Of a DNA stretch of 64,000 bases, positions 1 through 64,000 are shown piece after piece. How positions within the stretch are numbered: position 1 is the stretch's first letter; the number at the start of each line of letters is the position of its first letter. The stretch is from an uncultured Flavobacteriaceae bacterium (GTDB lineage: Bacteria; Bacteroidota; Bacteroidia; Flavobacteriales; Flavobacteriaceae). Where the stretch lies: assembly GCA_947501845.1 (NCBI GenBank), contig CANMXP010000001.1:248001-312000 (forward strand), read 5' to 3'. The notes below the pieces were generated by a model. The model had not been told where the DNA came from, searched no databases, and saw nothing but the letters and a program-made list of their open reading frames with translations. The position numbers and the translations under genes are program-made.

Positions 1-14
1 ATTAGAAAAAATAA

Positions 15-1421
15 ATGGGAATAGTTAATACTGAAATAAAACAAAAGACCATTAAAGATGAGATTTCTTTAACAGGTGTTGGTTTACATACAGGAAAAGA
101 TGTCACACTTACTTTCAAGCCAGCTAACGCGAATGCTGGATTAGCTTTTAAACGAATTGATTTAGAAGGCGCACCTGTAATTGAAGCAGATGCTAATTAT
201 GTGACTAATACGCAACGGGGAACCTGTTTAGAAAAAAATGGTGTAGCTATTCAAACCTCAGAGCATGTACTTGCCGCATTAGTAGGTTTAGATATTGACA
301 ATGCTATTATAGAATTAAATGCCTCAGAGCCACCAATTATGGATGGTTCATCAAAGTTTTTTGTTGATGCTATTGAAAAAGCAGGCATTGTAGAGCTTGA
401 TGCATTTAGAGAAGAGTTTGTTATTACAGATATTGTTTCATACACAGACGAAGAATCTGGGAGTGAAATTTTAGTAATGCCTGCAAAAGAGTATCAAATA
501 ACTGCCATGGTAGATTTTGGTACTAAAGTTTTAGGCACACAAAACGCTACTCTAAATAAAATTTCAAATTTCAAGAATGACATTTCAAATTCACGTACAT
601 TCAGTTTTTTACATGAAATAGAGATGCTTTTAGAGCATGGTCTAATTAAAGGAGGCGATTTAAACAATGCCATCGTATATGTTGATAAGGCATTGTCTCC
701 TGAAACCATGGAAAAATTAAGGGCTGCTTTTAAAAAGGATTCTATAGCTGTAAAACCAAACGGTATTTTAGACAATTTAACTTTACACCATCCTAATGAA
801 GCAGCAAGACATAAGTTACTTGATGTTTTAGGGGATTTAGCACTTATTGGAACAAGGATTCGCGGAAAAGTCATAGCCAATAAGCCTGGGCATTTTGTAA
901 ATACCCAATTTGCTAAAAAACTATCTAAAATTATTAAAAATGAACGTCGAAATAATGTGCCTAATATTGATTTGAACCAAACTCCTTTAATGGATATCAT
1001 TCAAATCATGGCCATGCTTCCGCATAGACAACCATTTTTGTTAATTGATAAAGTTTTTGAGCTAACAGATAACTATGTTACTGCTACAAAAAATGTAACT
1101 ATGAACGAACAGTTCTTCGCTGGCCACTTTCCAGGTGCCCCAGTAATGCCAGGTGTTTTAATTGTAGAAGCTATGGCGCAAACTGGAGGTATTTTAGTGC
1201 TTAATACGGTTCCAGACCCAGAAAACTACTTGACCTTTTTTATGAAAATGGATAAAGTTAAGTTTAAGCAAAAAGTGATGCCAGGTGATACTTTAATATT
1301 CAAATGTTCGTTAATTACACCTATTCGTCGTGGTATATGTCACATGCAAGGTTATGCCTATGCCAATGGCAAACTTTGTGCAGAAGCAGAACTAATGGCT
1401 CAAATCTCAAAAGTAAAATAA
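15..1421 (+). CDS. lpxC-fabZ: Bifunctional UDP-3-O-acyl-GlcNAc deacetylase / 3-hydroxyacyl-ACP dehydratase (LpxC-FabZ fusion)
   Basis: This 468-residue fusion joins two cytoplasmic enzymes. Residues 1 to about 310 are LpxC, the zinc deacetylase that commits to lipid A. Its metal and catalytic motifs are visible: SEH (E83, H84), HKLLD (H266, D270) and GHF (H293). Residues about 320-468 are FabZ, the fatty-acid dehydratase, with the PHRQPFLLID start and GHFPGAPVMPG containing H371, followed by E385; the 14-residue His-Glu spacing matches the FabZ active site. The fusion is a known Bacteroidota arrangement. It is followed after 2 bases by lpxA, so the two are surely co-transcribed. The window begins just upstream, so the promoter is not visible. 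An in-frame TAA directly before the ATG fixes the upstream limit. Confidence 0.97.
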   Translation: MGIVNTEIKQKTIKDEISLTGVGLHTGKDVTLTFKPANANAGLAFKRIDLEGAPVIEADANYVTNTQRGTCLEKNGVAIQTSEHVLAALVGLDIDNAIIELNASEPPIMDGSSKFFVDAIEKAGIVELDAFREEFVITDIVSYTDEESGSEILVMPAKEYQITAMVDFGTKVLGTQNATLNKISNFKNDISNSRTFSFLHEIEMLLEHGLIKGGDLNNAIVYVDKALSPETMEKLRAAFKKDSIAVKPNGILDNLTLHHPNEAARHKLLDVLGDLALIGTRIRGKVIANKPGHFVNTQFAKKLSKIIKNERRNNVPNIDLNQTPLMDIIQIMAMLPHRQPFLLIDKVFELTDNYVTATKNVTMNEQFFAGHFPGAPVMPGVLIVEAMAQTGGILVLNTVPDPENYLTFFMKMDKVKFKQKVMPGDTLIFKCSLITPIRRGICHMQGYAYANGKLCAEAELMAQISKVK

Positions 1422-1423
1422 AT

Positions 1424-2209
1424 ATGAACCAACCACTAGCATACGTTCACCCAGGAGCCAAAATTGCTAAAAACGTAGTAATTGAACCATTCACAACTAT
1501 TAACAATAATGTAAAAATAGGTGAAGGAACCTGGATAGGTAGCAACGTAACCATTATGGAAGGTGCCCGTATTGGTAAAAATTGCAATATTTTTCCTGGT
1601 TCAGTTATTTCTGCCGTTCCTCAGGATTTAAAATATAATGATGAAGACACCACTGTAGAAATTGGTGATAATGTTACCATAAGAGAATGTGTAACCATCA
1701 ACAGGGGTACAGCCGATAGAATGAAAACCATTATAGGAGATAATTGCCTCATAATGGCTTACTGCCATATTGCACACGACTGTATTGTTGGAAATAATTG
1801 TATTTTTTCTAATAATAGCACCCTAGCTGGGCATATAACAATAGGAGACTATGTTGTTTTAGCAGGAATGACCGCTGTCCATCAATTTGTATCTGTAGGT
1901 AACCATGCCTTTGTAACAGGTGGGTCTTTAGTTAGAAAAGATGTGCCACCTTATGTAAAGGCTGCTCGAGAACCGTTATCGTATGTTGGTATAAATTCAG
2001 TAGGTCTGAGAAGACGTGGGTTTTCAACAGAAAAGATAAGAGAAATACAAAATATTTTCAGAATACTTTATCAAAAGAATTATAATAATACCCAAGCTTC
2101 AGAAATTATTGAAGCCGAAATGGAGGCCACACCAGAACGTGACGAAATTCTTCAATTTATTAAAAATTCGCATCGAGGGATTATGAAAGGGTATTTCAAA
2201 TCAAATTAA
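1424..2209 (+). CDS. lpxA: Acyl-ACP--UDP-N-acetylglucosamine O-acyltransferase (LpxA)
   Basis: LpxA performs the first acyl transfer in lipid A synthesis in the cytoplasm. The product is 261 residues, the usual family length, when the ATG two bases after the lpxC-fabZ stop is used; the reading frame is open further upstream, but that would lie inside lpxC-fabZ. Left-handed beta-helix hexapeptide repeats run from about residue 8 to 190. The motif HIAHDC at 115-120 supplies the catalytic His (H118, equivalent to E. coli H125 by motif). The C-terminal helical part (RRRGFSTEKI onward) is typical. It sits between the LpxC-FabZ fusion and efp. Confidence 0.96.
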   Translation: MNQPLAYVHPGAKIAKNVVIEPFTTINNNVKIGEGTWIGSNVTIMEGARIGKNCNIFPGSVISAVPQDLKYNDEDTTVEIGDNVTIRECVTINRGTADRMKTIIGDNCLIMAYCHIAHDCIVGNNCIFSNNSTLAGHITIGDYVVLAGMTAVHQFVSVGNHAFVTGGSLVRKDVPPYVKAAREPLSYVGINSVGLRRRGFSTEKIREIQNIFRILYQKNYNNTQASEIIEAEMEATPERDEILQFIKNSHRGIMKGYFKSN

Positions 2210-2239
2210 CTAAACTAACGATTATACAAAAAAGAATTT

Positions 2240-2806
2240 ATGGCAACTACAAGTGACATTAGAAACGGATTATGTATTAAATATAATCACGATATTTATA
2301 AAATTATTGAATTTTTACACGTTAAACCTGGTAAAGGCCCAGCATTTGTAAGAACAAAATTAAAAAGTGTTACTACAGGAAAAGTAATTGATAATACATT
2401 TTCGGCTGGTCATAAATTAGATGATGTTCGTGTGGAAACTCACAAATTTCAATATTTATATAATGAAGGGGAAACATTTCATTTTATGAATACAGAAGAT
2501 TATTCTCAAATTGAACTTCAAAAAAGTACTTTGGATAATCCTGGTTTAATGAAAGAAGGTGAAGTTGTAACAGTTATTATTAATTCTGAAGATAATATGC
2601 CACTTTCAGTAGAAATGCCTGCAAGTGTTATATTAGAGGTTACGGCAACTGAGCCAGGCGTAAAGGGGAATACAGCTACCAATGCGACAAAGCCTGCAAC
2701 CGTAGAAACAGGAGCTACTGTAAATGTACCTTTGTTTATTAATGAAGGAGACAAAATAAAAGTTGAAACCGAAAAGGGAACTTACAAAGAACGTGTTAAG
2801 GAATAA
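2240..2806 (+). CDS. efp: Elongation factor P
   Basis: EF-P binds the ribosome and relieves stalling at consecutive prolines. The 188-residue product has the standard three beta-barrel domain length. The N-terminal domain carries the loop HVKPGKGPAFVRTK at 27-40, with K32 at the position that is modified in some bacteria; whether it is modified here cannot be told. The C-terminal OB domain contains the family pattern PLFINEGDKIKVET. The gene lies 30 bases after lpxA and 7 bases before an lpxD-like gene, so a translation factor is embedded in a lipid A operon, an arrangement that I recall as common in Flavobacteriia. Confidence 0.96.
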   Translation: MATTSDIRNGLCIKYNHDIYKIIEFLHVKPGKGPAFVRTKLKSVTTGKVIDNTFSAGHKLDDVRVETHKFQYLYNEGETFHFMNTEDYSQIELQKSTLDNPGLMKEGEVVTVIINSEDNMPLSVEMPASVILEVTATEPGVKGNTATNATKPATVETGATVNVPLFINEGDKIKVETEKGTYKERVKE

Positions 2807-2813
2807 TTTATAA

Positions 2814-3758
2814 ATGAAATTTCCTAACCCTCACACCCTAAAAGACATTGCGCAGTTAATAAATTGTGCTTACGTTGGCAATGATGATTTCTCTGTTTTG
2901 GGGATGAATGAAATCCATGTGGTAGAACCTGGAGATATTGTCTTTGTCGATCACCCGAAATATTATGACAAAGCCCTTCAATCGGCTGCAACTATTATAT
3001 TAATTAATAAAGAAGTTGCTTGTCCTGAAGGAAAAGCATTATTGATTAGTGACGATCCCTTTAGAGATTTTAACAAACTTACAGACCATTTCAAAACTTT
3101 TCAATCTGCTAATAGTCAAATATCGAGTACTGCAATTATTGGTAAAAACACAGTCATTCAGCCTAATAGTTTTATTGGTCATAATGTAGTTATTGGCGAT
3201 GATTGTATCATCCATTCTAACGTGAGCATTTATGATGATGCAGTAATTGGAAACCATGTTACCATTCATTCTGGTTCGGTTTTAGGCGGTAATGCTTTTT
3301 ATTATAAAAATAGACCAGAAGGATACGATCGATTAAAATCTAGTGGCCGTGTTGTTTTAGAGGACTATGTCGATATTGGTGCTGGATGTACCATCGATAG
3401 GGGTGTTACTGCTGATACTACGATTAAAGAAGGTACAAAAATTGATAATTTAGTACAAATAGGACATGATACTGTTATTGGAAAAAAATGCTTAATTGCA
3501 TCTCAAGTAGGTATTGCTGGTTGTGTTATTATTGAAGATGAAGTAACCATTTGGGGGCAAGTTGGAATTACCAGTGGCATAACCATTGGGAAAAAAGCGG
3601 TAATATCTGCAAAAGCAGGAGTTAGCAAGTCGTTAGAAGGCGGCAAAAGTTATTTTGGAATTCCAGCGGACGATTTCCGTTCAAAGTATAAGGAAATAGC
3701 ATCTATAAAAAAGATACCTGAAATACTTGACATATTGAAGATACAAGATAAAAAATAG
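2814..3758 (+). CDS. LpxD-like UDP-3-O-acylglucosamine N-acyltransferase
   Basis: The 314-residue protein has the LpxD layout: an N-terminal uridine-binding-like domain (residues 1 to about 100), then many hexapeptide repeats forming a left-handed beta-helix (about 105-270), then a short helical tail. The motif QIGHDTVIG with H218 matches the catalytic His of LpxD. The family transfers a 3-hydroxyacyl chain to the 2-amino group after LpxC acts. Flavobacteria often have one lpxD upstream of lpxC and a second copy beside efp; this would be the second copy, so I leave the symbol blank. It may have a different acyl chain or sugar preference. It closes the operon; a promoter for sucD follows. Confidence 0.87.
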   Translation: MKFPNPHTLKDIAQLINCAYVGNDDFSVLGMNEIHVVEPGDIVFVDHPKYYDKALQSAATIILINKEVACPEGKALLISDDPFRDFNKLTDHFKTFQSANSQISSTAIIGKNTVIQPNSFIGHNVVIGDDCIIHSNVSIYDDAVIGNHVTIHSGSVLGGNAFYYKNRPEGYDRLKSSGRVVLEDYVDIGAGCTIDRGVTADTTIKEGTKIDNLVQIGHDTVIGKKCLIASQVGIAGCVIIEDEVTIWGQVGITSGITIGKKAVISAKAGVSKSLEGGKSYFGIPADDFRSKYKEIASIKKIPEILDILKIQDKK

Positions 3759-3817
3759 CTTTGTGTTTTTTTAAAATAAAAAGTTCGTTTTTACTTTAAA
3801 ATTTTAATACAAAAAAT

Positions 3818-3825
3818 TACATTTG
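3818..3825 (+). promoter_or_regulatory. Candidate -7 promoter element for sucD
   Basis: TACATTTG fits the Bacteroidota -7 consensus TAnnTTTG and lies 35 bases before the sucD ATG. No clear TTTG partner is seen about 20 bases upstream, so the call is moderate. Confidence 0.45.
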
Positions 3826-3860
3826 CTCAATTAAAATTAATAAAAGACAAATAATCACTT

Positions 3861-4733
3861 ATGAGTGTTTTAGTAAATAAAGATTCAAAAATTATAGTTC
3901 AAGGGTTTACAGGTAGTGAAGGGACATTTCATGCTAGTCAAATGATTGAATATGGAACCAATGTTGTTGGAGGTGTAACCCCAGGAAAAGGTGGGCAAAC
4001 ACATTTAGATAGACCAGTTTTTAATACTGTTTTAGAAGCTGTTAACGAAGTTGGAGCAGATACAACCATTATTTTTGTACCACCTGCTTTTGCTGCTGAT
4101 GCTATTATGGAAGCAGCTGATGCTGGTATAAAAGTCATTATCACGATTACCGAAGGGATTCCTGTAGCAGATATGATAACAGCATCAAGTTACATAAAAA
4201 ACAAAGATTGTCTATTAATTGGTCCTAATTGCCCAGGTGTTATTACTCCTGAGGAAGCTAAAGTTGGGATTATGCCTGGTTTTGTTTTCAAAAAAGGAAA
4301 AGTAGGCATTGTTTCTAAATCTGGAACACTTACCTATGAAGCAGCAGATCAAGTTGTGAAACAAGGCTTAGGAATTACTACAGCTATAGGTATTGGAGGT
4401 GATCCAATTATAGGAACTACAACTAAAGAAGCCATTCAATTATTAATCAACGATCCAGAAACCGAAGCCGTTGTAATGATTGGTGAAATAGGAGGTCAAT
4501 TAGAAGCCGATGCTGCAAACTGGTATAAAGAAAGTGGAAGCAAAAAACCTGTTGTAGGGTTTATAGCTGGTGAAACAGCTCCTGCTGGACGTACTATGGG
4601 GCATGCAGGCGCGATTGTTGGAGGAAGCGATGATACGGCCCAGGCTAAAAAGAAAATCATGAGGGCTTGTGGAATTCATGTCGTAGATTCACCAGCCGAA
4701 ATTGGAAAAAAAGTAGCAGAAGTATTAGGATAA
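3861..4733 (+). CDS. sucD: Succinate--CoA ligase, alpha subunit
   Basis: This TCA-cycle enzyme subunit binds CoA through an N-terminal Rossmann domain (residues 1-130, with [15 protein letters not shown]) and carries the phosphorylated His in the ligase domain ([10 protein letters not shown]248). At 290 residues it is full length. It forms a complex with SucC, whose gene is not in this window; separation of sucC and sucD is known in Bacteroidota. It has its own probable promoter and a strong terminator immediately after, so it is probably monocistronic. Confidence 0.97.
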
Positions 4734-4757
4734 ACTTAATAGTTTTTTTTAAATATA

Positions 4758-4791
4758 AATCCGTTAACTTTTATTAGTTAACGGATTTTTT
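4758..4791 (+). terminator. Rho-independent terminator after sucD
   Basis: An 11-bp perfect stem AATCCGTTAAC / GTTAACGGATT with an 8-base loop is followed by a run of T. Confidence 0.92.
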
Positions 4792-4869
4792 TATGAAATA
4801 AAGTAAAATATGGGGTAACAAAAATAAGATCGTGTTGATATACTATTATAAAGCTAAAAAATAGAAATC

Positions 4870-5445
4870 ATGAAAACACAAAAAATAATTTTAAAACTTA
4901 TAATTATAGTATTATCATTTAGTAGTTGTTCTAAAAGTGATGACCATGCAGAAATTATCGAGGCGACCCCTGAATATCCTATGAAAACCTTAATTGAAGA
5001 CGGTGTCATGGCATTAAAAAGCACCAAAATAGATTTCCCTGTTACTTTTGAACTTGGTTATGAATTTAAATCCTTTAAAAATGGCAAAATAACAGCATTA
5101 GGAGTTCGTGTTCCTGATAATGATACCTACAGAGTAACTTTATGGAATGTAGATACCGAAGAAATTTTAAAAACAGTTGATGTTATTTCAACTTCTGGTT
5201 TACTATCATTTGAAGACATTGAACCCATAAATATAGAATCTGGCATTACCTATTTCGTATCCATAAATACAAACGACTATTATGTATTTAATGATGACGG
5301 AAATGTCATGTTTCCTGTAGAAAGTGATAATATTCTAGTTATGGGGTACGCAGTAAAACCAGGGTTTAATCAATTCTTACCAACCCAATTAATAAAAACT
5401 TCATACTTAGGAATGGTGGATATTAAATTTACTGCAAATAATTAA
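4870..5445 (+). CDS. Small lipoprotein with a DUF4082-like domain
   Basis: The 191-residue protein begins with a lipoprotein signal (MKTQKIILKL to FSSC, lipid Cys at 20) followed by SKSDD, an acidic stretch after the Cys that in Bacteroidota favours export to the cell surface. The remaining residues (about 40-190) look like one beta-sandwich domain. The stretch YEFKSFKNGKITALGVRV followed by YRVTLWNV resembles the DUF4082 pattern seen in surface proteins. No catalytic motif is seen. It is flanked by strong terminators on both sides and so is transcribed alone. The function is unknown and the family link is by pattern only. Confidence 0.6.
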   Translation: MKTQKIILKLIIIVLSFSSCSKSDDHAEIIEATPEYPMKTLIEDGVMALKSTKIDFPVTFELGYEFKSFKNGKITALGVRVPDNDTYRVTLWNVDTEEILKTVDVISTSGLLSFEDIEPINIESGITYFVSINTNDYYVFNDDGNVMFPVESDNILVMGYAVKPGFNQFLPTQLIKTSYLGMVDIKFTANN

Positions 5446-5471
5446 AATCTAACCTTCCTTAAATTTATTAT

Positions 5472-5502
5472 AAACCTCACAAAATCTTGTGAGGTTTTTT
5501 TA
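5472..5502 (+). terminator. Rho-independent terminator after the DUF4082-like lipoprotein gene
   Basis: An 11-bp perfect stem AAACCTCACAA / TTGTGAGGTTT with a 4-base loop is followed by a T run. Confidence 0.92.
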
Positions 5503-5523
5503 TTTCTTACAACTTGTAATTAC

Positions 5524-5531
5524 TATATTTG
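5524..5531 (+). promoter_or_regulatory. Candidate -7 promoter element upstream of fabG
   Basis: TATATTTG fits TAnnTTTG exactly. It lies just after the previous terminator and about 125 bases before fabG, ahead of a 30-codon open frame. Confidence 0.4.
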
Positions 5532-5557
5532 AATTTCAACTATTTTAATCGAATTAC

Positions 5558-5650
5558 ATGAAATATTCATATATTAATTATGAAGGTATTTCATCTGTAA
5601 GCCCTGATTTGATTGGAATGTTACGTATAACTAAAAGAAAACAAATTTAA
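5558..5650 (+). CDS. Possible 30-residue small ORF upstream of fabG
   Basis: An ATG-to-TAA frame of 30 residues starts with MKYSYINYEGISSVSPDLIG and ends 4 bases before the fabG start. It lies downstream of a good promoter element. I do not recognise it. It could be a small protein, an upstream ORF coupled to fabG translation, or the remains of a longer gene. Chance occurrence in AT-rich DNA cannot be excluded. Confidence 0.25.
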   Translation: MKYSYINYEGISSVSPDLIGMLRITKRKQI

Positions 5651-5654
5651 CCAT

Positions 5655-6401
5655 ATGAAGTTATTAGAAGGAAAAACAGCCATCGTTACTGGAGCAAGTC
5701 GTGGAATTGGTAAAGGCATTGCTCAAGTATTTGCAGAACAAGGTGCCAATGTTGCATTTACATACAGTTCTTCTGTAGAAGCAGCGAATGCACTAGAAAC
5801 AGAATTGAATGCACTAGGTATAAAGGCTAAAGGATACCAAAGTAATGCTGCAAGTTTTGATGAAGCCCAAAAACTGGCTAACGAAGTTGTTACTGAATTT
5901 GGAAGTATTGATATTCTGGTAAACAATGCAGGTATTACAAAAGATAATTTATTAATGCGTATTAGTGAAGAAGACTTTGATACTGTTATAGAAGTAAACT
6001 TAAAGTCTGTTTTTAATATGACAAAAGCTGTACAGCGCACCATGCTTAAGCAACGAAAAGGCTCTATTATAAATATGAGTTCAGTCGTTGGTGTTAAAGG
6101 TAATGCAGGACAAACCAATTATGCAGCTTCTAAAGCTGGTATTATTGGTTTTTCAAAATCAGTAGCCCTAGAGTTAGGTTCCAGAAACATAAGAAGTAAT
6201 GTAGTAGCTCCTGGGTTTATTGAAACAGAAATGACAGCGAAACTCGATGAAGAAATTGTGAAAGGATGGCGAGCTGGTATTCCTTTAAAACGTGGTGGAA
6301 CTCCAGAGGATATTGCAAATGCATGTGTGTATTTAGCAAGTGATATGAGTGCTTATGTCACAGGTCAAACACTTCATGTTGATGGCGGTATGCTAACATA
6401 A
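5655..6401 (+). CDS. fabG: 3-oxoacyl-[ACP] reductase
   Basis: FabG reduces 3-ketoacyl-ACP with NADPH in fatty-acid elongation in the cytoplasm. The 248-residue product is a classical short-chain dehydrogenase: TGASRGIG at 12-19 for cofactor binding, NNAG at 90-93, and catalytic S143, Y156 and K160 (YAASK). The end (DGGMLT) is typical of FabG, and similarity to true FabG along the whole length makes another SDR role less likely. It starts 4 bases after a small open frame and is followed by a 60-base gap holding a nested palindrome. Confidence 0.93.
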   Translation: MKLLEGKTAIVTGASRGIGKGIAQVFAEQGANVAFTYSSSVEAANALETELNALGIKAKGYQSNAASFDEAQKLANEVVTEFGSIDILVNNAGITKDNLLMRISEEDFDTVIEVNLKSVFNMTKAVQRTMLKQRKGSIINMSSVVGVKGNAGQTNYAASKAGIIGFSKSVALELGSRNIRSNVVAPGFIETEMTAKLDEEIVKGWRAGIPLKRGGTPEDIANACVYLASDMSAYVTGQTLHVDGGMLT

Positions 6402-6402
6402 A

Positions 6403-6462
6403 TTTACGAACCGCGATTTCCGAATTTAAAAATCGCCAATCGAAAGAATGGTTTATCGTAAA
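6403..6462. repeat. Nested palindrome filling the fabG to VWA-gene gap
   Basis: Outer arms TTTACGA (6403-6409) and TCGTAAA (6456-6462) enclose inner arms GCGATTT (6413-6419) and AAATCGC (6430-6436). The structure occupies the whole intergenic space and overlaps the first base of the next start codon. Confidence 0.6.
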
Positions 6463-8495
6463 TGAAAACAGAAACTATTATTTATATCATACTTGCTGGA
6501 GCCATAGCTATTTTTTTAGCAGTTTTCCAGTATTATAATAAGAAGAAAAGCATGTCTAAGTTGAACATGCTTTTCACTTTCTTAAGGTTTCTTAGTATTT
6601 TCTCTATCCTTTTACTACTTATAAATCCAAAGTTTGAACAAATTAAGCTTTCTGTTGAAAAACCCCAATTGGTTATTGCTATAGACAATTCAAGTTCGAT
6701 ATCATATCTTAATCAAAACACACAAGTTCTTGATTTGGTTGAAAAACTATCCAGCGATGATAATTTAAATAATAAATTCAATATTGAGCTATATACATTT
6801 GGTGAAGTATTCAAAGCATCAGATTCCATCACTTTTTCACAAAGCCAAACAAATATTAACAACGCTTTTAAACAATTATCTCAAATATATAGGCAAACTA
6901 CAGCGCCTACATTAATAATTTCAGATGGCAATCAAACCTATGGCAACGATTATCAGTTCGCTACATCTGTCTATAAACAAAATATTTTTCCTGTAATAGT
7001 AGGTGATACGGTTACATATACCGATTTAAAAATCCAACAGCTCAACGTGAATAGGTATACCTATTTAAAAAATAGGTTTCCTGTCGAAACTATTTTAGTC
7101 TACAATGGAAATAATACTATAAATTCTCGTTTTGTGGTAACGAGAGGAAATACAACTGTTTATTCTGAATCGATTCGTCTTTCAAAAGAAAACAATTCCA
7201 AAGTTGTCAATTTCACATTACCAGCAAATAGTGTTGGCGTTAGTGCTTACAAAACAACTATTGTACCTATTGACAATGAAAAAAACAAGGTAAATAATTC
7301 CAAAAATTTTGCAGTAGAAGTTATTGATCAGAAAACAAAAATCGCAATAGTTAATGATTTTTCACACCCAGATTTAGGTACGCTTAAAAAAAGTATTGAA
7401 AGTAACGAGCAACGCTCTGTAAACTTATTAAGACCAAAAGAAATAATAGACCAAATAAATGATTTTCAATTAATTATAATAAACCAACCCAACTATAAAT
7501 TTAAGGATTTGTTTGAGGTTTTAGAGAAAGAAAACAAGAATCATATTACGATTGTAGGTGCTAAAACCGATTTAAATTTTTTAAATAACACCAAACGTGA
7601 GTTTTCAAGTGAAATAACAAATCAAACCGAAAGTTATCAAGCAGAGTTAAATAATAGCTTTTCTCCTTTTATAGTTGACGATATTAACTTCGAATCATTT
7701 CCGCCTTTAAACTCAAATTACGGGCAGATATCTTTCAAAATACCATTCGAATCCCTTTTGAATAAAAGCATCAATGGAATTTTAACTAACGAACCACTTT
7801 TAGTAACTTATGAAACTAATGGCAGGAGGGAAGGTGTACTATTCGGAGAAAATATTTGGCAATGGCGAGCCCAAAGTTATATAAACAACAAATCATTCAA
7901 CCCATTTGATGACTTTATTGGAAAACTTGTACAATATTTGGCTTCAAACAAAACCAAAGATCGGTTGAATGTTGATTATGAGTCTTTTTATAATGGCAGT
8001 GGTAGTATTATAATTAAAGCTGAGTTTTTTGATAAGAACTATGTTTTTGACACTAGAGAAACACTTAATATTTCAGTAACAGATAATATCTCTAAAGAAG
8101 AAAGAACATTTCCGTTTATTCTTAAAAATAATAACTTCCAAGTAGACTTAAGTAGTTTACCGCCTTCAAAGTATAATTTTACAGTAAGAGCCACCAATGA
8201 GAATATAGCTAAATCTGGGAGTTTTCAGATTTTAGAATACAATGTAGAGCAACAATTTTTAAACGCCAATGTAACAAAGTTACAACAGTTAGCTACTAAC
8301 AGTGAAGGTAAGAGTTACTTTATTGACAATACAGAAGACTTAATAAACGATTTGTTAACCGATAATCGCTTTGTATCTATTCAAAAAAGCAATAAAAATA
8401 TCATACCTTTGATAGATTGGAAATATCTACTTATAATCATCGCATTAAGCTTAGGCTTAGAGTGGTTCATTAGGAAATATAACGGATTAATTTAA
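6462..8495 (+). CDS. VWA-domain membrane protein
   Basis: The 677-residue protein has two N-terminal transmembrane helices (about residues 6-24 and 37-54), a von Willebrand A-like domain starting with VIAIDNSSS, where D75, S77 and S79 form a DxSxS metal site, then a long periplasmic or extracytoplasmic region, and a final helix near the C-terminus (YLLIIIALSLGLEWFI). This layout is common in Bacteroidota next to BatA-like proteins but no BatA/B genes are here. It is likely a membrane-anchored binding or assembly protein, but its partner is unknown. It is followed after 13 bases by a prohibitin-family gene, so the two may act together at the membrane. Confidence 0.75.
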   Translation: MKTETIIYIILAGAIAIFLAVFQYYNKKKSMSKLNMLFTFLRFLSIFSILLLLINPKFEQIKLSVEKPQLVIAIDNSSSISYLNQNTQVLDLVEKLSSDDNLNNKFNIELYTFGEVFKASDSITFSQSQTNINNAFKQLSQIYRQTTAPTLIISDGNQTYGNDYQFATSVYKQNIFPVIVGDTVTYTDLKIQQLNVNRYTYLKNRFPVETILVYNGNNTINSRFVVTRGNTTVYSESIRLSKENNSKVVNFTLPANSVGVSAYKTTIVPIDNEKNKVNNSKNFAVEVIDQKTKIAIVNDFSHPDLGTLKKSIESNEQRSVNLLRPKEIIDQINDFQLIIINQPNYKFKDLFEVLEKENKNHITIVGAKTDLNFLNNTKREFSSEITNQTESYQAELNNSFSPFIVDDINFESFPPLNSNYGQISFKIPFESLLNKSINGILTNEPLLVTYETNGRREGVLFGENIWQWRAQSYINNKSFNPFDDFIGKLVQYLASNKTKDRLNVDYESFYNGSGSIIIKAEFFDKNYVFDTRETLNISVTDNISKEERTFPFILKNNNFQVDLSSLPPSKYNFTVRATNENIAKSGSFQILEYNVEQQFLNANVTKLQQLATNSEGKSYFIDNTEDLINDLLTDNRFVSIQKSNKNIIPLIDWKYLLIIIALSLGLEWFIRKYNGLI

Positions 8496-8508
8496 ACTAA
8501 AATAAATA

Positions 8509-9324
8509 ATGGAAAAATTACCGAAAATTGCATTACCTGTAATTATTGTTGCAATAATACTAGTTGTGGTATTAGCTAAATCGGCCGTAACCATAGGTTC
8601 TGGTGAAGCTGGAGTTCTTTATAAAACATTCGACAATGGTGTTGTTACAGATCAACCGCCATTAGGAGAAGGTTTTCATATTGTAGCGCCTTGGAATAAA
8701 GTTATTATCTATGAAGTGCGTCAACAAGAGCTTTTTGAAAAAATGAAAGTACTTTCATCAAACGGATTAGAAATTCAAATTGATGCTTCTGCATGGTACG
8801 AGCCTATTTATAATGATTTAGGAAACTTACATCAATCATTAGGTGAAAATTATTTACAACGTGTTATCCAGCCAGCCATCCGTAGTGCAGCTCGTAGTGT
8901 TGTTGGTCGATATACACCAGAGCAACTGTATTCTAGTAAGCGTGACGCTATTCAAGATGAAATTTTTGCTGAAACAAAAAAGATTCTCGATAAGCAATAT
9001 GTTCAATTAAATGAAGTCTTGGTAAGAGATGTTACCTTACCTAATACCATCAAAGAAGCTATTGAGCGTAAATTGAGGCAAGAGCAAGAATCTTTAGAAT
9101 ATGAATTTAGATTGGTTACAGCTGCTAAAGAAGCAGAAAAAGTAATTATTGAAGCAGAAGGGAAAGCAGAATCAAACAGGATTTTGAGCGCGTCTTTGAC
9201 AGATAAAATTTTGCAAGACAAAGGTATTGATGCTACAATGAAGTTAGCAGAGTCTCCAAATAGCAAGGTGATCGTTATTGGTTCTGGCGATAGTGGATTA
9301 CCAATAATACTTGGAAATCAATAA
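8509..9324 (+). CDS. Prohibitin/SPFH-domain membrane protein
   Basis: The 271-residue protein has one N-terminal transmembrane helix (residues 7-25), a SPFH/band 7 domain (about 28-205, with GEAGVLYKTFDNG and GEGFHIVAPW), and a C-terminal coiled-coil rich in EAE/AKEAEK. Prohibitin-like proteins form membrane ring assemblies and can chaperone or restrain membrane proteases; the substrate here is unknown. It is probably co-transcribed with the VWA gene upstream. A long hairpin follows its stop codon. Confidence 0.88.
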   Translation: MEKLPKIALPVIIVAIILVVVLAKSAVTIGSGEAGVLYKTFDNGVVTDQPPLGEGFHIVAPWNKVIIYEVRQQELFEKMKVLSSNGLEIQIDASAWYEPIYNDLGNLHQSLGENYLQRVIQPAIRSAARSVVGRYTPEQLYSSKRDAIQDEIFAETKKILDKQYVQLNEVLVRDVTLPNTIKEAIERKLRQEQESLEYEFRLVTAAKEAEKVIIEAEGKAESNRILSASLTDKILQDKGIDATMKLAESPNSKVIVIGSGDSGLPIILGNQ

Positions 9325-9339
9325 AAATAATATTCTCAA

Positions 9340-9833
9340 TAATTATAAACAGTAATTACATTTATATGTAGTTGCTGTTTATAATTAAAAAAGACTTCCG
9401 AAATAACAGCTAATTCTTCAGAGTCAACGACAAAGTTTTTTTAATTTCTTTACTTACTGGGCATCCTAAATTTTGACCGTTAGCATCAAAAGAATCGACT
9501 AAGAGTTCTCATTTATTATTGAAAATCAAACAAAACGGAATACCAGATTTGTACATCCCTAACACCAGCATTTTCTATATGTTTATTTTTTTAGACTCGA
9601 TTGATTACTAAGTGCTCAATAACGTAATTTTTATTAAACAATTCTTTACATCTAGAATCATCCATTTTTTTTGCACCACCCACACTAAGAGGCATGAAAA
9701 ATTACAAAAACATTTCTATTTTAGCTTGTAAGCTTGCGGTTTCAAGATTTTTTTCGGCACTTTCTTGAATAAAAGCATTATTATGACTAATAAAAAAAAT
9801 GCTAGACAAAGTAAATACGGTTTTTAATTTCAT
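9340..9833 (-). pseudogene. Decayed thioredoxin-like protein gene
   Basis: Reading the minus strand, an ATG at 9833 opens a signal-peptide-like start (MKLKTVFTLSSIFFISH). After stops and frame changes comes CGWCKKMDD (CxxC motif codons at 9684-9673, with TAG directly before them), then KELFNKNYVIEHLVI, then SGIPFCLIFNN, then DANGQNLGCPVSKE, and finally SEELAVISEVFFNYKQ. The order matches secreted thioredoxin-family proteins of Bacteroidota: CGWC active site, IPF cis-Pro loop, GCP region. At least three in-frame stops or shifts show that the gene is dead. It occupies most of an otherwise empty 640-base gap before the his leader. Confidence 0.7.
9341..9386. terminator. Long hairpin after the prohibitin-like gene
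   Basis: The 12-base arms AATTATAAACAG and CTGTTTATAATT enclose a second stem TACAT/ATGTA. The following T run is poor, so termination is likely but not proven; the hairpin also lies at the 3' end of the minus-strand pseudogene. Confidence 0.5.
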
Positions 9834-9919
9834 AATTATGCATTAGATTAATTTATTCTCTAAAATTAAATAAATTTTAAAGTCTATTTAATAATAATTA
9901 TTAAATTTTCAAACTATAA

Positions 9920-9952
9920 TTTGGAACTATGGTTATAAATTATAGATATTTG
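9920..9952 (+). promoter_or_regulatory. Candidate his operon promoter
   Basis: TTTG at 9920-9923, a 21-base spacer and GATATTTG at 9945-9952 approximate the Bacteroidota consensus TTTG / TAnnTTTG, with one mismatch at the first base of the -7 element. Transcription would start near 9958, about 12 bases before the leader peptide. Confidence 0.5.
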
Positions 9953-9969
9953 CACAAATAAAAGAAAAC

Positions 9970-10023
9970 ATGAACTTTATTCAATTACATCATCATTTTC
10001 ATATTTGCTCTCAAGCGAAGTGA
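9970..10023 (+). CDS. hisL: Histidine operon leader peptide
   Basis: A 17-residue frame encodes MNFIQLHHHFHICSQAK, with four His codons within five positions (9988-10002) just before the attenuator. Such a His run in a short ORF upstream of hisG is the hallmark of transcription attenuation: ribosomes stall here when charged His-tRNA is scarce. The stop TGA overlaps the first base of the 3' arm of the pause hairpin. The peptide itself probably has no function. Confidence 0.88.
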   Translation: MNFIQLHHHFHICSQAK

Positions 10024-10088
10024 AAATGTATTGAATAAAATCAACATATTTTTTAAACCCGTTTGAGACAATCAAGCGGGTTTTTTAA
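9994..10088 (+). promoter_or_regulatory. His operon attenuator with pause hairpin, antiterminator and terminator
   Basis: Three pairings can be read. Pause hairpin: CATTTTCA (9994-10001) with TGAAAATG (10021-10028), and inside it TTTGCT (10004-10009) with AGCGAA (10014-10019). Terminator: AAACCCGTTTGA (10055-10066) with TCAAGCGGGTTT (10072-10083) around a 5-base loop, followed by a T run. Antiterminator: CTCAAGCG (10010-10017) with CGTTTGAG (10060-10067), which uses the 5' arm of the terminator and is therefore exclusive with it. A ribosome stalled on the His codons blocks the pause hairpin and frees 10010-10017, allowing read-through into hisG. A ribosome reaching the stop covers that segment and lets the terminator form. 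Confidence 0.88.
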
Positions 10089-10132
10089 TTTTAATTCCAA
10101 ATTGATTGTTTCAAACTCATAAAAACAACAAA

Positions 10133-10990
10133 ATGAGTAAATTAAGGATTGCAGTACAAAAGTCGGGACGTTTAAACGAAGACTCGATGAAAATTTTAAA
10201 AGATATCGGTATTTCTATCGATAATGGTAAAGATCAATTAAAAGCATCAGCCAAAAACTTTCCCGTAGAAGTTTTTTACTTAAGAAACGGAGATATTCCA
10301 CAATACCTTAAAGATGGTGTTGTAGATGCAGCTATTATTGGTGAAAATGTTCTCATCGAAAAGGGGAATGATATTAAAGTTGCCGAAAAATTAGGATTCT
10401 CAACCTGTAGAGTTTGTATTGCTGTACCAAAATCGGTTGATTATAAAGGCATAAAAAATTTAGAGGGCAAACGCATTGCTACATCTTATCCCAATACCGT
10501 TAATCAGTATTTAAAAGCGAATAATATTACTGCCAATCTGCATATCATCAATGGCTCGGTAGAAATTGCACCAAATATAGGCTTAGCAGATGCTATATGT
10601 GACATTGTTTCTAGCGGAAGTACCTTGTTTAAAAACAACCTAAAAGAGGTTGAGATGATTTTAAAGTCGGAAGCCGTATTAGCTATTTCACCGCTTCTTG
10701 GTGACGATAAACAAGCGATTCTTGATAAGATCCAGTTTAGAATTCAATCCGTATTAAAAGGACGTCAATCAAAATATATTCTGTTAAATGCTCCTAACGA
10801 GAAAATTCAAGACATCATTAATGTCTTACCAGGCATGAAAAGTCCAACCGTTCTACCATTAGCACAAGAAGGGTGGAGCTCTGTACATTCCGTTATAAGT
10901 AAAAATGAGTTTTGGGATGTTATTGATGAATTAAAAGCGAATGGTGCTCAAGGTATTTTAGTTTGTCCAATTGAAAAAATGGTGCTTTAA
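10133..10990 (+). CDS. hisG: ATP phosphoribosyltransferase (long form)
   Basis: HisG catalyses the first step of histidine synthesis, joining ATP and PRPP, and is normally inhibited by histidine. The 285-residue length indicates the long form with a C-terminal regulatory domain (about 210-285), so HisZ is not needed. Family motifs include QKSGRLNEDS near the start and DIVSSGSTL in the PRPP site. The frame is open 9 codons further upstream, but MSKLRIAVQKSGRL is the natural start. Expression is controlled by the leader and attenuator directly upstream. Confidence 0.97.
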   Translation: MSKLRIAVQKSGRLNEDSMKILKDIGISIDNGKDQLKASAKNFPVEVFYLRNGDIPQYLKDGVVDAAIIGENVLIEKGNDIKVAEKLGFSTCRVCIAVPKSVDYKGIKNLEGKRIATSYPNTVNQYLKANNITANLHIINGSVEIAPNIGLADAICDIVSSGSTLFKNNLKEVEMILKSEAVLAISPLLGDDKQAILDKIQFRIQSVLKGRQSKYILLNAPNEKIQDIINVLPGMKSPTVLPLAQEGWSSVHSVISKNEFWDVIDELKANGAQGILVCPIEKMVL

Positions 10991-11062
10991 TGCTGAACGG
11001 CTGGTATTAAACGTAGTCGAAATAAGCCGAGTATGTTTCAGTATCTTTCAAATTGATACAAT
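10991..11062. repeat. Decayed palindrome remnants between hisG and hisD
   Basis: The 72-base gap contains TGCTGAAC near its start and GTTTCAGTATC near its end, and between them a fragment resembling the TCGACTACG-type repeat in reverse. It looks like a worn palindromic element related to the TCCTGAA palindromes around the GIY-YIG gene in the same operon. The relation is by eye only. Confidence 0.35.
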
Positions 11063-12346
11063 ATGCAAATTATAAATAATCCAAATAGAGAAAATTGGTC
11101 GCAAATTTTGGAACGACCAACACAAACAGTAGATGATATTGAGGATATAGTGAGTACTATTTTTAATGATGTAATTAAAAATGGGGATACTGCTATAAAT
11201 GAATATACTACGCGTTTTGACGGAGTTGATTTACAATCAAATATCGTTACTAAAGAAGCTATTCAAAAAGCTATAAAAAGTGTTCCTGAAAAGCTTCAAA
11301 AAGCTATAAAGAATGCCAAACAAAACATTGAGGCGTTTCACACAGCTCAAAAGACATCTAAAATAACCGTTGATACCACAAACGGCGTACAATGCTGGCA
11401 GGAAAAACGCCCTATTGAAAAAGTAGGCCTGTACATTCCTGGAGGGACAGCACCCTTATTTTCCACAGTTTTAATGTTAGCTATTCCCGCTCAAATTGCT
11501 GGCTGTAAAGAAATTGTATTATGTTCGCCTCCAAATAAAGAAGGCGAGCTGGCACCAGAAATTCTTTTTGCAGCACAACTTTGTGGCGTTACAAAAATTT
11601 TTAAAGTTGGAGGTATCCAAGCCATTGCTGGATTAACATTTGGGACAGAAACCATTCCTCAGGTTTATAAAATTTTCGGGCCAGGAAATCAATTTGTTAC
11701 CGTTGCCAAACAGCTTGCTACAAAATTTGGAGTTGCCATTGATATGCCTGCAGGACCAAGTGAACTGTTAATAGTTGCTGATGATGAAGCTAATGCATCC
11801 TATATTGCTTCAGATTTATTAAGTCAGGCAGAACATGGTGAGGATAGTCAGGTTATTTTAGTATCGACTTCTAAAAATTTGATTAACTCTGTTTCAGAAG
11901 AAATTGAAAAACAGATTAAAGAATTGCCGAGACAAGCCATTGCAGAAAAAGCAATTGCGAACTCTAAACTCATTTATATAAAAAACAATGAATTAGCACT
12001 TAGTTTAATCAATGAATACGGTCCAGAACACTTTATTATCTGTACTAAAAATGAAGATTTCTATATAAACGGTATAACCAATGCAGGTTCTATATTTATA
12101 GGAGACTATACACCAGAAAGTGCAGGCGATTATGCCTCAGGAACCAATCATACCTTACCCACAAACGGTTTTTCTAAAGCTTATTCTGGGGTAAACTTGG
12201 ATAGTTTTTTAAAGAGTATGACCTTTCAAAAAATATCTAAGGAAGGTTTGTTAAACATTGGCGAAACCATAGAGTTAATGGCAGAAGCTGAGGGCTTACA
12301 AGCACATAAAAATGCTGTAACTATTCGATTAAAAGATTTGAAATAA
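11063..12346 (+). CDS. hisD: Histidinol dehydrogenase
   Basis: HisD oxidises histidinol to histidine in two NAD-dependent steps with zinc. The 427-residue product is full length. It shows GLYIPGGTAPLFSTVLM, the nucleotide-binding region GPGNQFVTVAKQ, the zinc-site segment SQAEHGEDSQ, and EYGPEHFI with the catalytic Glu-His pair. It is second in the his operon, 72 bases after hisG; the gap contains repeat remnants rather than a terminator. Confidence 0.97.
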   Translation: MQIINNPNRENWSQILERPTQTVDDIEDIVSTIFNDVIKNGDTAINEYTTRFDGVDLQSNIVTKEAIQKAIKSVPEKLQKAIKNAKQNIEAFHTAQKTSKITVDTTNGVQCWQEKRPIEKVGLYIPGGTAPLFSTVLMLAIPAQIAGCKEIVLCSPPNKEGELAPEILFAAQLCGVTKIFKVGGIQAIAGLTFGTETIPQVYKIFGPGNQFVTVAKQLATKFGVAIDMPAGPSELLIVADDEANASYIASDLLSQAEHGEDSQVILVSTSKNLINSVSEEIEKQIKELPRQAIAEKAIANSKLIYIKNNELALSLINEYGPEHFIICTKNEDFYINGITNAGSIFIGDYTPESAGDYASGTNHTLPTNGFSKAYSGVNLDSFLKSMTFQKISKEGLLNIGETIELMAEAEGLQAHKNAVTIRLKDLK

Positions 12347-12394
12347 CTTTGTTTTTTCTACTTAGGTAGGAATCTCATGAATCTATTTTTAAAA

Positions 12395-13453
12395 ATGAAA
12401 ACATCAAGTTTCAATATAGATAACTTAATAAGGCCAACCATCAAGGCACTAAAACCTTATTCATCGGCAAGAGATGAATTTCAAGGGAATAGTGATGCTA
12501 TGGTATTTCTGGATGCCAATGAAAATCCATTTGAAAATGGCGTGAATCGTTATCCAGATCCGCAACAAGGCAGCCTAAAGCAGATACTTTCTAAAATGAA
12601 AAGTGTCAACACCAAAAATATCCTTCTAGGAAATGGTAGTGATGAAGTATTAGATCTTATTTTTAGAGCTTTTTGTGAGCCAAATAAAGATAATATTATC
12701 ATATTACCACCAACTTATGGCATGTATAGTGTACTAGCCAATATTAATGCTATCGACATAAAAAAAGTACATCTATCAAACAGTTTTCAACCACAAGTTG
12801 AAACTATTTTGGATACAGCAGATGATAATAGTAAAGTTCTTTTTCTATGCTCACCAAACAATCCAACGGGTAATAGTTTTTCAGATCAGTCCATTGAAGA
12901 ATTACTAAACAAGTTTAATGGAATTGTAGCCATAGACGAAGCTTATATCGATTTTTCAGAAGAAGCTAGTTGGATTAATAGGCTAGAAGAGTTTCCTAAT
13001 TTAATAGTTACCCAAACGCTTTCTAAAGCTTATGGGATGGCTGGAATTAGACTTGGTATTTGCTATGCATCCGCTGAAATCATTTCAGTTTTAAATAGCA
13101 TAAAACCGCCATACAATGTGAATGAATTAACCCAACAAAAGGCTGTTCAACAATTAAGTATAAAGGATCTGGCTAAAAATCAGATCAATGCTATTTTAAA
13201 AGAACGCGCTAATTTAATTTCTGAATTAGAATCGATTGATTTTATTTCAAAAATTTATCCATCAGATGCCAATTTTGTATTAGTTAAGGTTGATGATGCA
13301 ACCAAACGTTATGACCAACTTATAGAAAAAGGTATAGTAGTAAGAAATAGAACCACCCAACCAGGCTGCCAAAATTGTTTAAGATTAACGGTTGGAACCC
13401 AAGAGGAAAATGAAATATTGATAAAAATGCTTTTATTAATATCGAAATCCTGA
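12395..13453 (+). CDS. hisC: Histidinol-phosphate aminotransferase
   Basis: HisC is a PLP-dependent aminotransferase acting on imidazole acetol phosphate. The product is 352 residues from MKTSSFNIDNLIRP; an ATG 18 bases upstream is possible but adds residues unlike the family. Motifs are ANENPF (substrate entry), SPNNPTGN, DEAYIDF and the PLP Lys in TLSKAYGMAGIR (K211). The stop codon TGA is part of the left palindrome that bounds the GIY-YIG gene, so the insertion trimmed or just avoided the 3' end of hisC. Confidence 0.96.
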   Translation: MKTSSFNIDNLIRPTIKALKPYSSARDEFQGNSDAMVFLDANENPFENGVNRYPDPQQGSLKQILSKMKSVNTKNILLGNGSDEVLDLIFRAFCEPNKDNIIILPPTYGMYSVLANINAIDIKKVHLSNSFQPQVETILDTADDNSKVLFLCSPNNPTGNSFSDQSIEELLNKFNGIVAIDEAYIDFSEEASWINRLEEFPNLIVTQTLSKAYGMAGIRLGICYASAEIISVLNSIKPPYNVNELTQQKAVQQLSIKDLAKNQINAILKERANLISELESIDFISKIYPSDANFVLVKVDDATKRYDQLIEKGIVVRNRTTQPGCQNCLRLTVGTQEENEILIKMLLLISKS

Positions 13454-13466
13454 ACTTGTTTCAGGA
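13448..13466. repeat. Left palindrome flanking the GIY-YIG gene
   Basis: TCCTGAA (13448-13454), 5-base loop CTTGT, TTCAGGA (13460-13466). The arms are identical to those of the right palindrome at 13789-13807. It contains the hisC stop codon. Confidence 0.8.
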
Positions 13467-13497
13467 GTTTTTAAAATTAAAATGGCATGTTAATAAT

Positions 13498-13782
13498 TTG
13501 AAACAAAAGTACTATGGCTACATTTTAACTAATAAAAATAGAACGGTGTTAAATATTGGCTATACAAATGATTTAAATAGAAGGATTAGTGAGCACCAAA
13601 AAGGTAAAGGTGCATTGTTTACAAAAAAATACAATGTTTCATCCTTAATATATTATGAGGCATTTGAAAATATATCAGAAGCCAAATCAAGAGAAAAACA
13701 ATTAAAGAATTGGCATAAAGAATGGAAATGGAATCTTATTAAGAATTCCAATTCAGAGTTAAAAACATTGACTATTAATTAA
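13498..13782 (+). CDS. Small GIY-YIG nuclease-domain protein inside the his operon
   Basis: This short protein (about 94 residues) matches the YhbQ-like single-domain GIY-YIG family: YYGYILTNKN for the GIY strand, VLNIGYTNDLNRR for the YIG strand and conserved Arg, then FENISEAKSREKQLKNW with the conserved acidic and basic residues. GIY-YIG domains cut DNA. Two features suggest weakening: no ATG precedes the domain, so TTG at 13498 (or TTG at 13456) must serve as start, and YIG is NIG. It has no role in histidine synthesis and is bounded by matching TCCTGAA-N5-TTCAGGA palindromes, so it looks like an inserted cassette. It lacks a terminator and so lets his transcription pass. Confidence 0.8.
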   Translation: MKQKYYGYILTNKNRTVLNIGYTNDLNRRISEHQKGKGALFTKKYNVSSLIYYEAFENISEAKSREKQLKNWHKEWKWNLIKNSNSELKTLTIN

Positions 13783-13788
13783 ATAAGG

Positions 13789-13807
13789 TCCTGAAATAAA
13801 TTCAGGA
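13789..13807. repeat. Right palindrome flanking the GIY-YIG gene
   Basis: TCCTGAA (13789-13795), loop ATAAA, TTCAGGA (13801-13807). Same arms and loop length as the left copy; only the loop differs. Confidence 0.8.
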
Positions 13808-13824
13808 TCATATAACAAAGTTAT

Positions 13825-14958
13825 ATGAAAAAAGTATTATTTATAGATCGTGACGGTACTATTATCAGAGAACCTGCTGATGAGCAAATAGATGCACTGG
13901 ACAAATTAGAGTTTTACCCTAAAGTGTTTCAATATTTAGCTAAAATAGCTAATGAATTAGATTATGAAATGGTTATGGTAACCAATCAAGATGGCTTAGG
14001 TACAGATGCCTTTCCTGAAAGTGATTTTTGGCCTATTCATAATTTTATAATTAAATGCTTTGAAGACCAAGGCATTGTTTTTAAGGAGCAGTTCATAGAT
14101 AGAACTTTTGCAAAAGATAATGCGCCAACAAGAAAGCCCAACACAGGGTTATTGACAAAATATTTTTCTGATGATTACGATTTAGAGAATTCATTTGTGA
14201 TAGGAGATAGGCTAACAGATATTGAATTGGCTAAAAACTTAGGAGCAAAAGGTATCTTTATAAATGATGAAACACATTTGGGAACTAATGAAATCACTGT
14301 AAAAAGAGACCAGTTAGATCCTTTTATAGCTTTAGAAAGTAATGATTGGAAAAAAATATATACCTTCTTAAAAACCAGTGCACGTACTGGAGAAATTATT
14401 AGAAATACTAATGAAACGAAGATTGCCATTCAAGTAAATCTAGATGGAACAGGGAAAAGTGAAATTAATACAGGACTAGCCTTTTTTGACCATATGCTAG
14501 ATCAAATAGCGCGTCACGGACAAATTGATCTCACCATAAATGTAGATGGGGATTTAGAAGTTGATGAGCACCACACGATCGAAGACACTGCCATCGCATT
14601 AGGGGAGGTGTTTAACACAGCTCTAGGAAATAAATTAGGGATAGAACGTTATGGCTTTTGTTTGCCTATGGACGATTGCTATGCCCAAGCGGCTATCGAC
14701 TTTGGCGGAAGAAATTGGCTCGTATGGGAAGCTGATTTTAAACGTGAAATGATTGGAAAAATGCCAACAGAAATGTTCTATCACTTCTTTAAATCGTTTA
14801 CAGATGGTGCAAAATGCAATTTAAATATTAAGGCAGAAGGACAAAATGAACATCATAAAATAGAAGCTATTTTTAAAGCGTTTGCAAAGGCCATAAAGAT
14901 GGCGGTAAAACGTGATATAGAGAAAATGATTTTACCGTCGACAAAAGGCATGTTATAA
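13825..14958 (+). CDS. hisB: Bifunctional histidinol-phosphatase / imidazoleglycerol-phosphate dehydratase
   Basis: The 377-residue protein joins a HAD-type phosphatase (residues 1 to about 170; DRDGT with D8 and D10, TNQDGLG, and [18 protein letters not shown]) to an IGP dehydratase (about 180-377; [37 protein letters not shown], whose His/Glu residues bind manganese). It supplies steps 6 and 8 of histidine synthesis. It follows the GIY-YIG cassette within the his operon. Confidence 0.97.
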
Positions 14959-15032
14959 AATTTAAAAATTCAGATAGACGAATTACGAATTTACACCTCG
15001 TAAACCTGATATTATAAAAACCAAAAAATCAA

Positions 15033-15614
15033 GTGAAATTAGTCATTATTAACTATGGTGCTGGAAACATTAAAAGCATTCAATTTGCTTTTAAACGCTT
15101 AGGGATTGACGCTGTTTTATCAAATAATCCAGAAGAAATTTTAGCTGCAGACAAAATTATTTTCCCTGGTGTTGGTGAAGCAAGTTCTGCCATGACCATG
15201 CTTAAAGAGAGTGGATTAGATAAGCTTATTCCTAATTTAAAACAGCCCGTTTTGGGGATCTGTCTTGGTATGCAATTATTATGCGAATCAACCGAAGAGG
15301 GACATACAAAAGGTCTTGGTATATTTAGAACAAAAGTAAAACGCTTTAGCAATGATGTAAAAGTGCCACAAATGGGGTGGAATGTTATCAAAGACCTGAA
15401 ATCTAATTTATTTTTTGGGATTAAAGAGAATGAATATATGTATTTAGTACATAGTTATTACGCAGAACACTGTGATGAAACTATTGCAAAAACTGATTAT
15501 GGTATTAATTATGCTTCAGCTTTGCAACACAATAATTTCTATGGTGTACAGTTTCACCCAGAAAAGAGTAGTTTAGCAGGTGTTAAGATTTTACAGAATT
15601 TTTTAGAACTCTAA
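15033..15614 (+). CDS. hisH: Imidazole glycerol phosphate synthase, glutaminase subunit
   Basis: HisH releases ammonia from glutamine and channels it to HisF. The 193-residue class I glutamine amidotransferase has GICLGMQLL with nucleophile C77 and QFHPEKS with the His-Glu pair. The start codon is GTG, giving MKLVIINYGAGNIKS, the family start. The hisF partner is encoded about 1 kb downstream. Confidence 0.95.
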   Translation: MKLVIINYGAGNIKSIQFAFKRLGIDAVLSNNPEEILAADKIIFPGVGEASSAMTMLKESGLDKLIPNLKQPVLGICLGMQLLCESTEEGHTKGLGIFRTKVKRFSNDVKVPQMGWNVIKDLKSNLFFGIKENEYMYLVHSYYAEHCDETIAKTDYGINYASALQHNNFYGVQFHPEKSSLAGVKILQNFLEL

Positions 15615-15633
15615 ATTATATTAATTAGCTTTC

Positions 15634-15810
15634 ATGAATGAAATAGATAAAAAAACGATACTTGAAACTTACAAATGAATTAAAGTTGAAAAGTATAAAG
15701 ATGATGAAAATTTATCTTGGGAAGAACGCTATAAGAATTTAGAAAAGCATCATATAGAAGAAACTACATTCTTGATTAAGAAGATAAGAGAAGTTGTTAA
15801 AAATATTTGA
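15634..15810 (+). pseudogene. Small ORF of unknown family with an in-frame stop
   Basis: A 59-codon frame runs MNEIDKKTILETYK, stop (TGA 15676-15678), IKVEKYKDDENLSWEERYKN and on to KKIREVVKNI. A single TGG-to-TGA change would restore one continuous, charged, helical protein of about 58 residues, so this is probably a recent nonsense mutation. Alternatively the second part could be made from an internal start, but no ATG follows the stop in frame. I do not recognise the family. It sits between hisH and hisA and is not a histidine gene. Confidence 0.5.
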
Positions 15811-15869
15811 CAGACCATAATGAGCGCCAAAATGTCTCAATTATAAAGTAGTATTAATTAAAAAAGTCC

Positions 15870-15883
15870 CCTGCCTTCGCAGG
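15870..15883. repeat. Short palindrome directly upstream of hisA
   Basis: CCTGC, loop CTTC, GCAGG, ending 7 bases before the hisA ATG where a ribosome binding site would be expected. Confidence 0.5.
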
Positions 15884-15890
15884 AAATATC

Positions 15891-16625
15891 ATGAGAATAA
15901 TACCAGCCATAGACATAATCGACGGAAAATGCGTTCGATTAACCAAAGGAGATTACGACACTAAAAAAGTGTATAATGAAAACCCTTTAGAGGTTGCGAA
16001 GATGTTTGAAGACTCTGGCATTGAATACCTGCATTTGGTTGATTTAGATGGCGCAAAGGCAAAACATATTGTGAATTACAAAATACTAGAGCAAATAGCG
16101 TCTAAAACAAGTCTTAAAATAGATTTTGGAGGTGGCTTGAAAACAAATGAAGATTTACATATTGCTTTTAATTCTGGTGCAAAACAGATTACAGGAGGAA
16201 GCATTGCTGTTAAAGACCCTGAAACATTTGAAGGTTGGATTAATAAATATGGCGCCGAAAAAATTATTTTAGGTGCCGATAGTGACCAAGGGAAAATATC
16301 CATTAGTGGTTGGATGGAGCAAAGCAAGGAAGACGTTATTCCGTTTATTAAATCTTATCAAAAGAAAAGCATCAAATATGTTATTTGTACAGATATTTCA
16401 AAGGACGGTATGCTTGAAGGGCCATCAATTGAATTGTATAAGCAAATTATTTCAGAATGTACCAACAGCAGTAATGATCAATCCATTAGGTTAATCGCAT
16501 CTGGTGGTATTTCATCTATTGAGGAGTTACCTGCTTTAAAAGAAATTGGCTGTGAAGGTGTCATAATAGGAAAGGCTATTTATGAAAATAGAATAAGCCT
16601 GTACGAATTAGAAAAATTTATATAA
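15891..16625 (+). CDS. hisA: ProFAR isomerase (HisA)
   Basis: HisA performs the Amadori rearrangement of ProFAR. The 244-residue TIM barrel has [17 protein letters not shown] with D8, DFGGGLKT for phosphate binding, the second catalytic Asp region [15 protein letters not shown], and ASGGISS for the second phosphate site. A palindrome lies just before its start. It is followed after 3 bases by hisF, indicating tight coupling. Confidence 0.96.
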
Positions 16626-16628
16626 TAC

Positions 16629-17384
16629 ATGCTAACAAAAAGAATCATACCCTGCCTAGACATTAAAAATGGCCGAACCGTAAAAGGTGTTAATTTTGTT
16701 GATTTACGTGATGCTGGTGACCCTGTTGAATTGGCCAAGCAATATGCCGATATTGGAGCAGATGAATTGGTCTTTTTAGATATTTCGGCAACGTTAGAAG
16801 GGCGGGCTACTACTTTAGATATGGTATTACATGTCGCGGAGCAAGTAAACATCCCATTTACCGTTGGCGGTGGGATCTCATCTATTGGAGATGTAGATGC
16901 TTTATTAAAATGTGGGGCAGATAAAGTCTCCATAAATTCATCAGCCGTTAAAAGACCTGAACTGGTTAATGAACTATCCGATAAATTTGGTAGTCAATGT
17001 GTTGTTGTTGCTATAGATGCAAAACAAGTAGATGGTGAATGGAAAGTACATTTGGCTGGAGGTAGTATTTCAACCGATATTGATTTGTTTGAATGGGCAA
17101 AAGAAGTGGAAACACGTGGTGCAGGAGAAATTCTGTTTACCTCCATGAATCATGACGGTACTAAAAATGGTTTTGCTAATGAGGCTTTAGCCAAGCTGTC
17201 TGAGGCTTTAAACATTCCAATTATAGCCTCTGGGGGAGCAGGAAATGTACAGCATTTTATAGATACCTTTAAAGAAGGCAAGTCTGATGCTGCTTTGGCT
17301 GCTAGCGTATTTCATTTTGGTGAAATTCCAATTCCAGACTTAAAAAAAGAATTAAAAGCGAATAATATAGAAGTGCGACTATAA
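16629..17384 (+). CDS. hisF: Imidazole glycerol phosphate synthase, cyclase subunit
   Basis: HisF is the cyclase TIM barrel that receives ammonia from HisH. The 251-residue product shows [20 protein letters not shown] (catalytic D11), VGGGISS, the second catalytic Asp region [21 protein letters not shown] and IASGGAGN, all at standard positions. A short palindrome follows the stop codon. Confidence 0.97.
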
Positions 17385-17386
17385 TC

Positions 17387-17402
17387 CCCTTGCCCCAAAG
17401 GG
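17387..17402. repeat. Short palindrome between hisF and hisIE
   Basis: CCCTT (17387-17391), loop GCCCCA, AAGGG (17398-17402), 2 bases after the hisF stop; no T run, so it is unlikely to terminate. Confidence 0.45.
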
Positions 17403-17428
17403 AATTTTACGAGTAAAAAATTAAAGTT

Positions 17429-18055
17429 ATGATAAATAAAAAAAATATAAATATTATTTCTCCCTCTTGGAGGGAGTTAGAAGGGGCTCTCGTTCCAGCA
17501 ATCATACAAGACGCTACCACTAAAAATGTATTGATGCTGGGATATATGAACGAAGATGCTTATCAAAAAACAATTGAAACCAAACAGGTAACTTTTTTTA
17601 GCAGGAGCAAACAACGGTTATGGACTAAAGGAGAAGAGAGTGGCAACTTTTTAAACCTAGTTGATATAAAAAATGATTGTGATAACGATACACTTTTAAT
17701 TCAGGTAAACCCTGTTGGCCCTACATGCCACAAAGGCACAGACACTTGTTGGAAAACAGAGAACGAACAATCGTATGGTTTTTTCTCAACCTTAGAGAAC
17801 GTTATTACAGAACGTATTTCTAATAAAGACACCAAAAAATCATACGTTGCAAGTCTATTTGATAAAGGCATTAATAAAATAGCCCAAAAAGTAGGAGAGG
17901 AGGCTGTAGAAACTGTTATTGAAGCTATGGATAATAACGACGAACTGTTTTTATATGAATCTGCCGACTTATTATTTCACTATTTAATGCTACTTAAAGC
18001 TAAAGGATTCAGCTTAAAAGATATTGAGGAAGAATTAAAAGGAAGACACAAATAA
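17429..18055 (+). CDS. hisIE: Bifunctional phosphoribosyl-AMP cyclohydrolase / phosphoribosyl-ATP pyrophosphatase
   Basis: The fused enzyme supplies steps 2 and 3 of histidine synthesis. Residues about 20-115 are HisI (MLGYMNEDAY, FFSRSKQRLWTKGEESGN, and the metal Cys region GPTCHKGTDTCW). Residues about 120-208 are HisE (EEAVETVIEA and ESADLLFHYLMLL). At 208 residues it is slightly longer than expected because the N-terminal residues PSWRELEG are encoded by a palindromic repeat (CTCCCTC / GAGGGAG, 17460-17476) that sits in frame. It is the last gene of the his operon. Confidence 0.95.
   Translation: MINKKNINIISPSWRELEGALVPAIIQDATTKNVLMLGYMNEDAYQKTIETKQVTFFSRSKQRLWTKGEESGNFLNLVDIKNDCDNDTLLIQVNPVGPTCHKGTDTCWKTENEQSYGFFSTLENVITERISNKDTKKSYVASLFDKGINKIAQKVGEEAVETVIEAMDNNDELFLYESADLLFHYLMLLKAKGFSLKDIEEELKGRHK
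17460..17476. repeat. Palindrome encoded within the N-terminus of hisIE
   Basis: CTCCCTC, loop TTG, GAGGGAG: perfect 7-bp arms. It is read in frame as part of SPSWRELEG. Confidence 0.65.
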
Positions 18056-18101
18056 TTAAATTTCATTATATTTACATTATAATAATTAAAATTATTGCCC
18101 C

Positions 18102-18449
18102 ATGAATCTACAAAAAACCATCCTATCTTTATTATTTTTTGTAATTACGTCATCAGCTGTATTTGCTCAAAAAGATATCGATACTAAAGTAAATGACTTC
18201 ATTCAACGTGATAATGTTATGCTGACAGAGAATGATAAAAGTTTAAAGCTTTCAGAAATACAACAAGCTAAGGCTAAGGAAATTTATAAAGCGCTTATTC
18301 TTTTTCAAGCAGAAACATCTAAATCAAAGAAAAAGAAAGAAGGCTATAAAAAGGAATTGCAAGCTAAACGTATAGAAACCTTAGATGCAATAAAAAAAAT
18401 GTTAACTTCCAAACAGTTGGCAGCCTATAACGCTTATGGAGCGAAATAG
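18102..18449 (+). CDS. Small secreted protein, helical, Spy-like in outline
   Basis: The 115-residue protein has a clear signal peptide (MNLQKTILSLLFFVITSSAVFA, cut before Q23). The mature part is almost all helix and rich in Lys and Gln, ending KKMLTSKQLAAYNAY. The pattern LTxKQ near the C-terminus recalls the LTxxQ motif of Spy/CpxP-like periplasmic chaperones, but this is only a resemblance. It follows the his operon after 46 bases and is probably transcribed separately, ending at a bidirectional terminator. Confidence 0.55.
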   Translation: MNLQKTILSLLFFVITSSAVFAQKDIDTKVNDFIQRDNVMLTENDKSLKLSEIQQAKAKEIYKALILFQAETSKSKKKKEGYKKELQAKRIETLDAIKKMLTSKQLAAYNAYGAK

Positions 18450-18481
18450 CAACTTCTATTAATCATAATTAAAACAAAAAG

Positions 18482-18517
18482 AAAAGGGCATTAGAAATAT
18501 TCTAATACCCTTTTTTT
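18482..18517. terminator. Bidirectional terminator between convergent genes
   Basis: Stem AAAAGGGCATTAGAA / TTCTAATACCCTTTT with one mismatch and a 3-base loop. T runs occur on both strands, serving the secreted-protein gene (+) and the membrane-protein gene (-). Confidence 0.85.
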
Positions 18518-18540
18518 AGTTAATCAGTTAAGCTATTATA

Positions 18541-18960
18541 TCATGAAATCCATCCTTTTGCATGAGATTTTCTGGAAAACCAAAGAAAAATAAATGCAAA
18601 GATGATAATCATAACTGTCATCCATAAATTAGTAACTTTTCCACTAATAAAAGCATACCCCATTTGGAGAATTACAGCAATTAATGAAATTAACCAAAAG
18701 ATTGTCGCCCATTTTTTTCTCAATAAAAGCCCAATAGCACCAATAACACCTGCAAAAACTGCAATGGCAAATACAGCGGTAAGCCATGAAGGTGCGCTTG
18801 CAGCTATTTCAAGCTCTTCGGCAGAGAAAGCATTACGATATCTTTCTGTATTGTAAGCTTGCCCTAAATAACCGTCTACTCCAAGTCCGTTCCAGATAAG
18901 TGCAATAACACTTACTATCCAGAACCAAACAGGTGGTTTAATTGTTGATGCTTCAGTCAT
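18541..18960 (-). CDS. Four-helix conserved membrane protein
   Basis: The 139-residue protein has four predicted transmembrane segments (about 12-30, 58-80, 85-105, 112-130) and few charged residues between them. The first helix starts PPVWFWIVSVIALIWNGLG and is followed by a loop with GYLGQAYNTERYR. Similar Bacteroidota proteins have been loosely labelled sugar transporters without evidence. No catalytic motif is seen, so I assign no function. It stands alone on the minus strand. Confidence 0.6.
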   Translation of the reverse strand: MTEASTIKPPVWFWIVSVIALIWNGLGVDGYLGQAYNTERYRNAFSAEELEIAASAPSWLTAVFAIAVFAGVIGAIGLLLRKKWATIFWLISLIAVILQMGYAFISGKVTNLWMTVMIIIFAFIFLWFSRKSHAKGWIS

Positions 18961-19111
18961 AATATTAGTTTTTAATTAGTTATTTTGTTATACAAGTTAT
19001 AAATTTTTTCTAATAATTAATTAAGAGTATTCCTTTTAATGCTAATATTAAAGCATTAGTAATCATACAATAAATCGTTCTTGTATCATCTTAATTAAAG
19101 AACTGGTAATA

Positions 19112-19152
19112 ATAAAAAAGCAAAAAAGCCTATTTGAAAATTCAAATAGGCT
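19112..19152 (-). terminator. Terminator after the SusC/SusD operon
   Basis: A perfect 12-bp stem AGCCTATTTGAA / TTCAAATAGGCT with a 2-base loop is followed on the minus strand by T-rich sequence. Confidence 0.88.
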
Positions 19153-19177
19153 CTTTATTGTATTTAAACTAAAACTG

Positions 19178-20785
19178 TTAAGGTCTAACTTCTTTTTTAA
19201 CAATATAGAAGTTATCAAAATACGCTACATAATTTTGCCCAGGACCTAAAATTCTAAAATATATTCTTGCTAATGGTTGTGCATTAGTTACTTCAAAACT
19301 TTGTTCTAGCCACTGTCCTACAGGTTTGTCTGGACTGTTCCAGAATTGTCTCCACTCATTTAGGAACCACAAACCAATTTCGGAAGGAAGAACATCTCTA
19401 GACTCAACATACATCCAATATTTCACTTCATAAGTTACACCAGTTTCAAAAATTATTGGATCATCTAAATATACTTCAGCAGCACATCTTTCACCATTAG
19501 CCATACTCATTTTCATACTATAATCGCCATGATAAGCTCTTTCATCGGTCCATTCTAAGCCACCTTCATTTGCTCCCCAAGCAGGTGCAAAAGGTTGCCA
19601 TGGTGCCCCAAAGTCTTCAAAACTACCAAAAACATCACCTAATAAGTTTACATCGTGCATAATTACAGGTGCATCTGCAAAAGCAACTGGAGTACGTGTA
19701 TCTGTCGATTCTATACCACTTCCTGGTAAAAGTGTTACTGTGATTACATCTGGTCTATAAATAGGATCTGCTAATACAATGTCTAAGAAAGTTGCATCAT
19801 CTTCATTAATCGTAACCGATGCAACTGGGAAAATGACACCATTAACATCAACCTCAAAGAAAGATTCTTTGTTTATAAATGGTGCAAATTCACCATTAAA
19901 AGGAATGCTGATAGTTTCGTCTTCTGACTCGGCAATTTCACCCGTAAGTTCAAACGGTTTACTGGAAGGTATAACCTTAATAGGTCGTGGTATAACGTAT
20001 TGATCGAAATCTCCAGGGATGTTTTGTCCTTGTCTTGAAACGTTTACACCAGCTTCAAAATTCCCTAATCTCTTAAATATAATTTGTGCCACTTCATCGC
20101 TACTAGAAGCAATAACATCATCTTCTTGCTGTTCAACACCTTCGGCCAAAGCGTTTCTTACAAACCACCATCTGTCGGTTGGCTCACCAATTGTAGTAAG
20201 ATCTGTAAACTCTAGAAAGTCACCAGCTTCAACATAAATAGTATCGTTACTTTCGTGTTCAATAACTATATCATTTTGTTTAACTTGGATTTCAGGAATA
20301 ATTGTATCGTAAACTTTTACACTAAATGTTGTGTCAATAACCCAGGTGTTACCTGCTTCTTTGGCAGCTAAAGTGTATGGGTTTCCATCTCTAAACCCTC
20401 TAAACTCTACATATTCATCAAAGACATTAAATAATCTTACTTTCTGTTGTCCAGATTTTTTAAAGTATACATGTATCGTTTTATCTGTTGAAGTTGTGTC
20501 TCCAGGGTTGATAATTTTCTGTTCGTATATATCTGAGGAATCTCTACTTTTAAAAGGTCCTTTTAGGAAGAAATTCCCTTCGTCAATTGTCCACTCATGG
20601 TGTGTATATCCTCGAGATAAATTAGTAAAGGATATATATTCAAAGATATTTATTTCTAAAGGTTTTTGACCTTGGCTGGTATAAAATCCAGTATCTGAAA
20701 ACTCATTTGGTGCATCGTAACTATCATCCTGACACCCAAAGAAGGCTAGAACTAGTATGACAGCTATTAAATATATATTTTTCAT
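19178..20785 (-). CDS. Surface lipoprotein of the SusC/SusD locus (putative glycan-binding protein)
   Basis: The 535-residue protein has a lipoprotein signal (FFGC, Cys 18) followed by QDDSYD, an acidic surface-export signal. Residues about 40-290 look like PKD/Ig-type beta-sandwich domains (THHEWTIDEGNFFLKG, PTDRWWFVRNA). A C-terminal jelly-roll domain (about 385-535, starting FGSFEDFG and ending YFDNFYIVKKE) resembles carbohydrate-binding modules of the CBM4/9 type. Its place 9 bases after susD fits a surface glycan-binding protein. The ligand is unknown and no enzyme active site is visible. Confidence 0.7.
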   Translation of the reverse strand: MKNIYLIAVILVLAFFGCQDDSYDAPNEFSDTGFYTSQGQKPLEINIFEYISFTNLSRGYTHHEWTIDEGNFFLKGPFKSRDSSDIYEQKIINPGDTTSTDKTIHVYFKKSGQQKVRLFNVFDEYVEFRGFRDGNPYTLAAKEAGNTWVIDTTFSVKVYDTIIPEIQVKQNDIVIEHESNDTIYVEAGDFLEFTDLTTIGEPTDRWWFVRNALAEGVEQQEDDVIASSSDEVAQIIFKRLGNFEAGVNVSRQGQNIPGDFDQYVIPRPIKVIPSSKPFELTGEIAESEDETISIPFNGEFAPFINKESFFEVDVNGVIFPVASVTINEDDATFLDIVLADPIYRPDVITVTLLPGSGIESTDTRTPVAFADAPVIMHDVNLLGDVFGSFEDFGAPWQPFAPAWGANEGGLEWTDERAYHGDYSMKMSMANGERCAAEVYLDDPIIFETGVTYEVKYWMYVESRDVLPSEIGLWFLNEWRQFWNSPDKPVGQWLEQSFEVTNAQPLARIYFRILGPGQNYVAYFDNFYIVKKEVRP

Positions 20786-20794
20786 AATCTTTTT

Positions 20795-22576
20795 TTAATT
20801 ATATAAATTAGGATTAGCAATTGTTTCACTATTTGGTATAGGCCAATAAGCATGGTTCGCTTCATTATAGTTTACCGCTGCTTCTTGAAACTCATTCCAA
20901 TCAAGATCTACCTCAGGATCAGATGCATCTAGCTCTTTAACAATAGAGGCCCATCTCCATTGCATTGAACCGTCCTCTTTTTCAATTTCATAATGATCTG
21001 CTGCATATCTTTTGGTAGCTAACTCTTCAAAACGTTGCTTTTTAATACCCCATCTTCTAAGGTCAATATTTCTATTTCCACCATCACCTTCGGCAGATAA
21101 TTCAAGCGGGTATTCTACATACATTAAATGATTCATTAATCTGTCTGCATCATAAACCTCATTATCATGATCATTTAATGGAAATTCTCCAGATCCTATA
21201 GGTCCTAATAGTCTAACACCAGATCTACGTCTTATTTTATTAATATATAGCATTGCTTCGTTAACATCACCTGTTTGAACCATACACTCAGCATATTGTA
21301 AATAAATCTCAGCCAAACGTATTAATCTTTGGTTAATTCCAGAACGTACTTTTCCTGGTGTAATATCTGCCTCTTTTTCAAAGCCTAAATCCCAATTGGT
21401 GTGTTTTCTCCAAAAGCATGTCATTTTAACATTAAAATTAGCGGCCTGTCCTGTTTTAGAAAATCCATAATATTCCATATCATCATCATCTACCAATGCT
21501 ACAGACCAAGACGTTCTTAAACTAAACCTTCTAAATCTTTGGGTTCCATCTTCTTCTGTAATCATATTTCTAGGATCAGAGAAGTCTAAAGGGTCATTTC
21601 TATATTCTAAAATCAACCAGTTTGCTGCTACTGCACCAAACCATTGACCAGGTGCTCCTGTAAACTGTCTGTCATAACCACTAGTTGAGGCCGTATCTCT
21701 AGCATCCCAAGGGTTTAACTCATTTTTATAATCTATAGAATATACCAACTCTAAAATAGACTCTTCGTTAAGCTCGTCCAGTGTTGTAAAGTTGCTTCCT
21801 ATGTTTGGTGTTAAGCTATATCCAAATTCATCTATAACACGTTTAAAAAGAACAGCTGCTTCAGTATAATTTCCAGCATATAAATACGATTGCCCCATAA
21901 TGGCAACGGCAGCCCCAGCTGTCACTTTACCTTTTTCTTTATCATCCCAAGTAGCAGGTAAGTTTTCTGAAGCATACTGCAAATCTGCTAGATAAAATTG
22001 TCTTACTTCATCAGCTGTACTAACAGGTCTATAGTATCCATTATCACCACCAGCTACAATATCCCAAATAGGAACAGAGCCACCATTAAATGAATTGTGA
22101 AGATTAAAATAAGCATACCCTCTAATGAATCTGGCTTGAGCTAAAATCAGGTCGTTTTCTTCTTCAAGATCTTCATTACCAAAAGTGCCTCCTAACCGTT
22201 CTGTAGCTTCAATAACCTGATTGGCTCTAAAGACAGTTGTATATAAAGCTCCCCATTTTTGATTAATAACATTGGAAGCTTCATTAAAGGTTTGCAAATA
22301 ATACTCATTGGTATTGTTGGGTCTTTGCCAACCACTAGACCAAGCTAAATCTGATCTTGACAATTCGTTTACCAAATGGTAATTGTGTGGAGAAGCCATT
22401 CCTTTATAGGCTCCAACAATTCCTAATCTTAGATCGTGAATATCATCCCAAAATGTTTCAGTTGATATAGCATTAGGGTTAGATTCTTCGAGAAAGTCGT
22501 CTTTACATCCTGTTATAATCGAGCTAAATGCCAAAATCAGGATTATCTTAATATTTAATATTTTTTTCATAATCAT
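20795..22576 (-). CDS. SusD/RagB-family nutrient-binding lipoprotein
   Basis: The 593-residue protein has a lipoprotein signal (IITGC, Cys 24) with acidic KDDFLEES after it, then the helical TPR-like SusD fold: WDDIHDLRLGIVGAYKGM, the LILAQARFIRGYAYFNLHNSFNG repeat, and the C-terminal ALYINKIRRRSGV and RRWGIKKQRFEE regions. SusD proteins sit on the cell surface as lids over SusC channels and bind the glycan or peptide. It lies between susC (9 bases) and the third gene (9 bases), so the three are one transcription unit. Confidence 0.93.
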   Translation of the reverse strand: MIMKKILNIKIILILAFSSIITGCKDDFLEESNPNAISTETFWDDIHDLRLGIVGAYKGMASPHNYHLVNELSRSDLAWSSGWQRPNNTNEYYLQTFNEASNVINQKWGALYTTVFRANQVIEATERLGGTFGNEDLEEENDLILAQARFIRGYAYFNLHNSFNGGSVPIWDIVAGGDNGYYRPVSTADEVRQFYLADLQYASENLPATWDDKEKGKVTAGAAVAIMGQSYLYAGNYTEAAVLFKRVIDEFGYSLTPNIGSNFTTLDELNEESILELVYSIDYKNELNPWDARDTASTSGYDRQFTGAPGQWFGAVAANWLILEYRNDPLDFSDPRNMITEEDGTQRFRRFSLRTSWSVALVDDDDMEYYGFSKTGQAANFNVKMTCFWRKHTNWDLGFEKEADITPGKVRSGINQRLIRLAEIYLQYAECMVQTGDVNEAMLYINKIRRRSGVRLLGPIGSGEFPLNDHDNEVYDADRLMNHLMYVEYPLELSAEGDGGNRNIDLRRWGIKKQRFEELATKRYAADHYEIEKEDGSMQWRWASIVKELDASDPEVDLDWNEFQEAAVNYNEANHAYWPIPNSETIANPNLYN

Positions 22577-22585
22577 TTTTTTAGT

Positions 22586-25500
22586 TTAGAATTCAAATTG
22601 TAAACCAGCTCTTACTTGAGAACTCACCGGATAGGTTCCTTTATCTATACCTCTGGTACTTAAACCGTTATTACCTACTTCTGGATCGAATCCATCATAT
22701 TCGGTAAGGGTCAAAATATTTTGTCCTGTTACATAAAATCGCAACTTGGACAATCCAAATTTTTCTAATTTACTTTTAGGGATACTATAACCTAGTGTGA
22801 TATTACGTAATCTAACAAAAGTGCCATCCTCTAACCAGTAATCAGTTCGGCCTCTAACGTTGTCATGTGTTTGAGATCCTCTATATATAGGTATTTGAGA
22901 TGTTGGGTTTTGTGGTGTCCATCCATAAATTAAATCTTGGTGGTTTCCTACTTGGTAAGCAAAAGCTTTGTTACCATTCATGATTTCTCCTCCAAAGGCA
23001 CCATACCACTGCATAGAAAAATCAAAGTTTTTAAACGATGACGAGAAGTTGAACCCCATTTCGAACTCAGGATTTCCACTTCCAGAATATTGCCTGTCAT
23101 TAAGGTTAATGATACCATCTCCTGCATCTGCTATGCCATCTCCATCAGTATCTACAGTTAAGGCATCTATCATTCTTAAATCACCTAGCTTAGCTTGACT
23201 CGTAGGGAACTCTAGCAAATATTCAGCCAGTTCTTCATCTGTTTGTATAACACCATCAGTTTTAATTAACATAAAGGCTCCTGCTTCTATACCTTCTTTT
23301 ACTATAGATACCTGATCAGTATCATTATCTGTTCCAGAAATAGTACTATCACCAAAATAAAATTCTTTATTGGTTTCACTCATTCTAGTAATCTTATTTT
23401 CATTTTTAGTAAAGGTTAAACCAGCATTCCACGAAAATTTACCTTTACTTCGGTAATTTGCTGTCAATTCTACTCCTTGATTAACCATATCTCCAATATT
23501 AAGTATTACCTCAGAGTTGTTACCACTACCACCTCCAACAGTAGGAGGAAGCCTTACAGGGAATAGCATATCTTTTTTATTGGTTCTGTAAATTTCAGAA
23601 GAGAAAGTAAGTTGGTTATTGAAAAAACCTAAATCATACCCAAAGTTTGTAGAGACAGACGTTTCCCATCTTACATTTTCGTTGGCAAAAGATTGCTGTG
23701 TAGCTCCTAACTGTAAGTTTTGATTAGTACCTGCTCCAAACACATAATCATTTTCCAAAATAATAACGGGTCCAAAAGCATATTCTTGAATCCCTTGGTT
23801 ACCTGTTGTTCCATGACTTGCTCTTATTTTAAAAGAAGACACTACAGGCTTTATTGATTCCCAAAAAGTTTCATCAGATACATTCCAACCTGCTGAGAAA
23901 GATGGAAAAATACCCCAAGGTTCTTTTTTGAATTTTGAAGACCCATCTCTTCTTACACCAGCACTAAACAGGTATTTACCTTTATAATTATATTGAACCC
24001 TACCAAACATACCTATTAAAGTGTTTACCCTATCTTGTGTCCATCTGTTGGTACCTGTACCTGCATTTGGATCGGCAGTAGCTCCATTTAGTACAGTAAT
24101 TCCATTATCTGCTATATCAAACTTTGAAGCAAAAAATTGAGAATACGTATATTTTTCTGCAGAATATGTTGCTGTCAATTGGAAGTTATGGTTACCAAAA
24201 CTCTTTTTGAAATTAAGAATGTTTTCCCAAGTATTCTTTTTAGCAAGTGTACTTTCATTATATATTCTTGATCTATCTGTAGTAAGCTCATTACCTTCCC
24301 AATCGTAAGCCCTAAATTTAGGGTTTATGGTAATTCGTGTACCATTATCTCTACTAACAGATGCTCTGGTAGTTAATTTTAAATTATCGTTAAAATTATA
24401 TGTCAAGCTTAATGCTCCATCAAAGTAATGATTTTCAGAATTATCTCTTTGAATTAGTCTAGTCCCTAAATATGAAAGGTTTTGGGCTTGAGACCCATCA
24501 CCAGCATCATCATTTTGTGTATTATCTATTTCTAACTGTGGCTGGTAAGCCGCATAACTAATAACTTCTTTAGTTAATCCCCATGGAGCATATTCCCGCT
24601 CTTCCATTCTGAATGACATAGATGATTGAATGTCCCATTTCCCTTTACTATAAAAAGCATTGGATCTTACATTAAACCTTTCAAGACCAGATTTTATTAT
24701 AACCCCTTCTTGATCGAAGAAATTTGCAGTAACATTATAAGTTAATCCATCTTTTCCTCCCGAAACATTTAAACTGTAGTTTTGGATTGGCGCATGATCA
24801 TTTTCGATAAGAGATTTTAGACTTGTATTATTTGATAACAAATGAGGCGCACGCTCTACAATAGTCCATGTATTTCCAAAAACCGAATTATTTTGAGCAT
24901 TACCAGTTAAAAATAATTGATAAATTTTGTCCTCAAGTCCTAATATAGGCACACCAGAAGTAATACTTTGTACACCATAATAACCATTGGCACTTATTTT
25001 CATCTGGCCTTCTTTTCCTTTTTTGGTTGTTATAATAATAACCCCAGCAGCACCTCTTGTACCATAAACAGCTGCAGATGCAGCATCTTTTAAGACATCT
25101 ATAGTTTCAATCTCTTCGATACTAATTCTTGGATCTCCTTCAAAAGGAATACCATCAACAACATATAAAGGTCTGTTATCACCAAAAACAGATGTTAGAC
25201 CACGAATTTGTACATTAGCTTCATCACCTGGAGCTCCAGAACTAGCAGAAACGGTAACACCTGCTATTTGTCCCTGAAGGGCAGCACCTACATCTGAAGT
25301 GGCAGTATTGATAATGTCTTCAGATTTTACTCTGGCAACGGCTCCTGTTAATTCTTTCTTTTTCTGAGTACCGTATCCAACAACAACAACTTCCTCTAAT
25401 GTAGAAAGGTCCTCTTTTAAATCTACATTAATAGTCGTTTGATCACCTATAATAACTGTCTTGTCAATATAACCTAGGTAACTAACGCTCAACTTGCTTC

Positions 25501-25735
25501 CTGGAGCTGCTTTAATTTCATAGTTTCCATCAAAGTCTGACACAGTACCTGTTGTAGTTCCGTCTACTATTACTGTCGCTCCTGCCAAAGGCTGTCCATC
25601 ACCCGTTATATTCCCTTTAATAGTTGTAGACTGTGCTTGAACTGCACCTACACTGCTTAAGCAAATAAACGTAATTAGAAAAGCCTTGAATTGCCATCTT
25701 TTAAATAGCTTCTTTTCAAGTAATTTAATTTTCAT
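22586..25735 (-). CDS. SusC/RagA-family TonB-dependent receptor
   Basis: The 1049-residue outer-membrane receptor has a signal peptide (residues 1-35, ending AVQAQ), a carboxypeptidase-regulatory-like domain (36-112, IKGNITGDGQPLAGATVIV), the SusC plug signature beginning VVGYGTQKKKELTGAV, the plug segment LKDAASAAVYGTRGAAGVIIITTKKG, and a barrel ending in a terminal aromatic residue (LQFEF). It imports oligomers captured by SusD. It is the first gene of the three-gene operon. No glycoside hydrolase or regulator is adjacent, so the substrate cannot be inferred. Confidence 0.95.
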   Translation of the reverse strand: MKIKLLEKKLFKRWQFKAFLITFICLSSVGAVQAQSTTIKGNITGDGQPLAGATVIVDGTTTGTVSDFDGNYEIKAAPGSKLSVSYLGYIDKTVIIGDQTTINVDLKEDLSTLEEVVVVGYGTQKKKELTGAVARVKSEDIINTATSDVGAALQGQIAGVTVSASSGAPGDEANVQIRGLTSVFGDNRPLYVVDGIPFEGDPRISIEEIETIDVLKDAASAAVYGTRGAAGVIIITTKKGKEGQMKISANGYYGVQSITSGVPILGLEDKIYQLFLTGNAQNNSVFGNTWTIVERAPHLLSNNTSLKSLIENDHAPIQNYSLNVSGGKDGLTYNVTANFFDQEGVIIKSGLERFNVRSNAFYSKGKWDIQSSMSFRMEEREYAPWGLTKEVISYAAYQPQLEIDNTQNDDAGDGSQAQNLSYLGTRLIQRDNSENHYFDGALSLTYNFNDNLKLTTRASVSRDNGTRITINPKFRAYDWEGNELTTDRSRIYNESTLAKKNTWENILNFKKSFGNHNFQLTATYSAEKYTYSQFFASKFDIADNGITVLNGATADPNAGTGTNRWTQDRVNTLIGMFGRVQYNYKGKYLFSAGVRRDGSSKFKKEPWGIFPSFSAGWNVSDETFWESIKPVVSSFKIRASHGTTGNQGIQEYAFGPVIILENDYVFGAGTNQNLQLGATQQSFANENVRWETSVSTNFGYDLGFFNNQLTFSSEIYRTNKKDMLFPVRLPPTVGGGSGNNSEVILNIGDMVNQGVELTANYRSKGKFSWNAGLTFTKNENKITRMSETNKEFYFGDSTISGTDNDTDQVSIVKEGIEAGAFMLIKTDGVIQTDEELAEYLLEFPTSQAKLGDLRMIDALTVDTDGDGIADAGDGIINLNDRQYSGSGNPEFEMGFNFSSSFKNFDFSMQWYGAFGGEIMNGNKAFAYQVGNHQDLIYGWTPQNPTSQIPIYRGSQTHDNVRGRTDYWLEDGTFVRLRNITLGYSIPKSKLEKFGLSKLRFYVTGQNILTLTEYDGFDPEVGNNGLSTRGIDKGTYPVSSQVRAGLQFEF

Positions 25736-25995
25736 ATTTTATATTAGTTAAAGTTTAAGTGACAAATATTGCTAATTAATGAAGTAAAGAAGGAAACGCA
25801 TGTACTTATAACTAAAACATATGTTCTAAATCTTAAATTTTTATTAATTTTTTGTAAACAATTATTTACTTGATATATTCGTAAATAGCTGTAAATAAAG
25901 AGTTTTGAGATTGCTTAGCTTTTAAACACATTTTTTGCTTTTTAAGCTAGTATTAGTTGGTAAAATGGCCTATTTTACAGCCCAATTTTAAAAGA

Positions 25996-26772
25996 ATGAA
26001 GAAGTATTTTTATGTTTTTACTATCCAATATTTAGGATATCGCTTTCATGGTTGGCAAAAGCAGCCCGATGTTAAAACACTTCATTTGATGGTAGACAGA
26101 ACCCTAAATTTTATTCTAGAAGGAAAACGTTTTAAAAGTTTAAGCTCTGGGAGAACCGATGCTATGGTTTCTGCCGAAAATGCTGCCTTCGAACTGTTCT
26201 TATTCGAACCCATTGAAGATGAACAATCATTTTTAGAACTATTTAATTATAACCTCCCTCAAGACATAAGGGCTACCAGTATACGTGAAGTTGATGCAGA
26301 ATTCAACATTATTAACCATTCAAAAATTAAAGAATATCTGTATTTATTTACTTGTGGAGAAAAATGCCACCCGTTCTGTGCACCTATAATGACGACTGTT
26401 CTTGATGCGTTAGATATTAACATCATGAAACAAGGGGCCAAGCTTTTTGAGGGCGAACACTATTTTAAATCTTACTGCTACAAACCTAGTGATACTGGTA
26501 TTTATGATCGAGAAATTTTACTGTGCGAATTAGTAGAAAACACCATCTATTCGGCTAATTACTTTCCAAAAAACACCTATTTATTACGAGTAAAAGGAAA
26601 GGGGTTCATGCGAAATCAAATAAGATTGATGATGGGGACACTAATCGATTTAGGAAAAGGCAAACTAACCTTAAACGATATAAAAATAAGCCTTTTGCCC
26701 AATAGCAATATAAAAATGACATATATCGCTCCTGCATCAGGACTTATTCTTAACAACATTGAGTTTGAATAA
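25996..26772 (+). CDS. TruA-family tRNA pseudouridine synthase
   Basis: The 258-residue product belongs to the TruA family, which converts U38-40 of tRNA anticodon arms to pseudouridine. The catalytic Asp is D55 in SSGRTDAMVSA. The start MKKYFYVFTIQYLGYRFHGWQKQP matches TruA; 13 more codons upstream are open but do not look conserved. The C-terminal part has the MRNQIRLMMGTLIDLGKG motif. The sequence diverges from standard TruA in parts, and flavobacteria can have two TruA-like genes, so I leave the symbol blank. Confidence 0.85.
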   Translation: MKKYFYVFTIQYLGYRFHGWQKQPDVKTLHLMVDRTLNFILEGKRFKSLSSGRTDAMVSAENAAFELFLFEPIEDEQSFLELFNYNLPQDIRATSIREVDAEFNIINHSKIKEYLYLFTCGEKCHPFCAPIMTTVLDALDINIMKQGAKLFEGEHYFKSYCYKPSDTGIYDREILLCELVENTIYSANYFPKNTYLLRVKGKGFMRNQIRLMMGTLIDLGKGKLTLNDIKISLLPNSNIKMTYIAPASGLILNNIEFE

Positions 26773-26845
26773 TAAAGTGATTTTTGTAATTTACCTCACA
26801 TTATTTAGACTACTGAATTTATTCAAACTATAAAAACGAACAGAT

Positions 26846-27526
26846 ATGGGAGTAAAGGTTCCAAAAGAAGCATTGGATTTTTTTAAAAAACTAGAAAAAA
26901 ACAATAATAGAGATTGGTTTAACGAACGAAAGAAAGCATTTAAAGCTGTGGAAGCTGAAGTTAAGCAGGTGTATAACACCATTTTTGAGACCTTAAATAC
27001 ACATGATGAAATCGATAAGATAAAAATGTTCAGGATTTATAGAGACGTACGTTTTTCTAAAAACAAAGCCCCCTACAAAACACATTTTGGTGGTTCGTTT
27101 CATAGAACAAAACCAAAACTAAGAGGCGGTTATTACCTCCATATCCAACCAAACGATGAAAGTTTTATTGCTACAGGTTTTTGGGAGCCAGCTCCAGCTG
27201 ATTTATTACGAATTAGAAAAGAGTTTGAAATGGATGATAGTGAAATTCGTGAAATATTAGCAAACAAAAAGTTTAATAGTGTTTGGGGGGATACTTTTAT
27301 AGGAGACGAGGTAAAAACAGCTCCAAAAGGCTTTAGTAAAGATCATAAAGCTATAGACCTTATAAAAAAGAAGCAATATATTTTTACTAAGAAATATACA
27401 GACAAAGAAGTGTTGAATACTAACTTCATTAATGATGTCAATGAATCATTTAAAACTATTAGACCTTATTTTGACTATATGAGTGATGTACTTACTACCG
27501 ATTTAAATGGGGTTTCTTTGATTTAG
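26846..27526 (+). CDS. DUF2461 (TIGR02453) family protein
   Basis: The 226-residue cytoplasmic protein starts with VPKEALDFFKKLEKNNNRDWFNERKKAF and continues with MFRIYRDVRFSKNKAPYKTHFGG and the GGYYLHIQP region, all family hallmarks. The biochemical function of the family is not known. It is single, with no obvious operon partner. Confidence 0.88.
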   Translation: MGVKVPKEALDFFKKLEKNNNRDWFNERKKAFKAVEAEVKQVYNTIFETLNTHDEIDKIKMFRIYRDVRFSKNKAPYKTHFGGSFHRTKPKLRGGYYLHIQPNDESFIATGFWEPAPADLLRIRKEFEMDDSEIREILANKKFNSVWGDTFIGDEVKTAPKGFSKDHKAIDLIKKKQYIFTKKYTDKEVLNTNFINDVNESFKTIRPYFDYMSDVLTTDLNGVSLI

Positions 27527-27571
27527 GGACGTTGTTGAATCGAAAACTCTCTTAATCTCAGTTATCTTTAA

Positions 27572-27988
27572 TTAAACAGCAGTTAGTAATTCTGGTTTTT
27601 CAAAAAGCTGAATATTATTGAGCAACCGCTCTTTTACAATACGCATCATTCGCTTATTTAAAGCTGATGAGTTTTGTATATACAATTGATATTCTTCTAC
27701 AGTAAACTGGCCAATAATCATTCCTTTTAAGGAATTTCTAAACTTCATATCTTTTTGAATCGCATTTTCAATATAGATTAAGCGTTTTTCCATGGATAAA
27801 TCATAAAAAACCGATTTATGCTTAACTATATAATTTTTAAAAACAGCAATCAAAAGGTCACTTTGCAGTTTGACAATGGGTCTTAAAACTAAGTTTTGAA
27901 AACGCTCATCACTACTCATAGTATCATTAATAGTAGTAGAAGGAACTTCTGGACGAATACTTTTTAGATTGAATTGTCTTGTGTTCAT
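27572..27988 (-). CDS. Conserved hypothetical cytoplasmic protein
   Basis: The 138-residue product starts at MNTRQFNLKSIRPEV; an upstream extension would run through a terminator hairpin at 28071-28102 and is unlikely. It is mainly helical, with the stretches SSDERFQNLVLRPIVKLQ and KDMKFRNSLKGMIIGQFTVE. Related flavobacterial proteins are sometimes called glyoxalase in databases, but no metal-binding pattern of that fold is seen. Function is unknown. Confidence 0.65.
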   Translation of the reverse strand: MNTRQFNLKSIRPEVPSTTINDTMSSDERFQNLVLRPIVKLQSDLLIAVFKNYIVKHKSVFYDLSMEKRLIYIENAIQKDMKFRNSLKGMIIGQFTVEEYQLYIQNSSALNKRMMRIVKERLLNNIQLFEKPELLTAV

Positions 27989-28059
27989 GATATTGGTTTT
28001 TATAAAAATATTGATTATTAAAACCGAAAAAATATGACTACGCCCATACTTGTTAACGA

Positions 28060-28102
28060 GGTTATTAACAAAAAGGCTGAAAATACTCATTTTCAGCCTT
28101 TT
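28060..28102 (-). terminator. Terminator after the SDR gene
   Basis: A 13-bp perfect stem AAAAGGCTGAAAA / TTTTCAGCCTTTT with a 6-base loop, continuing into T-rich sequence on the minus strand. Confidence 0.85.
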
Positions 28103-28173
28103 AATTAAAATACATTATGTTTTATCTGGTTCCTAAGCTTCTTTTGAACTTTTCATTTTTGATAGCAGGACAT

Positions 28174-28923
28174 TTAAATTTGGCTCAGACCTCCATCAAC
28201 CTCTAATTCAACACCATTTATATAAGATGCATCTTCAGAAGCCAAGAATAAAGCCGTTCTGGCTATTTCTTCAGAAGCTCCAAAACGTCCAAGGGGCACC
28301 ATCGCCGCAAACCCTTTTCCTGTTTCTTCAAGTACGTCCTTTGGTAAACCCATTTTCCCGAAAATAGGGGTTTCAATTGGTCCTGGCGCAATCGTATTTA
28401 CTCGTATTCCTCTTGATTTCACTTCAGAAGTCAATACTTTTGAAAAAGCACGTAATGCGCCTTTACTTGCAGAATATACACCAAAACCATCAAATGCTTT
28501 TTGATTTACAATTGAGCTTGTAAATAAAATAGAACCGCCATCATTTAAATAAGGCAAAGCCTCTTTAGTAGCCAAAATAGGTCCTTTAACATTAGTTTCA
28601 AAAACAGCATTATAATGATTTTCGTCAATCGATTCAATTGGAGAAATTGGAGCAACTCCTGCATTGAGGAATAACACATCAATATTACCAAATGTATCGG
28701 TTGCCTTTTTTATTAAGTTAGCATTGTCTTCTGATTTTGAAGCATCTGCCAAAACAGTAATAAATTCGCCTTCTAAAGTTTTAGCTACTTCGTCCAATGC
28801 CTCTTGGCGTCTTCCAGAAAGAACAACTTTGGCCCCTTCCTTTAAAAATAATTTAGCCGTAGCTAATCCAATTCCACTGTTTGCGCCCGTTATAACGGCA
28901 ACTTTGTTTTTCAATTTACTCAT
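28174..28923 (-). CDS. Short-chain dehydrogenase/reductase under TetR control
   Basis: The 249-residue classical SDR has TGANSGIG at 12-19, NAG at 87-89, S137 and Y150-x3-K154 (YSASK). The start MSKLKNKVAVITG is chosen over one 12 codons upstream because the upstream codons are formed by the operator palindrome. The substrate cannot be told from sequence. It lies 54 bases downstream of a tetR gene on the same strand, with a matching operator in the gap, so it is probably induced by a small electrophile or xenobiotic that the TetR protein senses (inference). Confidence 0.88.
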   Translation of the reverse strand: MSKLKNKVAVITGANSGIGLATAKLFLKEGAKVVLSGRRQEALDEVAKTLEGEFITVLADASKSEDNANLIKKATDTFGNIDVLFLNAGVAPISPIESIDENHYNAVFETNVKGPILATKEALPYLNDGGSILFTSSIVNQKAFDGFGVYSASKGALRAFSKVLTSEVKSRGIRVNTIAPGPIETPIFGKMGLPKDVLEETGKGFAAMVPLGRFGASEEIARTALFLASEDASYINGVELEVDGGLSQI

Positions 28924-28939
28924 ATGATTTACATGTTTT

Positions 28940-28961
28940 ATTTGAAACAATCGTTCCAAAT
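28940..28961. promoter_or_regulatory. TetR operator upstream of the SDR gene
   Basis: ATTTGAAA, spacer CAATCG, TTCCAAAT: an inverted repeat with one mismatch, nearly identical to the site before the tetR gene. Confidence 0.75.
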
Positions 28962-28977
28962 AAGGTTAAAAAAAAAA

Positions 28978-29559
28978 TTAAATTAATGTTTGTGTAATCG
29001 TTTTTGCAATACCCTGTAAGTCTTTCTTATCAGATATCATAATACCAATGGTTCTGAAACCTAGTATAGATGTATATAAATACCAGGCATATTCGTTAGC
29101 AGTTTTTTTAAGATTAATAATAGATTCTTCTTGTCCTTTATTAACAAATTCTTCTAATAATGCAATAAAAGAACGTTGATTATCAGTTAAAAACTTAACA
29201 ATAGATTTATCCTGATTGGCCATTTCTGACGTACAATTAGTAATTAAACATCCCATGTTATCTTTATCTTCAACAATTTCATTTATATAAAATTCAAAAA
29301 GAAGCTCTATAGCGTGTAATGGACTATGAGCCTTATGCAATGTTTCAGAAATTTTTATAGTATAAATACCTTGGTATGATTTTAAACACTCCAAAAACAA
29401 ATCTAGCTTACTTCCAAAAGAATTATATATACTGGATCTGTTAAGAGCCGTAGCATCTACCAAATCTTGCATAGATGTGGCATTAAACCCTTTGTCATTA
29501 AAGACATTGCTAGCCCTTTTTAAAACTAGTTCCTTATCAAATGTTTCTACTTTTGGCAT
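28978..29559 (-). CDS. TetR/AcrR-family transcriptional repressor
   Basis: The 193-residue product has an N-terminal helix-turn-helix (residues about 5-50: LVLKRASNVFNDKGFNATSM, QDLVDATALNRSSIYNSFGS) and a ligand-binding C-terminal domain. I choose MPKVETFDKE as start because the eight codons before it lie in the operator. The same palindrome stands before this gene and before the SDR gene, which predicts autoregulation and control of the SDR. A conserved Cys in the ligand domain (MGCLITNCTSE) is notable. Confidence 0.9.
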   Translation of the reverse strand: MPKVETFDKELVLKRASNVFNDKGFNATSMQDLVDATALNRSSIYNSFGSKLDLFLECLKSYQGIYTIKISETLHKAHSPLHAIELLFEFYINEIVEDKDNMGCLITNCTSEMANQDKSIVKFLTDNQRSFIALLEEFVNKGQEESIINLKKTANEYAWYLYTSILGFRTIGIMISDKKDLQGIAKTITQTLI

Positions 29560-29563
29560 TTTT

Positions 29564-29585
29564 ATTTGAAATGTACGTTTCAAAT
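29564..29585. promoter_or_regulatory. TetR operator upstream of the tetR gene
   Basis: ATTTGAAA, spacer TGTACG, TTTCAAAT: a perfect 8-bp inverted repeat 5 bases before the start codon. Confidence 0.8.
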
Positions 29586-29710
29586 GTATAAAATATTTTT
29601 AACATGCACTGTTAAATTTTTGTTATTCAAAAAAATCAGACTATTTCAACAAAACCAAAGCATTCAAAATACGTTCAAAATATTTACTTTTGAATAAACA
29701 ATTACACCAT

Positions 29711-30598
29711 ATGAAGTTTGGAAGTGTTGATAACCCAGAAATAATAGATTTTACTTTACCTGAAGACCATTTAGGTACTCTCAAAGTACTAAATAAAGTA
29801 AAATATGATAATATCCCAGAAATTTATGTAGGTTGCGCTAAATGGAATAGGGCAGACCTAAAAGGCTTTTACCCTAGGGGAACAAAAGACGAATTGGCAT
29901 ATTATTCAAGACAATTCAATGCTATTGAGTTAAACGCCACTTTTTATAGAATTTTTCCAGCAGAACAATTTGCTACCTGGTACAGTAAAACACCTTCGGG
30001 GTTTAAGTTTTTCCCTAAGTTAAATCAGGAGATAAGTCATTGGAAACGTTTACAGGATACACAAGCAGTTATTGAAGATTACCTGTACAACGCTTCTAAT
30101 TTAAAAGAAAAACTAGGCACTGTCTTTTTACAAATGCACAGTAATTTTGCGCCTAAAGATTTTAATAGGGTTGTTACTTTTGTTGAAAATTGGCCAAAGG
30201 ACATTCCATTAGCTATTGAGTTTAGGCATACAAACTGGTATAACGATGCTTCTATATCTAAAGAATTATACCAGTTGTTAGAAGCAAATAACATATCCAA
30301 TGTTATTGTAGATACTGCGGGCAGACGCGATTTAATGCACATGCGTTTAACCAATGCTACAGCTTTTGTAAGATACGTAGGGGCAAATCATGAAACAGAC
30401 TATACGCGTTTAGATGATTGGGTGAAACGATTAAAATTTTGGAAAGATTCTGGAATTAAAGAAATCGATTTTTTTATTCACCAAAATATAGAAAAAGAAT
30501 CCCCTTTATTATCTGCTTATTTTATAAAAAAACTAAATAAAGAATTAGGATATGCCCTTACTGTTCCTAATGAAAGTAAACAACAAACATTGCTTTAA
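29711..30598 (+). CDS. DUF72 family protein
   Basis: The 295-residue product belongs to the DUF72 (YecE-like) TIM-barrel family: YVGCAKWNRADLKGFYP near the start, YYSRQFNAIELNATFYRIFP, and the later AIEFRHTNWYND segment. No biochemical function is established for the family. I choose MKFGSVDNPE as start; an ATG seven codons earlier is possible. It is a single gene. Confidence 0.88.
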   Translation: MKFGSVDNPEIIDFTLPEDHLGTLKVLNKVKYDNIPEIYVGCAKWNRADLKGFYPRGTKDELAYYSRQFNAIELNATFYRIFPAEQFATWYSKTPSGFKFFPKLNQEISHWKRLQDTQAVIEDYLYNASNLKEKLGTVFLQMHSNFAPKDFNRVVTFVENWPKDIPLAIEFRHTNWYNDASISKELYQLLEANNISNVIVDTAGRRDLMHMRLTNATAFVRYVGANHETDYTRLDDWVKRLKFWKDSGIKEIDFFIHQNIEKESPLLSAYFIKKLNKELGYALTVPNESKQQTLL

Positions 30599-30731
30599 CA
30601 CCTTGTTTTAAAAATTGTAATCAATTCCATTGTTCTATTGCATTAAATTCAATAAAGATAATATCCATTAGCAATTTTATAAAAATTTTATAGCAAAGCC
30701 TCTTAAAGTTTTAAATATCTGCAATAAAGCA

Positions 30732-30739
30732 TAAATTTG
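30732..30739 (+). promoter_or_regulatory. Candidate -7 promoter element for the leu operon
   Basis: TAAATTTG fits TAnnTTTG and lies 74 bases before leuC. No convincing -33 element or attenuator was found in the gap. Confidence 0.4.
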
Positions 30740-30812
30740 TAGGCACTTATAGCTTCTAATGCTGGATTTTCTTTGGCATTGAGGGGTTTTTAATATAAAA
30801 TTTAAGATATTT

Positions 30813-32207
30813 ATGAGTAAAACATTGTTTGACAAAGTGTGGGATTCGCATGTTGTTAGAAAGATTGAAGGCGGACCAGACGTATTTTTTATAGATCGTC
30901 ATTTTATACATGAAGTAACAAGTCCAGTAGCATTTTTAGGCCTAAAGAACAGAGGAATGAATGTTATGTACCCCGAACGTACATTTGCTACTGCCGACCA
31001 TAATACGCCTACCATTAACCAGCACTTACCAGTTGAAGACCCACTATCGGCAAATCAATTAAAAGCTTTAGAAGATAATTCTAACGAATATGGTATTAGT
31101 CACTGGGGGCTTGGTCACAAAAAAAATGGTATTGTACACGTAGTAGGGCCTGAAAATGGTATCACCTTTCCTGGTGCAACGATAGTTTGTGGGGATTCGC
31201 ATACATCAACTCATGGTGCATTTGGTGCCATTGCCTTTGGTATAGGAACCTCTGAAGTTGAAATGGTATTATCTACGCAGTGTATCATGCAGCCAAAACC
31301 TAAAAAAATGCGCATCAATGTGAATGGGCAATTAGGAAAAGGCGTAACACCTAAAGATGTGGCGCTTTATATTATTTCAAAATTAACAACTTCTGGTGCT
31401 ACAGGTTATTTTGTAGAATATGCGGGTGATGTTTTTGAAAATATGACTATGGAAGGACGTATGACCGTTTGTAACCTTTCTATTGAGATGGGAGCTCGTG
31501 GTGGTATGATCGCACCCGATAAAACTACTTTTGAATATTTAAAAGATAAACCGTTATCTCCAAAAGGAGAAGCTTGGGATGCTGCAGTGGCACAATGGGA
31601 AACTTTGAAAACTGAAGAAGGCGCGACTTTCGATAAGGAGTTAACATTCTTAGCTAGTGATATAGAACCAATGATTACTTATGGTACTAATCCTGGTATG
31701 GGCATTGGTATTTCTAACAACATTCCAGATGCCGATACAATTGAAGGTGGTGTAGCTACTTATAAAAAGTCTTTAGACTATATGGGATATCAAGAAAACG
31801 ATTCCATGCTTGGTAAAAAGATTGATTATGTATTCTTGGGAAGTTGTACAAATGGTAGAATCGAAGATTTTAGAGCGTTTGCTTCTATTGTTAAAGGCAA
31901 ACAAAAAGCAGATCATGTTACCGCTTGGTTAGTTCCTGGTTCTCATGAAGTAGAAGATAAGATTAAAGAAGAAGGAATCTTAGATATTATTACTGAAGCT
32001 GGTTTTGTATTAAGACAACCTGGTTGTTCTGCTTGTTTAGCAATGAATGATGATAAAATTCCTGCTGGAAAATATGCAGTGAGTACTTCTAACAGAAACT
32101 TTGAAGGACGTCAAGGACCTGGATCTAGAACATTACTTGCTAGTCCTTTAGTTGCCGCAGCAGCAGCAGTTACAGGTGTAGTAACCGATCCAAGAGATCT
32201 TTTATAA
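30813..32207 (+). CDS. leuC: 3-isopropylmalate dehydratase, large subunit
   Basis: LeuC with LeuD isomerises 2- to 3-isopropylmalate using a 4Fe-4S cluster. The 464-residue aconitase-family protein has the cluster Cys in GSCTNGR and in [10 protein letters not shown], and substrate motifs such as [14 protein letters not shown] and [16 protein letters not shown]. It is the first gene of leuCDAB. Confidence 0.97.
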
Positions 32208-32243
32208 GTTTAAAGACGATATTAAAAAAATTGAATAATATTT

Positions 32244-32262
32244 TGTCAGGTCAACACTGACA
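32244..32262. repeat. Short palindrome in the leuC-leuD gap
   Basis: TGTCAG (32244-32249), 7-base loop, CTGACA (32257-32262); no T run follows. Confidence 0.4.
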
Positions 32263-32281
32263 TACAGAATACTAAAAAAAC

Positions 32282-32878
32282 ATGGCTTACGATAAATTTA
32301 ATATACTAACAAGTACAGCAGTTCCATTACCGTTAGAAAATGTTGATACCGATCAAATTATACCAGCTAGATTCTTAAAAGCTACAGAGCGTAAAGGGTT
32401 TGGAGATAATTTATTTAGAGATTGGAGATACAATGGAGATGACACACCAAAAGAGGATTTTGTATTAAACAACCCTATTTACAGTGGTAAGATTTTAGTA
32501 GGAGGAAAGAATTTTGGTTCTGGTTCTTCTAGAGAACATGCTGCTTGGGCGGTTTACGATTATGGATTTCGTTGTGTGGTATCTAGTTTCTTTGCCGATA
32601 TTTTTAAAAATAATTGCCTAAACATAGGCGTTTTACCAGTGCAAGTGAGTCCTGAATTTTCAGAGCAAATCTTCAATGCAATATATGAAGACGCTAATAC
32701 AGAAATAGAAGTGAACTTGCAAGAGCAAACCATTACTATTAAATCTACTGGTGCTCAAGAGTCTTTCGATATCAATAGTTACAAAAAAGAAAATATGCTT
32801 AATGGTTTTGATGATATTGACTATTTACAAAACATGAAAGGCGAAATAGAAACATTTGCAAATGGTTTGATGCTATAA
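32282..32878 (+). CDS. leuD: 3-isopropylmalate dehydratase, small subunit
   Basis: The 198-residue swivelling-domain subunit pairs with LeuC. It shows NVDTDQIIPARFLK and GGKNFGSGSSREHAAWA, the substrate-loop signatures. Its stop codon is immediately followed by the leuA start with no gap, indicating translational coupling. Confidence 0.97.
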   Translation: MAYDKFNILTSTAVPLPLENVDTDQIIPARFLKATERKGFGDNLFRDWRYNGDDTPKEDFVLNNPIYSGKILVGGKNFGSGSSREHAAWAVYDYGFRCVVSSFFADIFKNNCLNIGVLPVQVSPEFSEQIFNAIYEDANTEIEVNLQEQTITIKSTGAQESFDINSYKKENMLNGFDDIDYLQNMKGEIETFANGLML

Positions 32879-34399
32879 ATGGCAATGAAGAGAATAGAAA
32901 TAATGGATACGACATTGCGCGATGGTGAACAAACCTCGAGCGTGTCGTTTTCTGCTTCAGAGAAATTAACCATAGCCAAGCTTTTATTAGAAGAGTTAAA
33001 AGTTGACCGTATAGAAATAGCTTCTGCCAGAGTTTCAGAAGGCGAACTTCAAGCCGTGAAGGATGTGACTAGCTGGGCCAAAGAAAATAGTTATTTGCAA
33101 GCGGTTGAAGTCCTAACTTTTGTTGATAAAGGGGTTTCAATAGATTGGATGATTGAAGCAGGAGCCAAGGTTCAAAACCTACTAACAAAAGGTTCATTAA
33201 ATCATTTAACTCATCAGCTAAAAAAGACTTCTAATCAGCATTTTAAAGAAATATCAGAAACGATTTCGTTTGCTCAAAAAAAAGGTATTGAAACCAACAT
33301 CTATTTAGAAGATTGGAGTAATGGTATGCGCAATTCTAAAGACTATGTTTTTGAGTTTTTAGAATTCCTTTCTACGCAGCCAGTAAAGCGTATCATGCTT
33401 CCAGATACTTTAGGTATCATCACACCAAAAGAATCTTACGATTTTGTAAAAGAAATTAAGGATAAATATCCAAGCTTACATTTCGATTTTCATGCACATA
33501 ATGATTACGATTTGGGTGTCGCCAATGTTATGGAAGCACTTAGAGCGGGTGCAGACGGACTTCATTTAACTGTAAATGGGATGGGTGAACGTGCTGGTAA
33601 TGCACCCATGTCCAGTACTATTGCTGTTATTAATGATTTTATGCCCGAAATAGAAATGGGCGTCAATGAAAAAGTATTATATACTGTTAGCAAATTGGTT
33701 GAAACATTTTCAGGTGTTATGATTCCAGCTAACAAACCTGTTATTGGAGCCAATGTATTTACGCAAACCGCTGGAATACATGCAGATGGTGATAATAAAA
33801 AGAACTTGTATTTTAGTGATTTATCACCAGAACGCTTTGGGAGAACGCGACAGTACGCCTTGGGAAAATCTTCTGGAAAAGCGAACATTCAGAAGAATTT
33901 ACAAGAACTAGGCCTCCAACTTAATGATGATGATTTGCGACAAGTTACACAACGTATCATTGAGTTAGGCGATAAAAAACAAGTGGTTACCAAAGAGGAT
34001 TTACCATATATCATTTCAGATGTTTTAGACTATACTTACGAAGAAAAAGTAAAAGTCAACTCTTATGTACTAACACATTCTAAAGGCTTAAAACCTTCTA
34101 CAACAGTTTCTATCACTATAAATAATGAAACTTTTGAAGAAAATGCTCAAGGTGACGGACAGTTTGATGCTTTTATGAATGCGATAAGAGCGGTCTTCGA
34201 AAAGAAAGACATGGTATTGCCTGGCTTGGTAGATTATGCTGTAAGAATCCCTCCAGGGAGTCATTCTGACGCTTTGTGCGAAACCATTATTACCTGGAAA
34301 AATGCAGATAAAGAATTTAAAACTCGTGGTTTGGATTCGGATCAGACGGTATCTGCCATTAAAGCAACCGAAAAAATGCTAAACATTATTATTAATTAA
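32879..34399 (+). CDS. leuA: 2-isopropylmalate synthase-family enzyme
   Basis: The 506-residue protein has a catalytic HMGL-type TIM barrel (residues 1 to about 280; DTTLRDGEQTSSVSFS, the metal motif HAHNDYDLGVAN, NGMGERAGN) and a C-terminal LeuA regulatory domain (about 375-506). Family relatives include citramalate and homocitrate synthases; position between leuD and leuB supports 2-isopropylmalate synthase. The ATG used abuts the leuD stop; a second ATG two codons later is equally possible. Confidence 0.88.
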   Translation: MAMKRIEIMDTTLRDGEQTSSVSFSASEKLTIAKLLLEELKVDRIEIASARVSEGELQAVKDVTSWAKENSYLQAVEVLTFVDKGVSIDWMIEAGAKVQNLLTKGSLNHLTHQLKKTSNQHFKEISETISFAQKKGIETNIYLEDWSNGMRNSKDYVFEFLEFLSTQPVKRIMLPDTLGIITPKESYDFVKEIKDKYPSLHFDFHAHNDYDLGVANVMEALRAGADGLHLTVNGMGERAGNAPMSSTIAVINDFMPEIEMGVNEKVLYTVSKLVETFSGVMIPANKPVIGANVFTQTAGIHADGDNKKNLYFSDLSPERFGRTRQYALGKSSGKANIQKNLQELGLQLNDDDLRQVTQRIIELGDKKQVVTKEDLPYIISDVLDYTYEEKVKVNSYVLTHSKGLKPSTTVSITINNETFEENAQGDGQFDAFMNAIRAVFEKKDMVLPGLVDYAVRIPPGSHSDALCETIITWKNADKEFKTRGLDSDQTVSAIKATEKMLNIIIN

Positions 34400-34420
34400 G
34401 ATTACAATAAAACAAAATAA

Positions 34421-35476
34421 ATGAAATTTAATATTGCGCTTTTAGCCGGAGACGGTATAGGACCAGAAGTAATAGATCAAGCTGTAAAGGTTAGTGATGC
34501 TGTTGCTAAAAAATTTGGACATGAAATAACTTGGAAACCAGCATTAACTGGTGCAGCAGCTATTGATGCTGTTGGAGAACCTTACCCAGATGCTACACAT
34601 GATATTTGTGCTGCTGCTGATGCAGTTTTATTTGGTGCTATTGGCCATCCTCGTTTCGACAATGACCCATCTGCAAAAGTTCGTCCAGAACAAGGTTTAT
34701 TAAAAATGCGTAAAAAACTAGGCTTGTTTGCTAATGTAAGGCCAACTTTTACCTTCTCATCTTTATTAGACAAGTCGCCATTAAAAAAAGAACGTATTGA
34801 AGGTACCGATTTAGTATTCTTGCGTGAATTAACAGGTGGTATCTATTTTGGAGAAAAGGGGAGAAGAGATGAAGGAGAAACTGCTTACGACAATTGTGTT
34901 TACACACGAGCGGAAGTACAACGATTGGCTAAAAAAGGATTTGAACTGGCCATGAGCCGTTCTAAGAAATTATGCTGTGTTGATAAGGCTAATGTTTTAG
35001 AAACCTCTCGCTTATGGAGAGAAACCGTTCAGGCTATGGAAAAAGATTATCCAGAGGTAGAGGTAAGCTACGAATTTGTTGATGCCGTAGCGATGCGATT
35101 GGTACAATGGCCTAATAGCTACGATGTATTAATCACTGAAAACTTATTTGGAGATATTTTAACAGATGAAGCTTCTGTTATTTCAGGATCTATGGGGCTT
35201 ATGCCTTCTGCATCTTTAGGATCAGATATTGGTTTATTTGAGCCTATTCACGGATCTTACCCACAAGCAGCTGGAAAAAATATAGCAAACCCAATGGCTA
35301 CCGTTTTATCTGCAGCTATGATGTTCGAAAATTTTGGTTTGCAAAATGAAGGGAAAGCTATTAGAGAAGCGGTTAACAAAGCTTTAAATGAAGGTATTGT
35401 TACTGAAGATTTATCCGATGGAGGAAAAGCTTACGGAACTCAAGAAGTAGGGGACTGGTTAGCTGAAAATATTTAA
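34421..35476 (+). CDS. leuB: 3-isopropylmalate dehydrogenase
   Basis: LeuB oxidatively decarboxylates 3-isopropylmalate with NAD. The 351-residue protein shows LAGDGIGPEVIDQAV, FGAIGHPRFDN, RELTGGIYFG with following metal Asp residues (TENLFGDILTDEAS) and the NAD loop PIHGSYPQAAGKNIANP. It ends the leu operon, directly before a strong terminator. Confidence 0.97.
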   Translation: MKFNIALLAGDGIGPEVIDQAVKVSDAVAKKFGHEITWKPALTGAAAIDAVGEPYPDATHDICAAADAVLFGAIGHPRFDNDPSAKVRPEQGLLKMRKKLGLFANVRPTFTFSSLLDKSPLKKERIEGTDLVFLRELTGGIYFGEKGRRDEGETAYDNCVYTRAEVQRLAKKGFELAMSRSKKLCCVDKANVLETSRLWRETVQAMEKDYPEVEVSYEFVDAVAMRLVQWPNSYDVLITENLFGDILTDEASVISGSMGLMPSASLGSDIGLFEPIHGSYPQAAGKNIANPMATVLSAAMMFENFGLQNEGKAIREAVNKALNEGIVTEDLSDGGKAYGTQEVGDWLAENI

Positions 35477-35508
35477 AATTAACACAATACTTACTCTAAC
35501 TATATTTG

Positions 35509-35541
35509 AACGCAAACTCTTTTATTGAGTTTGCGTTTTTA
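35509..35541 (+). terminator. Terminator of the leu operon
   Basis: A perfect 11-bp stem AACGCAAACTC / GAGTTTGCGTT with a 7-base loop, followed by a T run. Confidence 0.93.
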
Positions 35542-35576
35542 TTTACTTCAAAAGAAAATAAAGTCTAGTAAATTGA

Positions 35577-36938
35577 TTACTCTGTAAGGCTTTTTGCTTG
35601 AAAACTAGAACCCGTAGGCAATTCAAAGATCTCCAAATTAAAGTAGGGAAGTGCTGCAATTAAATGATCGAATATATCTGCCATAATATATTCGTAATTT
35701 GCCCAGCGTTTATCATTACTAAAGGCATAAATCTCAATAGGAATTCCTTGGGTTGTTGGCGCCAATTGACGTACCATAATCGTCATATCCTTATTAATAG
35801 CGGCATGCTTCTCAATATAGGTTTGCGTGTATTTTCTAAAAACACCTAAATTGGTAAGATTCCTACCGTTTAACAACATGGTTTTATCAATTTGATGATC
35901 ATTATTATAGCTGTCAATATCCGCCTGACGTTTCTTTATGTAGTCACTTATTAATTGAATACTACTAAATGTTTCCAACTGTTCTTTGGTGAGGTAGTGC
36001 ACGCTGTCCATCTTAATCGATATTGAGCGTTTAATGCGTCGACCATCAGAACTCACCATCCCACGCCAGTTTTTAAAGGAATCGGAGATCAGCGCATAAG
36101 TTGGAATGGTTGTTATCGTTTTATCAAAGTTCTGAACTTTTACAGTAGCTAAGTTAATTTCAATCACATCACCATCGGCGCCATATTTTTCAAACGAAAT
36201 CCAATCACCAATACGTACCATATCATTAATAGATACTTGGATACTGGCTACAAACCCTAAGATCGTGTCCTTAAAGACCAGTATAATCACAGCAGAAGCT
36301 GCACCAAGAGCTGTTAAGAATTTGATGAAAGGGGTATCTGTAATGATGGCAATGGCCGACATAAATCCTGCTACCCAAGCAAAAATCATAAAAACCTGAA
36401 TATAACTATCTATGGGTTTATCCTTTAAGCGAGGCAAAGTCTTAAAGTAATCCTTTAAGGTATTTAAAAAACTCCTTACTATCCAAAGTGTTAATACAAT
36501 AGCAAATACTTGAAGTCCTTTTTCAATAACTCCATCGAAATTTGGGAAATCCTTGAAAATAATAGGCGTGAATTCCATAGCGACCAGAAGCGGAATAATA
36601 TGCGCTATATTACGAGGCACCTTATTGGCCACCAGAAAATCATCAAAATTTGTTTTTGATACCGAAGCAAACTGATTAAAAGTTTTTACCAGAATTTTTC
36701 GAATCACAAAATCAATAATAAAAACAACAACAAGTAGTATGAGGAGAAGTCCTAACATATTGAGGTATTCTGCTGTTTTTTCAGAAACACCTAGCTCTAT
36801 AAGGTATTTATAAATCAAGTGACGGTAACTATCACCAGACTGTACAGCAGCTACGACTTCATTTTGAACAATTTTAGTCGTTTGAATAGTGTCTTGTACA
36901 GTGGAGACAATTTCAGTGTTAACAGTTTCTTGCATCAA
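35577..36938 (-). CDS. YbdG-like mechanosensitive (MscS-family) channel
   Basis: The 453-residue inner-membrane protein has about five transmembrane helices (near residues 60-82, 105-125, 140-160, 180-205 and 208-230) followed by the MscS beta domain. The stretches VRIGDWISFEKYGADGDVIE and VKVQNFDKTITTIPTYALI, then SFKNWRGM, match the YbdG subgroup of MscS channels, which respond to mild osmotic stress. The start overlaps the stop of the DUF3817 gene by 4 bases (ATGA), so the two are translationally coupled. Confidence 0.9.
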   Translation of the reverse strand: MMQETVNTEIVSTVQDTIQTTKIVQNEVVAAVQSGDSYRHLIYKYLIELGVSEKTAEYLNMLGLLLILLVVVFIIDFVIRKILVKTFNQFASVSKTNFDDFLVANKVPRNIAHIIPLLVAMEFTPIIFKDFPNFDGVIEKGLQVFAIVLTLWIVRSFLNTLKDYFKTLPRLKDKPIDSYIQVFMIFAWVAGFMSAIAIITDTPFIKFLTALGAASAVIILVFKDTILGFVASIQVSINDMVRIGDWISFEKYGADGDVIEINLATVKVQNFDKTITTIPTYALISDSFKNWRGMVSSDGRRIKRSISIKMDSVHYLTKEQLETFSSIQLISDYIKKRQADIDSYNNDHQIDKTMLLNGRNLTNLGVFRKYTQTYIEKHAAINKDMTIMVRQLAPTTQGIPIEIYAFSNDKRWANYEYIMADIFDHLIAALPYFNLEIFELPTGSSFQAKSLTE

Positions 36939-37225
36939 GCGAGGCGTTTTAAATATTTATGATCGACATAAAAGGTTCCTAAAGGTATTATAGAGGCCAC
37001 TAATATGATTAAAAACTGATTTTTATTCCAATTTGTTTCTTTTTTATACATGAAAGCTAAAATAACATAACCCATAAACAGCATACCATGCGGCATTCCC
37101 AGCATTTTCACATATTGTGGATCTCCAGAAATATATTTAATGGGTGTGGCTATAAAGAGTAAAAGAACATAGGAAACACCTTCTAAAAAGGCAACCAGTC
37201 GAAATATATTGATAAATGATAACAT
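36935..37225 (-). CDS. DUF3817 small membrane protein
   Basis: The 96-residue protein has three transmembrane helices and the family signature FRLVAFLEGVSYVLLLFIATPIKY, with MPHGMLFMGYV in the second helix. Function is unknown. Its coupling to an MscS channel suggests, but does not show, a membrane-stress role. Confidence 0.85.
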   Translation of the reverse strand: MLSFINIFRLVAFLEGVSYVLLLFIATPIKYISGDPQYVKMLGMPHGMLFMGYVILAFMYKKETNWNKNQFLIILVASIIPLGTFYVDHKYLKRLA

Positions 37226-37286
37226 AAATATTTTTTAAGTACAAAAATACAATGAGAAAGCCTAAAAGCCTAGATTTTAGATGTTT

Positions 37287-37904
37287 TTATAAAACATTAA
37301 AGATAATAAGTCCGTAGATCACAAAACGTAATAGGCGCAAGGAACCATAAAGTACTACACCTTTAAACGGAAAGCGAATAATGCCTGCAGCTATACAAGA
37401 CATAGAAAAGGGTAGTGGCAAAAGAGCACCGACAATAATAAGAAAACCGCCCCATTTTTTAGAGTTCTTAAGCTGTTTAGCCATTTTAACCTCCAAATAG
37501 TTATGAACACTCGGGATTTTAGTAATAAAAACGCCCAGCCAATAAGATATAAGACCTCCAAAATACGATAGAAAAGCCAAAAAACTAAGATATAGCCAAG
37601 GGCTTGGCATTTTACCAGACCAAGCAATAAAGACTTCTGGTGGTATAATTCCTAAAAACGTTTCAGATACAAAGAAAAAAGCCAATACGCCATAAGCTGG
37701 CAAAGCTTCGGTCATACGAACCAATGCATCATTAATATTAAAAAAGTGATTTAAAACATAAATCCCTGCTACAAGCAGCAAGATTACAGGCAACGCTTTT
37801 TTAACAGATTCCCAAACAAAACTGTAAAATCCAGTATAGCTATAATACTGATGTAGTAAGTGTAAACGATTTTTTTCAGTCTTAGACTTAGGTTTAGATT
37901 TCAT
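37287..37904 (-). CDS. VTT/DedA-like membrane protein
   Basis: The 205-residue protein has five or six transmembrane segments and the VTT-type (SNARE-associated/DedA) pattern: FVSETFLGIIPPEVFIAWSG, then GGLISYWLGVFITK, and VGALLPLPFSMSCIAAG. DedA-like proteins of this fold are lipid scramblases or transporters in better-studied cases; the role here is not known. It lies 61 bases upstream of the DUF3817 gene on the same strand. Confidence 0.78.
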   Translation of the reverse strand: MKSKPKSKTEKNRLHLLHQYYSYTGFYSFVWESVKKALPVILLLVAGIYVLNHFFNINDALVRMTEALPAYGVLAFFFVSETFLGIIPPEVFIAWSGKMPSPWLYLSFLAFLSYFGGLISYWLGVFITKIPSVHNYLEVKMAKQLKNSKKWGGFLIIVGALLPLPFSMSCIAAGIIRFPFKGVVLYGSLRLLRFVIYGLIIFNVL

Positions 37905-38079
37905 GTACTCATGTAAATTTAAAAGGCTAACAAATATAATAGTATCTGTCGTATAATAAAAGGAGAACTTATTTTTTAGTGCAAATTTAACATAGAATAA
38001 GCCTAATTGAAATCTAAAGGAGGTGTGTTGTTTTAAATACTATTTTACATAATATTAATTATAATTCATTTTCAATATT

Positions 38080-38101
38080 ATAATCAGACATTATATAAAA
38101 T
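38080..38101. repeat. 22-bp repeat, copy 1 (left of parDE relic)
   Basis: ATAATCAGACATTATATAA plus AAT; 20 of 22 bases match copy 2. Sequence similarity to copy 3 extends about 25 bases further right, through AATAAACTTTA. Confidence 0.7.
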
Positions 38102-38157
38102 TGCTTAATAAACTTTAATTTTTTGAGTTTTATTGTAATAGTAAGGAAAGTTATAAT

Positions 38158-38454
38158 TTATAGATTATTTTCATAATCCATACTTTGATTCAATACACGA
38201 ACAATCAAAATATCAATATCTGTAGCCAAATAAAAAATAGTGTGAGATTTATAAGAAAACCTTTTTAATGATAGTATTAATTCTGATGCATCACGTCCAA
38301 GAGTAACATTATCAGCTAATATATGAAAAAGCTTGGCATTCCTAATAAGTAGGTCTGGGCTTGTTTTAGTCCAAATGTTTCGATACCAAATTCATACATT
38401 TTGCCAAGATCAATTTCTCGGCGCTTCGCTTCTTGATACTTTATAAACGCCCAT
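38158..38454 (-). pseudogene. Frameshifted ParE-family toxin
   Basis: Minus-strand translation starts MGVYKVSRSEA, shifts frame to DLGKMYEFGIETFGLKQAQ and YLLGMPSFF, and shifts again to HILADNVTLGRDASELILS, FSYKSHTIFYLATDIDI and VRVLNQSMDYENNL. Joined together this is a complete ParE/RelE-fold toxin of about 98 residues. Two frame changes and stops make it non-functional. The start overlaps the 3' end of the antitoxin gene by 14 bases, as in intact parDE modules. Confidence 0.82.
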
Positions 38455-38683
38455 CTGCCCGCATACGGTCTTCAACTTCCTTCATGATATCTGGAACGGA
38501 TTTAATACTAACACCACTTTCCATACCTTCAGTTATAGCTGCTTTGAGTGCTGAAAATTTGGCGTTTTTTGCTTGATCACGAGGGTATTCACTATCATTA
38601 GTAAACTCTCCTATTGTAATTCGTGATTTTATCCACTTATCCTGTTTTTCTGTAAATGTTATTGTTTTTCTAATCATGGACAT
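38441..38683 (-). CDS. ParD-family antitoxin, probably defective
   Basis: The 80-residue protein matches the ParD (CC2985-type) family: RKTITFTEKQDKWIKSRI at the N-terminus and NAKFSALKAAITEGMESG toward the C-terminus. Between them the usual second ribbon-helix-helix segment (of the type SEYIRDLIR) is reduced to SEYPRDQ, an apparent in-frame loss of about seven residues. DNA binding and dimerisation are probably impaired. Its toxin partner is frameshifted, so the module is dead or dying. Confidence 0.75.
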   Translation of the reverse strand: MSMIRKTITFTEKQDKWIKSRITIGEFTNDSEYPRDQAKNAKFSALKAAITEGMESGVSIKSVPDIMKEVEDRMRADGRL

Positions 38684-38734
38684 ATTTTTTTTGTTTAAAT
38701 AATCATACTATTGATGCTAGAACATAAATATTAT

Positions 38735-38756
38735 ATAATCCGACGTTATATAAAAT
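38735..38756. repeat. 22-bp repeat, copy 2 (right of parDE relic)
   Basis: ATAATCCGACGTTATATAA plus AAT, in the same orientation as copy 1. With its left context it forms arms TTATATAA / TTATATAA around a 7-base centre. Confidence 0.7.
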
Positions 38757-38907
38757 AGAGATAAGTTATAAGTAATTTTTGTCTAATCTAATAAAAACAA
38801 TACTATAAGTACTATTTATTAATTTAAATAATAAACTTATACATATGATTATTAACTTACTACCTTAAAAGTTATGTTCACTTGTTTTTATTAAAGAACA
38901 CCTATTT

Positions 38908-41283
38908 ATGATTGTAAAAAAAAATCACATACTGGCTTTAGTTTTAGCATGTTTTTACTTCACTCCTATGCTTTCGCAAAACACCATGAATATTACTGGT
39001 AAGGTTTTAGAGAGCAATACCAATATTCCTGTTGAATATGCTACTATAGCTATATTTGATAACGACTCTAAAAAGGCAATTACAGGAACCATTACAAAAG
39101 AAGATGGCTCATTTTCATTAACAACAGAAGCTACAAACTTTTATATAGAAATAAGTTTTATTGGTTTTGAAACAAAGATTATTGCAGATTTTAATATAGT
39201 AAATAGAACGATCGATTTACAAACCCTATTTTTAGATGAAGTCTTTACAGGATTGGATGAAGTGATACTGCGCGCTGAAACATCACAGACCGAATTTAAA
39301 TTGGATAAACGTGTCTTTAATGTTGGTAAAGATTTAAGTGCTACTGGAGCCAGTGCATATGAGGTTTTAAACAATGTACCTTCTGTTAATGTGAATATTG
39401 AAGGTGAAATTAGTTTACGAGGTAGCCAAGGTGTACAAGTATTAATTAATGGCAAACCTTCGGTTTTAGCAAGTGATGATGGTAATGCTCTTGGTACGAT
39501 TACTGCAGATATGATTGAAAAAATTGAGGTCATTACCAATCCGTCTGCAAAATATGATGCACAAGGAACTGCAGGAATCATTAACATCATTATTAAAAAG
39601 TCTGAAAAACGTGGGTTAAACGGTTCTGCAACGCTAAATGTTGGTGTGCCAAACAGCAATAGCTTTGGATTGAGTTTAAATAAACGAACCGAAAAATTTA
39701 ACCTGTTTAGCCAATTGGGATTCGGTATACGAACATTTCCAGATGAAAGGAAATCCATAAATAAGGATTTAGTGAATCATACTACTATAAATAGTAATGG
39801 TGAAAGTGAGTTTGATGAAAAATTTGGTAATATTTTAATTGGAACAGATTATCATTTAAACGACAGGAATGTTTTAACATTATCTGGTTCGTATGCTTAT
39901 GAAATTGAAGATCAATGGGCTCAAACTAATTTCGCTGCGTTTGATGCTTCCAATTCTATAACAGATCAATGGCACCGTGATGAAAAAACCGAAGCAACCA
40001 ATCCTAAAATACGCTACGAATTGCAATATAAATCCGACTTTAAAAGACACAAGGATCAAACCTTGTTATTCAGTGCATTGGGAAGATATTTTGGAAAGGA
40101 CCAATCATCGGTGTTTAATAATACTACTATAATTGGAGACTTACCAGATGAAGAACAAGAATCCCGAACGGATTATAAATTGGAAGAATACACGTTTAAA
40201 CTGGATTACACGCATCCATTTTTAGAAAAATATACTTTAGAAACTGGTACACAATACGCTATTAACAATGTATCCAATGATTTTGCAGTACGTGATTTTA
40301 TTGATGGCGAATGGGTTAACAACACTAATTTCACCAATATATTCGCTTTGGATCAGAATGTATTAGCGCTTTACACAACAGGAGCTTATGAAGGCGAAAA
40401 ATGGGGAATTAAAATAGGCCTTCGCCTTGAGAGTACACAGATTAATACTTTATTGGAAACTACAAATGAATCCAGTAAACAAGATTATACCAATGTATTT
40501 CCAAGTGCACATACTTCGTATACGGTTTCAGATAATTTTTCGTTGCAAGTTGGCTATTCCAAACGTATCAATAGACCTGGTTTAAGACAGTTAAATCCGT
40601 TTTCGAATATTAGAAATAACTTCAATATTTCTGAAGGAAATCCAAATCTACAACCAGAATATACAGATTCTTACGAGTTAACAAGCATTCATAAATTCGA
40701 TAAAGCATCCTTAAACTTTAGTTTGTATTATAGGCACACTACAGATGCTGTAGAACGTATAACTGTTTTTGAAGACAATGTAAGTGTTTCCAGACCCGAA
40801 AATATTGGTACCAATAACACCACAGGTTTTGAGATAAATGGTAAATACAATCCTTTGGATTGGCTCAGCATAAACGGAGATTTTAATATTAATTATTTTG
40901 ATAGGAATGGTGTTTATGAATCTGAATCTTTTGATTTTAATGGTAACAGATGGTCAACGAGTATTACCTCAAAAGTCAAACTTCCTGCTCAATTTGATTT
41001 TGAATTCTCTGGCGATTACAGATCTGAATATGAAACATTACAACAAGTAGTTTCAGAAAATTTATTTTTTGATATTGGTTTGAGAAAAAAAATAGTGAAA
41101 GGCAAAATCATTCTGAATTTAAGTATTCGTGACCTGTTTGCTTCTCGAATAGATGAAACGGTAACTTCTCAATCAGATTTTTACTTGTATAACAGTCGCC
41201 AACGTGGACGCTTTGTCTCTTTTGGAATTAGTTATGGATTCGGTAAAGGTGAAGCCATGCAATTCTCTGGTCAGCGAAGATAA
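38908..41283 (+). CDS. Outer-membrane beta-barrel receptor (TonB-dependent receptor-like)
   Basis: The 791-residue protein has a signal peptide (1-24, ending PMLSQ), a carboxypeptidase-regulatory-like domain (about 26-110, ITGKVLESNTNIPVEYATIAI), a plug-like domain (about 140-235, with YEVLNNVPSVNVN and NPSAKYDAQGTAGIINIIIKK), and an outer-membrane barrel of the OMP_b-brl_3 type to the end. The homologous protein at 61626 has the same order. The ligand is unknown. No SusD partner is adjacent. It is transcribed alone. Confidence 0.88.
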   Translation: MIVKKNHILALVLACFYFTPMLSQNTMNITGKVLESNTNIPVEYATIAIFDNDSKKAITGTITKEDGSFSLTTEATNFYIEISFIGFETKIIADFNIVNRTIDLQTLFLDEVFTGLDEVILRAETSQTEFKLDKRVFNVGKDLSATGASAYEVLNNVPSVNVNIEGEISLRGSQGVQVLINGKPSVLASDDGNALGTITADMIEKIEVITNPSAKYDAQGTAGIINIIIKKSEKRGLNGSATLNVGVPNSNSFGLSLNKRTEKFNLFSQLGFGIRTFPDERKSINKDLVNHTTINSNGESEFDEKFGNILIGTDYHLNDRNVLTLSGSYAYEIEDQWAQTNFAAFDASNSITDQWHRDEKTEATNPKIRYELQYKSDFKRHKDQTLLFSALGRYFGKDQSSVFNNTTIIGDLPDEEQESRTDYKLEEYTFKLDYTHPFLEKYTLETGTQYAINNVSNDFAVRDFIDGEWVNNTNFTNIFALDQNVLALYTTGAYEGEKWGIKIGLRLESTQINTLLETTNESSKQDYTNVFPSAHTSYTVSDNFSLQVGYSKRINRPGLRQLNPFSNIRNNFNISEGNPNLQPEYTDSYELTSIHKFDKASLNFSLYYRHTTDAVERITVFEDNVSVSRPENIGTNNTTGFEINGKYNPLDWLSINGDFNINYFDRNGVYESESFDFNGNRWSTSITSKVKLPAQFDFEFSGDYRSEYETLQQVVSENLFFDIGLRKKIVKGKIILNLSIRDLFASRIDETVTSQSDFYLYNSRQRGRFVSFGISYGFGKGEAMQFSGQRR

Positions 41284-41333
41284 AATAACTTAACATGAGC
41301 CAATATTTTTAATTATCCAGAGGTTGCTGAGCT

Positions 41334-41399
41334 TGTCGAATATCCCCAGAATATTTTGTTTGTTCCATATATACGGCGTCTGGGGATAATTGAACATTT
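41334..41399. repeat. Dispersed repeat R1, copy A
   Basis: Contains TATCCCCAGA (41341-41350) and its inverted partner TCTGGGGATA (41379-41388) around a 28-base middle with TATACGGCG. About 75% similar by eye to copy B at 45131-45196. Confidence 0.65.
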
Positions 41400-41429
41400 T
41401 GATTCTTTTATCTTTCTCAATCAATCAGC

Positions 41430-42539
41430 TTAAAAACTTAGCTTACGTTTTCTTCCAGTAATTTGCCAAGTATCTATAAATTTATTATTTATGATTACTG
41501 AAACTTCATCATGTAAGTTTATAGTTGGGCATATATGGTAAGGAAGCCCATAAATAACATCGCCAATATTAATATGGTCCCAACCTTCCACTTTTAGAAC
41601 ACCATGCTCCTCACTTTGGGACATTAGTTGACTATTATCTAGGTTTAAAAATTTAACTCTTTGGTGAATCGGGTTTTCAGAACTTACAGATTTATGTCCA
41701 AGATCAATGGTTAATATGCCTTCTTTAGGCTTAGAAATAACTCTACAAACTAGTAACGCAGCGTATTTAAATTCCTGCTCAGTTAATTTTTCACTATACC
41801 CCCAATCCCAAAGTACACAAGTCCCAGGGCTGGCAATTCGTTGTTCACTTAGCAAATGTGATGTAAATGATGGGGTGCCTCCACATATTAAGCTTATACT
41901 AGAATACCGTTTCTTAAGTGTTTCAAATAAAGCTTTTATGGGTTTTAATTCACTTTCAATTTTGCTATTTCTATTTTCAAAGTCTTTGTCTCTTAAATGA
42001 CCATCATAAACATGAAATCCTTTAAAGCTAAGAGAATCATATTTAGGAATTTCTTTAATCATTTTATTTAAATCGGAACCTAACATAATTCCTGAACGGT
42101 TCATGCCACTATTAATATCAATATAGAAACCAACATTAAGCTCATACTCATTAGCTGCCGCGTTAAGTTTTTCAAGTGAAACAATATTATCAATTATTGT
42201 AAAAAAAGAAGTTTGAGGAAAATATTTAGATAAAGCGCAAAATCGCTTTATTTTTGGTCTAACTAATTGATGCGCAATTAAAACACCTTCAGCTCCAGAT
42301 TTTGCGGCTATTTCAGCTTCAGCTATAGTAGAGGCCTTAAACTTTTTGATTCCCAAACCAACCATTATCTTTATGACCTCTGGCATTTTATTAGTCTTTA
42401 CGTGCGGCATAAGTAAAGCTGTATTACCTTTTACCATAGAAATCATTTTATTAAGATTGTATTCTAAACGATCTTTATAAAGTACTATGGAAGGGGAATC
42501 AATAACATTTATATGGTCTATGTCATACCAGGTTTTCAT
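41430..42539 (-). CDS. D-threonine aldolase-like PLP enzyme
   Basis: The 369-residue protein has the alanine-racemase-type N-terminal barrel with PLP Lys K48 in LMPHVKTNKM, and a C-terminal beta domain with H335 and C337 in YHICP, the metal site typical of D-threonine aldolase and D-serine dehydratase-like enzymes. These cleave or dehydrate D-beta-hydroxy amino acids. FKGFHVYDGHLRD and CGGTPSFTSH are also family motifs. Neighbours give no pathway; the serine hydrolase gene follows upstream on the same strand. Confidence 0.85.
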   Translation of the reverse strand: MKTWYDIDHINVIDSPSIVLYKDRLEYNLNKMISMVKGNTALLMPHVKTNKMPEVIKIMVGLGIKKFKASTIAEAEIAAKSGAEGVLIAHQLVRPKIKRFCALSKYFPQTSFFTIIDNIVSLEKLNAAANEYELNVGFYIDINSGMNRSGIMLGSDLNKMIKEIPKYDSLSFKGFHVYDGHLRDKDFENRNSKIESELKPIKALFETLKKRYSSISLICGGTPSFTSHLLSEQRIASPGTCVLWDWGYSEKLTEQEFKYAALLVCRVISKPKEGILTIDLGHKSVSSENPIHQRVKFLNLDNSQLMSQSEEHGVLKVEGWDHINIGDVIYGLPYHICPTINLHDEVSVIINNKFIDTWQITGRKRKLSF

Positions 42540-42587
42540 ACGTTTAAATCTTCATAATTATTTGATTTTATGTAAATTATAAAATTT

Positions 42588-42612
42588 AGAGCGTATGTAA
42601 CCGCTACGCTCT
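42588..42612 (-). terminator. Hairpin after the serine hydrolase gene
   Basis: AGAGCGTA / TACGCTCT with a 9-base loop, a perfect 8-bp stem; the downstream T run on the minus strand is modest. Confidence 0.5.
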
Positions 42613-42686
42613 CACATTAAAAATTTTAAACATTACCTTTTGTTAAAAAATGTCTAAAATTTATTAATGTTCGTTTCATATACTAC

Positions 42687-44153
42687 CTAATTTTCTTTTT
42701 TAAAATTTCCCTTAAATATAAATAAAGGTTGTTTTTTAGATGGTTTACTAATATTGGGGCTCTCATAATACATGGTTTTCCCTGTAATAATGTCACTATC
42801 AAATGAAATCTCTGTGTATAGTATACCATGAGGATGCAATAATGCATATGTATTATCTCTTTGCATATATTTAAGCTTGTAACTTACCTCCTTTTCAGTA
42901 CCAGTATCTAAAATAAGACGATCATTTTCACCATCTAAAAGAAGATCCCCTTTCTTTAAAATTGACTTTCCGTTTCTATTTTCAGTTACATTTAGTTTGG
43001 CAGAACCTTTAGGCTGAGGCTTAGGTGATGGTTGCGTTAAAAAAGGCAATGCAAGCATATGAGCCGTTTCTTCTATTCGCCAAACGCCATAAGCATTGAA
43101 CATTATGGCAATGGACAGCTTATCTTTTGGAAAAAGGCTTATTACAGTACGCGTGCCTTCCATTGAACCTGCATGTTCATATACTTCACGATTATCTATA
43201 TCCCAATTTTGTCGCCATCCAACTCCAACGCCTGTTTCTTTTCCTGAGCTTAAGGTTTGTGTTCTAAACATAGTATCTACTATATCTTTTCTTATGAATC
43301 CATTCGTGTATCCATTTGCCATTTTAACCAGATCTGATGGTGTAGAAACTAGTCCTCCCCCCGCCCACTTATAACTTGGGTCTTCTGGAGCCATAATTTT
43401 TACATAACCTACGTTTTTTTGAAACCCATAAAGTTGTGTCATATCTTCAGGAGGATTACTAATCATGTGCGGACCTGTGGCATTCATAGATAATGGCTTG
43501 CATATAGTTTCATTAACCAAATCAAGAAAGCTTTTATTTGAAGCTTTTTCTAAGACACGTGACAGTAATGTATACCCATGAGTACTATATTTATACTGCG
43601 CTCCAGGTTCATGCAAAAGTTGAATATGAGAAAACACATTCATAGCGTCTTCAACACTACTATAGTAACGTTTTTCGCGCTTATCTTGATAAGAATAATG
43701 GGGTACGCCTGATAAGTGTCCGGATAATTGCTTAATAGTTATAGGATACGCTTTTTGTGCGTATGTAGGAATGTATTTATGTACATAATCATCAAGACTT
43801 AGTTGTTTATCTTCTATTAATTTAGCAAAGACTGTAGCTGTAATAATTTTAGATACAGAAGCAGCTCTAAATTGCGTTTTTGTAGTGACTTTTTCTTTGT
43901 TTTCAACATTTGAAAAACCAAAACCTTCAGCAAACGTTATACTGTCATTTATGCCAATAGCCACCGACATACCTAGAGGTGTGCTTGGTAATTCCATATA
44001 GGCATCTATTAGATCTGTGACTAGTGCTCTAGATGCTAAATGATCCTCAGTTTGCTTTAGCTCATTTTGTGATTCGCAATTACAAAAAATTGTCAGAAAG
44101 AATAATACTAAATATTGCTGTAGTAAAGGAATCCTAGAATTTATAATTTTCAT
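42687..44153 (-). CDS. Serine hydrolase, class C beta-lactamase fold, lipoprotein
   Basis: The 488-residue protein has an N-terminal lipoprotein-like signal (LFFLTIFCNC), then a beta-lactamase/DD-peptidase-like domain: S99xxK102 (RAASVSK), YSTHGY for the Tyr motif, and HAGSMEGTR for the third motif. A C-terminal beta domain (about 385-488) follows. Such proteins cleave D-amino-acid peptides or small esters; no antibiotic role should be assumed. It is divergent from a marR gene, with a MITE-like element between. Confidence 0.82.
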   Translation of the reverse strand: MKIINSRIPLLQQYLVLFFLTIFCNCESQNELKQTEDHLASRALVTDLIDAYMELPSTPLGMSVAIGINDSITFAEGFGFSNVENKEKVTTKTQFRAASVSKIITATVFAKLIEDKQLSLDDYVHKYIPTYAQKAYPITIKQLSGHLSGVPHYSYQDKREKRYYSSVEDAMNVFSHIQLLHEPGAQYKYSTHGYTLLSRVLEKASNKSFLDLVNETICKPLSMNATGPHMISNPPEDMTQLYGFQKNVGYVKIMAPEDPSYKWAGGGLVSTPSDLVKMANGYTNGFIRKDIVDTMFRTQTLSSGKETGVGVGWRQNWDIDNREVYEHAGSMEGTRTVISLFPKDKLSIAIMFNAYGVWRIEETAHMLALPFLTQPSPKPQPKGSAKLNVTENRNGKSILKKGDLLLDGENDRLILDTGTEKEVSYKLKYMQRDNTYALLHPHGILYTEISFDSDIITGKTMYYESPNISKPSKKQPLFIFKGNFKKEN

Positions 44154-44250
44154 AATCTTATTATTTAATTATCTTTACATAAAGATATATGAAGCAATAA
44201 TACAAAATATCTTTATATAAAGATACTTTACGTTGCATTTTTATCTAAAT

Positions 44251-44424
44251 AATGTGAATCTTGGATAAGAAATTTTCGTCAGTTAGAGTGAATTTCACGA
44301 TTGAAATGAGTGAAATTTGTATCGAAAACAAGAAAATTTCTAATCAAAAATGCACTTCTCGATACAAAATTCTTGTAGAATTTTACTCGAAGTGACGTGT
44401 TAAACCTTAAACAAGATTCACGTT
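44251..44424. mobile_element. 174-bp MITE-like nested palindrome
   Basis: Terminal inverted repeats AATGTGAATCTTG (44251-44263) and CAAGATTCACGTT (44412-44424) match at 12 of 13 bases. They are flanked by AAAT on both sides (44247-44250 and 44425-44428), a possible target duplication. Inside are further inverted segments: CGTCAGTTAGAGTGAATTTC versus GAATTTTACTCGAAGTGACG, and TTTGTATCGA versus TCGATACAAA. No coding frame. It could move only with enzymes in trans. Confidence 0.65.
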
Positions 44425-44439
44425 AAATAATTTAATATA

Positions 44440-44937
44440 ATGAGTGAAAACAAAGATTTATTAGATAGTCTAGTCAGTGATTGGAAAAAAGAAAGGCCAG
44501 ATTTAGATGCTTCTGCCATGTTAATAATTGGTCGAATTTTAAAACTTAGCAAAATCTTAGAAAAGAGTGCCAATTCAGCCTTAAGTTCTAACGATATATA
44601 TTACACAGACTTGGATGTATTAGCAACTTTAAGACGATCTGGGAAGCCTTATGAGCTAACCCCTAAACAATTAATGCAATCTGTTTTAATTACATCTGGA
44701 GCTATGACTGCTCTGTTGGATAGATTACTAAAATTGGAATTGATTTATCGTTCTCCAGACCCTCTAGATGGACGTATAAAACGTGCTGGTTTAACTAAGA
44801 AAGGCATTAAGGTTATAGATAAAGCTATAGAAGTTAGATTTCAAGAAGCTGATAATTCTGTTGGTATGCTTAATGAAAAAGAAAGACACCTACTTTCTGA
44901 ATTATTAAAAAAAATGACTTCCTATTTAGATAACTAA
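44440..44937 (+). CDS. MarR-family transcriptional regulator
   Basis: The 165-residue winged-helix regulator has the pattern LDVLATLRRSGKPYELTPKQLMQ followed by SGAMTALLDRLLKLELIYRS and DPLDGRIKRAGLTKKG, the MarR recognition helix and wing. It starts 15 bases after the MITE-like element, so its promoter may lie within or have been altered by the element. The target is unknown; the divergent serine hydrolase gene is a candidate. Confidence 0.9.
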   Translation: MSENKDLLDSLVSDWKKERPDLDASAMLIIGRILKLSKILEKSANSALSSNDIYYTDLDVLATLRRSGKPYELTPKQLMQSVLITSGAMTALLDRLLKLELIYRSPDPLDGRIKRAGLTKKGIKVIDKAIEVRFQEADNSVGMLNEKERHLLSELLKKMTSYLDN

Positions 44938-45402
44938 TAACATTCATAGAACTTTTTATGAGTTTCCTTACTATTCTATTATCTAGTTTAATTTAAATTA
45001 AAATCTATGAGTAAAGCTCAAGTTATCCCGAATCAAGTTCGGAACAGGCTCCAGGCTAGAACATTATAGTGTATTTGTAGTTATATTGTTTTTTTTCAAA
45101 AGGTACATTTGATATCTATAATTCTACATTATGTCAAATATCCCCAAAATGTTTTGTCTATCTAATTTATACGGCGTCTGAGGTCATTAAACATTTGCTG
45201 CATATTATAATTCTCGTATTCGATGAAAATATCTCACCAATCCCTTTACTGTCCCTAATTCAACTGATAATTTCTAACAACCTCTTTTTCGTCCCTGCTT
45301 TAGTCATATTCGGCACATTTTATAGGATGGTTCTCGTTAATTAGTTTTTTTAGAAACCAGTTTAGTTTTGAAAAAACTATTTAAACCATTAAAACAACAG
45401 AA
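44938..45402. other. 465-base intergenic region with repeats and relics
   Basis: It holds a palindrome CCGAA-TCAAG-TTCGG (45028-45042) with the same 5+5+5 layout as the GIY-YIG palindromes, then repeat R1 copy B (45131-45196). A minus-strand relic frame follows (about 45205-45325): MTKAGTKKRLLEIIS, then after a frame change ELGTVKGLVRYFHRIREL. I recognise no protein family. No intact gene is present. Confidence 0.55.
45131..45196. repeat. Dispersed repeat R1, copy B
   Basis: Shares ATATCCCCA, TTTTGT and TATACGGCGTCTG in the same order and spacing as copy A at 41334. The right arm is degraded (TCTGAGGTCA), so the hairpin is lost. Confidence 0.6.
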
Positions 45403-46485
45403 ATGAAAAAACTGTTTATATTTTGTATTGCCATATTTTTTTTATCCTGTGAAAAAGATGATGTGGTATTTTCAAATGATTGTTTTACCGAAAGCATTGC
45501 AATTGACAGCAAAATAAATGGCGGTTCTATTCTTCAAACATGGGTGTTTGCAAGTTCTGGTGGAAAGCAAGAGACGACCATTTCGCAAAAAACAAATGCA
45601 AACTGGGTTTCTTTATCTCCTATAATCGCTATAGATGACAAGTCCGAACAATTTCCACCTTTTAAATATGATTTTCCAGTAAGTGCAGAGGTAGAAAAAA
45701 TGAAAGTTATTATCCCTAAAATGGTCAATAGTGGGTTGTATAATATCATGTTAAAACCTTTAACGCATTTTGGCGATGTAAATGAAAATATAAGAGACTC
45801 TTCATTTTGGGGAGATTTTTATGTAGATAGAGAAGACGTGTGGCAAGACATAGAAAGAACATATACAGAGCTGTTTTACGAATTTGCAAAACTATCTGAA
45901 GAATTTCCTGAAGTTAAGCTATTGGCCATAGGTAATGAGCTTAAAGAGTTTAGTAAAAGACGACCTCAATTTTTTAAGGAGTTGATTGCAAAGATTAGAG
46001 CAGATTTCCCTAATTTAAAATTAACATACGCAGCCAATTGGGACGAGTACGAGTCTATTTCTTTTTGGGACGATTTAGATTATATAGGGATAAACTCTTA
46101 TTTCCCCTTGGTGAACAAGAAAACCCCTTCTATAGTTGATGTGCAACAAGCTCTAGTTCCAGTAAAGAACACATTAAACACATTGTCATGCCAACTTGAA
46201 AAACCTATCCTGTTTACAGAGTACGGCTTTAGGAGCATAGATTATGGCGCTTGGGAAGCATGGTTGTTGGGGAATGTAACGACTTCAAATCACAATTATG
46301 AGGTCCAGAATAACTCGTACATCGCTTTTTTTGAAACGTTTTGGGGTGAAGATTGGGTAGCTGGAGGTTTTTTTTGGGAATGGAAAATACTAATTAATGG
46401 AGAAATCAACAATCCAAAAGAAAATGGATGGTATGTCAATGACAAACCCGTAGAAGAAATCATTAGAGATAGATATAGAGATTAA
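45403..46485 (+). CDS. GH113-like glycoside hydrolase lipoprotein
   Basis: The 360-residue lipoprotein (FFLSC, Cys 16, followed by acidic EKDD) resembles family GH113 beta-mannanases: NIMLKPLTHFGD, SSFWGDFYVD, the acid/base in LLAIGNELKEF (E179), TYAANWDEYESISFWDDLDYIGINSYFP in substance (residues 208-234), and the nucleophile in ILFTEYGFRS (E273). The two Glu are 94 residues apart, as expected for a clan A barrel. Substrate could be mannan or another beta-glycan. It is probably surface exposed. It is transcribed alone. Confidence 0.75.
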   Translation: MKKLFIFCIAIFFLSCEKDDVVFSNDCFTESIAIDSKINGGSILQTWVFASSGGKQETTISQKTNANWVSLSPIIAIDDKSEQFPPFKYDFPVSAEVEKMKVIIPKMVNSGLYNIMLKPLTHFGDVNENIRDSSFWGDFYVDREDVWQDIERTYTELFYEFAKLSEEFPEVKLLAIGNELKEFSKRRPQFFKELIAKIRADFPNLKLTYAANWDEYESISFWDDLDYIGINSYFPLVNKKTPSIVDVQQALVPVKNTLNTLSCQLEKPILFTEYGFRSIDYGAWEAWLLGNVTTSNHNYEVQNNSYIAFFETFWGEDWVAGGFFWEWKILINGEINNPKENGWYVNDKPVEEIIRDRYRD

Positions 46486-46856
46486 AGCAAACATTAAGAA
46501 AATAATTACTTTTATTCCCATTCCGCACACATCCTCACTCCACTCCTCTCCCCTTTACTCATTGTATACTGTTTTAATAAAATAGGTATTCGTGAATCTC
46601 GTACCTCGATTTCAGAAAAAAGAGTATTCACTCGATCATAACCACTTGATAAACAGATGCTATAAGCTCCTAAATGTCATTGCATTTACGCCCGGGGTAA
46701 ACGCCATACGAGTACATTATATAGCATTTTTAATATGACTTACCATCGATGAACTACAAGAATTTCAGTACGTTCGTCGATTTTTCGACGAACGACACAC
46801 AACTATGAATAATGTTTGCAAAATTTAGCCAACCAAATCTATTAGATTAAATAACT
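46486..46856. other. 371-base intergenic region with palindromes
   Basis: No gene seen. It contains a possible partial copy of repeat R2 (46517-46550), a partial palindrome TTTAC-G-CCCGGG-G-TAAA (46685-46701), and a perfect 10-bp hairpin CGTTCGTCGA-TTTT-TCGACGAACG (46771-46794) 63 bases before the next start codon. The last two are candidates for regulator binding. Confidence 0.5.
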
Positions 46857-48188
46857 ATGAAAAGATTAGCTTTTGTTATGCTTTGCCTTGTCTTTATGTT
46901 TGTTTCCTGCTCTAAAGACAATACTGAGGAGATTTCTAATGACGATAGTGAGGTCATTGAGGAAGACGATACTAATGGGAATGGCGAAGAAAGTAGTAAC
47001 ACGTACGCTTTTCTTAGTAACGATTTTCAAGTGAATACTTATAAAGATAATAATCAGAACTATCCCAAAGTCGCTGTTGCTCCAAATGGTAAGGCTATAG
47101 TAGTTTGGGAAAGCGAAGGGTTAGATGGCGATGGCCATACGGTAGCAGCACAGCGCTATAATTCTGATGGCTCTAAATGGGGTAATGAATTTGTGGTAAA
47201 TACAGAAACTAAATCTACTCAAAGCCAACCCACCGTTGCGGTGGCAGATGATGGCTCGCATATTATTCTCTGGCGCAGTAAAGATCAAGATGGTAGCGGT
47301 TTTGGTGTGTATGCTCAACGCTATAATAACGTTGGTAATAAAGTGGGCACCGAATTTAGAATAAATGAAGAAACGAACTCTAATCAAGCCCTTGCGCATG
47401 CCGCATATCATAGCAATGGCAACTTGATGGTTATTTGGGAGAGTGAAAACCAGGATGGAAAGGCAGGTGAAATCTACGCTCGAGTTTACGATGATGAATT
47501 CAATGACATAAGTAACGGCGAATTTCGGGTAAATACGGTTATAAACGGATGGCAAAATACGGCTAGAATCGCAACCGTCCCAAGTGGTTTTATTGTGGTC
47601 TGGGAAAGTCTAAATATTGATAACGAAAGACTCGCAATCGTTTTTAAACGCTTTAATAGTGAAGGCACTGCATTAATGACAATGGAACAGCAAGTTAACA
47701 CGCGTCAAATCTGCGATCAAAAAAACCCAGATATTGCAACACTAGCAAATGGAACCTTTGTAATTGTTTGGGAACACCTTGAAGATCCAGATAAATGCAG
47801 CAGCGTTCAAACCATGGCTACCGATATCACGGCACGAATGTACAACAGTGATGGCACTGCTTTAACGGATGAAATTATATTGAGTCAAAATACCAGTGGA
47901 GATCAAAATCTGGGAGTTACCAGAGACCACCGAGGTGGGTTTGCTGTAGTTTGGCAAGCCGATGCGTCATCTAATGATAGTAGCGATGACATATACGGGA
48001 TACGTTTGCTAGACACAGGCAAACTCATTGGAGATGTCTTTACAGTTAATAGTAACACAGACAGCTATCAAGTTTTTCCAGCTATTGCCGCTGCTCCAGA
48101 TGGTAATCTATTTGCTGTTTGGGGGTCATGGTCTGGCGATGGTAATGGTACCAGTATTAGAGCGCGACAATTAAAGGTTGGTGAATAG
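46857..48188 (+). CDS. Surface lipoprotein with a seven-repeat beta-propeller
   Basis: The 443-residue lipoprotein (FVSC, Cys 18) has an acidic Ser/Asp/Glu linker to residue 52, then seven repeats of about 54 residues. Each has a core such as GKAIVVWESEGLDGDG, HIILWRSKDQDG, LMVIWESENQDG, FIVVWESLNIDN, FVIVWEHLED, FAVVWQADASSN and LFAVWGSWSGDG, followed by QRYNSDG-type strands and FxVNT. The first strand (FQVNTYKDNNQNYP) precedes repeat 1 and would close the seventh blade, as in true propellers. No enzyme motif is visible, so it is probably a binding or adhesion protein. Confidence 0.75.
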   Translation: MKRLAFVMLCLVFMFVSCSKDNTEEISNDDSEVIEEDDTNGNGEESSNTYAFLSNDFQVNTYKDNNQNYPKVAVAPNGKAIVVWESEGLDGDGHTVAAQRYNSDGSKWGNEFVVNTETKSTQSQPTVAVADDGSHIILWRSKDQDGSGFGVYAQRYNNVGNKVGTEFRINEETNSNQALAHAAYHSNGNLMVIWESENQDGKAGEIYARVYDDEFNDISNGEFRVNTVINGWQNTARIATVPSGFIVVWESLNIDNERLAIVFKRFNSEGTALMTMEQQVNTRQICDQKNPDIATLANGTFVIVWEHLEDPDKCSSVQTMATDITARMYNSDGTALTDEIILSQNTSGDQNLGVTRDHRGGFAVVWQADASSNDSSDDIYGIRLLDTGKLIGDVFTVNSNTDSYQVFPAIAAAPDGNLFAVWGSWSGDGNGTSIRARQLKVGE

Positions 48189-48200
48189 CAACCATTTATA

Positions 48201-48279
48201 GTCATTCCACACACATTATGCCTCTCTCTCCTACGTTGTTGCGTAATAAGTGTTCCATTCACACCTTAAAGAAACTTTT
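48201..48279. repeat. Dispersed repeat R2, copy A
   Basis: Shares ACACATTATGC, TACGT, AAGTGTTCCATT and TAAAGAAAC with copy B at 50886 in the same order and almost the same spacing across 79 bases. Confidence 0.65.
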
Positions 48280-48345
48280 GGAGTAAATTTTTTTCAAGAA
48301 ACCTCCTATGACATTTATTTTTAAACACAATTATTCATTTCTAAT

Positions 48346-48367
48346 ATAATCTGACATCATGTAAGAT
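48346..48367. repeat. 22-bp repeat, copy 3
   Basis: ATAATCTGACATCATGTAA plus GAT; 18 of 22 bases match copy 1 and the same orientation is kept. Downstream TTTATAAACTTTA also matches the right context of copy 1. It lies just beyond the 3' end of a minus-strand relic, as copy 1 does. Confidence 0.5.
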
Positions 48368-48400
48368 TACTTTATAAACTTTATTTTAATGATCTACAGG

Positions 48401-48562
48401 CTACATCTTTTTGTGATCTATAACAGGTTCAATATGAAAAACATCAGGTGATAGTACATTTTTAATTTGAATAAGTCCATTTTCGTCAGCAGATATTAGA
48501 ATTCTTTTATTTCGGAAATTATTTATAACTTGTATATTAGAAATTTGTAGAACCAATTTTGC
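48401..48562 (-). pseudogene. 3' relic of an unknown gene
   Basis: A minus-strand frame with no start reads AKLVLQISNIQVINNF and continues RILISADENGLIQIKNVLSP to VIDHKKM and a stop at 48403-48401. A stop codon precedes it in frame. It looks like the C-terminal beta-rich end of a lost protein; I cannot name the family. Confidence 0.35.
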
Positions 48563-48665
48563 TCACTTAGAGTTCACCAACTTCTCTTTCTATTTTCGAA
48601 AATTGAAAACTATTTTTTATAATAAACAGGCTACAGAAGTAACCTGCTTGCATTTTAAAATTTAA

Positions 48666-50600
48666 TTAGTAGCTATAATCTATACTATTCTCTCCCCATT
48701 CAACATTAGCTTTTCGATCTTTTCCATTATTTATTCTAAAGATAATTGGTGTTATTTTTTGAGTAAAGGGCTCTAATTTATAAGTTCCAATTGCAGTACC
48801 TTTTAATAATAATTGGAGTTTAGGATCATCTACCATACCTAATATAGCAGCTACACCACCAACACTACCACCAGCCAATAATGTAGAATAAAGCAAAGAG
48901 CATTTTGTGGCTAAAAGCGGATCAATCAATAATTCGTGCAAAGGACTCATATCAGCTGTTGCTTTGTATCCAATGGGTGTAACACGCCCTGTTAAAATAA
49001 TATTATCACCTACTTTTTCGGGGTTAAAGCTAATTTGTGAAAATTGATTCAAAATATTACCAGTTAACTCTGTAGTTATACTTTTATCGTAATCAACAGT
49101 ACACATAACCAAGTGCCCAATATCTTGAGGACGTAAACCTAAATAAGATTTAAGCTCTAGCATAACACTTCCTTCTAGATTTAAATGCATAACAGAAAGA
49201 TCATTACTCATAATAATATTTTTTAAGTTTAAACGAGCCACTCCATTGGCCTCACTAGATGTTTTTAATTTACCGAAATCAATTAATTCACTTGCTTCTG
49301 TTGCTATTTTGCAGGCAGCGACTCTCCCTTCATTGTATACTTGATGAGCAATTCTTGCAGATTCTCTAGAGGTTTGCCAAGCAATTCTTGCTGTTTCTCT
49401 TGCTACTTTACAAGCAGATCTTGCTGCGGCACAGATAGGGTCTTCGATTCTCTTCGTGGTCTTAAAAAAACCAAGATCAATTTTTATTTTTTTCATACAA
49501 CTATGACTGCAGGAATGAGGGTAACTAAAATCAGGAAAACTAAAACGTTCTCTTACAGAGTTGCAATCTAGCTTCAAACGATCAATTTCCAATTCATCAG
49601 TCTTACTAATTTTTGGAATAGTAATTATATGTGAAATATCTAAGACAGATGATGATAACCCATCGTTAAAAATACCTGCCATAGTTGATTTTGTTATACT
49701 GACTGCCAATTTAGTAGAATCATTATACGCTTTAAAGTTTGAGACCCAGAGTTCAACATATTTAACATAATATTTTTCATAGCTTTGGTTTAAATCTTTC
49801 AAAGATGAAGTCTTTTGGTATACAAAAGTACTACTAGAATCTTGCTCTTGTTTACTTTTTTCAAGCTCAAGCATTATAGAAATCCCACTCTTATCAATAA
49901 GTAGAGCATTTTTTTTTATATACCTCGAAATTTCAACTTTTGGTCCAGAAATGACTGTTTCGTTGTTGCTAAATAATTCACTAGTATTTATTTCTGTAGA
50001 TTTACCCCAACCTGAATAGAGAGAAGGTGTTTTTTTAAAAAAATGACCATTAATGTTATCTAAAAAATGCTTAGTCACTGGTTTAATTAATGCTGCTATT
50101 GCCTTATTAGTTAAACTAGGTTTTTCAGAAGTGAATTCAATTTTCTTTGCTTTTATAGATTTAAAGGCTGGCAAAAAGAAAATACTATCTTGAACAGGAG
50201 ATATGGCTACATACCCCTGAAGAGATCCAGTGATTTTTGTTTCTATTTCATTTAAGGAAATAGAAAAATCCGCATTCAGAACAATAGCTTGATCTACCAA
50301 ATCTATACTTGGACTAAATTGATGGACCTTGAATTTTGAATCAGTTATTTTTTTCACTCTTGTTTCAATTTCTTTTGGTAGAAATTCTTTAATCATTGAA
50401 GTACTTATTCGCACTCCAATATTTGGTTTTAATGAATCAACATTCTTTAAATTGTCATCAAGTGATTGTAACTGTTGGTCTTTAACAGTTATAGGTTCAA
50501 AATTCTCATTTACAAGGCGTTTAATACTAGGCTTACAACTTGTTGTAATAGAAATCAAGACGATAAGCGCCCAAAATCTAATTAAAAATAGTTTTGTCAT
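48666..50600 (-). CDS. Large lipoprotein of unknown function with a Cys-rich helical insert
   Basis: The 644-residue protein has a lipoprotein signal (TTSC, Cys 22) followed by KPSIKRL, which lacks the acidic surface signal, so it may face the periplasm. Residues about 55-180 and 200-345 look like two beta-rich, possibly tubular lipid-binding domains (weak inference). The middle (346-442) is unusual: C346, C364, C368, C390, C397 and C430, and a helix made of 11-residue repeats (ARETARIAWQT, SRESARIAHQV). The C-terminal part (450-644) is again beta-rich, with LAGGSVGGVAAILGM. I do not recognise the family. It is transcribed alone. Confidence 0.6.
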   Translation of the reverse strand: MTKLFLIRFWALIVLISITTSCKPSIKRLVNENFEPITVKDQQLQSLDDNLKNVDSLKPNIGVRISTSMIKEFLPKEIETRVKKITDSKFKVHQFSPSIDLVDQAIVLNADFSISLNEIETKITGSLQGYVAISPVQDSIFFLPAFKSIKAKKIEFTSEKPSLTNKAIAALIKPVTKHFLDNINGHFFKKTPSLYSGWGKSTEINTSELFSNNETVISGPKVEISRYIKKNALLIDKSGISIMLELEKSKQEQDSSSTFVYQKTSSLKDLNQSYEKYYVKYVELWVSNFKAYNDSTKLAVSITKSTMAGIFNDGLSSSVLDISHIITIPKISKTDELEIDRLKLDCNSVRERFSFPDFSYPHSCSHSCMKKIKIDLGFFKTTKRIEDPICAAARSACKVARETARIAWQTSRESARIAHQVYNEGRVAACKIATEASELIDFGKLKTSSEANGVARLNLKNIIMSNDLSVMHLNLEGSVMLELKSYLGLRPQDIGHLVMCTVDYDKSITTELTGNILNQFSQISFNPEKVGDNIILTGRVTPIGYKATADMSPLHELLIDPLLATKCSLLYSTLLAGGSVGGVAAILGMVDDPKLQLLLKGTAIGTYKLEPFTQKITPIIFRINNGKDRKANVEWGENSIDYSY

Positions 50601-50885
50601 TTGTATTTAATTTTAAGGTTTATTGGAATGTAAATTCATTCTTTAGATTATCAATCGGATAACTGGCATAGACAGCTATGTCAAGATTAACTTTGTATAG
50701 AACTTCTTTATGTTATTAACATAATTTCGTTGGTTTCGTTATATTACAAACAATGTTATGACTTTAGTTAAAACCAAAACATACCCAATAATGGGTAATT
50801 AATAAAAACTGTGAATTTTACTTAAATGAGAGGAGTAATCACTTGTAATAAAGCAATTATATTAAGTACAAAAAATATTTTAATT

Positions 50886-50964
50886 GTTATTCTACACACA
50901 TTATGCTTCCATCCATACGTCGTCGCATAAAAAGTGTTCCATTAACATTCTAAAGAAACATTTT
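50886..50964. repeat. Dispersed repeat R2, copy B
   Basis: 79 bases similar to copy A at 48201; see the shared blocks listed there. Confidence 0.65.
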
Positions 50965-51079
50965 TTAAAGAAAAAAATCAAAGAAAATTTGAGGTAAGAA
51001 CTTCGCTTTTACCAGAGCAAAGTTACATAACGCAGAACATTATTTTTTTAAATAATTGACTATTAAAAAATTAGCCTGA

Positions 51080-51175
51080 GTTCGACCTAAGATTACTGAA
51101 ATTTTTTATGCTATTGATGATTTTTTTCAAAAAAGACCGCTATCAAATTTTAAACACATAATTCTCAGCGATTAG
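51080..51175 (+). pseudogene. Possible N-terminal relic of an IS982-type transposase
   Basis: The frame reads VRPKITEIFYAIDDFFQKRP and ends at a stop 12 codons later. The pattern KITEIFxxIDDF resembles the start of IS982-family transposases. The rest of the gene and the terminal repeats are not seen. Confidence 0.3.
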
Positions 51176-51249
51176 TATTGTTTTGCTAAATTATTAGATC
51201 GGGCTCAAGTTAGAATTTACCTAGAAACTAAATTACAAATAATTTATAC

Positions 51250-53361
51250 TTAAATCTTTACAATCTTTTTTACATCTACTTCATTACCTCTAGTAAGTTT
51301 TAGCATGTAAATGCCTGCGTTGAATGAAGATATGTTTATAGAATTTCCATTTAAAGCACCATTAATAATTGTTTTACCTTCTAGTGTGTAAATTTCATAG
51401 GTAACGCCATCAAGATCTTTTGAATCAATAATGACTTTATTATTGGATGGGTTAGGATAAATCTTTAAGTCATTAAAAGTAGAATTTGTAATATCCTGTA
51501 TACTAAGACTTCCTGCTTCTAAATTAAATAATCGCAATACAACACTTGTTACATAGCCTCCACTATCTGGAAATTGTATATTTACAGTATTATTTTCCTT
51601 CAGGATATTGTAAGGAACTTCGAGCTCTAACATACCGAAGAAAGAATCTTTATCGGTTTGTGCATCACCTCGAAAATCTGATGGTATGACCAATGTAGTA
51701 CCATTCATAGTCACTGTTGGTTGTAAAGATAAATTATGTGCTCTACCTAATCCTAATCTTAATGTTGCAGAACCTTCAGTACCTAAATCAAGGTTATTTA
51801 TATTGAAAATCACTGATGTATTGGCTTGAATACTTTTTTTGTATTCTGTAGCGTAGTTTCTTGTTTCGGTAGATGTAAAATCTATTGCTGGGGTGATTCC
51901 AGTTTCATATATTAAAATCATAGTTCCCAACCCTCCTACTGAAACGCTTGCTGGTAAACCATTATAATTTGCTGTATCTAATTTAAATTCGGAATTACTG
52001 TAGTGAAAATGTCTTGTTGTGGCACTTGAGATATCGTTTGCTAAAATTCCTAATTCTTCAACATTAACAGTTACATCATTATCATCTATATTATTTAAAA
52101 TTAAATAGGTTTTATTGCCATGGGTATAGGCATCTACTTGTAAATCTAAGTCTGAAGTTTCTGTAACAAGCCTAGTGCCATTTACCCCTTTCCACAATTC
52201 AAAGAACTTTATATAGTCTGAAAAAACATCTTTATTGGGTTGATCGAGTCTAAAAATATTCCATTCGGGTGTCCAGACAGCCATCATAAAAGGGATTGCT
52301 TTTTCCATCATATCTGTACGGTCCATAAACTGCATCATCATAGAGTTTATAGAGCTGGTAAATAACCAGTCGTGAATTTGAGTTCTTGTTCCACTACCTT
52401 CATGACAATGTGCCCTACCACCATATTCAGTAATTAAAAATGGTTTTTCTTCACCTAATACTAAATGATTGTAATGTGAAATAAGATCCATAAAAGCTTC
52501 TAAGTTTCCACCTTTACGATATTTTTGGTCCGATCCTAAACAATGCAAATCATAAAAATGAAACGAATAGAAATCCATATCTGCTCCTGAGTCGTCAATA
52601 AACGTTTTCCAACGGGTATCCCAGTTAAAAAAGTTATTGAGTTCTGGATCAGGGAATGCTTCAGCAAAACCTCCTACTTTAGTTTCTGGAAACTGACTAT
52701 GTATTTCTTTAGCAGCTTCTTTATGGAAAAGAAAAATTTCATTTAGTATATCTATTTCTTCTAATTGACTTGGTCCACCCCCTAACCATAAACGATACTT
52801 ATCTATTTGTTCCCATAAAGGTTCATTAAGTAATTCTATAAATCCAGGGCGTGGCATACCATTAATACCTCCCGTCCCTGTAGCATCACGCAAATAATCA
52901 CTTATAAATGCACCATAATTTTTTCCTGCTAAGGCATAATCATTACTTGCATTAGAAACAAAGACGTCGTATAAGTTATACTGACCAGTAACAACTAAAT
53001 CTTGAGAATCCTCGTAAGTGTGTGCGGTTGTATTGTTGATGTAATTATTCTTCCAAGAATTTAGAGCATTTGAATGATTTGGATATTGGTTTCCAAAACC
53101 TGTTATAGCTCCCGTTTCTCTACCGTAATAGACCTCCAAATCGTTAATTAAATAATCCATTAATACTTGTTGGCCATTACTTAACTGCTCATAATTAGCA
53201 GAGTGAAGTGTGATAAATTTAGACCTTTCAAAGGTATCAATATTACCAACCCTTTGCTTACGATTGAAATGAATTGATACATCAATTGCCTGAGCGATTA
53301 GTGTGCCAGAAGTAAGCAAACTACCAACAATTATAAAGAAAGTAATTTTTTTCATTTTCAT
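51250..53361 (-). CDS. GH86-like beta-agarase/porphyranase with type 9 secretion tail
   Basis: The 703-residue enzyme has a signal peptide (1-25), a catalytic TIM barrel (about 30-400) and beta domains. GH86-like motifs are PGFIELLNEPLWE with acid/base E180, DMDFYSFHFYD, and FLITEYGGRAHCH with nucleophile E312. The last 75 residues form a type A T9SS sorting domain (IYPNPSNNKVII, SFNAGIYMLKL), so it is secreted or surface-bound. GH86 enzymes cut agar or porphyran of red algae; which one cannot be decided here. No sulfatase or SusC/D pair is adjacent. Confidence 0.82.
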   Translation of the reverse strand: MKMKKITFFIIVGSLLTSGTLIAQAIDVSIHFNRKQRVGNIDTFERSKFITLHSANYEQLSNGQQVLMDYLINDLEVYYGRETGAITGFGNQYPNHSNALNSWKNNYINNTTAHTYEDSQDLVVTGQYNLYDVFVSNASNDYALAGKNYGAFISDYLRDATGTGGINGMPRPGFIELLNEPLWEQIDKYRLWLGGGPSQLEEIDILNEIFLFHKEAAKEIHSQFPETKVGGFAEAFPDPELNNFFNWDTRWKTFIDDSGADMDFYSFHFYDLHCLGSDQKYRKGGNLEAFMDLISHYNHLVLGEEKPFLITEYGGRAHCHEGSGTRTQIHDWLFTSSINSMMMQFMDRTDMMEKAIPFMMAVWTPEWNIFRLDQPNKDVFSDYIKFFELWKGVNGTRLVTETSDLDLQVDAYTHGNKTYLILNNIDDNDVTVNVEELGILANDISSATTRHFHYSNSEFKLDTANYNGLPASVSVGGLGTMILIYETGITPAIDFTSTETRNYATEYKKSIQANTSVIFNINNLDLGTEGSATLRLGLGRAHNLSLQPTVTMNGTTLVIPSDFRGDAQTDKDSFFGMLELEVPYNILKENNTVNIQFPDSGGYVTSVVLRLFNLEAGSLSIQDITNSTFNDLKIYPNPSNNKVIIDSKDLDGVTYEIYTLEGKTIINGALNGNSINISSFNAGIYMLKLTRGNEVDVKKIVKI

Positions 53362-53459
53362 ATTATATTTATAATGTGTTACCAGTTTTCAAAAAGATTT
53401 TTTTAAAATTACTAATTACTCCCTAAAAAAGAGTAAGTTTTAACATGACAAAAACTGAA

Positions 53460-53490
53460 CAAATATCTTTTTAACTCGTTTTCCATACAA
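53460..53490 (-). promoter_or_regulatory. Candidate promoter of the GH86 gene
   Basis: On the minus strand TTG (53490-53488), a 20-base spacer and GATATTTG (53467-53460), about 97 bases before the start codon; it has the same -7 variant as the his promoter. Confidence 0.35.
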
Positions 53491-53636
53491 CATACTTACT
53501 TGTAAGAAAAGTAAAGCAAAAAAAGAAATCTTAAGAACAGCGCTTTCCTTTTTTTGAAAACTTAAATCTAATCTTTAGGAATAAAACTTTTGATGGCCAA
53601 TAATCTCAATTTGTTTTATGGATTATTGTTTGGATC

Positions 53637-54497
53637 TTAAATTTTCAATTGCCTGTTTGATAACCAATACATACTTTGTACTGCAGTCATAGGAAATGCC
53701 GTTTGATGGCTACCTTCAATAACCACATGCTTCAAAAACAAACTGGTATCATTTCTGGATTTAAGTATACTAATGAATTTTTCGACACTTGAACCTAACT
53801 CTTTTTCTAAGCCACCATATGAAATGAAAACATTAGCATTCAGCTTTTTGTGTTTAAACTTAAGTTCAGAAAGTAACGGAATATCATTGTTAAGCGATGG
53901 ACTACCAAGAATGTAGTTTTTAAATATATCTGGTTGCGCTAGTAATATGTATGCTCCAAATTCACCTCCCATAGAATAGCCAAAATAGCTACGGTTATCA
54001 TCGTCTGTTCGATACTTGTTTTCGACATATCTAAATACATCTTTTCTAATAAAATTTAAATGACCATCTGCTTCCCCAAACTGATATTTAGTTTGTCGTT
54101 CTTTGTTGCTTGATTTTCTAATGGAGTAATCTCTGTATCTGCTTAGGTGCTCCCCTATTTCCTTCTTTAAATTTTCATCAATGTTTTTTTGCCAGGAAAT
54201 TCCAACCAAAATAGCATCTTCTAATATGTATTGAGTAGTAGCCGAAAGTATTTCTATTTGCCACATGGCATCAGTAAAATATATCACAGAGTGCTTTTTG
54301 TTATTATTTTCTGAATATCCTTCTGGAAGTTTTATATAAAGCTCATAATGCCTATTTGTGTTAGTCTCCGTAATAGGGATTACCTCTATGCGAGGCAATT
54401 CTAAACACGATTTTTTGATATGGCCATTATTACTTTTTTGAGCAAAAACATGGCTTAATGCTATAAGAAATGTAAAAACAAAACAGACGTTTCTCAT
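53637..54497 (-). CDS. Secreted esterase, alpha/beta hydrolase fold
   Basis: The 286-residue protein has a signal peptide (1-20) and the putative-esterase (Fes/esterase D-like) fold: nucleophile S175 in FGYSMGGEFG, a conserved acid before it and the late His in VIEGSHQTAFP. Such enzymes remove acyl groups from glycans, siderophores or small esters. It is last in a four-gene minus-strand cluster after two PD40 proteins and a beta-lactamase-fold hydrolase. Confidence 0.82.
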   Translation of the reverse strand: MRNVCFVFTFLIALSHVFAQKSNNGHIKKSCLELPRIEVIPITETNTNRHYELYIKLPEGYSENNNKKHSVIYFTDAMWQIEILSATTQYILEDAILVGISWQKNIDENLKKEIGEHLSRYRDYSIRKSSNKERQTKYQFGEADGHLNFIRKDVFRYVENKYRTDDDNRSYFGYSMGGEFGAYILLAQPDIFKNYILGSPSLNNDIPLLSELKFKHKKLNANVFISYGGLEKELGSSVEKFISILKSRNDTSLFLKHVVIEGSHQTAFPMTAVQSMYWLSNRQLKI

Positions 54498-54525
54498 TAT
54501 TTAGATTTTATATTATTTACTATTA

Positions 54526-55722
54526 TTACTTGGCAAAAGCCGGTAAGATTCTCTCCGCAACTATTTGCAGGGTACTGTTATCGTTTTCATGAGAAGTAAC
54601 TACAATTACTAAATCAAGTTCTTCAATTAGAATAATATATTGGCCACCACCACCTTGAGCGGATACGCAGAAATAGCTTTTATCATCGTATTTTAAATCT
54701 GCACTCCACCAATAATAACCATAGCCTTGATTTGAAACATTAGTACCACCACCGTAAACATCATCATCACCAGTTAAGAGTATTCTACTGGTTGCTTTAG
54801 TGATAAAGGCTTCAGGAACTAACTGTTCGCCCTTCCATTTGCCCTTGTTCGCAGTTAAGATACCCCATTTAACCATATCTCGCGATGTCATACTAGACCT
54901 GCTTGCAGACACTGGAAGACCATTAACGTCAGTCTCCCAACCGTAAGTTGTTACACCCAGTTTGTCAAGGAGCTCTTTTTTAATAAAATCTTTGGCAGTT
55001 CCTGGTACTACGGCTTCAATAATTTGCATCACCAACCTTGGGTCATCTTGATATAAAAAACCTTGAGACGCTGATGTAATAGGTGCACTGTGTTCAAGAA
55101 AAGTCTGAACTTGCTTTTGACCTTTTAATTGAGCAGGCGTTTTCTCAAATGCTTTCCGTTGCTCTTTACTAATACGAATACCAGAACGCATCGTCATTGC
55201 CTTATGCAGCGTGATTTTTTCTATACCTTCAACAAATTTTGTGGGGTCCAAGTCTTTCAGGAAACTAATTAACGGCTTGTCTAAATCGGACATAGTCAGA
55301 TAGCCCAACTGAATAACTCGACCTAGTGCTAAGCAGGTATAGGCTTTAGTTGCTGACGCTTGAAAATGAGGCAGATTAATGCGACCTTTTCTATAATAGG
55401 ATTCAAAAAGCAGTTTGCCTTTGTAAGCAATAAGAAAACTGTCATTAGGGTCAAGTTTATTGTTGGCAATCTCTTGTGCTAGCTTAATAATCATTGCTTT
55501 ATCCCCCCCATCAATACCCAATTTTCCCACTGGGATATCATCTTTTTCATCAGAAGGAACTGCATCTACAAAAGCGTCTTTGAGTTCAGGAATATCCCAG
55601 AATGAGAGTGTGGTTTCGGCTGTTGTAGCCTTAGGTGCAACACTATTACCCTGTTGCGCAAAACCACTATTTGTAAATATAAGTACTATTAAAAGTAGTA
55701 GTAGTTCTGTTTTGTTTTTCAT
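54526..55722 (-). CDS. Serine hydrolase, class C beta-lactamase fold, secreted
   Basis: The 398-residue protein has a signal peptide (to FAQ, residue 23) and the SxxK motif S123ATK126, with later motifs including the end SAQGGGGQYIILIEEL. It is of the beta-lactamase/esterase EstB type. The target may be a D-peptide or small ester. It shares a cluster with an esterase gene (28 bases downstream) and PD40 genes (33 bases upstream). Confidence 0.82.
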   Translation of the reverse strand: MKNKTELLLLLIVLIFTNSGFAQQGNSVAPKATTAETTLSFWDIPELKDAFVDAVPSDEKDDIPVGKLGIDGGDKAMIIKLAQEIANNKLDPNDSFLIAYKGKLLFESYYRKGRINLPHFQASATKAYTCLALGRVIQLGYLTMSDLDKPLISFLKDLDPTKFVEGIEKITLHKAMTMRSGIRISKEQRKAFEKTPAQLKGQKQVQTFLEHSAPITSASQGFLYQDDPRLVMQIIEAVVPGTAKDFIKKELLDKLGVTTYGWETDVNGLPVSASRSSMTSRDMVKWGILTANKGKWKGEQLVPEAFITKATSRILLTGDDDVYGGGTNVSNQGYGYYWWSADLKYDDKSYFCVSAQGGGGQYIILIEELDLVIVVTSHENDNSTLQIVAERILPAFAK

Positions 55723-55755
55723 GATTTTACTATTTATAAATGAAGTGCTAATCGA

Positions 55756-56652
55756 TTACTGTTTAGGTCTTAACTCATCAATGATTTTAGCGTCAACCCA
55801 AAATTTTGTTGACTCCCAATAGGTACTTCCATCTTCCTTTACTTTTTCTTCTGACCTTGAAAAAAGCAAGTATTTTCCATCTGGTGTTAAAAATGCACCA
55901 TTTTCTACCAATTCTGTATTTATCTTATCTCCCATGTTTACAGCTGGTCCCCATGAACCATCTTGCTGTTGAAAACTGATATAATTATCAGACCTGCCAT
56001 AGCCATCTTCTCGCTCGCTACCCCATATTAAGAAGGATTCATCTGGTGCTATAAAGGGGTGCGCTGTCCATTTACCTGAGTTAATCTCCTTACCGAGTAG
56101 TTTTGGTGCTTCTCGCTTACCGTTTATAACTCTTGACATACGGATGACATCATTACTTTTATAATCGTCAAAAACTATAGTTCCTTTATCGGAAACAGAC
56201 GACACCATTATCCCCCAATCTTGCCTGTCGAACATAGGCCCTAGGCTTTTCATTTTAGACCAACCCGAAGCCGTACGTTCAATATAGTTATGTCTAGAGT
56301 ATAATATGTTGCTATTTTTAGAGCCTCCAGAACGAAATTTATATTTATTAGTTTTATAGGAATTCCCTCCTTGTTTATAAACGACAACAGCTGTCTCAAA
56401 GGGATTGTTCCCTGTGTAGGTGAAGTAAAACTCCTGCATATCCAAAGCGCCCGCATTCCCTAATTCCCAATCTTTAGAAGTACTCTTTTTTGGAACAAAA
56501 ACTTCAGGAGTTAGCCCTGGAGGCTTATAGCCAAAGTAAAGATTTTCGGCTATTGAAGCATCATTCTTTTTTGTTTCTGATGTCTCAGTTTTACATGCAT
56601 TTAAAAATATTGCGAATACCAGTACTGAGCGTTTAATTATTAGATTTTTCAT
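55756..56652 (-). CDS. PD40/WD40-like beta-propeller lipoprotein
   Basis: The 298-residue lipoprotein (FLNAC, Cys 20) contains PD40 (TolB-type) propeller repeats such as HPFIAPDESFLIWGSER and AFLTPDGKYLLFSRSE. It is a paralogue of the next gene upstream (same order: WTAHPFIAPDES and WTCCPFIAPDES). Such proteins probably bind peptides or glycans. It starts one base after the stop of that paralogue. Confidence 0.8.
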   Translation of the reverse strand: MKNLIIKRSVLVFAIFLNACKTETSETKKNDASIAENLYFGYKPPGLTPEVFVPKKSTSKDWELGNAGALDMQEFYFTYTGNNPFETAVVVYKQGGNSYKTNKYKFRSGGSKNSNILYSRHNYIERTASGWSKMKSLGPMFDRQDWGIMVSSVSDKGTIVFDDYKSNDVIRMSRVINGKREAPKLLGKEINSGKWTAHPFIAPDESFLIWGSEREDGYGRSDNYISFQQQDGSWGPAVNMGDKINTELVENGAFLTPDGKYLLFSRSEEKVKEDGSTYWESTKFWVDAKIIDELRPKQ

Positions 56653-56653
56653 G

Positions 56654-57607
56654 TTAATTGTTGTTTATATTTTCTAGGGTTTCTTTTTTTAGTTGGATAA
56701 AATCTATCCAATAAATATCTCCATGGTTTACCTCACTTCTATAAAAAAACAAATACTTTCCGTCGGATGAAACAGTTACTATTCCTTCTCCATATTTAGT
56801 ATTTACTTTAGGTCCTAAATTATAAGAGGTAGTCCAATTACCATTTTGATTAAAGCTTATATATAAATCAGCGCCTCCAAACCCTGAAGTTCTTGGGCTA
56901 TCGTAAATAATATAACTTTCGTCTGGCGCTATGAAGGGGCAACATGTCCAATTGTCAGGAGAATTTATTTCCTTACCCATTCTTTTAATAGTTGAATATT
57001 CACCGTCTTTATTAATGGCGTAATAAATACCTTCACCTTGGGGCTTGTCACCTTTCTCGTTAGAACTAAAATATAGATTGCCATTCTCAGAAGCTATCAA
57101 ATCAATTATAGAACTACCTACAAATGGTGCTTCTATAAGAATGGGGTGTTCCCAACCATTTTCATTTTTTTTAATCAGCCATTGATGTGTTCCTGATGGT
57201 TCTGTAGCTACTTTTAATGGTCTGTCACTGCTAAAGTAAAGTAAATCGCCTTTAGGATTTAGACGAGGACGATAATCTGGATATGCATTGTTCAATGAAA
57301 ATAATGCCAATTCTGGTTTTGACCATTTACCATCAATTAATTTCATGATGTAAATTTTGTTTTTTCCTTTTGGTTCTTTGCGTCCGAAAAACAACTCGGT
57401 CATATCCGAATTAAAAGTGATTGAAGATTCATGAGCATATTCTGTCGAAATAATGCCTGGTGCAAACGTTAAGGCGCTATCAATAGGAACTTGATTGCTA
57501 AGTAAAGTAAGATTTGACCTCCCACTTTCCTGACTATAAACACTAAAGCTAAGTGATAAAGTTAAAATGAGTAATTTTTTTATATGTTTTAAATTTTTAA
57601 TTTTCAT
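56654..57607 (-). CDS. PD40/WD40-like beta-propeller protein, secreted
   Basis: The 317-residue protein has a signal peptide (1-25, SVYSQ) and PD40 repeats (SDMTELFFGRKEPKGKNKIYI, NPKGDLLYFSSDRP, ENGNLYFSSNEKGD, APDESYIIYDSPR, SSDGKYLFFYRSE). It is the first gene of the four-gene cluster. It is divergent from a LytS-type kinase gene, which may control it. Confidence 0.8.
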   Translation of the reverse strand: MKIKNLKHIKKLLILTLSLSFSVYSQESGRSNLTLLSNQVPIDSALTFAPGIISTEYAHESSITFNSDMTELFFGRKEPKGKNKIYIMKLIDGKWSKPELALFSLNNAYPDYRPRLNPKGDLLYFSSDRPLKVATEPSGTHQWLIKKNENGWEHPILIEAPFVGSSIIDLIASENGNLYFSSNEKGDKPQGEGIYYAINKDGEYSTIKRMGKEINSPDNWTCCPFIAPDESYIIYDSPRTSGFGGADLYISFNQNGNWTTSYNLGPKVNTKYGEGIVTVSSDGKYLFFYRSEVNHGDIYWIDFIQLKKETLENINNN

Positions 57608-57834
57608 TGAAGGTAGATTTTCTGTTTTGTATGAGTTTTACAATGACTGGCAACTATTGGATAAAAGTATATTATAATCCATGTCTAAAACCATAAAAAG
57701 GATGTATGCAACAGTTAAATGACAAAACCATTTCGTCATTGATATATCGCTTTTGTAAAGAAATTATGGAATTCTGCATTTATAGATAGTATCTTTATAT
57801 TCTTTATTAATAGAACTCATCTTGAAAACAGTTT

Positions 57835-58839
57835 ATGCTTAAAAAGTCTTTGAAGAATACCATACTCATTAATGCTGGAGCCTTTTTACTGGTTGCTATG
57901 CTTGAAATTTTGAGTGTATGGTCACTAAGAGATAAATTTGATGATAGTTTTTCTTTTTATAGATGGCAACTGGGTTTTGCCATTTTTATTATGGGGCTCA
58001 TATGGGTAAATCATTTTATTTTCATTCCCTTCTTCTTAGATAAGAAACGATATGTTTTATACGGAATACTACTCATTGGGAGTATATTTATTGGTTCTTA
58101 CATAAAAGGATATACAGACGGGCATAGTGTTTTTAAATCATTTTTCTTTTTTATCTATACCACTGGAACGGGTATGGCTGCTTTTTTTTTAAGGAGAAAT
58201 ATCATGATACGAAGAGAAAATGACGAAAAAGAAAAATTGCAAAAAGGGATGGAACTTAATTATTTAAAAGCACAGGTGAATCCCCATTTTTTATTTAACT
58301 CCTTAAATAGTATTTATGCGCTTTCCAGGCAGCAATCGCCAGAAACTCCTGATGTTGTCATGCAGCTCTCAGAATTAATGCGATATCAATTGGAAAGTTC
58401 TAAAAAAAACACCGTTTTATTAAAAGAAGAGCTTGAGTTTATAGAAAATTATTTGTTACTTGAAGAAAAAAGATTGAGTAAACGTTGTACTATTGAATTT
58501 TTAATTGAAGGTGACTTATTCAACTTAAAGATTGCTCCAATGCTACTGATTCCATTTGTTGAAAATGCTGTGAAACATGGCGCTCAAAGTACTAATGATC
58601 AAAGTACCATTGATATTTCTGCTTCAGTGAAAAATAACACCCTTCATTTTTGTGTAATTAACTCAAAACCTTCCATGGCTTCTGAATCAAAAAGAAAAGG
58701 AATGGGTCTTGAAAATGTAAAAAGACGTTTAAATCTACTATATCCTAATTCCCATGTATTGGAAACGAATGATACAGATAAAATGTATCATGTAAATTTA
58801 TCTATTGATTTAAAAAATTTAATATCAAAAAACAATTAA
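57835..58839 (+). CDS. LytS-type sensor histidine kinase (pair 1)
   Basis: The 334-residue inner-membrane kinase has four transmembrane helices (about 11-28, 45-68, 74-92, 99-120) and a His-kinase domain of the LytS group: QVNPHFLFNSLNSIYALS with phospho-acceptor H151, then LLIPFVENAVKHGA and KGMGLENVKRRL. It lacks a large sensor domain, so the signal may be sensed in the membrane. Its stop overlaps the regulator start (ATGA). Confidence 0.92.
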   Translation: MLKKSLKNTILINAGAFLLVAMLEILSVWSLRDKFDDSFSFYRWQLGFAIFIMGLIWVNHFIFIPFFLDKKRYVLYGILLIGSIFIGSYIKGYTDGHSVFKSFFFFIYTTGTGMAAFFLRRNIMIRRENDEKEKLQKGMELNYLKAQVNPHFLFNSLNSIYALSRQQSPETPDVVMQLSELMRYQLESSKKNTVLLKEELEFIENYLLLEEKRLSKRCTIEFLIEGDLFNLKIAPMLLIPFVENAVKHGAQSTNDQSTIDISASVKNNTLHFCVINSKPSMASESKRKGMGLENVKRRLNLLYPNSHVLETNDTDKMYHVNLSIDLKNLISKNN

Positions 58840-59534
58840 TGATTAAAATTGGTATTATAGATGATGAAATATTAGCACGTAAAGTGCTAGAGGATTATTG
58901 TTCTAAAATTGACAATTTTGAAATAGTATTAAACACAGGGAATCCGCTTGAATTTATCAATTTTGCTCAGCAAAATGACCTTGATCTCATTTTTTTGGAT
59001 ATAGAAATGCCAGAACTTAATGGCATGGAAATTTTGCGTTCTATGATAAAACCACCCAAGGTTATTTTAACTACGGCGTATTCTGAATATGCATTAGAAA
59101 GTTATAATTACGGTGTTGTAGATTATTTATTGAAACCCATAAAAATTGAACGCTTTTTGAAAGCGATAAACAAAGTTTCAGCTTCCAAAATAATTCAGCC
59201 TAAAAAAAATAACGAAAATGAACACCTTCAAATAAAACATGATGGCTTGCCTGTTAATATTTCGTTTAAATCCATTCTTTACATTCAAAGTTTTGGAAAT
59301 TATTTAAAAATATTTACAGATTCTAGAATGTACTTAATTACTGAAACACTTGTTAATATGACCACATTATTATCTGAGAATTTCCAACGTACACATAAAT
59401 CGTACATCGCTAATCTGGATAGGGTTACAAAAGTAACCAAAACACATTTGTTAGTAGAAAATATTGAAATCCCTTTGAGTGCAATGTATAAGGTTATAGT
59501 TTTTAAAAAATTAGAGGTTTTAGCAAAATTATAA
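58839..59534 (+). CDS. LytTR-type response regulator (pair 1)
   Basis: The 231-residue protein has a receiver domain (D54 in IFLDIEMPELNGME, acidic pocket DDE) and a C-terminal LytTR DNA-binding domain (about 130-231, ILYIQSFGNYLKIF, ENFQRTHKSYIANL). It pairs with the kinase upstream by 1-base stop/start overlap. It converges with a second LytTR regulator 40 bases away. Confidence 0.93.
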   Translation: MIKIGIIDDEILARKVLEDYCSKIDNFEIVLNTGNPLEFINFAQQNDLDLIFLDIEMPELNGMEILRSMIKPPKVILTTAYSEYALESYNYGVVDYLLKPIKIERFLKAINKVSASKIIQPKKNNENEHLQIKHDGLPVNISFKSILYIQSFGNYLKIFTDSRMYLITETLVNMTTLLSENFQRTHKSYIANLDRVTKVTKTHLLVENIEIPLSAMYKVIVFKKLEVLAKL

Positions 59535-59574
59535 AATGGTTAATTCTAATTTCGCACATTATTCTTATTTGACC

Positions 59575-60309
59575 TTATTTCCCTTTCCCTATACCATCCC
59601 ATAGTTTACCATCTAATACTTTTAAAAGTGTATCTTTCTTATAGCTGCGACTTATTGGTATCTTATAAGATTGAATTTGAATTTCTGTGGTGCTAGCCGA
59701 TTCTATCTTAGATTTGGCCACGATAAAAGACTTGTGCACTCGTAAAAAATCTTCATTATTTAATTTTTCAGCAACATTTTTTAAATACAAATGTGTTACA
59801 TACCTTTTTTCCTCAGTTTGTATAATAACATAATTTTGCATGGCTTCAACAAAAAGAACGTCTTGAGTGAAAATTTTAACATAGCGTCCATCACATTTTA
59901 TAAAAAAACAATCTGCTTCTTCTTTTATTAAAGATGGGGTTTGTTCATGCTGTAAATAAAAAGTCTTTTTAGCTTTCATAGCTGCTGCAAAAAACCTATT
60001 AAATTCAATAGGTTTTAACAAATAATCTAACACATTTAGATCAAACCCCTCAACGGCATAATTAGAGAAAGCCGTTGTTAAAATGGTTATTGGTGGATTT
60101 TCAATAATTTTCAAAAATTCTAACCCATTCATTATTGGCATCTGTATGTCTAAAAACAAGACATCTACTTTTGTTTTCTCTAAAATAGAACTTGCCTCTA
60201 ATACAGATTTACATGAGCCAGCAAAGTCTAAAAAATCAACTTGTTTAATGTAGTTTTCTATACACTCACGCGCTAAAGGCTCATCGTCTATGACCAAACA
60301 CTTCATCAT
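59575..60309 (-). CDS. LytTR-type response regulator (pair 2)
   Basis: The 244-residue protein has a receiver domain (D54 in LFLDIQMPIMNGLEF) and a LytTR domain (about 140-235, VLFVEAMQNYVIIQ, EDFLRVHKSFIVAKSK). The start codon overlaps the kinase stop (ATGATGA), and the second ATG is equally possible. It is about 40% like the regulator of pair 1 by eye but clearly distinct. Confidence 0.92.
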   Translation of the reverse strand: MMKCLVIDDEPLARECIENYIKQVDFLDFAGSCKSVLEASSILEKTKVDVLFLDIQMPIMNGLEFLKIIENPPITILTTAFSNYAVEGFDLNVLDYLLKPIEFNRFFAAAMKAKKTFYLQHEQTPSLIKEEADCFFIKCDGRYVKIFTQDVLFVEAMQNYVIIQTEEKRYVTHLYLKNVAEKLNNEDFLRVHKSFIVAKSKIESASTTEIQIQSYKIPISRSYKKDTLLKVLDGKLWDGIGKGK

Positions 60310-61433
60310 ACAGCAACTTTGTTTGATTTTACATTTACTTGTTTCTCTAAATTTAACTCAAGATTAACTGCATACGAATCTTTTAGTTTTGTGATGTTTA
60401 ATTGATAATTATCTGAGTATAATAAATCTAACCTTCTTTTTACATTTTTAAGTCCTAAACCTTTATAAACCGAATCATTTATTAAACTGCCATTCAGGTT
60501 ATAATTAGAACTATTTGATACATTAAAAATTAGCTTCTTGTCTTTAATTTGAATTTGAATACGAATCCACTTATTTTGATGCTCGTCTTCGGTTACATGT
60601 TTAAAAGCATTTTCTATAAAAGGAATTAACACAAAAGGTGCTATTAATAAGTTGTTGGTATGTTCTGGGTACGTTTCTTCTAAATGAAAATCATTGTTTT
60701 GACGTAAACTTTCTAATTCAATAAAACTTTTAATATATGATAATTCATTCTTTAAAGGAATAACATCGGCATTGCATTCATATAATTGATAACGTAAAAG
60801 ACTAGAGAACTTCACTAAAGATTCTGAAGCCATATCTGTATTTTTATTTATAAGTACAAAAATTGAATTGATAGTATTAAATAAAAAATGAGGATTAAAC
60901 TGTGATTTTAAAAACTTAAGTTCTGTTTCAAGTTTTTCCTTTTGTAATTCTTGTTGCTTTTTTTGGACTTCTAACCAATTTTTAGACAGCTTTATGCTTA
61001 ATCCCAATGTTATAGATGCGACACAAGACGGCAAAACATTAGATTTAAATAATTTAACAGGAGAAATAATATATGCTTTAAAACCTTCATAATGTGCTTC
61101 ATCTGCTATTGCTAACGCCAGATAATAATTGCTAGTGATTAACACACACATTAAGGATAGAACTCCTAATAAACCCAATAAAAATAGAAAGTACTTTCTA
61201 TTTTCTAAATATCTGGGTACTAAAAAATATAAGCAAAAATATACACCAAAAGCTTGTACAATAACATAGCCTAAAAACTTTACTAAAAGATGTGGTAATG
61301 TAAGCGTTTTTAATATACTAAATACATTTCCTTCATATATGGCCCACCAAATAAAATGATAAACCGCCCAAAAGAGAATATGATGCCCTTTATATCTTGC
61401 AATTTTCTGGTATATCCTATTTGTCTCTAACAT
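60306..61433 (-). CDS. LytS-type sensor histidine kinase (pair 2)
   Basis: The 375-residue kinase has four transmembrane helices (about 19-37, 45-72, 82-108, 128-148), a short coiled coil (EVQKKQQELQKEKLETELKF) and the kinase domain with H182 in QFNPHFLFNTINSIF, then VLIPFIENAFKHV and KGLGLKNVKRRLD. It is divergent from the receptor gene at 61626, a possible target. Confidence 0.92.
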   Translation of the reverse strand: MLETNRIYQKIARYKGHHILFWAVYHFIWWAIYEGNVFSILKTLTLPHLLVKFLGYVIVQAFGVYFCLYFLVPRYLENRKYFLFLLGLLGVLSLMCVLITSNYYLALAIADEAHYEGFKAYIISPVKLFKSNVLPSCVASITLGLSIKLSKNWLEVQKKQQELQKEKLETELKFLKSQFNPHFLFNTINSIFVLINKNTDMASESLVKFSSLLRYQLYECNADVIPLKNELSYIKSFIELESLRQNNDFHLEETYPEHTNNLLIAPFVLIPFIENAFKHVTEDEHQNKWIRIQIQIKDKKLIFNVSNSSNYNLNGSLINDSVYKGLGLKNVKRRLDLLYSDNYQLNITKLKDSYAVNLELNLEKQVNVKSNKVAV

Positions 61434-61625
61434 ATTAACATCTAAAATACATTAAATGTAGTGCAAAAATTTAGATTTTGATAAGTTGTTGGATTTAATT
61501 GACAACTGACCAAAACTTATGCTTTTTATAATTTGTATACAGCTTGTCAATAAATTATAGTCACTTATCAATCCTGTTTTTTTCTAAATCATCAATCATA
61601 CATCTTTGGAAAAAACAAGAATATT

Positions 61626-64000
61626 ATGAGGCTATTATCAATATGCTACATTCTACTTTGCCTTCTAAAAGGGCATACACAAATAAAAGGAAAAGTAGTA
61701 GACATTAACAAAAAACCAATTGCTTTTGCCAATGTTATGTTACATGCAAATGATAGTGAGACATTAATCAAAGGGGTAATAACTAATGAAAATGGCGATT
61801 TTAATATAGCAAGCAGCTTAAATACTACTGAATATCGTTTAAAAGTAAGTCTATTGGGTTTTGAAACATGGGGATCTATGCCTTTTAGCTATTCATCTGG
61901 GAGTATAAAACATATGCCTGAGATTGTTCTCAATGAATTAATAGATCAATTAGATGCAATTACATTAGTTTCAAAAAAGAAGCTTATAAAACGCACACAA
62001 GAAGGAAGTATTATTAATGTACAAGAAAGTTTACTAACAAAAGGAAGCACTGCATTGCAACTGTTAGAGCGTTCTCCTGGAGTGATCTTAGATCAAAGAA
62101 ATAATAGTTTTTCTTTAAATGGAAAAAATAATACAACTATAATGATTAATGGAAAAGTAATTCGTATGCCTACTGCCGATGTTATTACAATGCTAAACGG
62201 AATGAGCGCAGATAATATTGAACGTATAGAACTACTAACCAATCCTTCTTCTAAATATGATGCCGATGGTAATGCTGGCATTATAAATATTGTGCTGCAA
62301 AAGAATGAAAACTTAGGGTTTCTTGGTAATGCTAGTATTTCTAGTGGTTATGGTTTGGGTGTTAAACAAACTAGTAGTGTCTCCTTAAATTACGGTACTG
62401 AAAAAGTAGTAGCATTTGGTGCCTATTCTTTTGCTTATGATGATACTTTAGATGGCTTTAGAGGCATAGGAAGTACTACCCTTCCTGTTTTTGGTGGTGT
62501 TACTTTTATTGATTTTAATAGTGAAACAGCAAGAATTAATAGAAGCCATAACCTGAATTTAGGTGTTGATTATCAATTAAACAAAAATTCAACATTAGGT
62601 GCTAGTATATTATTGAACAGTTCTAGCCCAACAATTAATAGAAAAAATAGAGGTTTGTATGATTTTCAGGTGAATCCTTATTTGGATGCTCGCATCCATT
62701 TGAAAAGTAATGCTAATTGGAAAAATTATAATACATCATCGTTTTACGAGTTTTCTAGTGATACTCATACATTTACAGTAACTACAGATTATATTAATTA
62801 TAATAACCAATCACCAAACCTTGTTAACAGTAGTTATTTTAATGAGTTAGGAGAACCGTTTCAACCTGAAGGCGATATTTATAATACAGGAAACCGTGGC
62901 TTTAATGAAACCAATATAAATGTAGGTGTGATAAAAACAGATTATAAAACTACTATTAATGAAAAACTGGTGATTGAAACAGGTCTAAAAGGTTCAATAT
63001 CTAAAACAAAAAATACAGCTCGTATAGAAATTGAAGAAGGTGGTGTTTTTGTTACTGATGATCGCTTTTTAAGTAATATAGAGACTAAAGAGCAAATTGC
63101 TGCCCTATATGCACAAGGAAATTACAATATAAGTAGTAAACTCAATCTACAAATGGGAATGCGTTACGAGTATTGGAACCAAGCTTTTGATGAATCCAAT
63201 TTAGATAGAAAGTTTGGCAAATTATTCTCATCAATTTTTCTCACTAAAACCATATCAGACACTACAAGCTGGAATATAGCATATACTAAACGTATTACAC
63301 GCCCTAACTACATTGATTTGGCATCTTACTTAAGGTACAACTCCCCTACCTCTGTTTTTACGGGCAACCCTCAATTATCACCCGCCATAACAAATACACT
63401 AAACATTACCTATAATTATAAATCATTCAGTTTTTCTTTAATGAGCACTTTAGAAGATAACCCTATTGCATATTATCAGGTTACAGAAGACCGTCGTAGT
63501 GATTTGGCTATTATATCCCCTCAAAATCTAAAATATCAAAATAGTTTAGACTTACAAATAAATATGCCTTGGCGTATCGCAAATTGGTGGAACATTAACT
63601 GTAATAATACTTTTGGTTATAGAGCATACAAGTTACTACACACACCAATAGAAACCACTAATGACTATTTTCACTATAACTTCAATGTAAACCAGACATT
63701 TAACATAACTGATAAGTTATCTTTAGAATTATCTGGATGGTATACTTCAAATCACTATAATGGTTCCTACAAAGTTGATGGTTTTGGTTCACTAAATACT
63801 GGCATTAAAAAAAGCTTTAAAAATGGATCAAGTCTTCAGTTTACTGTCACAGATCTTTTAAAAAGTATAGATATAAAATCTTCCATAGGAAGCTTAACAA
63901 GAGAAGCTTATAATAATGTGTTTAATGTAAGTTACAGACCTGAATCTGCAAGGTCTAGCATATTTAGGTTAAGTTATACTTATAACCTTGGGAATTCTAA
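61626..64000 (+). CDS. Outer-membrane beta-barrel receptor, partial at window end
   Basis: The frame is open from ATG 61626 to the end of the window (over 790 codons). It has a short signal (MRLLSICYILLCLLKG), a carboxypeptidase-regulatory-like domain (IKGKVVDINKKPIAFANVML), a plug-like domain (LQLLERSPGVILD, NPSSKYDADGNAGIINIVLQK) and a barrel of the OMP_b-brl_3 type. It is a paralogue of the receptor at 38908. The 3' end lies outside the window. It is transcribed away from LytS/LytTR pair 2. Confidence 0.88.
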   Translation, partial: MRLLSICYILLCLLKGHTQIKGKVVDINKKPIAFANVMLHANDSETLIKGVITNENGDFNIASSLNTTEYRLKVSLLGFETWGSMPFSYSSGSIKHMPEIVLNELIDQLDAITLVSKKKLIKRTQEGSIINVQESLLTKGSTALQLLERSPGVILDQRNNSFSLNGKNNTTIMINGKVIRMPTADVITMLNGMSADNIERIELLTNPSSKYDADGNAGIINIVLQKNENLGFLGNASISSGYGLGVKQTSSVSLNYGTEKVVAFGAYSFAYDDTLDGFRGIGSTTLPVFGGVTFIDFNSETARINRSHNLNLGVDYQLNKNSTLGASILLNSSSPTINRKNRGLYDFQVNPYLDARIHLKSNANWKNYNTSSFYEFSSDTHTFTVTTDYINYNNQSPNLVNSSYFNELGEPFQPEGDIYNTGNRGFNETNINVGVIKTDYKTTINEKLVIETGLKGSISKTKNTARIEIEEGGVFVTDDRFLSNIETKEQIAALYAQGNYNISSKLNLQMGMRYEYWNQAFDESNLDRKFGKLFSSIFLTKTISDTTSWNIAYTKRITRPNYIDLASYLRYNSPTSVFTGNPQLSPAITNTLNITYNYKSFSFSLMSTLEDNPIAYYQVTEDRRSDLAIISPQNLKYQNSLDLQINMPWRIANWWNINCNNTFGYRAYKLLHTPIETTNDYFHYNFNVNQTFNITDKLSLELSGWYTSNHYNGSYKVDGFGSLNTGIKKSFKNGSSLQFTVTDLLKSIDIKSSIGSLTREAYNNVFNVSYRPESARSSIFRLSYTYNLGNS

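Follow-up and report, generated by a model that had tools for sequence, protein, structure and literature searches.

The window, by which we mean the entire stretch of 64,000 nucleotides analyzed, contains a his operon that is preceded by a short His-rich leader ORF, a set of alternative RNA pairings, and a terminator (Table 1). An earlier note on this DNA had placed the leader directly ahead of hisG, and the Pfam families of the downstream gene identify it as such. Between hisC and hisB, the operon harbors an ORF resembling GIY-YIG nucleases (PF01541; 13456-13782). The hisB gene (13825-14958) encodes a HAD-type phosphatase domain fused to imidazoleglycerol-phosphate dehydratase, and the longest gap of the operon, 276 nt without a convincing ORF (15615-15890), separates hisH from hisA.

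Table 1. Positions of the features of the his leader and operon within the window
Feature	Positions	Strand	Remarks
Candidate Bacteroidota-type promoter	9920-9952	+	TTTG at 9920-9923; GATATTTG at 9945-9952
Leader ORF	9970-10023	+	17 codons, reads MNFIQLHHHFHICSQAK, then stop
Pause (anti-antiterminator) hairpin	9994-10028	+	9994-10001 with 10021-10028 and 10004-10009 with 10014-10019
Segment C, antiterminator 5' strand	10009-10017	+	Within the last leader codons; partner 10060-10068
Segment D, terminator 5' arm	10055-10066	+	
D'	10061-10075	+	GTTTGAGACAATCAA; part of D, terminator loop, and first bases of T; matched by E
Segment T, terminator 3' arm	10072-10083	+	U run at 10081-10086
Element E	10102-10116	+	TTGATTGTTTCAAAC; 15-bp complement of D'; p = 0.002 against 500 shuffles
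hisG, first operon gene	10133-10990	+	PF01634, PF08029
hisD, hisC, GIY-YIG ORF, hisB, hisH, hisA, hisF, hisIE	11063-18055	+	Names from Pfam families and gene order

The 17-codon His leader, the pause hairpin, the terminator, and the antiterminator described in the earlier note were all found where it had located them, and all of their arms pair fully. The MNFIQLHHHFHICSQAK leader contains four His in five codons (HHHFH). In the pause hairpin, 8/8 positions are paired in the outer arms and 6/6 (one G-U) in the inner arms; the proposed antiterminator arms, 10010-10017 and 10060-10067, pair at 8/8 positions (one G-U), and the D:T helix of the terminator at 12/12 (one G-U). Segment C pairs with D, the same strand as T does, and in this sense mimics the terminator 3' arm, as had been noted. 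Within 9600-10400, this terminator was the sole terminator-like site (0.1 expected), and the rule of at least three His in six codons followed by a terminator selected a single one of 850 tiles on both strands of the 64-kb window, namely the tile at this locus. The candidate promoter motif GATATTTG is an inexact copy that matches seven of the eight positions of TAnnTTTG, which we take to be the Bacteroidota promoter consensus. Of 171 loci, 64 have an exact TAnnTTTG no more than 60 nt upstream of the leader ATG, as compared with 159 of 3,420 mononucleotide shuffles.

This anatomy, together with the comparative pairing described below, suggests how the leader would operate. Fast reading of the His run would leave C held in the pause hairpin, so that D would pair with T and transcription would stop before hisG. 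When charged His-tRNA is scarce, a stalled ribosome would cover the 5' strand of the pause hairpin, and the freed C would pair with D before T is made, which would allow transcription to go on.

We folded the RNA under masks that represent the ribosome, assuming that its footprint reaches 13 nt beyond the start of the codon being read. In the RNA ending at 10070, masking to 10001, 10004, or 10007, which corresponds to a ribosome at His codon one, two, or three, gave 9 bp of C:D antiterminator pairing (-17.7 kcal/mol, inner hairpin included). With the mask of the Phe codon, C:D was reduced to 7 bp; with that of the fourth His (10000-10002), 4 bp were left, and later masks left none. Since the masked folds give 9 bp as opposed to 4 bp, the HHH run is, according to these models, well placed for control, whereas the fourth His codon probably exerts weak control. 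With all positions up to 10031 masked, the terminator hairpin had -17.0 kcal/mol, and in the RNA extending to 10090 the lowest-energy fold contained the terminator under every mask tried. In a separate comparison of the pairings in the window under masking, D:T had -33.3 kcal/mol and C:D -32.9. Since the terminator wins once T is present, the antiterminator must form first, as classical attenuation assumes. With this proviso, the logic of alternative pairing set out in the earlier note is upheld.

To place this leader in context, we collected 190 hisG upstream regions, of which 186 are unique (4 duplicates). They comprise 30 from the window's own genome and near relatives (loci from 30 of 43 matching genomes), 80 from named organisms (the best 80 of 584), 40 at the family or order level (12 fetched in addition to those 30, and 28 picked by hand where 168 of 199 genomes matched), and 40 at the class level (110 of 247 genomes matched; 40 were picked by hand, about one per family). 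Among the best 80 of 584, the nearest named genus by HisG was Flavivirga, with 95% identity. Of the 186 unique Bacteroidia loci, 170 combine a His-run ORF with a terminator after it, as compared with 1 of 930 dinucleotide shuffles; by set, the counts were 12/12 (genus), 93/95, 37/39, and 28/40 (class). Of the 16 loci that failed this test, 12 were among the 40 class-level loci. The other four lie outside the class set: L030 and L132 failed because no six codons contain more than two His, and L095 and L117 because there is no T run, although their hairpins are visible by eye. The homologs of hisG have thus largely kept the His run and the terminator. The suggestion in the earlier note that attenuation is unusual in the phylum does not agree with the class-level count, nor with the window's own genome, which also contains a Trp-rich leader MNTILNNTWWWSFRNLRS with a terminator before a trp gene, as read by eye (L192, G000:C8), and an Ile/Val-rich leader MKKQILNIVSIIVIVIISQQ with a terminator before ilvD (L196, G000:C3). 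The Trp-rich leader is a match to Bacteroid-trp (RF01692) over the cut-off (59.1 bits). The leader peptides of Flavobacteriaceae end alike, in S/T/A/P-Q-A-R/K/N/S, apparently because those codons encode the antiterminator strand; their common start, FIQL, may be kept through pairing with a segment past the stop codon.

The complementary segments are preserved as well. Far from Flavobacteriaceae, many loci have another terminator core (GGCTTACC..GGTAAGCC), and C varies along with it. For 79 distinct D, the energy of C:D was -13.0 kcal/mol with the own partner and -9.8 kcal/mol with permuted partners, and none of 5,000 permutations reached the own value; the same result (0/5,000) was obtained when the test was confined to the 38 D that have another core. 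For the pause hairpin, the own and permuted values in 171 loci were -13.8 and -10.6 kcal/mol (0/2,000 permutations), and the nearest-pair test gave a modest signal (25 of 44 better, 8 ties, p = 0.03). C:D and the pause hairpin thus both fit their own partners better than swapped ones, and the homologous loci pass the part of the earlier note's refutation test that concerns the His run and the complementary segments. No covariation of C:D was seen within Flavobacteriaceae, where the D arm barely varies and 26 contrasts gave 9 better and 9 ties.

The earlier note did not mention a further partner of the terminator region. Element E, located between the U run and hisG, forms a helix of 15 bp, one G-U included, with D', and 16 nt separate its end from the AUG. 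E was detected at p ≤ 0.05 in 113 of 136 unique loci that share this type of terminator and have a spacer of 30 nt or more, in 1 of 11 loci with shorter spacers, and in 4 of 28 loci with other cores. E-positive loci were defined by this threshold for each locus, at which about 1 in 20 of those tested is expected by chance, and the other-core positives L152 and L162 are probably chance matches. Eleven of the 190 loci, L095 and L117 among them, have no terminator by the rule and were left out of the E tests. A general association of E with attenuators was considered and dropped, as neither of the other two leaders of the same genome has such an element: no E-like complement was found between the terminator and the next gene start in the trp leader (p = 0.42) or in the ilvD leader (p = 0.16; last 60 nt, p = 0.54).

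The terminator loop and E vary together across genera, as illustrated by GAGTAAATC with GATTTACTC, GAGCAAAT with ATTTGTTC, and GTCTGAG with CTCAGAC. Over 130 distinct D/E combinations, D:E had a mean energy of -13.0 kcal/mol, as compared with -8.8 kcal/mol when E was swapped with that of a different D (0/5,000 permutations), and 43 of the 54 D classes were better than both swaps. On a tree derived from HisG alone (103 of 107 proteins, L002-L111), 26 path-disjoint contrasts, taken greedily with the closest pair first, gave 23 better, 2 ties, and 1 worse (p = 3e-6). The single contrary contrast is that of L015 with L046, one of which has a 122-nt spacer without E. This coevolution shows that D:E is a selected RNA pairing. 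We regard the locus, with high confidence, as an attenuator of his operon transcription that is mediated by the ribosome and in which E is a third, selected RNA partner.

The position of E is closely tied to the start of hisG. From the 3' end of E to the hisG AUG, the median distance was 15 nt (interquartile range 13-15.5), and 99 of 119 rows fell within 11-17 nt, as compared with 19% in the shuffled null. These distances were counted from the unpaired flanking base, and the last paired base is usually 1 nt farther (15 versus 16 in the window); the 119 rows, like those of the listing of E partners, include three duplicate loci. The distance from E to the terminator, in contrast, varies widely, from 3 to 70. 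Where palindromic extra sequence lies between the terminator and E, E is still near the AUG (15 in L047, 13 in L052, 19 in L055), whereas in L017, L065, L081, and L136 it is E and the AUG that are separated by such sequence, and the distance is 45-48. Extra, partly palindromic sequence between the attenuator and hisG was seen in several genera (L010, L012, L036, L043, L046, L065, L079, and L100); it is, for example, of the TACCCACTTTCGTGGGCA or TTCCTGCGAAAGCAG type, and E is absent in some such loci and intact in others. The leader accordingly has a conserved helix that competes for D and keeps its place relative to the hisG start, as is to be expected of a dual transcription/translation attenuator. 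Bacteroidia rely little on Shine-Dalgarno pairing.

E is transcribed after the terminator and therefore cannot affect the termination decision. We infer from this, and from the near-fixed distance to the start codon, that E probably acts on the read-through mRNA, most likely on the initiation of hisG translation; its place points to hisG translation or mRNA fate. The energies predicted for the three pairings, averaged over 114 loci, were -34.7 kcal/mol for D:T, -30.7 for D:E, and -29.9 for C:D. D:T is thus on average 4 kcal/mol more stable than D:E, which beats C:D in 72 of the 114 loci (median 1.1 kcal/mol) and D:T in 16. In unconstrained folds of 121 E-positive loci, T was the partner of the D apex in 113 loci and E in 8; the window's own free fold contains D:E. 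According to this order of energies, E could displace C on escaped mRNAs, but would usually lose to T at equilibrium.

One way in which E might act is as the second step of a two-tier attenuator, in which C, T, and E contend for the arm and loop of D, and the same stall would set first termination and then, via E, the translation of hisG. We put this forward tentatively, as a reading that may hold with the odds somewhat against it. A direct masking of the hisG start by E (ACUCAU, 10115-10120, against AUGAGU, 10133-10138) was also considered; although only 2 of 3,000 permutations reached the E:start complementarity of the own sequences, it was dropped as a general mechanism because the tree contrasts gave just 14 of 31 better, with 5 ties.

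Alternatively, D:E may serve as an eraser or insulator: E would oust C after the RNA polymerase has passed, leaving a permissive hairpin just outside the hisG ribosome site. The greater stability of D:E than of C:D in most loci is consistent with this, and the free terminator loop could provide a toehold. For the window, the folds predict a more open AUG with D:E than with C:D (0.27 versus 0.04), a small effect that leans toward an insulator rather than a second lock. On the other side stand the small size of these differences and the fact that T is usually the most stable partner of D, and we consider this account possible, if rather unlikely.

In Sinorhizobium, the trp leader sRNA is rnTrpL. 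The sections consulted of PMC7298713 describe the Sinorhizobium trp leader peptide as acting in trans, which provides a precedent for a third possibility, namely that the terminated leader sRNA, freed when histidine is ample, pairs in trans with E of the residual hisG mRNA and lowers its translation. Complementarity cannot tell cis from trans. A cis copy of D is, however, always nearer, and in the terminated RNA D is locked in a stable hairpin, so that action in trans appears improbable.

It could also be argued that the locus is a plain attenuator, which accounts for everything up to 10088, and that E is there by chance or is a remnant duplicate of the terminator arm. E is dispensable, being absent (p > 0.05) from 23 of 136 roomy, 10 of 11 short-spacer, and 24 of 28 other-core loci. 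Unlike a mere copy of the arm, though, E also matches the terminator loop, and it changes with that loop in 23 of 26 independent contrasts, which makes an incidental origin very improbable. Lastly, D' and E form a 15-bp inverted repeat with 26 bp between its arms, close to the gene, but they can hardly be the half-sites of a DNA-binding regulator, since the loop part differs between genera (54 D classes) and the departures from pairing are mostly G-U where this is possible. We counted these departures in the register richest in Watson-Crick pairs, for 100 E-positive loci with at least 8/12 Watson-Crick positions. Where D has G or T, 135 of the 168 cells without a Watson-Crick pair are G-U wobbles; where D has A or C, the corresponding transitions, which would not pair there, account for 11 of 40 (p = 4e-10). 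This pattern marks E as an RNA pairing.

The selected pairing of E thus extends an attenuator that is itself of an ordinary, known kind. In enterobacteria, the his attenuator (hisL) comprises a His run, a pause hairpin, a terminator, and an antiterminator directly before hisG. The locus in the window shares the His run, the pause hairpin, the alternative pairing, and the place before hisG, but its run is shorter (HHHFH) and E is an additional partner. No Rfam family matched at gathering scores in the whole window; at E ≤ 5, the region 9900-10200 gave 17 matches, none of them His_leader (presumably RF00514) and none at its own gathering score, which we read as chance. Vitreschak and colleagues reportedly predicted attenuators in Bacteroidetes in 2004, and our survey indicates that a his attenuator of the classical kind commonly precedes hisG in Bacteroidia. 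The presence of such an attenuator before flavobacterial hisG is already hinted at in the portions consulted of PMC9723704, which report a structured 5' element without Rfam hits upstream of hisG in Flavobacterium psychrophilum and other Flavobacteriaceae genera, as well as clues to leader-peptide attenuation before amino-acid operons. That element is probably the same as the one in the window; the main text of PMC9723704, as far as consulted, gives no mechanism for hisG and no E-like element. The attenuation passage seen in PMC8305728 is about Salmonella and E. coli. Bacteroid-trp (RF01692), tabulated in the part consulted of PMC2864571 as a leader of trp genes in Bacteroidetes, differs from the his leader in that the copy in the window's genome has no E-like complement (p = 0.42). 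In the excerpts of the attenuation literature covered, main texts from searches with other aims, E is not described.

What is new is therefore a third RNA partner near the hisG start that has been evolutionarily maintained here and in many relatives. It offers a precise target, backed by coevolution, for asking whether a transcription attenuator also sets the translation of the downstream gene. For such a translational step there is a known counterpart in the trp leader of Bacillus subtilis, where the TRAP protein is the sensor and a hairpin blocks trpE. In both systems strands of the terminator region would act on the translation of the first gene, which is established in B. subtilis and inferred for the window, and the sensing differs, in that the ribosome in the his leader takes the part that TRAP plays in B. 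subtilis. If the two-tier reading is true, the switch would extend classical amino-acid attenuation across a whole lineage, that of Flavobacteriaceae and their relatives.
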